Of a DNA stretch of 34,802 nucleotides, positions 1-34,802 are shown in pieces (the stretch's first letter is position 1; each line of letters opens with the position of its first letter). Source of the stretch: Nitrospira sp. (lineage in GTDB: Bacteria; Nitrospirota; Nitrospiria; Nitrospirales; Nitrospiraceae). The stretch covers positions 1 to 34,802 of the forward strand of contig JAHFEW010000042.1 in NCBI GenBank assembly GCA_023248215.1, read 5' to 3'. Below the pieces are notes generated by a model that did not search any database, was not told where the DNA came from, and was given only the letters and a program-made list of their open reading frames with translations. The position numbers were made by a program, and so were the translations under genes.

Positions 1-91
1 TACGGTGTGTAGAAGCGCCTGAACACCGCTCCTATAGCACAGGCCGGAGCCTCGATGGCTTTTTTGTGTCACGAGTCGTGAATTATCCGGG

Positions 92-136
92 CTAGGGCTT
101 TGCCCAGTTTAGGAAAGCCAGGCATCGGGCTAGTCT
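92..136 (+). promoter_or_regulatory. Palindrome-type promoter of the 225-6216 gene run
   Basis: The inverted repeat CTAGGGCTTTGCCCAG lies at 92-107, and the hexamer TAGTCT follows at 131-136, exactly 39 bp from first base to first base. The same geometry recurs at other sites in the window. The right half-site is imperfect (CCAG for CTAG) and the -10 matches TATAAT at only three positions, so this is one of the weaker members. The predicted transcript starts near 143 and leaves an 82-nt leader before the ATG at 225. Confidence 0.45.
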
Positions 137-224
137 CGGGCTGTGGCGTGGGAGAAAGAAATGTGAGTGCGCCGCACGAAACCAAACAACCTCAAATCAT
201 TGTCGTCTATCGAGGAGGAACCAC

Positions 225-566
225 ATGGAGCGGGAGAAGCTGAGCTTGGAAGAAACCACCGGATCGACGATCAAGAAGGCGGCGACAGAAACACTCGACT
301 CCGCCGAGAGAGTGACCGCGCGAGCGGGAGAGGCGCTGCGGTCGGCTGCCGAGAGCCTGCGTCAGCATTTACCGGGAGGCGGCAAGGCAGGTGAGGCAGT
401 GGAAGCGGTCTCGCGGGGCGTGAAGCAGACTGCCGATTATTTGCGTGAAGAAGGCATAGGCGGAATTGTTGAGGACCTGGAAATTCTGATCCGTCGCTAT
501 CCGCTGCAAACTCTTCTTTTGGGTGTGGGATGCGGCTACTTACTCTCACGCCTCCGGCCCGATTGA
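225..566 (+). CDS. YqjD/ElaB-like membrane-anchored protein (DUF883-like)
   Basis: A 113-residue protein. Residues 1-85 are a charged, Ala/Glu-rich amphipathic helix region. A short hydrophobic stretch (LQTLLLGVGCGYLLSRL) near residues 94-110 ends almost at the C-terminus. This architecture matches the YqjD/ElaB/DUF883 group of inner-membrane proteins; in E. coli YqjD is a stationary-phase protein reported to bind ribosomes. The start is set by GAGGAGG about 7 nt before the ATG. The next gene follows after 21 nt and encodes a YqjE/holin-III-like protein, the same neighbour order as E. coli yqjD-yqjE. A role as a stress-induced membrane-surface protein is inference. Confidence 0.7.
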   Translation: MEREKLSLEETTGSTIKKAATETLDSAERVTARAGEALRSAAESLRQHLPGGGKAGEAVEAVSRGVKQTADYLREEGIGGIVEDLEILIRRYPLQTLLLGVGCGYLLSRLRPD

Positions 567-587
567 CCAGCGTGTAAAGGACCCTCT

Positions 588-995
588 ATGGATAATCCCC
601 ATCCGATTTCGATTGCCGCGCTGGTGAGTAGCCTTGTGGCCGACGTGCGACGCCTCTTTACGCAAGAGATTCGCTTGGCCCAGCATGAGATGAAACTGGA
701 ATTGCGCAAGATCGTCATGGGACTCCTTCATGCCGCTCTCGGCATCATGCTCAGCCTGGTTGGCGTCACCTTCTTACTCTTGATGATGGTTCATCTCCTC
801 CAGACCTACACCGTATTGCCACTATGGGCTTGTTATGGAGTGGTGGGGGTGATCGCCGCCGCCCTGAGCGGCATCTTTTTCTACAGTCTGTCCAAGCTGG
901 AGTCCAGCCTGCGACTCTGGCCGTTCCGCACCGTTCATTCTATAAAGGAAGATGCCCGATGGATCAAAGAACAAGTACTATCGACCAAGACCTAA
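588..995 (+). CDS. Phage-holin-III superfamily / YqjE-like membrane protein
   Basis: A 135-residue protein with a short cytoplasmic N-terminus containing an amphipathic helix (LVADVRRLFTQEIRLAQHEM), then two hydrophobic segments at about residues 46-70 and 77-100 separated by a short loop. It has a charged C-terminal tail. This layout is typical of YqjE/holin-III (DUF1469-like) proteins, which despite the name are usually chromosomal and not lytic. AAAGGA before the ATG supports the start. Its last 37 nt overlap the next gene in a different frame, so translation is probably coupled. It sits between a YqjD-like and a DUF3618-like gene. Confidence 0.7.
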   Translation: MDNPHPISIAALVSSLVADVRRLFTQEIRLAQHEMKLELRKIVMGLLHAALGIMLSLVGVTFLLLMMVHLLQTYTVLPLWACYGVVGVIAAALSGIFFYSLSKLESSLRLWPFRTVHSIKEDARWIKEQVLSTKT

Positions 996-1672
996 AGGAC
1001 ATTGTCGATACGCGAGTCGCGATTGCCGAGAAGCTTGAGTTGCTGGAACAACGTATTAAAGATACGGCGGAGGGAGCGACAATGAAATTTTCGCGCATGC
1101 TGGATGAGACGACCCAGACTGTCAATCACATGGTCGACAAAACGAAAGCAGCCTTAGATCCCATACACAAAGTCGACGAATATCCCTGGCTCATGCTGGG
1201 AGGAGCCATATGCGCCGGTTATGCGATAGGACTGCTGGAATCCCGGACGCGATCTCAGCGGAGTGGCGTCTATCCCTACTACCCGTCTGGCGCGCATGCG
1301 TCCAGGGTCATGCCAGAATTCGCTCGGCAGACAGGGGCAGCCACGGATCAGGCGGACGGCGTCTATGACTACTATCCCACAGGACCACAATCCCATACGG
1401 CGCAGGCGGCTCATAATCGATCGAGCTTATGGGACAGCATGTCGCGCGAGCTCAGCCAGGAAGCTGAACAGGCTAAAACAGTCCTCATGCAGGTCGGCCG
1501 ATCGCTGATGTTGGAATTGGCGCGCAAGATGATGCCCGAGATCGCCCGTTCCTTCGGGGTCAACCTATCGTCTCAATCCCAGACAGAGAAGGAGTCTTCG
1601 CGCAGGCGGGAGTCTTCGACAGCTGAACAGAGTGGCGGGCCCCGTGATCGCGCATCCGCGGCAGCGACCTAA
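959..1672 (+). CDS. DUF3618-like membrane-anchored protein with Tyr-Pro repeats
   Basis: The reading frame is open further upstream, but AAAGGA at about 945 and the ATG at 959 give the best start (237 aa, MDQRTSTIDQ...). Residues 1-70 form a helical region with Glu/Lys heptads. A short hydrophobic segment (PWLMLGGAICAGYAIGLL) at about residues 78-95 follows, which resembles the membrane anchor of DUF3618/YqjD proteins. After it come two imperfect copies of a Tyr-rich motif, GVYPYYPSG and GVYDYYPTG, about 37 residues apart, then an amphipathic helical segment and a charged Ser/Arg-rich tail. It overlaps the end of the holin-like gene. No enzymatic motif is visible; a structural role with its two neighbours is inference. 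Confidence 0.65.
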   Translation: MDQRTSTIDQDLKDIVDTRVAIAEKLELLEQRIKDTAEGATMKFSRMLDETTQTVNHMVDKTKAALDPIHKVDEYPWLMLGGAICAGYAIGLLESRTRSQRSGVYPYYPSGAHASRVMPEFARQTGAATDQADGVYDYYPTGPQSHTAQAAHNRSSLWDSMSRELSQEAEQAKTVLMQVGRSLMLELARKMMPEIARSFGVNLSSQSQTEKESSRRRESSTAEQSGGPRDRASAAAT

Positions 1673-1883
1673 CGAACCGGACCGATCTCTGGACGCTCGA
1701 AGGATCAGGCCCGACAGCAGACATCGAGGCTCGTGGCCATTCCAACCTTCGACGATGCATGGGGGTTGCTTCGGCCATGGCTCGTCGACTAACGCGACGG
1801 GACCTGAACGCGCCGGGCGACTGGCACTTCCCGCTGTCCGATCCCACACAAGGCGCAGTATTGCCGTTAATGGAGATGAGCTT

Positions 1884-2816
1884 GTGCCCGCTTCGCTGAC
1901 GAGTTCGTCGCCGCGCTGGAACCCGTGGAAGCTCGGCGGCCTTGGCTGGAAAGATTTCGGACAGCGTCTGTGGCAAGAAAGCCAGAAGGACGAGATCCTG
2001 GGACGGGCTGCGCAGTTGGCCTATTATTTTTTACTGGCTCTTTTTCCGGCCCTGCTGTTCTTGACGGCGTTCCTGGGGTTGTTCCCGCTAGAACAGGTCA
2101 TGCCGGAATTAATGACGTATCTCCGCACCGTCTTGCCGGCCGACGCGCTCTCTCTGCTCCAGAAGTATCTGGATAACGTGGTCAAAGGCAGCGGCGGCGA
2201 CATTCTTTCGCTGGGACTGCTGGGTGCACTGTGGGCGTCCTCAAGCGGAGTCACGGCCATCATGGAAGCACTGAATGTCGTCTATGGGGCGGAGGAAACA
2301 AGACCTTACTGGAAAGTGAGAGTCATCGCTACGCTTCTGACTATCGGGCTGGCCGGCTTTATCATTATCTCCATGACATTGATTCTATACGGCGCCCGCA
2401 TCGGTGAGTGGATTACCAACATCGTTGGCCTAGGCTGGCTGTTCCTCATTGCATGGAATGTTTTGCAATGGCCGGTGGCCGTGATGCTCATGCTCTTGGC
2501 CTTGGCAATCATTTATTTTGTCTGTCCCAATGTCGAACATGACTGGCGATGGGTCACACCTGGGTCCGTAAGCGCCGTGTCGCTCTGGGTGGGAGTCTCC
2601 CTCGGATTCAAAGCGTATGTCGATCACTTCGGGACGTATAATGTCGCCTATGGATCCATTGCGGGAGTCATTGTTCTCATGCTGTGGCTCTATTTGACAG
2701 GAGTCGTGATGTTGCTCGGAGGGGAGATCAATGCCCAGATCGAGCATGCGGCCTCGTCGCTTCGTTCTCCGCGCGTCCGGATTCCGCAGGGCGATCCCAT
2801 GCGCGCCGATGCTTAA
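1884..2816 (+). CDS. YihY/virulence factor BrkB family membrane protein
   Basis: The protein matches the YihY/BrkB family: an N-terminal amphipathic region, then six hydrophobic segments including the family-typical AAQLAYYFLLALFPALLFL and a C-terminal VLMLWLYLTGVVMLLGGEINAQ. The frame is open back to an ATG at 1632, but residues before 1884 are low-complexity and unlike the family. GTG at 1884 has GGAG 8 nt upstream and gives 310 aa, close to the usual length. The 211 nt between the preceding stop (1672) and this GTG hold no other recognisable gene or promoter. BrkB-type proteins were once called RNase BN; that activity belongs to a different protein, so the function is unknown. Confidence 0.85.
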   Translation: MPASLTSSSPRWNPWKLGGLGWKDFGQRLWQESQKDEILGRAAQLAYYFLLALFPALLFLTAFLGLFPLEQVMPELMTYLRTVLPADALSLLQKYLDNVVKGSGGDILSLGLLGALWASSSGVTAIMEALNVVYGAEETRPYWKVRVIATLLTIGLAGFIIISMTLILYGARIGEWITNIVGLGWLFLIAWNVLQWPVAVMLMLLALAIIYFVCPNVEHDWRWVTPGSVSAVSLWVGVSLGFKAYVDHFGTYNVAYGSIAGVIVLMLWLYLTGVVMLLGGEINAQIEHAASSLRSPRVRIPQGDPMRADA

Positions 2817-2852
2817 TACGACCAGTTCCGACGAAAGGGACTAGACACTGTT

Positions 2853-4028
2853 ATGAAACCCGAATATCCCGATTTGCTGGCGGAGGACAATGCCCCCTCG
2901 GCAGCGGAAGCGACAGTTCCGCTTCCCGCCGCCGATCGCCATCTGTGGGAGATCACACCGATTAGAGACCTCCTCTTGGTGGGAAACGTCGTCTTTCTGC
3001 TCTGGTTCGGCTACTACCTGCGTGGTGTGTTTATTCCTGTCCTGGTCGCCCTGCTGTTGGCCTACCTGTTCAATCCACTGATCAGACAGGCGGACATGCG
3101 GTGGCGCATCCCCCGCCCCGTCAGTATTTCCATCGTCCTGTTGCTCTCTGCGATCGTATTGGGCGGGCTCATCACCTGGCTGGGCCCACTCCTCGCCGAA
3201 CAAGTGCAGTCGTTCGCGGAACGAGTGCCGGGGTATCTTCAAAGCATCGCGCAGCGATACCACGTCCATCTTGGTGACTTCTCGGAACACCTATCCACGC
3301 TTGCCACCAGTTTACGAGATGAACCGCTGTCGATCTTGAGGCCGATTTTTTCCGGCACCGGGCAGGCGTTTGGAGTGCTGGGGACGGTCATCGGCACGAC
3401 GGCCGATGTCGTGCTGGCTCTCGTATTGATCCCGATTTATTTCTTTTTCTTTGCCTGGCACTTCGACAGCGGTGTCGCGCAGGTGAAGCGCTATATTCCC
3501 GCAGACCATCGCCCGAAGGTGCGGCAAATCCTTAACCGGATGGACCATGCTGTCAGCGGATTTTTCCGGGGCCGCTTAACGATCGCGCTGAGTTGCGCTG
3601 TGCTGTACTCATTTGGGTGGGCGCTGACCGGCATACGCTATTGGTTTCTTCTCGGAATCATCACCGGCATTCTCACCATCATTCCCTATGCTTCATTGAT
3701 CGGCTGGCCCTTGGCCGTTCTCTTAAAGTATTTGGACGTCTTGTCAGGGGGGCCAGGAGCCTTCGACCTCATGACGGTGCTCGTATGGCCGTCCCTCGCC
3801 TATCTCGCCGTCCAGTTCATCGAAAGCTGGCTGCTCACGCCTTGGATTCAGAGCCAATCGATGGACATGAATGCCGTGACCGTCTTGATCGTGGTGTTTA
3901 TCGGCGGCGCTCTCGGAGGTTTCTACGGACTGTTGCTCGCCATTCCCGTCGCAGCCTGTCTCAAAATCCTCATTCAAGAACTGCTGCTTCCTCGGCTCGC
4001 GCGCCGAGCTGGTGCATCCTCATCCTGA
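2853..4028 (+). CDS. AI-2E/PerM family permease
   Basis: A 391-residue polytopic membrane protein. It has two hydrophobic segments near residues 46-80, a hydrophilic region at about 120-170 (with SFAERVPGYLQSI), then a run of hydrophobic helices to the C-terminus. Late segments such as YWFLLGIITGILTIIPYASLIGWPL and GGALGGFYGLLLAIPVAACLKI are typical of the AI-2E exporter/PerM (UPF0118) family. Family members have been linked to autoinducer-2 export, Na+/H+ antiport and other traffic, so the substrate cannot be assigned. GAAAGGGA precedes the ATG. It is 36 nt after YihY/BrkB and 23 nt before the ThDP enzyme, consistent with one transcript. Confidence 0.85.
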   Translation: MKPEYPDLLAEDNAPSAAEATVPLPAADRHLWEITPIRDLLLVGNVVFLLWFGYYLRGVFIPVLVALLLAYLFNPLIRQADMRWRIPRPVSISIVLLLSAIVLGGLITWLGPLLAEQVQSFAERVPGYLQSIAQRYHVHLGDFSEHLSTLATSLRDEPLSILRPIFSGTGQAFGVLGTVIGTTADVVLALVLIPIYFFFFAWHFDSGVAQVKRYIPADHRPKVRQILNRMDHAVSGFFRGRLTIALSCAVLYSFGWALTGIRYWFLLGIITGILTIIPYASLIGWPLAVLLKYLDVLSGGPGAFDLMTVLVWPSLAYLAVQFIESWLLTPWIQSQSMDMNAVTVLIVVFIGGALGGFYGLLLAIPVAACLKILIQELLLPRLARRAGASSS

Positions 4029-4051
4029 ATCAACCATCGAAAGGGATCACT

Positions 4052-5803
4052 ATGACGACCACGGTTGCGGACATCTTGATCGACCGGTTGATCGACTGGG
4101 GTGTGGATACCGTATTCAGCCTGCCAGGGGACGGCATCAACGGTATCTATGAGGCACTGCGAACGCGTCAGGATAGAATCAAACTGATCCTGGTGCGGCA
4201 TGAAGAATCAGCAGCGTTTGCAGCCTGCGGATATGCCAAGTTTACCCGACGACTCGGGGTGTGCCTCGCGACGTCCGGGCCGGGTGGTATCCACCTACTG
4301 AACGGTTTGTATGATGCCAAATGCGACGGCCAACCGGTGTTGGCTATTACCGGGCACACGTTCCACGATTTGATCGGCACGCATTACCAACAGGATGTGG
4401 ATCTGAATAAGCTATTCAGCGACGTTGCCGCCTATAGCGAGCGAGTCATGAGCCCGGCACATGTCGGCAATGTGGTCGATACAGCCGTCAAGACAGCCAT
4501 TTCGAGACGCACGGTCGCACACCTGACCATTCCGAAAGACATACAAGACTGGAGCGCAGACAACCAACGTTCCAAGGCCAACATTCCCCGGCATAGCGGC
4601 GACTTCTATAGTGACCCGCTCCCTCTCCCCTCTCGAACCCTGCTCGACAAGGCAGCCGCCATCATCCATGCCGGATCAAAAATCGCGATCCTCGCCGGAC
4701 GTGGGTGCCTGGGTGCCAAATCAGAAATCATTCAACTCGCCGAAATGCTGGGCGCACCGATCGTCAAACCGCTCCTCGGGAAAGGCTTGGTGCCTGATGA
4801 TCATCCCCTGACCACCGGCGGCATCGGCCTGCTGGGCACGGCTCCCTCGCAGGAAGTTCTTGAGGAATGCGATACGCTTATCATTGCCGGCAGCAGCTTC
4901 CCCTATTTGGAGTTTTATCCGAAACCAGGACAGGCCCGGGCCATTCAGATTGATCTGGATGCGGCTCGGATCGGCCTTCGTTATCCCGTTGAGGTCGGAC
5001 TCGTGGGGCATTGCTGGGATGTGCTCCGCGCCTTGCTGCCCCTTCTCCAGACAAAAACCGACCGCGGTTTTCTCGAAGCCGCGCAGGAACAGATGGGGCA
5101 ATGGAACGAACTGATGGAGGCGCGAGGAACCCGCATGGACTCACCGCTCAAACCTCAAGTGGTGGTGCGCGCCTTGAATGAATTCCTCGCCGACGATGCC
5201 ATCATTTGTTGTGATACCGGAACCGTCACCACCTGGGTGGCTCGTCATATCAAGATCAAGAGTGACATGGAATTTTCCGTTTCCGGCACCCTGGCTTCAA
5301 TGGGGAACGGCCTCCCCTACAGTGTAGGAGCCGGCATCGCCTATCCGGGGCGGCAAATCGTCTGTATTGCCGGGGACGGCGGATTTACCATGTTGATGGG
5401 TGAGTTAGCGACGCTGGTCAAGTATGCCCTGCCCGTCAAGATCGTCGTGCTGAAAAACAACCTCCTCGGCATGATCAAGTGGGAACAACTGGCTTTTGAG
5501 GGTAATCCTCAATACGGCGTGGAACTTCAGCCGATCGACTTTGCTGCCTTTGCCGAATCCTGCGGCGCAGCAGGCTTGACGGTTGAAGACCCGCACCAAG
5601 TTCGAAACGTATTGCAGCAGGCCTTCGCCATTCCCGGCCCCGTCGTCGTCCAGGCGGTGATCGATCCTTTTGAGCCCCCGCTGCCGGGCAAGATCACGAC
5701 GGCGCAGGCCTGGCAGTTTGCCAAAGCGTTGGCGCGAGGAACAGAGGATCGATGGGCACTCATGAAGACCGTGGTAGAAAATAAAATCCGCGAAGTGGTG
5801 TGA
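4052..5803 (+). CDS. PoxB-like thiamine-diphosphate enzyme (pyruvate oxidase/dehydrogenase type)
   Basis: A 583-residue member of the pyruvate oxidase/acetolactate synthase family, about the length of E. coli PoxB. The catalytic Glu is E51 in the motif RHEESAAFAACGYA. The central domain has a Rossmann-like FAD/DHS fold. The ThDP/Mg2+ motif starts at GDG 441-443 and ends at NN 469-470, with GDGGFTMLMGELATLVKYAL between. The C-terminal third resembles PoxB more than acetolactate synthase, so oxidative decarboxylation of pyruvate with electron transfer to quinone is the favoured reading. A 2-oxoacid decarboxylase remains possible. The frame is open upstream to 3593, but that part is antisense-like noise over the permease; AAAGGGA before 4052 sets the start. 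The next gene is an ASRT-family protein. Confidence 0.82.
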   Translation: MTTTVADILIDRLIDWGVDTVFSLPGDGINGIYEALRTRQDRIKLILVRHEESAAFAACGYAKFTRRLGVCLATSGPGGIHLLNGLYDAKCDGQPVLAITGHTFHDLIGTHYQQDVDLNKLFSDVAAYSERVMSPAHVGNVVDTAVKTAISRRTVAHLTIPKDIQDWSADNQRSKANIPRHSGDFYSDPLPLPSRTLLDKAAAIIHAGSKIAILAGRGCLGAKSEIIQLAEMLGAPIVKPLLGKGLVPDDHPLTTGGIGLLGTAPSQEVLEECDTLIIAGSSFPYLEFYPKPGQARAIQIDLDAARIGLRYPVEVGLVGHCWDVLRALLPLLQTKTDRGFLEAAQEQMGQWNELMEARGTRMDSPLKPQVVVRALNEFLADDAIICCDTGTVTTWVARHIKIKSDMEFSVSGTLASMGNGLPYSVGAGIAYPGRQIVCIAGDGGFTMLMGELATLVKYALPVKIVVLKNNLLGMIKWEQLAFEGNPQYGVELQPIDFAAFAESCGAAGLTVEDPHQVRNVLQQAFAIPGPVVVQAVIDPFEPPLPGKITTAQAWQFAKALARGTEDRWALMKTVVENKIREVV

Positions 5804-5844
5804 AGAAAGATTCGGCAGAAGAGTGGGACACGAAGGAGGTGAAT

Positions 5845-6216
5845 ATGGACGCCATCGGACGCACCTGCTGGGTTCTTGCCGAAGGGTACATTCCCCGCAA
5901 GAGCCATGGCCCGGCCCCCCAGATGACGAGTCATGAAACCCTGTGCATTCTCAATGCGTCAGATCAGGACGCCGACGTGCACATCAGCATCTTTTATGCG
6001 GATCGCGATCCAGTGGGACCCTACCAAGTCACAGTCCCCGCCCGACGCACGAAACATCTACGGTTCAACGTTCTCGCGCATCCTGCAGCGATCCCCGTTG
6101 ATACCGACTATGCCGGCGTGATCGAATCGAATATTCCGATCGTCGTCCAACATACTCGACTGGACTCCCGTCAGACCGAAAATGCCCTTTTCAGTACCGT
6201 GGCTTTCCCGGCTTGA
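5845..6216 (+). CDS. Sensory rhodopsin transducer (ASRT) family protein
   Basis: A 123-residue protein that closely matches the Anabaena sensory rhodopsin transducer family, from IGRTCWVLAEGYIP near the N-terminus through SHETLCILNASD, VTVPARRTKHLRFN and IPIVVQHTRLDSRQTENAL at the end. ASRT is a small soluble beta-sandwich tetramer that interacts with a sensory rhodopsin in Anabaena. Homologues occur in many bacteria without rhodopsins, where they are thought to act in signalling or ligand binding. No rhodopsin gene is visible here. AAGGAGGT 4 nt before the ATG at 5845 sets the start, although the frame is open from a GTG overlapping the upstream stop. It lies 41 nt after the PoxB-like gene, so a shared transcript is likely. 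Confidence 0.85.
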   Translation: MDAIGRTCWVLAEGYIPRKSHGPAPQMTSHETLCILNASDQDADVHISIFYADRDPVGPYQVTVPARRTKHLRFNVLAHPAAIPVDTDYAGVIESNIPIVVQHTRLDSRQTENALFSTVAFPA

Positions 6217-6301
6217 GGAAACTACTGCGAAACAAGAGGCCCGCCGACTGGTTCTTATGAGAGGCACCCCACCAGCGCAGGACCGATGGCCAGAACCTTC
6301 G

Positions 6302-6379
6302 CTACTGTGTGATGTCTTTCGTTCGTCCACAGGACCACATCGCTCCGGAACGCATGAGCGGTGCCATGTACTGTGCCAT
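6302..6379 (-). CDS. Possible 25-residue peptide (tentative)
   Basis: On the minus strand, AAGGAGG is followed 4 nt later by an ATG at 6379 and a 25-codon frame (MAQYMAPLMRSGAMWSCGRT...) ending in TAG. It lies 42 nt downstream of the zinc-ribbon gene on the same strand. I recognise no family. The only evidence is the strong ribosome binding site, with spacing that is rather short, so it may be a remnant. Confidence 0.2.
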   Translation of the reverse strand: MAQYMAPLMRSGAMWSCGRTKDITQ

Positions 6380-6421
6380 TTCGCCTCCTTCTCGCAGATG
6401 GCGGCGAGATCAGGCTACGAG

Positions 6422-6682
6422 CTAGGCGGCGCGCACGACTTCCTGCGGCATCTCATGGACCGTATATCGATTCCGTAAAATAACCTCGTCGACAATATCG
6501 CCGCACTGAACACAGCGCATCGCCCAGAACCAATAGCCTCCGAGACTCTCGCCGATATCCATACAACGCTCGTCGACCAGCAGGCCTCCGCACCGCGTAC
6601 AGGACGGAGACCCACACACTGGAGACTCGGGCATGTGTCTATGCCTGTTGACCATGGGGATGGATATTGTGGTCGTATTCAT
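6422..6682 (-). CDS. Small zinc-ribbon protein of unknown function
   Basis: An 86-residue protein with two CxxC knuckles about 30 residues apart (CTRCGG and CVQCGD), the pattern of a zinc ribbon, followed by a short basic segment (VILRNRYTVHEM). AAAGGAG 7 nt before the ATG supports the start. It is monocistronic, or followed only by a tentative 25-residue peptide. It has its own palindrome-type promoter upstream (6739-6783). No catalytic residues are seen; it could bind nucleic acid or protein. I do not recognise a named family. Confidence 0.6.
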   Translation of the reverse strand: MNTTTISIPMVNRHRHMPESPVCGSPSCTRCGGLLVDERCMDIGESLGGYWFWAMRCVQCGDIVDEVILRNRYTVHEMPQEVVRAA

Positions 6683-6738
6683 ACGGCTCTCCTTTCATCA
6701 GTATGATCCGTGGCATCGCCTACCGATTGTTATGATCA

Positions 6739-6783
6739 CTGATACCAGGGCCGTACATTCGGCTCTACTAGCATTCCCCCCAG
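6739..6783 (-). promoter_or_regulatory. Palindrome-type promoter of the zinc-ribbon gene
   Basis: Read on the minus strand, CTGGGGGGAATGCTAG (6783-6768) is followed by 23 nt and then TATCAG (6744-6739). The first-base distance is 39 bp. Predicted transcription starts near 6732, leaving a 50-nt leader before the ATG at 6682. A second candidate site, CTAGGGTGCTTTCATAG on the minus strand (6805-6789), lies just upstream without a good -10 at the right spacing and may be an auxiliary site. Confidence 0.5.
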
Positions 6784-6862
6784 GTCCCCTATGAAAGCAC
6801 CCTAGCGAGTTCCCCCGTTGGCAGGGCGCATCCTTACGATTTCCCAGGCACAATTGCAGGAG

Positions 6863-9475
6863 TCAGCCGAGGGCGGACAACATCTTGCGCGTGATCCTCT
6901 GTTTGGCGGTGAAGTAATCCTTCCAAGGATCCTTGCGCAGCTGACATAATCGGTCGGGCAAGTTTGCGACGGTGAAGTGGTCGGAACGAAGATCGACTGA
7001 CAATTCATCCCATACTAACGGCACCGACAAGGGCGCGCTCGGCTTGGCTCGAGTCGAATAGGCGGCGACCGCGGTGGCTCCCTGGGCGTTACGCAGATAA
7101 TCGACGTAGATTTTCCCCTTCCGCTTTTGTTTGGACATGTTCGCGATGAAGCGTTCCGGAATCATACGAACAAGATGGTCGGCCAGAGCTTTGGAAAAGG
7201 ACTTTACCTCATCCCATGTGTGAACTCGCTGCAGCGGCACCACGACATGAAGGCCTTTCCCTCCGGTGGTTTTGACGAAAGAAGCCAGATTCAATTCGCT
7301 CAAGAGCGTGCGCAGCAACTGGGCCCCCTCGATGACGGACTGCCAGGGAACAGCGGGGTCGGGATCGAGGTCGAGGATCATACGGTCCGGGCTGTCGAGT
7401 TTATCCCGCTTCGTTCCCCAAGTATGAAGCTCCAGCACTCCCATTTGAACCAACCCGATCAGAGCAGGGAGGGTGTCGGCGACCATGTAACAGGCGGTAC
7501 CATCTTCTTCTGGAATTTCGACCCGGCCGACTGCTTCGGGAATTCGATCATTCGCATGTTTCTGGTAAAAGCACTCCTTTTTGTATCCTTCCGGACAGCG
7601 GACGAGAGTCAAGGGCCGATCCTGCAGATGCGGCAAGATCCATGCGCTGACGGTCTCGTAATATTGCGCCAGGACCAATTTCGTCACATTCTGTTCTGGG
7701 AACAATACCCGATCCGGATTACTGAGCGTCACTCCACCGACTATTGCCGACCCATTCGACGAATGGATGCTGGAAACTTTTTGGACTTTTGCTGCCCCGC
7801 TTCGACGTGAGGAACGATGACCAGCGGTCTTACCTGTTTTCTCGCGGGAGGCACCTGGGTCAGATCGTTCATGAACGACCGACCGAGCATCCTTGTCTTC
7901 TCGCAGACCTTGAAACGATGCCTGCCTCAGCTGACCTTCGTTGGTCCATTCCGCAAATGCCACCTCTGCCACCAGCTTCGGCGTGACCCAGTGCACCCCT
8001 CGTCCTTCGCTGCCGCTGGGCGGATTCTCAAATGAAGACTTCGTTTGTTCCAGTCTCTTGAGGCGTGTGTGGAGTTCCTTGAGCGAGCGCTCGGAAAAGC
8101 CTGTCCCTGTGCGTCCGGCAAAGCGAAGCCGGCCTTGTTTATCGTAGACGCCCAGGAGCAAGGCGCCAAAGGCGACTCGTGAGCCGGAAGGTTCGGTGAA
8201 TCCGCCGATCACAAACTCCTGCCGGCGACCACATTTGACCTTGACCCAGTTGCGATTCCTGCCGGCGACATAGGCGGCGTCCATACGTTTCGCGATCAAT
8301 CCTTCCATTCCGCTGCGGCAGGCTTCCGCAAAGGCCACATCACCCTGTCCAGTAATGTGGTCGCTGTATCGAATCAGTGAAGATGGTCCGCCGTCTTTCA
8401 ACAACGACGCCAACAAACGTTTACGTTCAATGAGGGAGGCAGGTCTGAGATCGTAGCCGTCGAGATACAGCAGATCGAACAGGTAATAGACGAGGTTGCT
8501 GTCCGAGCGCACATCGAACGCATTCTGCAAGGTTTGAAAACTGACGCCTCCGTCCGGCAGCAGGGCGACCACTTCGCCGTCGAGCCAGGCGGTCTTAACC
8601 GGCAAGGCCGCCACTGCCGCGGCGATATGGGGTAGTTTGGAGGTCCAATCATTGCCGTTTCTGGTAAACAACGTCGCCGTTCCTCCCTTCACACGACACA
8701 GAATTCGATAACCGTCGTACTTGAGTTCGTGCACCCATGCTTCTCCTTCCGGAGAGGCACCGACCAAGGTCGCTAACTGCGGCACGATCCATTTTTCTTG
8801 AGGGGCTTTGCGAGCTCCCGGAGCGGGCATTCCTTTGAGAGGTCGTTTCTTGGAAACGACTCGGCCCGATTCCTTCGACGATCGGTTGGACTGCCAGACC
8901 CGATGGTGCCCGGCGGCGACTTGTTCAATGGTTCTGCCACTGGCCACGCTCGCAGGGAGTTTCTGCGTCACATCACCCCTGTTTCCCATCTGCGCATCCT
9001 CGTCCTTTTCCTTGATCAGCAGCCAGTTTTCCTTGCCTGCTTCCTGTCGTCCGCCCATTCGAACCAGATTCCATATACCGTGCAATTTTTCGCCGTGCAG
9101 AGTGAACTTTAACCGCCCACGGCGATAGCTCGAGCGAGGGTCACCGATCGGCTCCCAATAGCCGCGATCCCAGAGTAGCACGGTGCCGCCACCATACTGC
9201 TTGGCAGGAATGATGCCCTCGAATCCGGCGTAGTCGAGGGGATGGTCCTCGACATGCACTGCCAACCGCTTTTGTCCCGGGTCGAGGCTAGGCCCTTTTG
9301 GGACCGCCCAACTTTTCAGCGTGCCGTCCAATTCCAACCGGAAGTCGTAATGGAGCCGGCTCGCCGCATGCTTCTGGATGACGAATTGCAGCCGACCCAT
9401 AGCCGGGATGGATCGACCGCGCGGCTCAGGCGTCCGCTTGAAATTTCGCTTTTTCCAATATTGCTGAAGCCCCAT
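6863..9475 (-). CDS. ligD: DNA ligase D (phosphoesterase-ligase-polymerase)
   Basis: An 870-residue LigD with all three domains in the order PE-LIG-POL. The 3'-phosphoesterase domain (about 25-165) carries LHYDFRLELDG with H42 and D44. The ATP-dependent ligase domain (about 225-525) has motif I ELKYDGYR with nucleophile K252 and motif V-like NWVKVKCG. The primase/polymerase domain (about 580-860) has LDLDPD with metal-binding D702 and D704 and VKTTGGKGLHV. In bacterial NHEJ it is recruited by Ku to process and seal double-strand breaks. CAGGAGA precedes the ATG. It is the last gene of the minus-strand run that begins near Ku, 35 nt after the damaged Slp-like gene. All expected active-site residues are present. 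Confidence 0.96.
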   Translation of the reverse strand: MGLQQYWKKRNFKRTPEPRGRSIPAMGRLQFVIQKHAASRLHYDFRLELDGTLKSWAVPKGPSLDPGQKRLAVHVEDHPLDYAGFEGIIPAKQYGGGTVLLWDRGYWEPIGDPRSSYRRGRLKFTLHGEKLHGIWNLVRMGGRQEAGKENWLLIKEKDEDAQMGNRGDVTQKLPASVASGRTIEQVAAGHHRVWQSNRSSKESGRVVSKKRPLKGMPAPGARKAPQEKWIVPQLATLVGASPEGEAWVHELKYDGYRILCRVKGGTATLFTRNGNDWTSKLPHIAAAVAALPVKTAWLDGEVVALLPDGGVSFQTLQNAFDVRSDSNLVYYLFDLLYLDGYDLRPASLIERKRLLASLLKDGGPSSLIRYSDHITGQGDVAFAEACRSGMEGLIAKRMDAAYVAGRNRNWVKVKCGRRQEFVIGGFTEPSGSRVAFGALLLGVYDKQGRLRFAGRTGTGFSERSLKELHTRLKRLEQTKSSFENPPSGSEGRGVHWVTPKLVAEVAFAEWTNEGQLRQASFQGLREDKDARSVVHERSDPGASREKTGKTAGHRSSRRSGAAKVQKVSSIHSSNGSAIVGGVTLSNPDRVLFPEQNVTKLVLAQYYETVSAWILPHLQDRPLTLVRCPEGYKKECFYQKHANDRIPEAVGRVEIPEEDGTACYMVADTLPALIGLVQMGVLELHTWGTKRDKLDSPDRMILDLDPDPAVPWQSVIEGAQLLRTLLSELNLASFVKTTGGKGLHVVVPLQRVHTWDEVKSFSKALADHLVRMIPERFIANMSKQKRKGKIYVDYLRNAQGATAVAAYSTRAKPSAPLSVPLVWDELSVDLRSDHFTVANLPDRLCQLRKDPWKDYFTAKQRITRKMLSALG

Positions 9476-9510
9476 GTGTCTCCTGCTTGGTTGGATGGAA
9501 CCGCGCTATC

Positions 9511-10154
9511 TCATTTCCTAAATTGCGGCCGCGCGGATGCCGGCGGAGGTCCACTCGGAGTGGGCGATCCGCCGCCAAAACCAAAGAATGGGCCGTAATA
9601 GGGATAACCATAATAGGGGCCTCCGCCATACCACCCGCCCAAACCGCCGTAGGAATACGGGTAGGCATACATCGATCTCCCATAGGGATCGTCATAGGGT
9701 GCGGAACGGATCTGCAGATTGCTCTCGTCCCAATCCACTAGATGCTTCACTTCGATGACCGGATAATTGTATTCCCCATCATCCATGGCTCGTGTGACGG
9801 CTGCACCCACTTCGCCGATGATCGTCACCGGAGTGCCGGCGTCGACCACAGCCGCGTCGAGAAATTCTCTACTTTTGACGGCTAGGAACCGGCCCTGAAA
9901 CCTTGGGCGATCCTTCGTCGGCACAGCGCCGGATCCGGCTGGAATCTGCAACGCTTCAATCTCGGTGCGATCTTTGACCCGCTTGCTCTTGAGCACGATG
10001 CCGCTCACCATGACGGTCTTCCCCTGATAGGCGGATGGAGTGGCTTTCAGGTCGGCGAAGGACAGGGACTCCTCGACGCGAAGACATGGTTGAACTCAAA
10101 GGTGGCCTGACCATATTTGTATGAGGGGGAACCCCTTCCCTTTTCCCTCTTCAT
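9511..10154 (-). pseudogene. Slp-family outer-membrane lipoprotein gene, 5' end damaged
   Basis: The minus-strand frame 10095-9511 encodes an Slp (starvation-inducible lipoprotein) domain: SLSFADLKATPSAYQGKTV, then TEIEALQIP, GRFLAV, VTIIGEV and DGEYNYPVIEVKHL, then a Tyr/Gly-rich tail. The first ATG (10011) lies inside the conserved region, and the frame is closed by TGA at 10098-10096. The family's upstream sequence appears to continue in the neighbouring frame (KYGQATFEFNHV), which opens at an ATG overlapping the DUF72 stop (10154). One base restored near 10085 would give NHVLRVEESLSF and join the frames. No lipoprotein signal peptide is visible in either frame, so export is doubtful. A sequencing error could explain the shift but not the missing signal peptide. 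Confidence 0.65.
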
Positions 10155-10879
10155 CGAGCGGCGAGGATCCCTTTCAACTCTTGCGCGTTCTTGACGGCAT
10201 ATCCCGCCTGGTCATTGTCGAAATAGAGGTACACGTCAATGTCGGACTGTTTCCAACGGTCGATTTGGTCAGCCCATGATTTCAATGTTCCAGCCGAATA
10301 GTCGCCTTCATATTTGTTGCCCGGTCCATGGAGCCGGACATACACAAAATCTGCCGTCACCTCGACGGCAGAACGAATGCCGCCCAGCTCATACAGACAG
10401 AAGGCGACATTGTGGTCCCGCAGCAGGCGGTAGACCTCGCGGTTGTGCCAGCTGAGGTCACGGCATTCGATGCTGTAGCGCGGTCCCGCTGGAAGCGCGC
10501 AAAGAAATTGCTGTAGCCGATCGGGATTGCAATGCCAGTTCGGAGGCAATTGAAACAGAATCGGACCACGCTTGGCGCCCAATCCGCACGTCGCCGCCAT
10601 CAACCGGTCGAGGGCCAGCTTTGGATCCAACAGTTTTTTACGATGGGTGATGTAGCGACTTCCCTTGACCGCAAAACAGAATCCAGCAGGAGTTGCGTCT
10701 TTCCATGCTTCGAAGGTCGCTGACGAGGGCAGGCGATAAAAGCTGTTATTGACCTCTACGGTATCGAAGTCCTGCCCATAGTAGTCCAACATGGCGCGGG
10801 GCAGAAGGTTCGTCGGGTAATAAGGCCCGCGCCAATGATTGTAATGCCACCCCGAGGTTCCGATTCGCACATGAGCCAT
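10151..10879 (-). CDS. DUF72 (YecE-like) family protein
   Basis: A 242-residue protein of the DUF72/YecE family, a TIM-barrel-like fold of unknown biochemical role. Family landmarks in order: HVRIGTSGWHYNHWRGPYYP at the N-terminus, YYGQDFDTVEVNNSFYRLPS, FAVKGSRYITHRKKL, GPILFQLPPNWHCN, YSIECRDLSWHN, ADFVYVRLHGP and YLYFDNDQAGYAVKNA. The frame opens 11 codons earlier, but GGGAG 6 nt before the ATG at 10879 marks the better start. It lies 51 nt downstream of the glycogen debranching enzyme gene, and its TGA overlaps an ATG of the Slp-like remnant. Presence in an NHEJ/trehalose transcript suggests a stress role (inference). Confidence 0.9.
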   Translation of the reverse strand: MAHVRIGTSGWHYNHWRGPYYPTNLLPRAMLDYYGQDFDTVEVNNSFYRLPSSATFEAWKDATPAGFCFAVKGSRYITHRKKLLDPKLALDRLMAATCGLGAKRGPILFQLPPNWHCNPDRLQQFLCALPAGPRYSIECRDLSWHNREVYRLLRDHNVAFCLYELGGIRSAVEVTADFVYVRLHGPGNKYEGDYSAGTLKSWADQIDRWKQSDIDVYLYFDNDQAGYAVKNAQELKGILAAR

Positions 10880-10930
10880 GTCATCTCCCGCCGTCTGTAT
10901 TCGGCCAGGCACATGGAAGCATCGAAACTC

Positions 10931-12982
10931 TCACGGCTTCTCGAATGTGGGACGGGTCTTTCGATAAGCACGTAGCACCTCCGCCACACTCCAGGCTTGG
11001 GCGATGCACCCTCGTGGGTGATAAGGAGGTTCTGCGTCGAAAATTTCGCTCACCGTGCCGATTCCATCTTCAAACAAATGGGCCCGAAACCCATCCAACA
11101 TGCTACGTGCCTTCGATGCATCCTTGTACACCTTGAGCCAGGCGTCGATAAACGGTCCGATCAACCAAGCCCACACCGTCCCCTGGTGGTACGCTGCGTC
11201 CCTTGCGCGAAGGTCCCCGAAATACATTGGCTTGTAGTCTCGATGGTCCCTGGAAAGGCTACGGAGTCCCACCGGAGTGACCAGTTTGTCCGCCACTGCA
11301 TCGACCACCGCTCGCCATCGCTGCTCTTCAAGTATCGGATGCTGAAGAGCAATCGCCAAAATCTGGTTGGGGCGAAAGCTGGCGTCGTCGCCCTGCTCGC
11401 CATCGACCACATCGAACAGGTACCCGCCGGCCTGATGCCAGAAGCGCTGATTGAATGAGTGCTGGGCTTGCGCCGCCATGTCGGCCCATTGGTTGGTCGG
11501 CTCCCCGGCCATCTCTCCCCACTGCACCATGCAGCGGAGCGCGTTATACCAGAGGGCCTGAATTTCCACTGGCTTGCCACGTCGAGGCGTGACCACCCAT
11601 CCCTCCACCTTCGCGTCCATCCATGTGAGCTGGTATCCTTCAGCCCCCGCACGCAACAGGCCGTCTTGCGGATCAACGCCGATGCCGAAATGAGTGCCCT
11701 TCATATGGTGCTCGATCACAGACTTCAAGGTGGGCTGTAAGGCCATCAGGGTCTCGCGGTCGCCGGTGACGCAGTAATAACGATCGAGCGCATGAAAATA
11801 CCAGAGTGTCGCATCCACGGTGTGGTACAGCGCCTTGCGCTGTCCTTCTGGAAAGAGATTCGGCAGCAATCCATCCTGAACATAATTGGCGAATGTGCGG
11901 AGGATCCACCGCGCTTCCTGGTAACGGCCGGTACAGAGGGTGAGCCCTTCAAGGCTGATCATGGTATCGCGGCCCCAGTCGGTGAACCAATGATAGCCGG
12001 CGATGACGGTGCGTGCTTCATCGCCGGACGCCCGCGCCAGCGCCTGCTCTTCCAACCGGGATCCGGGATAGACAATGAACTGGTCGGCCGCTAAGGTCAG
12101 CCATCCTTCAATGTCCTCCCTACCCCTGTCTTGCAGCTCGGACAGCAGCTTGTTCAACCGCTGGGCCTCCGCCTCAAAAATTGCTTCCGGATTAAATTCA
12201 AGTAGCTCCCATGACTCGGTGCTGGCGACAAACGCGATCGGCCGATCCGAGGTGAGCTCCACGGTAAAATACCCGGGGCTTGCCAAGTCCTCGATATGTT
12301 CAGAGCCGCGATCGCGATCGATCCGATAAGACACACCAGGACTCAGGAGCGAATCCGCCACGAACACACCACAGTGGGGCCGCAGACACATTTTCAGCGA
12401 CGGGGCTCCTTCGCACAGATGCATCTCGTATCGCCCGTCGAGCACGGTGAGCGGGAAGGGAGGCCGTCTCGCTTCATGGAGTTGCGCATCAAGCATACGA
12501 AATGTCACGAAGGGACGGATATGGAGGCGGAGCGAATCACCTTCCGTTAAATGATATTCTACATACACCGAATTGTGGCCGTACGGCATGATGACTCGCT
12601 TTTCAAGGCGCCGTCCATTGAGCGCACAACGCCAGACCGGTGTTTGCCATTCGCGGGTGAATTCACTGAGCACCCTGGGAAGGTCGCCTTGCAGGCGTCC
12701 GTCTTCAAATTCCACCCCGCTCAAAAGGAAGGATTCGCCATCGACGATGGCTTCTTCATCCAGACGAGGAATCATGACCGTTCGCCCCCAAGGCGACGGT
12801 AGATCCGGTACGAACATGCCGTGGTAACGCCTCGTCGGCGCACCGAGCAAAGTCCCGGAGGCATAGCCGCCGAGGCCGTTCGTCACCAGCCATTCCTTGG
12901 AGAGCCAGGCGTCATTGTCCTGAAGGCGCTCGCGGGGCACAGTCAGAATCATATTACCGCTTTGAAGCGTGGTAGCCATCAC
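10931..12982 (-). CDS. Glycogen debranching enzyme (amylo-alpha-1,6-glucosidase type)
   Basis: A protein of 682-683 residues (tandem GTG 12982 / ATG 12979). The N-terminal GDE_N beta-sandwich starts with WLVTNGLGGYASGTLLGAPT and TRRYHGMFV. The C-terminal (alpha/alpha)6 barrel carries the conserved HWFTDWGRDTMISLEGL (D334 and D338 counted from ATG 12979), LTWMDAK and VEIQALWYNALR. These are the signatures of bacterial/archaeal amylo-alpha-1,6-glucosidases (GH133 type) that cleave alpha-1,6 branches of glycogen. It sits 32 nt after treZ and upstream of the DUF72 gene on the same strand. Debranched glucans could feed a TreY/TreZ trehalose route. The ribosome binding site is weak (GGGATGAG), so translation may depend partly on upstream ribosomes. 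Confidence 0.92.
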   Translation of the reverse strand: MMATTLQSGNMILTVPRERLQDNDAWLSKEWLVTNGLGGYASGTLLGAPTRRYHGMFVPDLPSPWGRTVMIPRLDEEAIVDGESFLLSGVEFEDGRLQGDLPRVLSEFTREWQTPVWRCALNGRRLEKRVIMPYGHNSVYVEYHLTEGDSLRLHIRPFVTFRMLDAQLHEARRPPFPLTVLDGRYEMHLCEGAPSLKMCLRPHCGVFVADSLLSPGVSYRIDRDRGSEHIEDLASPGYFTVELTSDRPIAFVASTESWELLEFNPEAIFEAEAQRLNKLLSELQDRGREDIEGWLTLAADQFIVYPGSRLEEQALARASGDEARTVIAGYHWFTDWGRDTMISLEGLTLCTGRYQEARWILRTFANYVQDGLLPNLFPEGQRKALYHTVDATLWYFHALDRYYCVTGDRETLMALQPTLKSVIEHHMKGTHFGIGVDPQDGLLRAGAEGYQLTWMDAKVEGWVVTPRRGKPVEIQALWYNALRCMVQWGEMAGEPTNQWADMAAQAQHSFNQRFWHQAGGYLFDVVDGEQGDDASFRPNQILAIALQHPILEEQRWRAVVDAVADKLVTPVGLRSLSRDHRDYKPMYFGDLRARDAAYHQGTVWAWLIGPFIDAWLKVYKDASKARSMLDGFRAHLFEDGIGTVSEIFDAEPPYHPRGCIAQAWSVAEVLRAYRKTRPTFEKP

Positions 12983-13014
12983 TCTGTCTCATCCCGTCCC
13001 TGTGCATCACAACG

Positions 13015-14922
13015 TCAGTGGCGCATGGCCGCATAGAATGCCGCCGATCCGCCCGGCATCAGCCAGCCTGCTTCAGTCAATGGCTCGATGACGCCTGGTC
13101 CTCCATACAGTGGCGCGTCGCTGGACCACAGGAGCTCCCATGAATGCCCTACCGGCGGAGCGAGCAGCGGCTCCGGGGCCGGCCGATAGTCGAGATCGGC
13201 GCCAAGATTCACGAGAAGGAGTCGGTCATCCCCCGCTTGACTGGCATAACGCAGCACGAACGCCGCTGGTCCGATCACGGCGCCATCGACGCGGTCGCGC
13301 GCTTGTTGCGCAATGACCGGATCCTCGCGCCTGAGTCGAAGCAGATCGCGGTGCAGGGCATAGCACTCACTGTGCCGGTCGCGTTCCGACCAATCGAGTT
13401 TCGAACGTTCGAAGACTGCAGGGGCACAGGGGTCGATGATGGCTGCCTGTGCGTCCTGTGAGCCATAACTCGGAAATTGGGCCAAGAATTCCTTTCTACC
13501 TTGATGGATCTGCCCGGCCAGTTCGCCCGGTGGAAAATCCACAAAAAATAAAAACGGCGAAGAGGCGGCGAATTCTTGGCCCATGAACAACATGGGAGTT
13601 TCCGGAGCCAACAGCAGCAGAGCCGTCAAGGCGCGATAGACGCCAGGACTAGTCTTCTGGTGCAGACGATCCCCTCGCAACTGATTCGCAATTTGATCAT
13701 GGTTTTGAATGAAGAAGACGAACCCTTCGGCAGGCTCGCGCGACACGACGGTTCCCCGCAATTTGCCATGCCACTGATATCGCTGGCCTTGATAGAGAAA
13801 CGCCCGCTTCACGCATGAAATGAGCTCTTGTGGTGTTCCACGATAGTCGGTGTAATACCCTTCGCTTCGCCCGGTTGCCGCCACGCGTGCCGTGTGATGA
13901 AAGTCCTCGCTCCAGACTCCATCCAATCCCCATCCATGCTGCGCGACAGCCTGAATGGTACAGACCCATTGCGCTTCACATTCGGCCATCAGGATGATCG
14001 ATCGCTTCCCTGCCGCCCGCCTGGCCGCTTGGGACAGTTCTGCCACCACATGGACAGGACCGGCATCATGAAACGCATGGACCGCATCCAACCTGAGCCC
14101 ATCCAAATGAAACTCTTCGATCCAGTAACAGGCGTTGTGGATGAAAAATTCACGAACTCCCTGAGAGCCCGGCCCGTCGAAGTTAATCGCTTGCCCCCAC
14201 TCATTGGGATATCGATCGGTAAAGTAGTCGTCGCTGAACGCCGGCAGATAATTCCCCTCCGGCCCCAAATGGTTGTACACCACGTCGAGGATGACCCCGA
14301 GTCCACGCAGGTGCGCTTCATCCACGAATCGTTTCAAGGCGTCAGGATCACCATAGATATGAGCCGGCGCATAGAGACCGACTCCGTCGTATCCCCAATT
14401 CCATCGACCGGGAAATTCCGCCACCGGCATGACCTCGATGACCGTGATTCCAAGATCCTGCAGCGCGTCGAGCCGTGTCATGGCGGAATCAAATGTCCCC
14501 TCAGGGGTGAACGTGCCGATATGCAATTCGTAAATCACTTGCCCGTGCATGGTAAGGCCTGACCACGCGTGATCTCTCCAATCAAAGGCATCAGGATCGA
14601 CGATCAATGACGGACCATGGGGTCCGCTGGGTTGAAAACGTGAACAGGGATCCGGACAGAGTTGCTCTCCATCCAGTCGATACCGGTAGGTCATGCCGAC
14701 CGATGCCTCTCGCACCAGCCCAGTCCAATATCCATCGGCCTCTCGCGTCAGCGCATACACCGTTCCTTTAGGTTCAAGGACGACTTCCACCTTGGCAGGC
14801 TTCGGTGCCCAACAACGGAACTCCACTCCCTCATGTGTTACATGAGCTCCGAGTGGCATACGGCACGGTGCAGGCCTCTCACCTGGATTCTCCGGTACGA
14901 CCGCTGTGGCCAGAGCCTTCAT
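13015..14922 (-). CDS. treZ: Malto-oligosyltrehalose trehalohydrolase
   Basis: A 635-residue GH13 enzyme with an N-terminal CBM48-like domain (LGAHVTHEGVEFRCWAPKPA) and a TIM barrel. Barrel motifs in order: VIYELHIGTFTPEGTF, VILDVVYNHLGPEGNY, DGLRLDAVHAFHD with nucleophile D279, LMAECEAQ with acid/base E314, and FFIQNHDQIAN with D409. The C-terminal domain is an all-beta GH13 type. TreZ releases trehalose from maltooligosyl-trehalose made by TreY; no treY is in the window. A GTG at 14928 is also in frame, but GGAAGG is correctly spaced only for the ATG at 14922. The ribosome binding site lies inside the end of the topoisomerase IB gene, so the two are probably coupled. Confidence 0.93.
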   Translation of the reverse strand: MKALATAVVPENPGERPAPCRMPLGAHVTHEGVEFRCWAPKPAKVEVVLEPKGTVYALTREADGYWTGLVREASVGMTYRYRLDGEQLCPDPCSRFQPSGPHGPSLIVDPDAFDWRDHAWSGLTMHGQVIYELHIGTFTPEGTFDSAMTRLDALQDLGITVIEVMPVAEFPGRWNWGYDGVGLYAPAHIYGDPDALKRFVDEAHLRGLGVILDVVYNHLGPEGNYLPAFSDDYFTDRYPNEWGQAINFDGPGSQGVREFFIHNACYWIEEFHLDGLRLDAVHAFHDAGPVHVVAELSQAARRAAGKRSIILMAECEAQWVCTIQAVAQHGWGLDGVWSEDFHHTARVAATGRSEGYYTDYRGTPQELISCVKRAFLYQGQRYQWHGKLRGTVVSREPAEGFVFFIQNHDQIANQLRGDRLHQKTSPGVYRALTALLLLAPETPMLFMGQEFAASSPFLFFVDFPPGELAGQIHQGRKEFLAQFPSYGSQDAQAAIIDPCAPAVFERSKLDWSERDRHSECYALHRDLLRLRREDPVIAQQARDRVDGAVIGPAAFVLRYASQAGDDRLLLVNLGADLDYRPAPEPLLAPPVGHSWELLWSSDAPLYGGPGVIEPLTEAGWLMPGGSAAFYAAMRH

Positions 14923-14924
14923 AA

Positions 14925-16073
14925 TCACCTTCCCCCGTTCGTCCCGGTTGTCGAGAGGTTGGAATGCAGGATTCGTTCGCGGAGGAAGTTGAGAACGGCG
15001 GGTTCTTCAGGCGGGAGGTGCCTCAACGACCGCGGCGATTCCTGCCGCATCGTCCGGCTGAGACTGGTCAGTAAGGTCCCATCGAAGTACGCCTGTACAA
15101 TTTCAGGATGTACATAACACTCGCGGCACACGGCCTTCGTATTACCCAGCTGCATCGCCACCGCCCCGATCGCGGCTGCAACATTCCGTTTCGCCTTGGT
15201 TAGCGACTCGCATTGGCCCTCCTATTCTCTGAGCGCGCGCGCCGCCAATACCGTGCCGGCCCAGGTGCGGAAATCCTTGGCCGTGAAGTCCTGGCCTGCG
15301 ATGCGCCGCAAGTACACGTGGACATCACTCGACGTGATGGAATGACGGGACCCCTCTTCATCAACATATTGAAAGAGTTCATAGCCTGGCAGATCCTGGC
15401 TCTGTTTGACGACGCGAGCCAAGCCCCGGTCGGTGATATCCACATTATGGCGGATCCCGCTTTTCCCTCGGAACTCAAATCGCAATATGGAGCTCTTCAC
15501 CTTCACATGACGATCCCGCAGAGTCGTTAGTCCAAAAGACTCGTTCGTCCGCGCATACTCTTCATTTCCGATGCGTATCAACGTCGTTTCGAGAAGTCGA
15601 ACCACGGTGGCCAGAATTTTATCTCTCGGCAACCCGGGCCGTCTCAGATCTGCGGCCACCCGCCTGCGTATCCTAGGTAGCAGTCGGCCGAAGGTGAGCA
15701 TGCGATCGTATTTAGTCTCATTTCGAGCGTGATTCCATCGGGGATGATAGTGATATTGCTTGCGTCCCCTGACATCCCACCCGGTCGCCTGCAGATGCCC
15801 CTGCGGATCAATGCAGATCCAGATGTCAGTCCAGGCGGGTGGAATGACGAGTGATTGAATCCGTCGCGAGCAAGCTTGATCTCGTATGAGCGTGCCATTG
15901 GGGCGAATGTAATAGGATCTCTTCCCCTGACTCTTGCGGGCAATGCCCGGGGTGAGATCGAGCACATAATGCAGGCCGGCAGCGCGAGCCGACCGGACGG
16001 ATTCCTCGACTGATCGATTCGAGCTGGCTCCGGTAGTGGCAATGGCGACGGCAGATCTCATCGGTCGATTCAT
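14925..16073 (-). pseudogene. DNA topoisomerase IB gene interrupted by an in-frame TAG
   Basis: Codons 1-283 encode the N-terminal and most of the catalytic domain of a bacterial type IB topoisomerase (LVIPPAWTDIWICIDPQGHL, GRKQYHYHP, IRIGNEEYARTNESFGLTTL, EFRGKSG, FTAKDFRTWAGTVLAARAL). Codon 284 (15224-15222) is TAG. The same frame then continues without a shift for 98 more codons, including LTKAKRNVAAAIGAVA and LGNTKAVCRECYVHPEIV, the family's C-terminus with the expected nucleophile Y320. A product stopping at 283 would lack the catalytic tyrosine. The start ATG overlaps the Ku stop (ATGA). Apart from the TAG nothing looks decayed, so a recent mutation, readthrough or a base-call error are all possible. 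Confidence 0.85.
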
Positions 16074-16930
16074 GCAGTTTTGCGACTGGCATGTCGCTCA
16101 CTCTTCGGCGTCTGTCGTTTTGGTTTCCCGGACCGTTGCACGCTTCGCTTGAGGAGGGCCATAAGATCGATAACCTTAGCGCTGCCTGGTTTCTCTTTCT
16201 CTTCATCTTTTGACGGCGCCGTGATGATTTCCGTTTTCCCCGCCTTAATCCGCTTGTGGATCAAACGCATCGAATCCTCATGATAGGTGTCTTTGTACTG
16301 GGCCGGCTTCCAGGCATCCGACATTTCCTCTACCAGTTTGGTGGCCATGTCCAACTCGCGTGGCGTGACGCCAGCGGCTTTTAAGCTCTTGGCCAGAATT
16401 TCGAGGTCCTTACTGGGTCGAAGCTCATTCGCATAACGCAGGGTATTCAGCACAATCATGTCGCTCAACGGAATCAGCGCGGCAATATACTGCCTTGTTC
16501 GAATCACGACGGTGGCAATTGCCGCCTTGCTGGTCTTCTTCAAGGTCTCGCGCAATAGCGCGTAGCCCTTTTCACCCCGCTTATCGGGCGCCAGGTAGTA
16601 GGGCGTTTCGAAGGAGGTCGGTGCAATGTCCTCAGCCCGCACAAAACTCACGATGTCTATGGTTTGAGTGGCTTCCACGTTCGCGCGCCGAAAATCCTCG
16701 TCGGTTAGGACGACATAGCGACTCTTCTCGTACTCATACCCCTTCACAATCTGATCCCAGGTCACCTCTTTTCCAGTCTCCTTGTTGTAGCGCTTGAATC
16801 CGACCGGATTCATGTCGCGCCGGTCTAACAGAGTCAAATCGAAGCTATTGCGGTTTTCCGCCGAATAAAGGACCACCGGAATATTCACGAGTCCAAAACT
16901 GATTGACCCCTTCCAGAGTGATCGAGGCAT
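16070..16930 (-). CDS. ku: Ku protein (bacterial NHEJ)
   Basis: A 286-residue bacterial Ku. The bridge/core fold shows family motifs: SLWKGSISFGLVNIPV at the N-terminus, LTDEDFRRANVEATQTIDIV, YYLAPDKRGEKGYALLRETL, ELDMATKLVEEMSDAW and KDTYHEDSMRLI. A short Lys/Arg-rich tail (KRSVQRSGKPKRQTPKSE) is the kind that contacts LigD and DNA in other species. Homodimeric Ku threads onto double-strand ends and recruits LigD. GTG at 16936 is in frame, but AAGG sits at proper distance only from the ATG at 16930. The TGA overlaps the start of topoisomerase IB. LigD is the last gene of the same run, about 6.6 kb downstream. Confidence 0.96.
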   Translation of the reverse strand: MPRSLWKGSISFGLVNIPVVLYSAENRNSFDLTLLDRRDMNPVGFKRYNKETGKEVTWDQIVKGYEYEKSRYVVLTDEDFRRANVEATQTIDIVSFVRAEDIAPTSFETPYYLAPDKRGEKGYALLRETLKKTSKAAIATVVIRTRQYIAALIPLSDMIVLNTLRYANELRPSKDLEILAKSLKAAGVTPRELDMATKLVEEMSDAWKPAQYKDTYHEDSMRLIHKRIKAGKTEIITAPSKDEEKEKPGSAKVIDLMALLKRSVQRSGKPKRQTPKSERHASRKTA

Positions 16931-16943
16931 GGCCACACCTTAG

Positions 16944-17147
16944 TTATCCACTATTGGAGAGTTCCCGCTTTGAGGCTTGGATACAGGCAAGGCAAAAATG
17001 GACGCAATTGACGCAAGCGACCGGTTCACCGCACCCATCGCAAATTTCCCAGATAGTCTCGTTGATGTGTTTACACCCATCCTGTCGACAAGACGGGTCC
17101 GCACAGGTGCCGCAGTCATAGGGACAAATCGTCATATGATTTTCCAT
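16944..17147 (-). CDS. Cysteine-rich small protein heading the Ku operon
   Basis: A 67-residue peptide with 11 cysteines. They lie in a Cys-rich N-terminal half (C8, C12, C15, C20, C25) and in a CDGCGEPVACVNCVHFCLAC block (C36, C39, C45, C48, C52, C55), suggesting two or more zinc sites. I recognise no named family. The ATG at 17147 lacks a clear ribosome binding site; M5 (17135) is an alternative start with weak GGAA upstream. The gene begins about 20 nt after the predicted transcription start and ends 13 nt before Ku. The dense CxxC spacing makes a chance frame unlikely. A DNA- or protein-binding role in the NHEJ unit is speculation. Confidence 0.6.
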   Translation of the reverse strand: MENHMTICPYDCGTCADPSCRQDGCKHINETIWEICDGCGEPVACVNCVHFCLACIQASKRELSNSG

Positions 17148-17173
17148 TGCTTGCGAGCCGCAATTGCTGCTTC

Positions 17174-17218
17174 AAATTACCCATGCGCCCTCCTGCCGCC
17201 AACTCGGATAACCCCTAG
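17174..17218 (-). promoter_or_regulatory. Palindrome-type promoter of the Ku-topoIB-treZ-ligD run
   Basis: Read on the minus strand, CTAGGGGTTATCCGAG (17218-17203) is followed by 23 nt and TAATTT (17179-17174). The first-base distance is 39 bp, the commonest value for this element. Transcription would start near 17167, just upstream of the Cys-rich gene. It is the only such site between this point and the end of ligD, consistent with one long transcript. The right half-site has one deviation (CCGAG). Confidence 0.5.
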
Positions 17219-17254
17219 CCTCCGGACCTCCCCAGGCGTGCAGAATGCGCAGAA

Positions 17255-17298
17255 CTAGGTCCATGCCTAGCTGTCTTCATAGAACCCTCCTCTATAGG
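17255..17298 (+). promoter_or_regulatory. Palindrome-type promoter of the FAD-Rieske gene
   Basis: CTAGGTCCATGCCTAG (17255-17270) has perfect CTAGG/CCTAG half-sites separated by 6 nt. The hexamer TATAGG follows at 17293-17298, 38 bp from first base to first base. The sequence after the repeat (CTGTC) and the -10 hexamer are the same as at the 20431 site. The predicted start near 17305 leaves a 40-nt leader before the ATG at 17345. With the minus-strand site at 17203-17218 this forms a divergent regulatory region. Confidence 0.6.
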
Positions 17299-17344
17299 CT
17301 CAGAGCTATTCAACCGATAGGCCGCCTTACGCAAGGAGATCACG

Positions 17345-18889
17345 ATGAAGAATGAGTCTGGACAGACCACCTCGATCTGGATGTCGGAAGATGTGCGAGC
17401 CTTGCCTCCCTTGGTCACGGGAGCCCACGCCGACGTGTGTATCGTCGGCACTGGGATCGCTGGGCTGACGACGGCCTATTGTCTGGTGCGGGAGGGCAAG
17501 TCCATCATCCTCTTGAACGACGGCCCTCCAGGCGGAGGCATGACTCAGCGGACGACGGCACATCTCTCGAATGCGATCGATGATGGCTATGTCAAGATCG
17601 AACGTCTGCATGGTGTATCAAGCGCGCGACTGGCTGCGCAGAGTCATACGGCAGCCATCGACTGGATTGACCGGGTGCGAACGCAGGAACGGATCGAGTG
17701 TGACTTCACACGTCTGAACGGCTATCTGTTTTCTCCGCCTGATGACTCGCCCAAGATAATCGACGAAGAATGGCAGGCGGCCCTGCGCGCGGGCCTCACC
17801 AATGTGGAGCGTCTCGACCGGCTGCCGGGCAATATGTTTCGCACCGGTCCCTGCTTACGGTTTCCGCGACAAGCGCAATTTCACCCCTTGAAATATGTCT
17901 CCGGCCTCGTGCGGGCCATTCAGGAGAGAGGAGGACGTGTGTTTAGTGATGCGCATGTCACCAGTGTGGAAAGCGGAAATCAGGCGCGGCTGAAAACGAG
18001 TCACGGTTGCCTGGTCACCGCTGATGCGGTCGTCATTGCCACCAATACGCCGATCAACAATACGGTGACGATTCATACGAAACAGGCTGCCTACATCAGC
18101 TATGTGATTGGAGCAACCATACCAGCCGGATCGATTGAACCGGTGTTGTATTGGGATACACTCGACCCCTACCACTATGTACGAATCCAGCGCCGGTCTT
18201 TGCAACAGGGAGGCGAGCAGGACATACTCATCGTCGGGGGTGAGGACCATAAGGCTGGACAGGCTGACGATGGCGAGGCTCGGTACGGACGACTAGAGGC
18301 TTGGGCACGGGAGCGCTTCCCCATGATCGAGACCATAGAATTTCGATGGTCCGGGCAAGTGATGGAGCCCGTCGATGGCCTGGCCTTCATCGGCCGAAAC
18401 CCCGGGGATGCGGACAATATGTACATTGCGACGGGCGACTCCGGCATGGGAATGACCCATGGCACCATCGCCGGCATGTTGATCACCGACCTCATTATGG
18501 GGCGCGAGTCCGCCTGGGCGTCCCTCTATGATCCTTCGCGCCAGCCGGTTCGAGCAGCCGGAGCATTTATACGCGAATCACTGAACGTCGTCGCCCAATA
18601 TACCGACTGGGTCACCGGGGGCGACGTGGAAACCGAACATGACATCGCGAAAGAACAGGGAGCAGTGCTGAGGGACGGACTCACCAAAATCGCAGCCTAC
18701 CGAGACGAACAAGGCGTCCTGCACAAATGTTCCGCCGTGTGCCCGCATCTGAGCTGCATTGTGGCTTGGAACCATTCGGAAAAAACATGGGATTGTCCCT
18801 GTCACGGCTCGCGATTCGACAAATTTGGGAAAGTCCTCAATGGACCTGCGACGAACGACCTGAGCCCGTTCAAGGAAGGGCCCGGATAG
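17345..18889 (+). CDS. FAD-dependent oxidoreductase with C-terminal Rieske [2Fe-2S] domain
   Basis: A 514-residue DAO-family flavoprotein fused to a Rieske domain. The dinucleotide-binding motif is GTGIAG at 35-40 within DVCIVGTGIAGLTTAYCL, and a second FAD-contact region, YIATGDSGMGMTHGTIAGML, lies near 360-380. The Rieske cluster ligands are C466 and H468 (CPH) and C484 and H487 (CPCH), 15 residues apart, which is canonical. The protein ends soon after the usual NGPA segment. Homologues are often called gamma-glutamylputrescine oxidoreductase-like or 'Rieske FAD oxidoreductase'; the substrate is unknown. AAGGAG 6 nt before the ATG sets the start. Its stop is 16 nt from the end of a convergent gene. 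Confidence 0.92.
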   Translation: MKNESGQTTSIWMSEDVRALPPLVTGAHADVCIVGTGIAGLTTAYCLVREGKSIILLNDGPPGGGMTQRTTAHLSNAIDDGYVKIERLHGVSSARLAAQSHTAAIDWIDRVRTQERIECDFTRLNGYLFSPPDDSPKIIDEEWQAALRAGLTNVERLDRLPGNMFRTGPCLRFPRQAQFHPLKYVSGLVRAIQERGGRVFSDAHVTSVESGNQARLKTSHGCLVTADAVVIATNTPINNTVTIHTKQAAYISYVIGATIPAGSIEPVLYWDTLDPYHYVRIQRRSLQQGGEQDILIVGGEDHKAGQADDGEARYGRLEAWARERFPMIETIEFRWSGQVMEPVDGLAFIGRNPGDADNMYIATGDSGMGMTHGTIAGMLITDLIMGRESAWASLYDPSRQPVRAAGAFIRESLNVVAQYTDWVTGGDVETEHDIAKEQGAVLRDGLTKIAAYRDEQGVLHKCSAVCPHLSCIVAWNHSEKTWDCPCHGSRFDKFGKVLNGPATNDLSPFKEGPG

Positions 18890-18905
18890 ATTCCCAGGGC
18901 GGGTC

Positions 18906-19346
18906 CTATGCCGGATTGACCTCCGGCGTGCCGGTGTCTCCCCATCCGCCCTTCTTATTGTGGCGGGCCTTCTCAGCCAATTCTTGATAAAGGGCTCGAA
19001 CGTCCTCGAGGTCCTTCGCGCTGAGTTTTTCGAGATCGAGGAGGGCATTGTGAGCTCCCTGCGTGGCTCGTATCATTTCATCGAGCTTGAGTTGTATCGC
19101 CGCGCTGTCCCGATTCTGGGTATTTTGAATCAGGAACACCATGAGAAACGTGACAATGGTTGTCCCGGTATTAATGACCAGTTGCCACGTGTCGCTGTAA
19201 TCAAACAATGGCCCCGTCACCCCCCAGAGGATCACAATTCCCAGCGCGATCCCGAAGGCCGTCACGCTTCCCAGCACACGAGAGGCCTCGTTCGCAACCC
19301 GGCAGAAAAGACCTGAATCTTGAGTCTGCACGCTTTTAGACCGCAT
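18906..19346 (-). CDS. Low-affinity iron permease (Fet4-like) family membrane protein
   Basis: A 146-residue protein matching the low-affinity iron permease family, with two hydrophobic segments (about 24-48 and 57-75) around the hallmark YSDTWQLVINTGTTIVTFLMVFLIQNTQNRD, followed by QLKLDEMIRA and a helical cytoplasmic tail. Bacterial members are much shorter than fungal Fet4 and iron transport by them is not established, so the name describes homology only. AAGGAGG 7 nt before the ATG is a strong ribosome binding site. It lies 14 nt after the lipoprotein gene on the same strand, so it is probably co-transcribed with it. Confidence 0.85.
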   Translation of the reverse strand: MRSKSVQTQDSGLFCRVANEASRVLGSVTAFGIALGIVILWGVTGPLFDYSDTWQLVINTGTTIVTFLMVFLIQNTQNRDSAAIQLKLDEMIRATQGAHNALLDLEKLSAKDLEDVRALYQELAEKARHNKKGGWGDTGTPEVNPA

Positions 19347-19360
19347 CGCACCCCTCCTTA

Positions 19361-20365
19361 TTATGAATGCGTCTCGGGAGATTGAACCGAATGGCCGGCG
19401 ATTTCCCGAAGCAGCACTTCCAATTCTTCATGCATCAGTCTGATCGACGCTTCCAGGGTTTCCAACATGGAGGCACGCGCGCGCAACTCCGACGCCGCAT
19501 AGCGGCCCCCCGGACCGAAGAAGAGGTTCTGCCGTTGCTGTTCGTTATCCGACCCGTTTTCGCCCAATCGGCCTCCCTGGCGCCAGGCATTGACGACTTG
19601 TTCACGGGGAGTATCTGCCCCTGCCGTATGGGCCCTATGCAGAAAACGCCACACGATAGGCGAAAATAACTGCGGTTCCGGCGGATCGCTCCACACCTCT
19701 TGCAGCGCATTCCTGTCGTGCCGAAACTCGACTTCGGAATGGGTGAACAGTGCGGACACTCCGAACCAGGAAGCCAACAGTCCTCCTGCCACGTCCGCAG
19801 CATCCCCGGCGGTACTCGCGCCGGCGGCCAAACCCACACCACCGGAAATGATGCCTGCGATCCCCCCAAGCACGATCGAAGCAATGGTCAGGCGCTTCAC
19901 CCGTGCGTTGTCGACTTCGTCGATACGATCGGCGACCTGGTCAGCCCGATCCCGCTCACAGGTCAGTTCAGCCGTGGAGGAGGCAACCTCAAACAGGGTC
20001 AATAGCACCTGGTCGGTCAATCGCTGCCGGCTGATCAACATGTCCAGAGGCTCCTGTCCCGGGGAAGCTTGCAGCGCCGCAATCTCATTCAGCACCGGCA
20101 AGACTCCTATCACTTCGGCCACCCGTAAGGCATCGGCACTGAATCGGGACGAGGCCAGAGCCGTCGAGTCGGCTCGAGCCTCATACACTCTCGACGGAGC
20201 CGCGCGTGCCCGCTTAGTCATGGCAGGCACGCAACGCTGACTCGACTCGGTCGCCGGACCCTGTTGGGTCGGTGCGACCAGGGTCGTGCATCCCGCGAAC
20301 GCTGTAGCGAGGGAGAGCGTCATGCAATATCGTCGAAACCAGGAGCCATGATTGGAACAGGTCAT
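19361..20365 (-). CDS. Lipoprotein of unknown function with a Gly-rich hydrophobic hairpin
   Basis: A 334-residue protein with a lipoprotein signal peptide: basic N-terminus, hydrophobic core and the lipobox FAGC with acylated C26. Residues about 60-150 are mostly helical. A Gly/Ala-rich hydrophobic stretch follows at about 158-205 (IASIVLGGIAGIISGGVGLAAG, then VAGGLLASWFGVSALF), which looks like a membrane-inserted hairpin. The C-terminus is helical and charged. I do not recognise a family. GAGGTG precedes the ATG at a suitable distance. The palindrome at 20431-20446, 66 bp upstream of the start codon, is nearly symmetric and could drive this gene as well as the divergent HAD/ATPase gene. 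Confidence 0.75.
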   Translation of the reverse strand: MTCSNHGSWFRRYCMTLSLATAFAGCTTLVAPTQQGPATESSQRCVPAMTKRARAAPSRVYEARADSTALASSRFSADALRVAEVIGVLPVLNEIAALQASPGQEPLDMLISRQRLTDQVLLTLFEVASSTAELTCERDRADQVADRIDEVDNARVKRLTIASIVLGGIAGIISGGVGLAAGASTAGDAADVAGGLLASWFGVSALFTHSEVEFRHDRNALQEVWSDPPEPQLFSPIVWRFLHRAHTAGADTPREQVVNAWRQGGRLGENGSDNEQQRQNLFFGPGGRYAASELRARASMLETLEASIRLMHEELEVLLREIAGHSVQSPETHS

Positions 20366-20430
20366 ATCTCTACACCTCGTCTCTACATTCTTGTGTCACG
20401 GATAAGGGAAGCCGCCAGCTCGTAACCTCC

Positions 20431-20475
20431 CTAGGAGACTTCCTAGCTGTCCCGAGGAATTGAAGGCTGTATAGG
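20431..20475 (+). promoter_or_regulatory. Palindrome-type promoter (perfect 6-bp arms), possibly bidirectional
   Basis: CTAGGAGACTTCCTAG (20431-20446) is a perfect inverted repeat with 6-bp arms and a 4-nt centre. TATAGG follows at 20470-20475, 39 bp from first base to first base. Transcription would start near 20482, 50 nt before the ATG at 20532. In the other direction a TTATCC/TATCCG hexamer lies 41-42 bp from the repeat's opposite end, so the same operator may also serve the divergent lipoprotein gene. Confidence 0.6.
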
Positions 20476-20531
20476 TTAAGCCGCGTGACCAGACAGAGAT
20501 GGACCGGTGGTCATTAGGAGGGATGAGCGAG

Positions 20532-22265
20532 ATGCGCTATTTAGCGTTGGCAGCCGATTATGACGGGACCTTGGCCTCCGCGGGAACTGTCAGCGCGGAC
20601 ACCGTCGCTGCCATTGAACGCCTGGTGGCATCCGGTCGCAAATTGATCCTGGTGACGGGACGGCTCTTGCCGGAGTTGTTGGATATTTTTCCCCAAGTCT
20701 CGCTATGCGAGCGCGTGGTGGCGGAAAACGGCGCCGTACTGTATCGTCCGGCGACGATTGAACAGACCCTTCTCGCCCCCGTCCCTCCACCGGCCTTCGT
20801 GGAGGAGCTGCAACGTCGCGGTGTACAACACCTCAGCATCGGACAGTCCATCGTAGCGACCCGCGTGCCTTATGAGACGGTCGTCTTGGATGTAATCAGA
20901 GATCTCGGCCTCGAACTGCGCATCGTCTTCAACAAAGGCGCCGTCATGATTCTCCCCGCAGAAATCAACAAGGCCACCGGCTTGACCGCCGCGCTGAAGG
21001 AATTAGAATTGTCACCGCGCAACATCGTCGCAGTCGGTGATGGAGAAAACGACCATGTCTTGTTGATGTCGAGCGAGTACGCTGCGGCCGTCGCGAATGC
21101 CGTCCCCATGCTGAAAGAAACGGCGGACTGCACGACGACAGGAGACCACGGCATAGGGGTCAGTGAGCTGATCGCTGACCTCTTGAATAATGATCTCGAA
21201 ATGGCGGAACGGAGCGTCTCCCGGCATCACATTCTATTGGGCCGGCGTGAGACGGGTGAAGAAGTCACCCTGCGCCCTGCTCGACAAAATCTCCTGCTCG
21301 CCGGCACGTCGGGCAGCGGAAAATCAACGCTTGCCATCGGTCTTTTGGAGCGGCTCGGCGAACAAGGTTATCAATTATGTGTCATCGATCCGGAAGGTGA
21401 TTACGAAAGCTTCCCACAGGCGATCGTCCTGGGCACCGCACAGGATGGTCCCAGCCTTACTGAAATTCTCACGGCCTTGGCCAGCCCAAACAATCATGTG
21501 GTGGTGAATCTCGTCGGTCTGCCGTTGAAAGACCGGCCGTCATTTTTTCTGGGATTACTTCCCAAGCTACAGGAATTCCGTGCAAAAACCGGCCGGCCGC
21601 ATTGGATGCTGGTGGATGAAACGCACCACCTGCTTCCTATCGGAGGCAATCCCACTTCGCTCGCACGCGCGAAGGAGTTAGCCTGCATGATCTATGTCAC
21701 CGTTCACCCCAACCAGATCGAACCCTCGATCCTGGAAACCGCGGATACGGTGATTGCTCTGGGGAAATCGCCGGAGAATACGATCAGGACATACTGCACA
21801 GCGATCCACCAGCCGGCACCGACCATGGCAGTAACCGAGCTTGAACCAGGTCGAGCCCTCGTCTGGGACCGGGCCGATCACGAACCACCCTTTACCTTGC
21901 ACATTGTACCGAGCGCACTAGAGCGGCGTCGACACCGGCGGAAGTATGCCGAAGGTGAGTTACCTCCCGACCGCAGTTTTTATTTCAGGGGCCCGACCGG
22001 CACACTCAATCTGCGCGCGCAAAACCTCATCCTATTCATGCAGATTGGTGAAGGGGTCGATGACGCGACCTGGTTGCATCACCTCCGACAGCATCATTAC
22101 TCTGCATGGATGAGTGAGTCCATCAAGGACGAAGCGCTGGCAGATGCGGTGCGTGAGATCGAAGACCAGAGACGCTTACCGGCTTCCGATAGCCGCCGAT
22201 TAATCCGTGACGCCATTGAAGCACAATACACCCTTCCCGCCGGCGGCAATGACCACTCTTCTTAA
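20532..22265 (+). CDS. HAD phosphatase fused to a P-loop ATPase
   Basis: A 577-residue two-domain fusion. Residues 1-220 form a Cof-type HAD hydrolase: DYDGTL with D9 and D11, the LVTGR motif, and GDGEND with D170 and D174. Residues about 225-460 form a P-loop ATPase of the HerA/DUF87 kind: Walker A GTSGSGKST with K264, IDPEGDYESF, and Walker B MLVDE with D362/E363. A C-terminal helical region (about 470-577) includes GTLNLRAQNLILFMQIGEG. AGGAGG sits 10 nt before the ATG at 20532 but abuts the in-frame ATG at 20523; an ATG at 20499 is less likely. Substrate and partner are unknown. The HAD part resembles sugar-phosphate phosphatases. Confidence 0.85.
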   Translation: MRYLALAADYDGTLASAGTVSADTVAAIERLVASGRKLILVTGRLLPELLDIFPQVSLCERVVAENGAVLYRPATIEQTLLAPVPPPAFVEELQRRGVQHLSIGQSIVATRVPYETVVLDVIRDLGLELRIVFNKGAVMILPAEINKATGLTAALKELELSPRNIVAVGDGENDHVLLMSSEYAAAVANAVPMLKETADCTTTGDHGIGVSELIADLLNNDLEMAERSVSRHHILLGRRETGEEVTLRPARQNLLLAGTSGSGKSTLAIGLLERLGEQGYQLCVIDPEGDYESFPQAIVLGTAQDGPSLTEILTALASPNNHVVVNLVGLPLKDRPSFFLGLLPKLQEFRAKTGRPHWMLVDETHHLLPIGGNPTSLARAKELACMIYVTVHPNQIEPSILETADTVIALGKSPENTIRTYCTAIHQPAPTMAVTELEPGRALVWDRADHEPPFTLHIVPSALERRRHRRKYAEGELPPDRSFYFRGPTGTLNLRAQNLILFMQIGEGVDDATWLHHLRQHHYSAWMSESIKDEALADAVREIEDQRRLPASDSRRLIRDAIEAQYTLPAGGNDHSS

Positions 22266-22303
22266 ATCCCCTCTCTCCTTCCGCTTCTAAAAACGTCATA
22301 TGA

Positions 22304-22348
22304 CTAGGGTTATATCCAGATGTGCGAGCCTCGCCGTCACGATATGAG
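22304..22348 (+). promoter_or_regulatory. Palindrome-type promoter of the secreted-protein gene
   Basis: CTAGGGTTATATCCAG (22304-22319) is followed by 23 nt and TATGAG (22343-22348), giving the 39-bp spacing. Transcription would begin near 22355. That is downstream of the in-frame ATGs at 22320 and 22344, so it supports translation from 22428. The right half-site has the CCAG variant also seen at 92-107. Confidence 0.5.
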
Positions 22349-22427
22349 CAGAGATATGCAATGGAAGATCCGATACATGCCGCAACGGATCGATGGAGGC
22401 ATGTTACATTCCACCAAGGAGCGCGTC

Positions 22428-23093
22428 ATGAGATATACAAAGGCAATGGGAACAGCTGCCATAACATTCGCAGGCCTACTGGCGATCTGCGGGCCTGCCA
22501 TAGCGGCAGATGGAACCACAAAAGGAGAAACCACCGACGAAAAAGGACAACAAGGCATAGGCTTAAGTTCGGGAGGGACATCATTCAATGTCATTATGGG
22601 TGGGTCCGAAACCATTATTGGGAAAATCAGCCGCATTCACGGTGAGGAATATTCCATCAAGGGAAATCGCGGACAAGATATCAGCTTGCGGGTAACGAAG
22701 GATACGAATGTGGTCTGTGCCGGCGGCAAAGGTGCCCAATTGTCAACGAGCCGCGAAGGCCTGAAAGAGCGCAGCGAAATTCCGCCGACTCCGTACATGC
22801 AGGAACAGGCTAAGCATGGGCAAGCCTCTGATTCCGTGGTGATGCCCAAAGGCACTCAAAAGGAAGGGGGCGCGTTGACCAGAGATCCGAGCCAACTGAA
22901 AGATGTCGTCGGCTCCAGAGATCCGAAGGCAAATGAAGATGTCGCGAGGGGATCAGGATTCGTGGTCGGAAGCAAGGAAGGCTGTGCCTTCAAAGTCGGA
23001 GACCATGTAAAAATCGAGGCATCCGACATGGGGACCGCGACCACGATCCAACAATTGGCGCATGATTCATCGGATTCCCATAGCTCGCGTTGA
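22428..23093 (+). CDS. Secreted protein of unknown function
   Basis: A 221-residue protein with a clear Sec signal peptide (MRYTKAMGTAAITFAGLLAI, cleavage after GPAIA near residue 26). The frame is open to 22320, but AAGGAG 6 nt before ATG 22428 and the signal peptide decide the start. The mature part has a beta-rich segment (IGKISRIHGEEYSIKGNRG, then LRVTKDTNVVCAGG) and a second short one near the end (CAFKVGDHVKIEASDMGTA). They are separated by about 85 residues of low-complexity Lys/Asp/Ser-rich sequence. The two halves resemble the continuous small domain of the 27627-28004 protein. The two Cys could form a disulfide. A terminator-like hairpin follows at 23126. I recognise no named family. 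Confidence 0.75.
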   Translation: MRYTKAMGTAAITFAGLLAICGPAIAADGTTKGETTDEKGQQGIGLSSGGTSFNVIMGGSETIIGKISRIHGEEYSIKGNRGQDISLRVTKDTNVVCAGGKGAQLSTSREGLKERSEIPPTPYMQEQAKHGQASDSVVMPKGTQKEGGALTRDPSQLKDVVGSRDPKANEDVARGSGFVVGSKEGCAFKVGDHVKIEASDMGTATTIQQLAHDSSDSHSSR

Positions 23094-23125
23094 GCAGCGG
23101 GCATAAGGCCAAGCCCCTTGGCCAA

Positions 23126-23169
23126 GACGTCGGGGGGCTTGAATGCGGATCTCCCCGGCGTCCTCTTTT
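23126..23169 (+). terminator. Rho-independent terminator candidate
   Basis: Arms GACGTCGGGG (23126-23135) and CCCCGGCGTC (23153-23162) pair over 10 bp with one G-U wobble around a 17-nt loop, followed by CTCTTTT. A smaller perfect hairpin, GGCCAAG/CTTGGCC (23107-23123), lies just upstream. The position between the secreted-protein gene and the next promoter fits termination of the upstream transcript. Confidence 0.5.
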
Positions 23170-23184
23170 CAACTACACCCCCTC

Positions 23185-23235
23185 TGAGAACTAGGATTTC
23201 TCCTAGTTCTCACTTACTACCAATCTTCTTACCAT
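23185..23235 (+). promoter_or_regulatory. Palindrome-type promoter, longest inverted repeat of the set
   Basis: A perfect 12-bp inverted repeat, TGAGAACTAGGA (23185-23196) and TCCTAGTTCTCA (23201-23212), is separated by TTTC. Its core is CTAGGATTTCTCCTAG (23191-23206). TACCAT follows at 23230-23235, 39 bp from the first core base. Transcription would start near 23242, downstream of the in-frame ATG at 23234 and 40 nt before the ATG at 23282. That supports the later start. Confidence 0.6.
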
Positions 23236-23281
23236 GCGTCGAGAGTCGGCCCGCGGTAGTCACACGAGAGGGGAGGGCATC

Positions 23282-23746
23282 ATGAGCGCCGCCATAGTCA
23301 TCCCTATATGCTGTGTCTGCAACAGAGTACGAGAGAATGTGCAAGCCGAGGGCAACAGAGAGCAGTGGGATACTCTGGACGCTTTCTTAGGGACGCATCA
23401 TCTATCGAGTGGGGAATATCACCTGACGCATACCTATTGCCCTGTCTGCTCGATGCAATTCAGCAAGCTGCGCAAAACCGATGGCCAGGTTCAGAGAAAA
23501 GAACCGGCACGAACTACCCCGGACAATGATGTGGCCGCCACTATTCTGGATGTGTTCTCGGGGCTGCAAAAATGTGATCTCGACATGCTCGTCCGGGCCT
23601 GTCCGGGTCTGACCTGGAACCAGGTCTTTTCAGAGGTGGACCGCCTCAGCCGAATCGGGCAGCTTCGGTTGAGCTATCTCGGGCATGGCCAATATTCGAT
23701 CGAACTTCCGCAGGCAACTGAAATGCCCTTGGTCTCTCAGACTTAG
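23282..23746 (+). CDS. Zinc-finger-like protein with C-terminal winged-helix-like region
   Basis: A 154-residue protein. The N-terminal part has IPICCVCNRVRE and, about 40 residues later, THTYCPVC. This CxxC...CxxC pairing resembles the 'ICxxCxRIRD...SHxxCPxC' module found beside PAS/GAF sensor domains. The C-terminal half (CDLDMLVRACPGLTWNQVF through RLSRIGQLRLSYLGHGQYSI) looks like a winged helix, possibly DNA-binding. GGGGAGGG before ATG 23282 and the predicted transcription start rule against the frame's earlier ATG at 23234. The stop overlaps the stop of the convergent EEP gene. Function unknown; a small regulator is a reasonable guess. Confidence 0.7.
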   Translation: MSAAIVIPICCVCNRVRENVQAEGNREQWDTLDAFLGTHHLSSGEYHLTHTYCPVCSMQFSKLRKTDGQVQRKEPARTTPDNDVAATILDVFSGLQKCDLDMLVRACPGLTWNQVFSEVDRLSRIGQLRLSYLGHGQYSIELPQATEMPLVSQT

Positions 23747-24459
23747 GCCTGCGTCAGGACATTGCCTTCATGCCCAAGATTGATTTCCGCCCTCACGGGC
23801 AAATGATCTGATGCCGTTTCGCTCAAGGCGGTACTGTGCGCCTGAACGTTTACAAGAGCAGGCGCTGGTGCGACCCAGATCCGATCCAGCGCCAACATCG
23901 GCCATTTGGAAGGAAAGGTTAATGGGGCCGTCGGACGGCCGAATACCCGCCACAATATTCGCAGCGACTTTCCCCAAACGCACCATTCGTTGAGATCACC
24001 CATGAGGATCGTCAATTCCCGTCGCTCCACGTCAAGAAGTTCAAGCAGTCGTTGAACTTGTCGCGGGCGTTCTAACGGCCAGAGCCCCAGGTGGGTATTC
24101 AATACATGGATGGATCGGCCATGGCAGTTCATGTCCACATCCAGCACGCCGCGTGGCTCGTGTCCACCAATGGAGAGATCCCAGCGTCTCACCTTCTCGA
24201 CGGGCAGTTTTGTGAGCACCGCATTTCCATAGTCGCCTTCCGGTCGTGACCGCACCGGCCCGGCTACAGCGGTCATCTTCGTCTTGGCCGCCAGCCAAGG
24301 CAAAATGTGGGTCGTATCCGGCCTCAACACATCGACTTCCTGTAGCGCGACAATGTCGGCCTCCATTTCCTGCAGCACCCGGAGAATGCGCTGAGGCTCA
24401 TACCGCCCGTCCTTCCCGAACCCACGATGGATATTATAAGAGGCCACTTGTATGCGCAT
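23743..24459 (-). CDS. Endonuclease/exonuclease/phosphatase (EEP) family protein
   Basis: A 238-residue EEP-fold enzyme with all the expected motifs: VASYNIHRG (metal/phosphate site Asn), DIVALQEVD (catalytic Glu), HVLNTHLGL (His), LMGDLNEW (Asp and Asn) and SDHLPVRAEI (the C-terminal Asp-His). The family hydrolyses phosphodiesters in DNA, lipids or sugars; this one lacks a signal peptide and the substrate is unknown. Start ATG 24459 fits the family N-terminus (MRIQVASYNIHRG); an ATG at 24486 is also in frame. It overlaps the 3' end of the PLD-VTT gene by 26 nt. A PLD-like gene paired with an EEP gene is a recurring arrangement in bacteria, which suggests phospholipid or envelope work. Its TAA overlaps the TAG of the convergent gene. 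Confidence 0.88.
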   Translation of the reverse strand: MRIQVASYNIHRGFGKDGRYEPQRILRVLQEMEADIVALQEVDVLRPDTTHILPWLAAKTKMTAVAGPVRSRPEGDYGNAVLTKLPVEKVRRWDLSIGGHEPRGVLDVDMNCHGRSIHVLNTHLGLWPLERPRQVQRLLELLDVERRELTILMGDLNEWCVWGKSLRILWRVFGRPTAPLTFPSKWPMLALDRIWVAPAPALVNVQAHSTALSETASDHLPVRAEINLGHEGNVLTQA

Positions 24460-26704
24460 CTCGATCGGCCCCTTCCCGGTGGGCATTACATGAGGGCGTT
24501 GACTGTTCGCCGGTGACCGAACCGGCGATATGACGCCTTGCCGGCAAGCGCCGCGACAGATACCACGCGCCGACCCAGGCGCCCGTGATCAGCACTCCCA
24601 GTACAGCAAAGGCCAGAGGACTCGGTTCTCGCACCGCCTCCTCCAGACGATCGATAAAGGCCGACGTCACCACGATGCCGGGAGTCATGCCGAGCGTGGT
24701 TCCCAGAATGAAGTCCCGCAGAGATAGAGGCGTGGCGCCGGCCACGAGATTCACCATCGAAAAGGGGGCAATCGGCAATATCCTGACCATGAGAATGGCC
24801 CACAATCCGCGTTCGGCGAGGCGTCGGCTCAAGTGAGCGACACGACGTCCGGCGAACCGTTGGACGCGATACCTTCCCAATCTGCGCCCCAGAGCGAATA
24901 GGGTGACGGCGCTCAGCAGCGATCCCGCCAAAGCGAACGGTGCTCCGAGCAAGGCACCGAAGGCGATGACCGTCACGACGATGAGCAGCGTAATCGGAAT
25001 CGCGAGAAACCCACCCACGATATAGCCGCACAGCACGGTTAGGAATCCCACCGGCCCCCGTCCCATGGCCTGCACGGCGTCAACCAGACTCTCGACATGG
25101 ATGCGCTCGCCCATCGGCGTCCAACGCCATGCCGCAGCCAAGGCTCCGATGGCCGCCAACACCGATACTGCGATAAACACACGGCGTCGGATATATTCCC
25201 GTTCTTTACGGTGGATCATGGTGCCTAAGATCTCCTGGGCCACCATGGGACGTTCCGGATCCACCAGTAGATTTTCAGGAATCAGCGCAGCGGCAGTCTC
25301 GCTATTGTCGAAACACCCATCTTCCAAGCTTCGATCTCCCCCGCGTAAGGCATCGATCGCACCAGTCAGCGAACCGACGCAACAGATCTGCTCTGCCACC
25401 ACATCCGCCTTAACCCCGAGGTGCTCACCGATCAACCCGTTACGAAGCGCTGCAATGACGGTCCGTATGTGCGGCTGCCCGCAGGATTCGAGCGCGAGAT
25501 TACATTCGGTATCGAACCCCATGGAACGGTTCGAAACGTTGGCGGAGCCCAGACAGACGAAATCGTCATCCACGATGAGCACTTTGCTGTGCACATCAAC
25601 CTTCTCCGCTCCACCCGTCCCAGGGACTGTCGGGGCACAGACACGCAGTCGACCATAATGATCGGCCAACTCCATATCGCTCAATACTCGGGCCCGCAAT
25701 GTGTCCATCGTCTGGCATTCCAACCAGCCGTCACAATTGTGGCGTAAGACCAGCACCACGTCAGGCCCTTCCGGCTCAGACAAGCGAGCCGCGAGCGCAC
25801 GACCGATCACATGTGCCGTGAAATATTGGGACTCGATATAGATGGACTCCCGGGCGCTCTTGATCCCGTCGAGATAGGCCTGCTGGATTTCGCGAATCTC
25901 GACATGCCCTTCATAGGCAGGTTGCGTGCGCATAATGCCCACGGAGCACTGCTCCACATCCTGCGGCAAAGAAGCAGGCCAGAGTTCCTGCACCGGACGC
26001 CGACCCGGTTGAGGGAGCCGCCGTCCAGTTGCATTGAGCCAGCGGGTTCGGGCCAGATCCCCCAAGGCACCGGCCGCTTCGCCGGAGACCATCATCTGGA
26101 CATCGTGAAAAGGAGCATAGGGGGTTCCATCTGCATCCACCCGCCGGGGGTCTTGGAACGAATGCGCCCTCGTATCCCATCGGGATTTCGTCAAATCCAG
26201 TCCGCCGACGAAGGCAATCGTGTCGTCGATGACCACTACCTTCTGATGGTGCGATGCGCCCATGGGATGCTGGCCGTCGACCTGATAGGAGAGCCGACGA
26301 TGGCCGCTCCATCCCCGTTCGGCCGTCGGCATCCATTCACGCTCCAACGCATAAATCATCGCAAAGTCCCAATTGAGCACATAGACGCGCAGCTTTCGTT
26401 TACGTCGCAACAAGGCGGTCAGAAATTCACCGAGCTTTGTGGGGAACTCCGATGATTCGCCGTCCCCTCGTACCAAGTCGATTTTGGTATCGAGGTCCCA
26501 ACCCACAATTATGATGGAGTGTTTGGCTTGTAACGCCACATCTCGGAATGCTTGAAAATATGCTTGCCCGTCGATAAGAAAGGCCGCTTTCTCAATCTGT
26601 TCACGACGCCAGCAATTTCGTCCTGGTACCAGCAATGGGGAGAGATTTATCACGGCCTGTGCCAAGCCCACCCCCGTATGATCATAAAACTCCTTCTTTT
26701 TCAT
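24434..26704 (-). CDS. Phospholipase D-like protein fused to a VTT/DedA-type membrane domain
   Basis: A 756-residue fusion. The N-terminal half has two HKD motifs: H153-K155-D160 (HHQKVVVID) and H372-K374-D379 (HSKVLIVDD, followed by CLGSANVSNRSMGFDTE). This is the active-site pair of cardiolipin synthases and phospholipases D. The C-terminal part (from about residue 520) has a hydrophobic segment and a VTT/SNARE-associated (DedA-like) domain with GGFLAIPITLLIVVTVIAFG, RLAERGLWAILMVRILPIAP and LGTTLGMTPGIV. GAGGGAG about 7 nt before ATG 26704 sets the start; an earlier in-frame ATG at 26755 lies upstream of the predicted transcription start. Probably an inner-membrane phospholipid-modifying enzyme (inference). 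Confidence 0.92.
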   Translation of the reverse strand: MKKKEFYDHTGVGLAQAVINLSPLLVPGRNCWRREQIEKAAFLIDGQAYFQAFRDVALQAKHSIIIVGWDLDTKIDLVRGDGESSEFPTKLGEFLTALLRRKRKLRVYVLNWDFAMIYALEREWMPTAERGWSGHRRLSYQVDGQHPMGASHHQKVVVIDDTIAFVGGLDLTKSRWDTRAHSFQDPRRVDADGTPYAPFHDVQMMVSGEAAGALGDLARTRWLNATGRRLPQPGRRPVQELWPASLPQDVEQCSVGIMRTQPAYEGHVEIREIQQAYLDGIKSARESIYIESQYFTAHVIGRALAARLSEPEGPDVVLVLRHNCDGWLECQTMDTLRARVLSDMELADHYGRLRVCAPTVPGTGGAEKVDVHSKVLIVDDDFVCLGSANVSNRSMGFDTECNLALESCGQPHIRTVIAALRNGLIGEHLGVKADVVAEQICCVGSLTGAIDALRGGDRSLEDGCFDNSETAAALIPENLLVDPERPMVAQEILGTMIHRKEREYIRRRVFIAVSVLAAIGALAAAWRWTPMGERIHVESLVDAVQAMGRGPVGFLTVLCGYIVGGFLAIPITLLIVVTVIAFGALLGAPFALAGSLLSAVTLFALGRRLGRYRVQRFAGRRVAHLSRRLAERGLWAILMVRILPIAPFSMVNLVAGATPLSLRDFILGTTLGMTPGIVVTSAFIDRLEEAVREPSPLAFAVLGVLITGAWVGAWYLSRRLPARRHIAGSVTGEQSTPSCNAHREGADRDAHTSGLL

Positions 26705-26750
26705 TCTGGCACTCCCTCTCAATACTGCAGAGCACATGCCCAGGACAGGA

Positions 26751-26797
26751 ACCATAGCTCAATCGATCCTGAACTTCACAGCTAGTCACTACCCTAG
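26751..26797 (-). promoter_or_regulatory. Palindrome-type promoter of the PLD-VTT/EEP operon
   Basis: On the minus strand, CTAGGGTAGTGACTAG (26797-26782) is followed by 25 nt and TATGGT (26756-26751), 41 bp from first base to first base. Transcription would begin near 26744, 40 nt before the ATG at 26704. It lies 15 bp from the plus-strand site at 26813. Confidence 0.4.
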
Positions 26798-26812
26798 CGA
26801 CCAGGGTGAGAC

Positions 26813-26857
26813 CGAGAGGTTTCCCTAGTGGCCGGTTCCAGCGATTCAGAATAAATT
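26813..26857 (+). promoter_or_regulatory. Palindrome-type promoter of the copper-protein gene
   Basis: CGAGAGGTTTCCCTAG (26813-26828) is followed by 23 nt and TAAATT (26852-26857), 39 bp from first base to first base. The left half-site deviates (CGAG). Predicted transcription starts near 26864, 36 nt before the ATG at 26900. Confidence 0.4.
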
Positions 26858-26899
26858 TAGAACAGAGTCTATGAGTTGGTTGCGGATGGAGGTGAGGCA

Positions 26900-27313
26900 A
26901 TGACCATGAAATCTTCCCATGGAGGAGAGCATTCCGTAGGGCAGCATATGGAAGATTGTATCGAAGCCTGCTTAGATTGTGCGCGTATCTGCAATACCTG
27001 CGCGGATGACATGATCGGCATGTCGCATCAGGCCGCCCAAGATTTGACAGCCCGTTGCATCAGGCTCTGCCGTGATTGCGCCGACATTTGCTTGCTCGCA
27101 GCGCAATGGATGGGCCGCGCCTCCGCGTTTGCTCTCCGCGCCTGCGCGCTCTGCGCAGAACTCTGTGAACTCTGTGCCGGCGTCTGTGAGCAGCATGCTC
27201 CGCATCATGCTCTCTGTGGTGACTGTGCCAAGGAATGCCGGCGATGCGCTGAGATCTGTCACAAAATGGTGGTGGAATCGGTGCCGGCTGCTTCCGGTGT
27301 GAATTCACAATAA
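26900..27313 (+). CDS. Four-helix bundle copper-binding protein (DUF326/Csp type)
   Basis: A 137-residue protein with 19 cysteines, arranged mostly as CxxC and CxxxC pairs along four predicted helices (CIEACLDCARICNTC, CIRLCRDCADIC, CALCAELCELCAGVC, CGDCAKECRRCAEIC). This is the hallmark of copper storage proteins, where the bundle core binds many Cu(I) ions. No signal peptide is present, so it would be a cytosolic (Csp3-like) form. GGAGGTGA 5-7 nt before ATG 26900 favours this start over the frame's earlier ATG at 26876; ATG 26906 is a near alternative. Two small exported or anchored proteins follow downstream and may share the transcript. Confidence 0.93.
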   Translation: MTMKSSHGGEHSVGQHMEDCIEACLDCARICNTCADDMIGMSHQAAQDLTARCIRLCRDCADICLLAAQWMGRASAFALRACALCAELCELCAGVCEQHAPHHALCGDCAKECRRCAEICHKMVVESVPAASGVNSQ

Positions 27314-27373
27314 AAGGATCACACCAAAGATCGATCAGAATCCGGCAGCCGGTAAGAAGAGGGGGACCTCAGG

Positions 27374-27595
27374 ATGAATGTGATGTTCACCGCCGTCTGT
27401 ATCAGCGGCATTCTGATCGCCGGTACGGGTCTCTCATCGGACGAGGTGCCGGCTCCGATACCTCAACCAGGACCCGGGCCGACGGCTCCTCCAAAACCAA
27501 CCGATCCCCAACCAGAGCCACCACCGACTCCTCAGCCGCCGCTCATGCCCGGTTCACCAAGGAACGACGATCTGACAGAACCCCTGTTCGCATGA
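27374..27595 (+). CDS. Small proline-rich exported protein
   Basis: A 73-residue product. Residues 1-22 look like a signal peptide (MNVMFTAVCISGILIAGTGL). The rest is dominated by Pro in runs such as PAPIPQPGPGPTAPPKP and PQPEPPPTPQPP, ending in an acidic segment. No family is recognisable, since Pro-rich sequences are compositionally similar. GAGGGGG about 8 nt before the ATG supports expression. It lies 60 nt after the copper-protein gene and 31 nt before the next. It might be a periplasmic linker-like peptide; certainty is limited by its short length. Confidence 0.5.
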   Translation: MNVMFTAVCISGILIAGTGLSSDEVPAPIPQPGPGPTAPPKPTDPQPEPPPTPQPPLMPGSPRNDDLTEPLFA

Positions 27596-27626
27596 CGCGC
27601 GCACAGAAGAAAGGAGAAGATGGATC

Positions 27627-28004
27627 ATGCCTGAGCATACTTTAGCTCGCCGGATACAATCCGTTCTTCGTGGAATGGTCATGGGAGGGATAGTTGGAGG
27701 GATCCTGTTCGGCACGCTCGTGGAATTTCACGCTCTTAGGCTCACTCCAGTGCTCGCTGAGGCTCCAGTTGAGGATTATGATACGGTCTCGGGAATACTT
27801 GGAGCGGTGAATCTGGCAGAAAAAAAAGGTACGATCACCACTGATCTGGGGAAGCAAGTGGCATTTCAGATTGTCAAACCCGAGCTTTTCATTAATCTCT
27901 CCGTCGGCCAACGAATCACACTCAAGCTTGATAAGAATGGTCGAGCCGTACGAGTGATGGACAATGCCGCCCCTGAGTTACCGCCTCCTTCCTCTCCCAA
28001 ATAG
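27627..28004 (+). CDS. Membrane-anchored or exported small beta-domain protein
   Basis: A 125-residue protein. A hydrophobic segment (GMVMGGIVGGILFGTLVEF, about residues 16-34) acts as signal or anchor; an AEA site near residue 44 could be cleaved. The domain that follows (VSGILGAVNLAEKKGTITTD, LGKQVAFQIVKPELFINLSVG, QRITLKLDKNGRAVRVM) is a compact beta-rich unit. It resembles the interrupted domain of the 22428-23093 protein, and is followed by a Pro-rich tail. AAAGGAGA 9 nt before the ATG supports the start. No named family recognised. Probably co-transcribed with the copper-storage and Pro-rich genes. Confidence 0.65.
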   Translation: MPEHTLARRIQSVLRGMVMGGIVGGILFGTLVEFHALRLTPVLAEAPVEDYDTVSGILGAVNLAEKKGTITTDLGKQVAFQIVKPELFINLSVGQRITLKLDKNGRAVRVMDNAAPELPPPSSPK

Positions 28005-28032
28005 GACACCCACCGTCGCAAAACAGGACAAA

Positions 28033-28079
28033 CTAGGGGGTTTCACTAGTGGGTGGATCAGTGTGAATCGCAGTACAAG
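28033..28079 (+). promoter_or_regulatory. Palindrome-type promoter before the decayed sensor-kinase gene
   Basis: CTAGGGGGTTTCACTAG (28033-28049) has one extra base between half-sites compared with the other members. TACAAG follows at 28074-28079, 41 bp from the first base. Transcription would start near 28086 and run through the leader hairpin and the sensor-kinase remnant. Confidence 0.45.
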
Positions 28080-28124
28080 AGTTTCCCAATAATATTGGAT
28101 ACATATATCAGTTTTGCTAATTGG

Positions 28125-28171
28125 CCACCGTGTGAAGCAATTCTCATAATACCCTCACACCTGGTGGAGGG
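28125..28171 (+). promoter_or_regulatory. Leader hairpin overlapping a ribosome binding site
   Basis: CCACCGTGTGA (28125-28135) can pair with TCACAC-CT-GGTGG (28155-28167), an 11-bp stem with a 2-nt bulge and a 19-nt loop. The right arm ends inside GGTGGAGGG, the ribosome binding site of the short leader frame at 28179. Folding would hide part of it. Whether this regulates anything is inference. Confidence 0.35.
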
Positions 28172-28178
28172 AAATATT

Positions 28179-28250
28179 GTGCAACCATGCGCGCTCCTCA
28201 GGATGGATCAGACCGCTGTCATGATCATCATTCCCTCGGCACGGAAATGA
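28179..28250 (+). CDS. Possible 23-residue leader peptide
   Basis: GGAGGG (28166-28171) is followed 7 nt later by GTG at 28179 and a 23-codon frame (MQPCALLRMDQTAVMIIIPS...). Its TGA overlaps the ATG at 28247 of the downstream sensor-kinase remnant (ATGA). That ATG has almost no ribosome binding site of its own, so this short frame may have delivered ribosomes to it. No family recognised. Confidence 0.3.
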   Translation: MQPCALLRMDQTAVMIIIPSARK

Positions 28251-28739
28251 CTGCTACCACCACCTCTCATTGGTTTGCCGGCGGTGGCGATATGGGGGAG
28301 CGCATTCGTGCCTACCCATGGAGCACGTCTCCGCTCGGGCCGATTGAACAGTGGCCATCGGTACTGACGTCAACCTTGAGCATCTGCCTCAGCGCCCAGT
28401 TTCCTATGGCAATCTATTGGGGTGCCGAAGGATGGCTGCTGTATAACGACGCATGGCGGCCCATTCTTGGTGATAAACACCCCTGGGCGATGGGCCGCTC
28501 GGCCCGCTCAGTCTGGCCTGAGATCTGGGACGCCATCGATCCCCTGTTCGAGAGTGTCCGAGCAATCGGTCAAGCCACCTGGCGTGGCGACGAAATATTG
28601 CCGATGCAGCGATTTGGTTATACCGAGGAATGCTCTACTTCGACTGCAGCTTCAACCCCATTCGAAGTCAAAGCGGACAGCTTGGCCGATCGCCGCCCCG
28701 CCCATTTGATATCGAGAGGGTCGCAAAAAATGAATAGAG
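28247..28739 (+). pseudogene. N-terminal fragment of a PAS-type sensor histidine kinase, frameshifted
   Basis: Codons from ATG 28247 encode the N-terminus of a PAS-type sensor kinase: GGGDMGERIRAYPWSTSPLG, PIEQWPSVLTSTLSICLSAQ, FPMAIYWGAEGWLLYNDAWR, PILGDKHPWAMGRSARSVWP and RFGYTEEC. Just after EEC (near 28634) the family sequence jumps frame: two extra bases (TC) separate it from YFDCSFNPIRSQSG in the neighbouring frame, which itself ends at a TAG (28737-28739). Homology is lost around 28675. The rest of the kinase (GAF/PAS, HisKA, ATPase) is missing. The original frame runs open to 28774 without resembling anything. It is preceded by its own promoter and leader. Confidence 0.7.
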
Positions 28740-28827
28740 CCTCCAGTTGTGCAATGGACTCGATATTGGCCTGAATGAACCGTCTGACATCGTCCGGGAT
28801 ATTTCTGATCGCGTGAGGAATTTCCAT
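28690..28827 (-). pseudogene. 5' fragment of a small winged-helix-like protein gene
   Basis: The minus-strand frame from ATG 28827 reads MEIPHAIRNIPDDVRRFIQ, then ANIESIAQLEALFIFCDPLDIKW. This resembles the start of a small family of about 100-130 residues, in which a helix pair 'FIxxxIxSxxQLExLLxL' precedes a winged helix. After KW the frame loses resemblance, while the neighbouring frame reads GGAAIGQAVRFD, a plausible continuation, so a frameshift is likely near 28705. The remaining C-terminus is gone where the fragment meets the sensor-kinase remnant on the other strand. The reading frame itself continues to 28618. Family recognition is from memory and only moderate. Confidence 0.4.
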
Positions 28828-28896
28828 CCCGGTCACGCATTCAGTGCACATGCTACATAGGGCTACCTGAGAAGCGAGAACAGGGCAGGCTGTGGA

Positions 28897-30993
28897 TCAC
28901 AGAGGAGGCTGACCGGTCCGTATTGCGTTCTCCCCCTTTAGCGTCTGACAGGTGCTGGGTTCCTGTTGCACAGCCTTTACGATCGCGCCATACAATTGGT
29001 CGCCCGCTGCCTCCTTGGAGACATAACAACTGGCACCTGCCTCTAGAAGGAGAGATTCCACCTGACCACGCGTGGATACCGAGAGACCGACGACGATCAT
29101 CCCCGGCCAATTGGCTTTGATCCGGCGTGTGGCTTCGAGGCCGTCCATTCTGGCCATGTTCACATCCATGACGATCACATCCGGAGCCAGCAACCCGGCC
29201 AGTTCCACCGCCTCCTCTCCATCGGCCGCTTCACCCACCACGGAAATGTCCCGATAGGCGTCCAAGATACTGCGCAGCCCCTGCCGCACCATCGCATGGT
29301 CATCGGCCAATAGAATGCGAAGCACCTTGCCATGAGCCGGATCAGCGCCGGATGAAAAACTCCCTTCGCCGAGGCCATGGGACTCTGCGGACAGCAGCGA
29401 TTCTGCCTCTCTCGGAATCACCGGACTTGCCGGTAGCGACGACGGACCAGGTTGCGCAACCGGCCTGCGATCGGCAGGCCAGTAGGGAATGATTAATGCC
29501 GCACAGGTCCCTTGGTCGGGGACGGATGTCACCACCAGGCGGCCGCCCATGGCCTCCGTCCGCTCCCGCACGCTGAAGAGTCCGAACCGTTTACGCTCAT
29601 CACTCTGTCCGGTCATTTCATCGAGGTTGAATCCACGCCCCTCGTCCTTCACCGTCACGACGAGATGGCCGTCGCTGTTCCTATCGATAGTCACTTCCGC
29701 CTGGTTGGTGCCGGCATGTTTCAACACGTTGAACAACAACTCACGCGTCGATTGAAACACGAGCACCGCCTGATCGTCATCCAGGACGACATGCTGGATG
29801 TTCTTTTTGACCGTCACCGTCAAGCCATGATTCTGCATTTGCTCCGCCAGCCACCCGAACCCCTCGAGGAGACCGAACTCCTGCAGGGCGGGCGGCGCCA
29901 ATTCGGCGACCAGCGATCGGGTATAGTTCAGTGAATCGATAATGGCCCGATCGGCTTCCATGAGGAGGGACGTCGGGGCCGTTTCCTTGACATGGGAGGA
30001 CGTTTGCCGGATTTTTATCCTGATCAGCACGAGCAGCTGCGCCAGGTAGTCGTGTAGTTCTCCGGCCAGCCGGCGGCGCTCACGTTGTTCCGTCAAAGTG
30101 AGCTCGGTAGCAAGGTCTCGTAGGCGCAACTGGGATTCGCGCAATTCCCGCGTACGTTCGCTGACCCGCTGTTCCAGTTCTACCGCGATCTTTCGTAATT
30201 GTTCCTCCGCGGCCTTGCGCTCGGTCAGGTCGCGCGCCACACGGGCGAAACCGTTCAGCTTGCCCGCGTCGTCGTTCATGGCCGTCATGACGACGTTCGC
30301 CCAAAATTTCGAGCCGTCCTTGCGCACCCGCCAGCCTTCATCCTCATGTTGTCCGGCAGCCGCCGCCATCTGCAATGCCTGGGCGGGATATCCCCGTCGA
30401 ATATCCTCTGCCGTGAAAAATTCCAAATGATTCCGGCCGATCACTTCGTGCGCCTCATACCCTTCGACCAGGCGGGTGCCGGGGTTCCAGCTGATAACGG
30501 TCCCGTCGGGACTGAGCAGGAGAATGGAAAATTCTCTAATGCTGTCCACCAGCAGGCGGAATCGCTCTTCACCGTGCCGGACGGCTTGAAGCTTTACCCG
30601 CTCGCGCATGCGGTACAGTTCGACGAACACGGACACCTTGCTCCGCAGGACCTCCGGCACGACCGGTTTGAACAGATAATCCACCGCTCCGCTCGCCAGC
30701 CCCCGGAACACGTCTTCTTCCAGCTTATCGACGGCCGACAAAAAGATAATCGGAGTATGGCGAGACTGCTCACGCTCCCGTATCAACTCGGCCGCCTCGA
30801 ACCCATCCACTCTAGGCATACGGACATCGAGCAAAATGACGGCAAAATCGTGGCGAAGCACCTGTCGCAGGGCTTCCTGTCCGGAATCCGCCGTGATGAC
30901 GATGCGGCCCGGTCCTGTCAGCAATGTCTCCATCGCCACGAGACTTCTGGCGTCGTCATCAACCAAGAGGATTTTTGCCTGAATCTCGCTCAT
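28897..30993 (-). CDS. Hybrid histidine kinase: REC-PAS-HisKA_3-ATPase-REC
   Basis: A 698-residue protein. Domains: receiver (5-125; LLVDDDARSL, phospho-acceptor D56 in LLDVRMPRVDGF); PAS (about 140-260; SILLLSPDGTVISWNPG, RKDGSKFWANVV); a coiled-coil linker; a NarX/DesK-type HisKA_3 with RERRRLAGELHDYL (H314); a HATPase_c (FQSTRELLFNVLKHA, VKDEGRGFN); a linker; and a NarL-type receiver (ILLADDHAMVRQGL, acceptor D610 in VMDVNMARMDG). The NarL-type receiver normally precedes a LuxR helix-turn-helix, which is absent here. AAGGAG 6 nt before ATG 30993 sets the start; the frame's earlier starts have no support. It lies 180 nt downstream of the larger kinase on the same strand. Confidence 0.93.
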   Translation of the reverse strand: MSEIQAKILLVDDDARSLVAMETLLTGPGRIVITADSGQEALRQVLRHDFAVILLDVRMPRVDGFEAAELIREREQSRHTPIIFLSAVDKLEEDVFRGLASGAVDYLFKPVVPEVLRSKVSVFVELYRMRERVKLQAVRHGEERFRLLVDSIREFSILLLSPDGTVISWNPGTRLVEGYEAHEVIGRNHLEFFTAEDIRRGYPAQALQMAAAAGQHEDEGWRVRKDGSKFWANVVMTAMNDDAGKLNGFARVARDLTERKAAEEQLRKIAVELEQRVSERTRELRESQLRLRDLATELTLTEQRERRRLAGELHDYLAQLLVLIRIKIRQTSSHVKETAPTSLLMEADRAIIDSLNYTRSLVAELAPPALQEFGLLEGFGWLAEQMQNHGLTVTVKKNIQHVVLDDDQAVLVFQSTRELLFNVLKHAGTNQAEVTIDRNSDGHLVVTVKDEGRGFNLDEMTGQSDERKRFGLFSVRERTEAMGGRLVVTSVPDQGTCAALIIPYWPADRRPVAQPGPSSLPASPVIPREAESLLSAESHGLGEGSFSSGADPAHGKVLRILLADDHAMVRQGLRSILDAYRDISVVGEAADGEEAVELAGLLAPDVIVMDVNMARMDGLEATRRIKANWPGMIVVGLSVSTRGQVESLLLEAGASCYVSKEAAGDQLYGAIVKAVQQEPSTCQTLKGENAIRTGQPPL

Positions 30994-31019
30994 GAGCGAC
31001 TCCTTAGCAAGGAAGATAG

Positions 31020-31158
31020 GAGCTGATGGCGTATGGCACGAACAAGGAAGCGAAGAGCTTATAGCCAATAGCATAGGGCGTATTATAGTCAAGACTCGAA
31101 AGAAACGAACGTCCCATCATGCCCTGGCCTCCCGCCATAAGCCCTACGCCATCAGCTC
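31020..31158. repeat. Separated inverted repeat between the two kinase genes
   Basis: GAGCTGATGGCGTA (31020-31033) has a perfect reverse complement at 31145-31158. The 111 bp between hold related short words (GAGCTTATAGCC, AATAGCATAGGGCG) that look like degenerate copies of the same unit. The segment is noncoding. It could be a dispersed intergenic repeat or a processed hairpin; no transposase or tRNA is associated. Confidence 0.5.
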
Positions 31159-31173
31159 TATGCTCCGATTCCG

Positions 31174-34100
31174 TCACGGTTTTCCCATGGCTTTCTTGCG
31201 CCCGAAGAGCCAAATTCTCAAGAGCGCCAGCAACTCATCGGTATTGACCGGTTTCGCAATGTAATCCGACGCGCCGGCTTGCAGGCAGCGTTCACGGTCG
31301 CCTTTCATGGCCTTCGCCGTCAACGCCAAAATCGGCAGCGAACGATGGCGGGGGTTTTGCCTGATTTGCCGCATGGTCTCATACCCATCCATTTCCGGCA
31401 TCATGATGTCCATCAGCACCATGTCGAGGTCCTCATCCTCCTCCACCTTTTGAATCGCTTCACGTCCGGTTTCGCAGCTGGTCACATCCATTCCATGTCG
31501 CTCCAGCAGACTGGTCAGAGCGAAGATATTCCGCATATCGTCATCCACGACCAATACCTTCTTGCCGACCAGCGCGTCATCGCTTTGCCGGACCCGTTCC
31601 AACATCCGCTGCTTCTCCGGTGGAAGCTGAGCCACCACCAAATGCAAAAACAAGGTCGCTTCATCCAACAGCCGTTCGGGTGACTGCACGCCTTTCAACA
31701 CGATCCCTTGAGACAGTTCCCGCAGATGAATCTCTTCTTCCTCGCTCAGGTCTTTGCCTGTGAAGACGATCACGGGAAGATTGCGCAAGGCGTCATGTTC
31801 ACGGATGCGTTCGAGGATCTGGCTGCCGGACATGTCCGGCAGCCGAAGGTCCAATACGACGCAGTCGAAATGCTGTTGAGAAAGCAGATCCCAGGCACGT
31901 GTGCCGTTGTCCGCGGGAACGATGTCCACCTCTTCGTGGCTCAGAAGCTCGCAGAGGCTCCGGCTTTCGATCTCGTTGTCCTCTACGAGCAGTAATTGCT
32001 TGCGTCTGGGTTTCGTGAAGTCCACCAGGCGTTCGAACGTTTCACCCAGGTCTTCGGTCGTGGTCGGTTTAATCATGTAGGCAAATGCGCCGTGCCCGAG
32101 GCCGTGCAATCGTTCCTCTTCCACGGTCAGGATCTGCACGGGAATATGCCTGGTGTCGGGATCCTGTTTGAGGTGACTCAGGACCGTCCAACCCAGCATG
32201 TCCGGCAGGAAAATATCCAACGTGATGGCCACCGGCTTGTATTCCCGGGTCAAGCTCAGGGCAAGACGGCCATGGGCGGTGACGATGCCCTTCAGCCCCT
32301 TCTCCCGGACGGCTCCCAGGAGCACGCGGGCATAATGCGGGTCGTCCTCCACGATCAAGACGGTCGGTTCGCCGGGCAGGATGGTTTCGCGGTCGTCCGG
32401 AATGTCTTCCAAACGGTGGGCCTGTTGCACGAGCAACGGCGTCTGCTCCTGCATCTGGAATTTAGGAAGAATCAGTTCCGGCGCGGCGCCCATATAGGCC
32501 TCCGGCAAATACAACGTGAACGTGCTGCCCTCGCCGGGAGCGCTGACCAAACGGATTTCACCGCCCAGCAGCATGGCCAATTCCCGGCTGATAGCCAGCC
32601 CGAGTCCCGTTCCGCCGAACCGCCGGCTCGTCCCCGCGTCCGCCTGTTGAAACGCCTCGAACACGATCTTCTGCTTTTCGACCGGAATGCCGATGCCGGT
32701 ATCACTTACTTCGAATGCCACGACGGTTGGGACGGTGCTGAGCACCGCATGGTCCAAGCTCCAGCCGGCCAGCGCCCGGCGAATTCTGAACGTGACGTGA
32801 CCATGAGACGTAAACTTGAACGCATTGGACAGGAGGTTTTTCAACACCTGCTGCAACCGCTTGAAGTCCGTGACGATGCTGCGGGGCAATTGGGAGTCAA
32901 TGTCGATGTGGAAGCTCAGCTGTCTGGCTTCGGCCACGTGGCGGAAACTGCGCTCCGTGGCCTCCCGCACCTTCATGAAGAGCACTTCTTCCGGTTCGAC
33001 CGTGACCGTGCCGGATTCGATCTTGGACAGATCGAGGATGTCGCTGATCAGATTGAGGAGATCGGCGCCGGCCGCATGAATATTTCTAGAAAACTCCACC
33101 TGCTTGGAACTGAGATTGCGGTCCGGATTTTCCCCGAGCTGTTGCGCCAGAATCAGAATGCTGTTCAACGGCGTCCGTAATTCATGTGACATATTGGCCA
33201 GGAACTCGGACTTGTACTTGGACGCCAGCGCCAGCTCTCGCGCCTTCTCTTCCAACGCATGCCGGGCCTGCTCGATTTCCCGGTTCTTCCGTTCCACCTC
33301 CGCATTTTGCTCGGCAAGCTGTTGCGCTTTCTTGGCCAACTCCTCGTTGGTTTGCTGGAGCTCCTTCTGTTGGGCCTGGAGTTCGGTGGCCAGGTTCTGC
33401 GACTGTTGCAGGAGGCCTTCGGTCTGCATCGTCGCTTCGATCGTATTGACGACCACTCCGATCGTCTCCGTCAATTGTCCGAGAAAGGCCACATGGGTGG
33501 GAGTAAATTCCGCCAGCGTGGCCAGCTCGATGACCGCCTTGGTCTGGCCTTCGAACAAGACGGGCAACACGATCACGTTGCGCGCCTGCGCCTCGCCCAG
33601 CCCGGAACGAATCCGTATGTAGTCGGGCGGGACGTCGGTCAGTATGATGCGTCGCTTTTCGCGCGCGCATTGCGCAACGAGTCCGACCCCGACCTTCATC
33701 TCCGCCGGTACGTCTTCCCCTCCCTCGCCGGCATAGCTGGCAAACAGGCGCAGCAATGGCTTGTCCCCCGTATCGCGCTGATAGATCGCGCCGTATTGTG
33801 CGTTGACCAGCGGGGCAAGTTCTGTCAGGAGCAGATCGCCTACCGTCGTCAGGTCCCGTTGCCCTTGCATCATCCGCGTGAATTTGGCCAGATTGGTCTT
33901 GAGCCAGTCCTGTTCGGTATTCTGATCCGTCGTCGCGCGCAGGGTTCGGATCATGACGTTGATATTGTCTTTGAGCTCCGCCACTTCGCCGCGCGCCTGG
34001 ACCTGAATGGACCTCGTAAGGTCTCCTTGCGTCACGGCCGTCGCCACTTCAGCGATCGCGCGCACTTGCGTCGTGAGGTTGGCTGCCAAGAGATTTACGC

Positions 34101-34802
34101 TTTCCGTCAGGTCTTTCCAAGTCCCTGGAACGCCCGGCACGATGGCCTGTCCCCCGAGTTTCCCCTCGGTGCCGACCTCCCGCGCGACCCGCGTGACCTC
34201 GCTGGCGAACGCGCTGAGTTGGGCGACCATGCGATTGATCACGTCCTTGATCTGCAGAATTTCCCCCCGCACGTCGACCGTAATCTGCCGCGTCAGATCT
34301 CCATTCGCGATAGATGTGGCTACGTTCGACATATCTCGCAGTTGCACCGTTAAGTTACTGGCCATGGCATTGACGCTGTCGGTGAGATCCTTCCAGGTGC
34401 CGGCCACCCCCGGCACGACCGCCTGTCCGCCCAGCTTCCCTTCCGTCCCGACCTCGCGCGCCACCCGCGTCACCTCCGCCGCGAACGCGTTCAACTGGTC
34501 CACCATCGTATTCGTCGTGTCCTTGAGCTGGAGAATCTCGCCCCGCACGTCCACGGTGATTTTCTTCGACAGATCGCCGCTCGCCACCGCGATCGTGACT
34601 TCCGCGATGTTGCGCACCTGCGCCGTCAGGTTGCTGGCCATGGCGTTCACGCTGTCGGTGAGATCCTTCCAGGTGCCGGCTACCCCCGGCACGACCGCCT
34701 GTCCGCCCAGCTTCCCTTCCGTCCCGACCTCGCGCGCCACCCGCGTCACCTCCGCCGCGAACGCGTTCAACTGGTCCACCATCGTATTCGTCGTGTCCTT
34801 GA
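31174..34802 (-). CDS. HAMP-array hybrid histidine kinase with three receivers (5' end outside window)
   Basis: At least 1,209 residues are visible and the frame runs off the right edge. Domains from the visible N-terminal side: three HAMP repeats of 92 residues each ([19 protein letters not shown]... and VDVRGEIL in each), a fourth HAMP-like piece, a GAF domain, a long coiled coil rich in Gln/Glu, HisKA ([10 protein letters not shown], His codon at 33186-33184), HATPase_c ([34 protein letters not shown]), then three receivers with acceptors in [21 protein letters not shown] and [11 protein letters not shown]. Long HAMP arrays of this kind occur in soluble or membrane osmosensing-type kinases (Nik1-like). 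No output domain is visible, so phosphotransfer to a separate regulator is expected. Confidence 0.95.
34373..34802 (-). repeat. Near-identical direct DNA repeat within HAMP modules
   Basis: Positions 34649-34802 and 34373-34526 match at every position but one (C at 34405, T at 34681) over the 154 bp visible, at an offset of 276 bp or exactly 92 codons. The third HAMP copy (about 34097-34250) is clearly more diverged. The near identity points to recent duplication or gene conversion inside the coding sequence, and the copy count may vary between strains. Confidence 0.8.

Follow-up and report, generated by a model that had tools for sequence, protein, structure and literature searches.

A widespread bacterial protein joining a HAD-IIB phosphatase, a HerA-fold ATPase and an OrfY-like module, with a possible role in the stress response

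What could be the function of a protein that joins a small-molecule phosphatase to an ATPase resembling DNA translocases? The initial annotation of a Nitrospira gene described such a pairing as odd and without an obvious pathway. We analysed the whole stretch of DNA that carries the gene (34,802 nucleotides; hereafter the window) and related loci from other bacteria. The gene, its control elements and the domains of its product are as follows.

20431-20446, no strand: palindrome CTAGGAGACTTCCTAG, the probable site of a regulator; about half of the orthologs have it upstream
20470-20475, + strand: TATAGG, possible -10 element by sequence, ~31 bases from the palindrome centre, similar in several orthologs
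20516-20522, + strand: AGGAGGG, ribosome-binding site by sequence
20532-22265, + strand: gene of the 577-residue HAD-HerA-OrfY protein, stop included
20532-21191, + strand: HAD-IIB phosphatase domain, residues 1-220 (PF08282, NCBIfam HAD-SF-IIB; fold 1wr8)
21219-21929, + strand: compact HerA-fold ATPase domain, residues 230-466 (PF01935; 9x1m fold match; Walker motifs)
21930-22229, + strand: C-terminal OrfY/DUF5752-like module, one repeat, residues 467-566 (4cso fold; profile match)

The reading frame is open on the + strand from 20499/20532 to 22265. The start at 20532 is right, because homologs align there (Met in 96 of 99 extracted rows) and AGGAGGG precedes it. The whole protein was modelled with AlphaFold on 44 sequences (mean pLDDT 89.1, pTM 0.78), and its C-terminal 117 residues were also folded alone (pLDDT 85); statements on fold matches refer to those listed, at most 50 per search. 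The anatomy of the protein is almost certainly three-domain. The HAD phosphatase and HerA-like ATPase parts of the fusion initially described are supported by profile, motif and predicted fold, and the motifs in both halves are intact at the residues named (D9, D11, GDGEND at 169-174, K264 and D362/E363); the fusion is not, however, one of two halves only, as a third domain lies at residues 467-566.

The N-terminal domain matched PF08282 (Hydrolase_3) above the Pfam gathering score (E 7e-27, 95 bits). It belongs to the HAD-IIB group, scoring 79.4 bits against the NCBIfam HAD-SF-IIB cut-off of 41.8, with D9, D11, T42, K147, D170 and D174 conserved. The label "Cof-type" given to it is loose, the score for the Cof subfamily (TIGR00099) being 88.9 bits, under the 137-bit cut-off. 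The top-scoring NCBIfam model was that of archaeal phosphoglycolate phosphatase (TIGR01487), though at 92.1 bits the match is also under its cut-off of 122.75 bits. In the predicted model, residues 2-224 aligned with the HAD-IIB phosphatase 1wr8 (Z 27.6, 221 aligned, rmsd 2.5); lower matches listed included trehalose-6-phosphate, sucrose-phosphate and mannosyl-3-phosphoglycerate phosphatases. Fold and catalytic motifs are like those of HAD-IIB phosphatases of the PH1421/TA0175 and sucrose/trehalose-6-phosphate phosphatase kinds, whereas the window protein falls under every named equivalog cut-off tested and is fused to two more domains. The HAD cap domain, throughout the superfamily, suits small substrates.

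The middle domain is a member of the HerA/DUF87 family (PF01935, E 3e-6, 27.8 bits against a gathering score of 23.2). Its motifs are Walker A at 258-265, DPEGDY at 286-291 and DE at 362-363. Asp followed by Glu in Walker B is a mark of HerA/FtsK/RecA-type ATPases, and DP-x-G-[DE]-Y is the HerA form of the second motif. In the predicted model, residues 230-466 aligned with HerA 9x1m (Z 21.2, 227 aligned, rmsd 2.7), followed by 4d2i (Z 20.9) and VirB4 4ag5 (Z 19.9, 222 aligned). Membership of a metabolic kinase family, which would have given the ATPase half an ordinary explanation, was not found: the HerA fold match extends over 227 residues and Walker B reads Asp-Glu. The window protein thus shares the ATPase fold, Walker A and B and the DP-x-G-[DE]-Y-type motif with HerA (PF01935), including SIR2-HerA and HerA-NurA. 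It differs in its compact core, 227 residues of which align to a 400-residue HerA span, and in that no separate partner gene recurs. A barrel ahead of the ATPase core is a feature of the HerA DNA translocase; in the predicted window protein this barrel is not present, and residues 1-224, the HAD domain, take its place. With the HAD domain in this position and no recurring partner gene in the neighbourhoods examined, a DNA-translocase role is unsupported.

Residues 467-566 appear to adopt the OrfY fold, by fold comparison of the predicted model and by a weak but consistent sequence similarity. The best listed match was 4cso, the OrfY protein of Thermoproteus tenax (Z 10.4, 95 aligned, rmsd 2.2), well ahead of the following one at Z 5.4; the score is to be read with the fold tool's warning that for mostly helical models Z below ~13 can mean merely a common arrangement. 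Foldseek alone ranked 4cso top at a non-significant E of 1.1. The A4 profile matched 4cso with E 0.001 over the whole chain (0.08 for the best stretch on its own), and hhalign aligned A4 with a free-standing DUF5752 protein of the same genome (E 2e-6, probability 89%), which itself matched 4cso with E 1e-17. Against the PF19027 (DUF5752) gathering score of 23 bits, only L015 (25.8 bits) passed among six subfamily A C-terminal stretches tested; the window protein scored 12.0, L029 12.2, L053 17.3 and L086 19.5 bits, and L018 gave no match. L126, of the distant subfamily B described below, passed with 25.6 bits. PDB entry 4cso was deposited as a transcription factor. OrfY has two repeats, whereas the C-terminal 100 residues of the window protein would correspond to the fold of a single repeat fused to enzymes. 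We found no publication on OrfY in the literature, although the word occurs once in PMC5906684; the T. tenax msc-gt-tpsp trehalose operon is described in PMC3634074, the portion of which available to us does not mention OrfY.

The free-standing DUF5752/OrfY gene of the same genome (within L121:8273-11867; C38) is followed by genes for a GH13 enzyme and a TreT-type glycosyltransferase, with GlgE two genes on. A TreT-type glycosyltransferase gene lies near the free-standing gene in all four Nitrospirota loci examined (L121, L122, L123 and L124). L122 also has a mechanosensitive-channel-type gene nearby, and L123 and L124 hold relatives of it at 38-39% identity. Dependence of the fusion on the free-standing gene was considered and rejected. 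Both genes were found in 6 of 16 same-genus genomes searched, the fusion only in 2, DUF5752 only in 0 and neither in 8. Shared descent of the two is the simpler reading, because G028 and G031, genomes from the same order, have DUF5752 but lack the fusion, and because only 2 of 24 genomes with the fusion elsewhere have a full DUF5752 match.

The protein is not the isolated oddity that it first seemed; related stretches are numerous. A scan of an 84,980-species collection gave 211 candidate stretches, of which 173 were confirmed and the best 80 kept. By record title, these best 80 of 173 came from Nitrospira, cyanobacteria, Melainabacteria, Planctomycetes, Acidobacteria, Chloroflexi, Actinomycetes, alpha- and gammaproteobacteria and others; the tree rows fall into twelve phylum-level groups by the same criterion, many of them binned metagenomes. 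The spread over the tree is uneven, and some copies are plasmid-borne, at least 80% of the protein being present in eleven plasmid records. Within the phylum, 17 of 148 genomes matched at E 1e-15 or better, all in one family. Within the genus and order, 14 of 41 genomes matched at E 0.001 or better; these include one with a distant subfamily B copy and a short fragment (G020), two with partial copies (G002, G012) and two with copies split over two frames (G001, G003). The split copies (L010 in G001; L011/L127 in G003) may reflect either sequencing error or decay. The L013 protein is identical to that of the same-genus genome G019. On a Chloroflexota contig (L034, 2179-3894) the open frame continues upstream for another 432 residues, a possible extension.

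Subfamily B is about 30-33% identical to the window protein and forms a separate branch (support 100/100). Its gene lies directly downstream of hypF in 4 of 10 loci (L125, L126, L140 and L141, the first two nearly identical), where it is a distant paralogue within a hydrogenase and maturation cluster; some other subfamily B loci have Hsp20 or CBS genes nearby. Conservation was assessed on 104 copies (94 of subfamily A, 10 of subfamily B; six partial or split rows, the window's own duplicate, L099 and L100 omitted; L005 equals L013). D9, D11, T13, K147, D170, N173 and D174 of the HAD domain and G258, G263, K264, P287 and G289 of the ATPase were invariant in 104/104; E363 and R335 were each kept in 103 and D362 in 99. 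Neither half is a relic, since nearly every copy retains the two active sites.

We found no published description of a HAD-HerA-OrfY fusion in the literature, and the protein, widespread in bacteria, is apparently undescribed. Annotated plasmid records (six full-length, one HAD-only) name only a HAD hydrolase, which leaves the ATPase and OrfY parts unseen. Synechocystis Slr0586 was considered as a possible relative and dropped; the portion of PMC6278635 available to us places four candidates in the 'dehr' group of HAD proteins.

The surroundings of the gene were compared in five Nitrospira loci, where its place is largely syntenic, with genes for Ku, a FAD-Rieske oxidoreductase, a glycogen debranching enzyme, a CBM48-GH13 protein (which we take to be TreZ-like) and a PLD-VTT protein. 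Ku was close in 4 of 5 (window, L128, L129 and L130); the fifth stretch, L127, stops short of this position. Outside Nitrospira, no recurring partner was found: among the first 150 of 169 neighbours (called genes of 100-700 residues, within three genes), no Pfam family occurred in more than 4 and no NCBIfam family in more than 3. When neighbour proteins were clustered, one cluster (median 460 residues) occurred in 5 groups and the others in at most 4. In blastp of 28 proteins against called genes of 84 loci in 43 groups (source loci counted), the FAD-Rieske protein and GT4 were each met in 4 groups, PQQ dehydrogenase in 3, and Ku, debranching enzyme, hemerythrin, Mn-catalase and Dps in 2 each; 8 proteins were met in 1 group and 12 in none. 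The gene caller used misses genes, a query from L097 having failed to match itself in this check. In tblastn against 86 loci in 45 groups (source locus excluded), the FAD-Rieske protein was met in 4 groups, GT4 and PQQ dehydrogenase in 3, and debranching enzyme, GH13 and CBS proteins in 2; seven proteins, Ku among them, were met in 1 group and 15 in none. Both checks would miss distant homologs. Plasmid annotations nearby named, in scattered fashion, Dps, hemerythrin, rubredoxin, trehalose-6-phosphate synthase, universal stress and CBS proteins; neither check found trehalose and stress genes as regular neighbours outside Nitrospira. As so little recurs around it there, the gene seems self-sufficient.

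The palindrome promoter noted initially exists, and the window holds further copies of its palindrome.

17255-17270, no strand: second exact copy, 74 bases before the FAD-Rieske gene (17345, + strand)
23191-23206, no strand: third exact copy, 27 bases before ORF 23234-23746 (+ strand)
26782-26797, no strand: one-mismatch copy before the PLD-VTT gene (24434-26755, - strand)

The minus-strand Ku gene starts 318 bases from the second copy; ORF 23234-23746 was dropped by the gene caller and matched nothing. CTAGG-N6-CCTAG was exact upstream of the fusion gene in 8 of 16 Nitrospirota orthologs (window included) and near-exact in 2 more (L003, one mismatch; L011, two). It was absent there in the other 6 (L005, L009, L013, L014, L148 and L149), and no exact copy was found in ten subfamily B loci. 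In L013, the fusion gene starts 34 bases past a FAD-Rieske gene (74% identical to that of the window), which has the palindrome 93 bases upstream. Of 47 five-base N6 palindromes in the window, 7 are intergenic; three of these have the CTAGG arm, the sole arm with three intergenic copies. With up to two mismatches, the window gave 21 matches against 7.1 expected, a number reached by 0 of 100 shuffles.

In the whole genome, the palindrome has 18 exact copies against 17 of its backwards control and so is not over-represented by this measure, though the control lacks the CTAG core. All 18 lie outside called genes, and 16 have a called gene start within 400 bases, placements that depend on a crude gene caller (L184 has few calls). 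The non-coding position of all copies is less striking because CTAG itself avoids coding DNA: 13 of 31 CTAG in the window are coding, though the window is 86% coding. By Pfam, the first genes near sites encode the FAD-Rieske protein, the fusion protein, polysaccharide synthesis (two sites), ferritin-like, YtxH, multi-HAMP, FkbH-like, hemerythrin, Lon-C-like and RsbRD-STAS proteins and, as a divergent pair, NDH2 and GT4. A transposase and two proteins without a known family are also encoded by first genes. Second genes encode Wzi (a capsule protein), an isoamylase-type enzyme and a GH15 protein with a trehalase-like N-terminus, and an outer-membrane efflux protein and a YaaH-type transporter lie more than 400 bases from a site. 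This tally leaves out the closest genes of L186 and L187. The palindrome occurred in all 26 genus genomes searched (1 to 18 copies), including genomes without the fusion gene; we found no account of it in the published literature. We read it as the predicted site of a stress regulator, and an activator would fit the distance between its centre and the TATA-like element. A minus-strand row (28897-34782 of the window and L178, 771-3959) consists of a hybrid kinase-type gene (28897-31092, by Pfam), a large ORF (31174-34782) and the gene for a multi-HAMP protein. A palindrome lies 156 bases before this last gene, which is the one read first.

Control sequences of another kind were found in alphaproteobacteria. 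The EcfG-type general-stress promoter has the consensus GGAAC-N16/17-CGTT. Judged by this consensus, the box was exact, with 16-base spacing, in all five fetched Sinorhizobium loci (three further plasmid records of the genus, H5-H7, left out). RpoE2 is the general stress sigma factor according to the portion of PMC3616915 available to us. Within 150 bases upstream, the box in 49 alphaproteobacterial loci was exact in 7 and had one mismatch in 11, two in 25, three in 5 and four in 1; in 457 other genes of the same loci, the numbers were 16, 32, 93, 294 and 22. Thus 18 of 49 fusion loci had at most one mismatch, against 48 of 457 control genes; the rows are related and are not independent counts. 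Many Mesorhizobium loci share the form TAAAC-N16-CGTT, two mismatches off the EcfG box. As stress-type control signals occur in two unrelated groups (Nitrospira and Sinorhizobium), we tentatively place the gene among general stress genes. The supposed lack of a pathway is thereby partly resolved: no partner gene recurs in the neighbourhoods examined, and the control signals, which are of stress type, give the best clue.

We propose that the protein is a stress-induced, ATP-controlled, probably ring-shaped phosphatase of small metabolites with an OrfY-type sensing module, a general scheme whose chances we regard as about even. Stress would switch the gene on, as the promoter sequences suggest; this is the sole step with support beyond domain content. 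Ring formation, substrate, ATP coupling and the role of the OrfY module we infer. The HAD-IIB head would hydrolyse a small phosphorylated metabolite (a sugar phosphate or phosphoglycolate-like compound) via an Asp9 phospho-enzyme. The HerA-fold middle would bind and hydrolyse ATP, probably assemble the protein into a ring, and serve the HAD head as scaffold or switch instead of pumping DNA. The OrfY module may sense or dock, and so set the state of the ring. In Nitrospira the substrate could belong to trehalose or glycogen metabolism, an idea suggested by some of the site-linked and nearby genes; elsewhere such genes are not regular neighbours.

Other explanations of the fusion were weighed. 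The protein could serve as an effector in anti-phage defence or other conflict, its HerA-type ring bearing the fused enzyme in the way that HerA bears SIR2 and other effectors in defence complexes already known. The ATPase half matched the PADLOC mad8 model (E 3e-12, residues 233-420), and SIR2/HerA and another anti-phage HerA complex were among its listed fold matches; the uneven spread and plasmid copies would agree with such a role. The likeness to the MADS defence protein Mad8, on which we found no publication in the literature, lies in the ATPase half, the HAD and OrfY parts being different. Stress-type promoters and neighbours, the syntenic place in the five Nitrospira loci and the absence of a recurring defence partner from the pooled Pfam and NCBIfam tallies of neighbours make this reading improbable. 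We also consider it unlikely that the protein is an ordinary metabolic HAD phosphatase with the ATPase and C-terminal parts as passengers: the Walker and DPEGDY residues are conserved about as well as the HAD active site in many phyla. A HAD-only relative without the ATPase (221 residues, 57% identical) does exist on a Nostoc plasmid (L097, 8001-8666), but such a close relative was met once among the fetched loci.

A machine processing DNA or RNA ends, whose HerA part moves on nucleic acid while the HAD domain clears 3'-phosphate or phosphoglycolate together with Ku, would account for the HerA fold, for the sub-cut-off rank of the archaeal phosphoglycolate phosphatase model and for the closeness of Ku in Nitrospira. 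The HAD domain, however, retains a cap that suits small substrates and occupies the place of the HerA barrel, and outside Nitrospira blastp detected Ku in just 4 of 84 loci and tblastn in 3 of 86, all three from Mesorhizobium; we regard this function as distinctly unlikely. Least probable to us is a bifunctional kinase-phosphatase like polynucleotide kinase-phosphatase, in which the P-loop half is the kinase for the same substrate. HAD and P-loop pairs of this sort exist, and the family profile matched adenylyl-sulfate kinases with E 4e-5; Walker B Asp-Glu, the DPEGDY motif and the long alignments to HerA and VirB4 argue against it.

If the scheme of an ATP-controlled stress phosphatase is true, a HerA-type ATPase would be used to control a metabolic enzyme, and the protein would offer a handle on the OrfY/DUF5752 module. 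A bolder and doubtful extension is that the family represents a new class of enzyme, encoded by one gene and scaffolded by a HerA-type ring that has given up moving DNA and instead presents phosphatase heads, which an OrfY-type sensor of sugar or stress state would switch. Were this the case, the OrfY module would link archaeal trehalose-associated regulation to a bacterial general-stress phosphatase.
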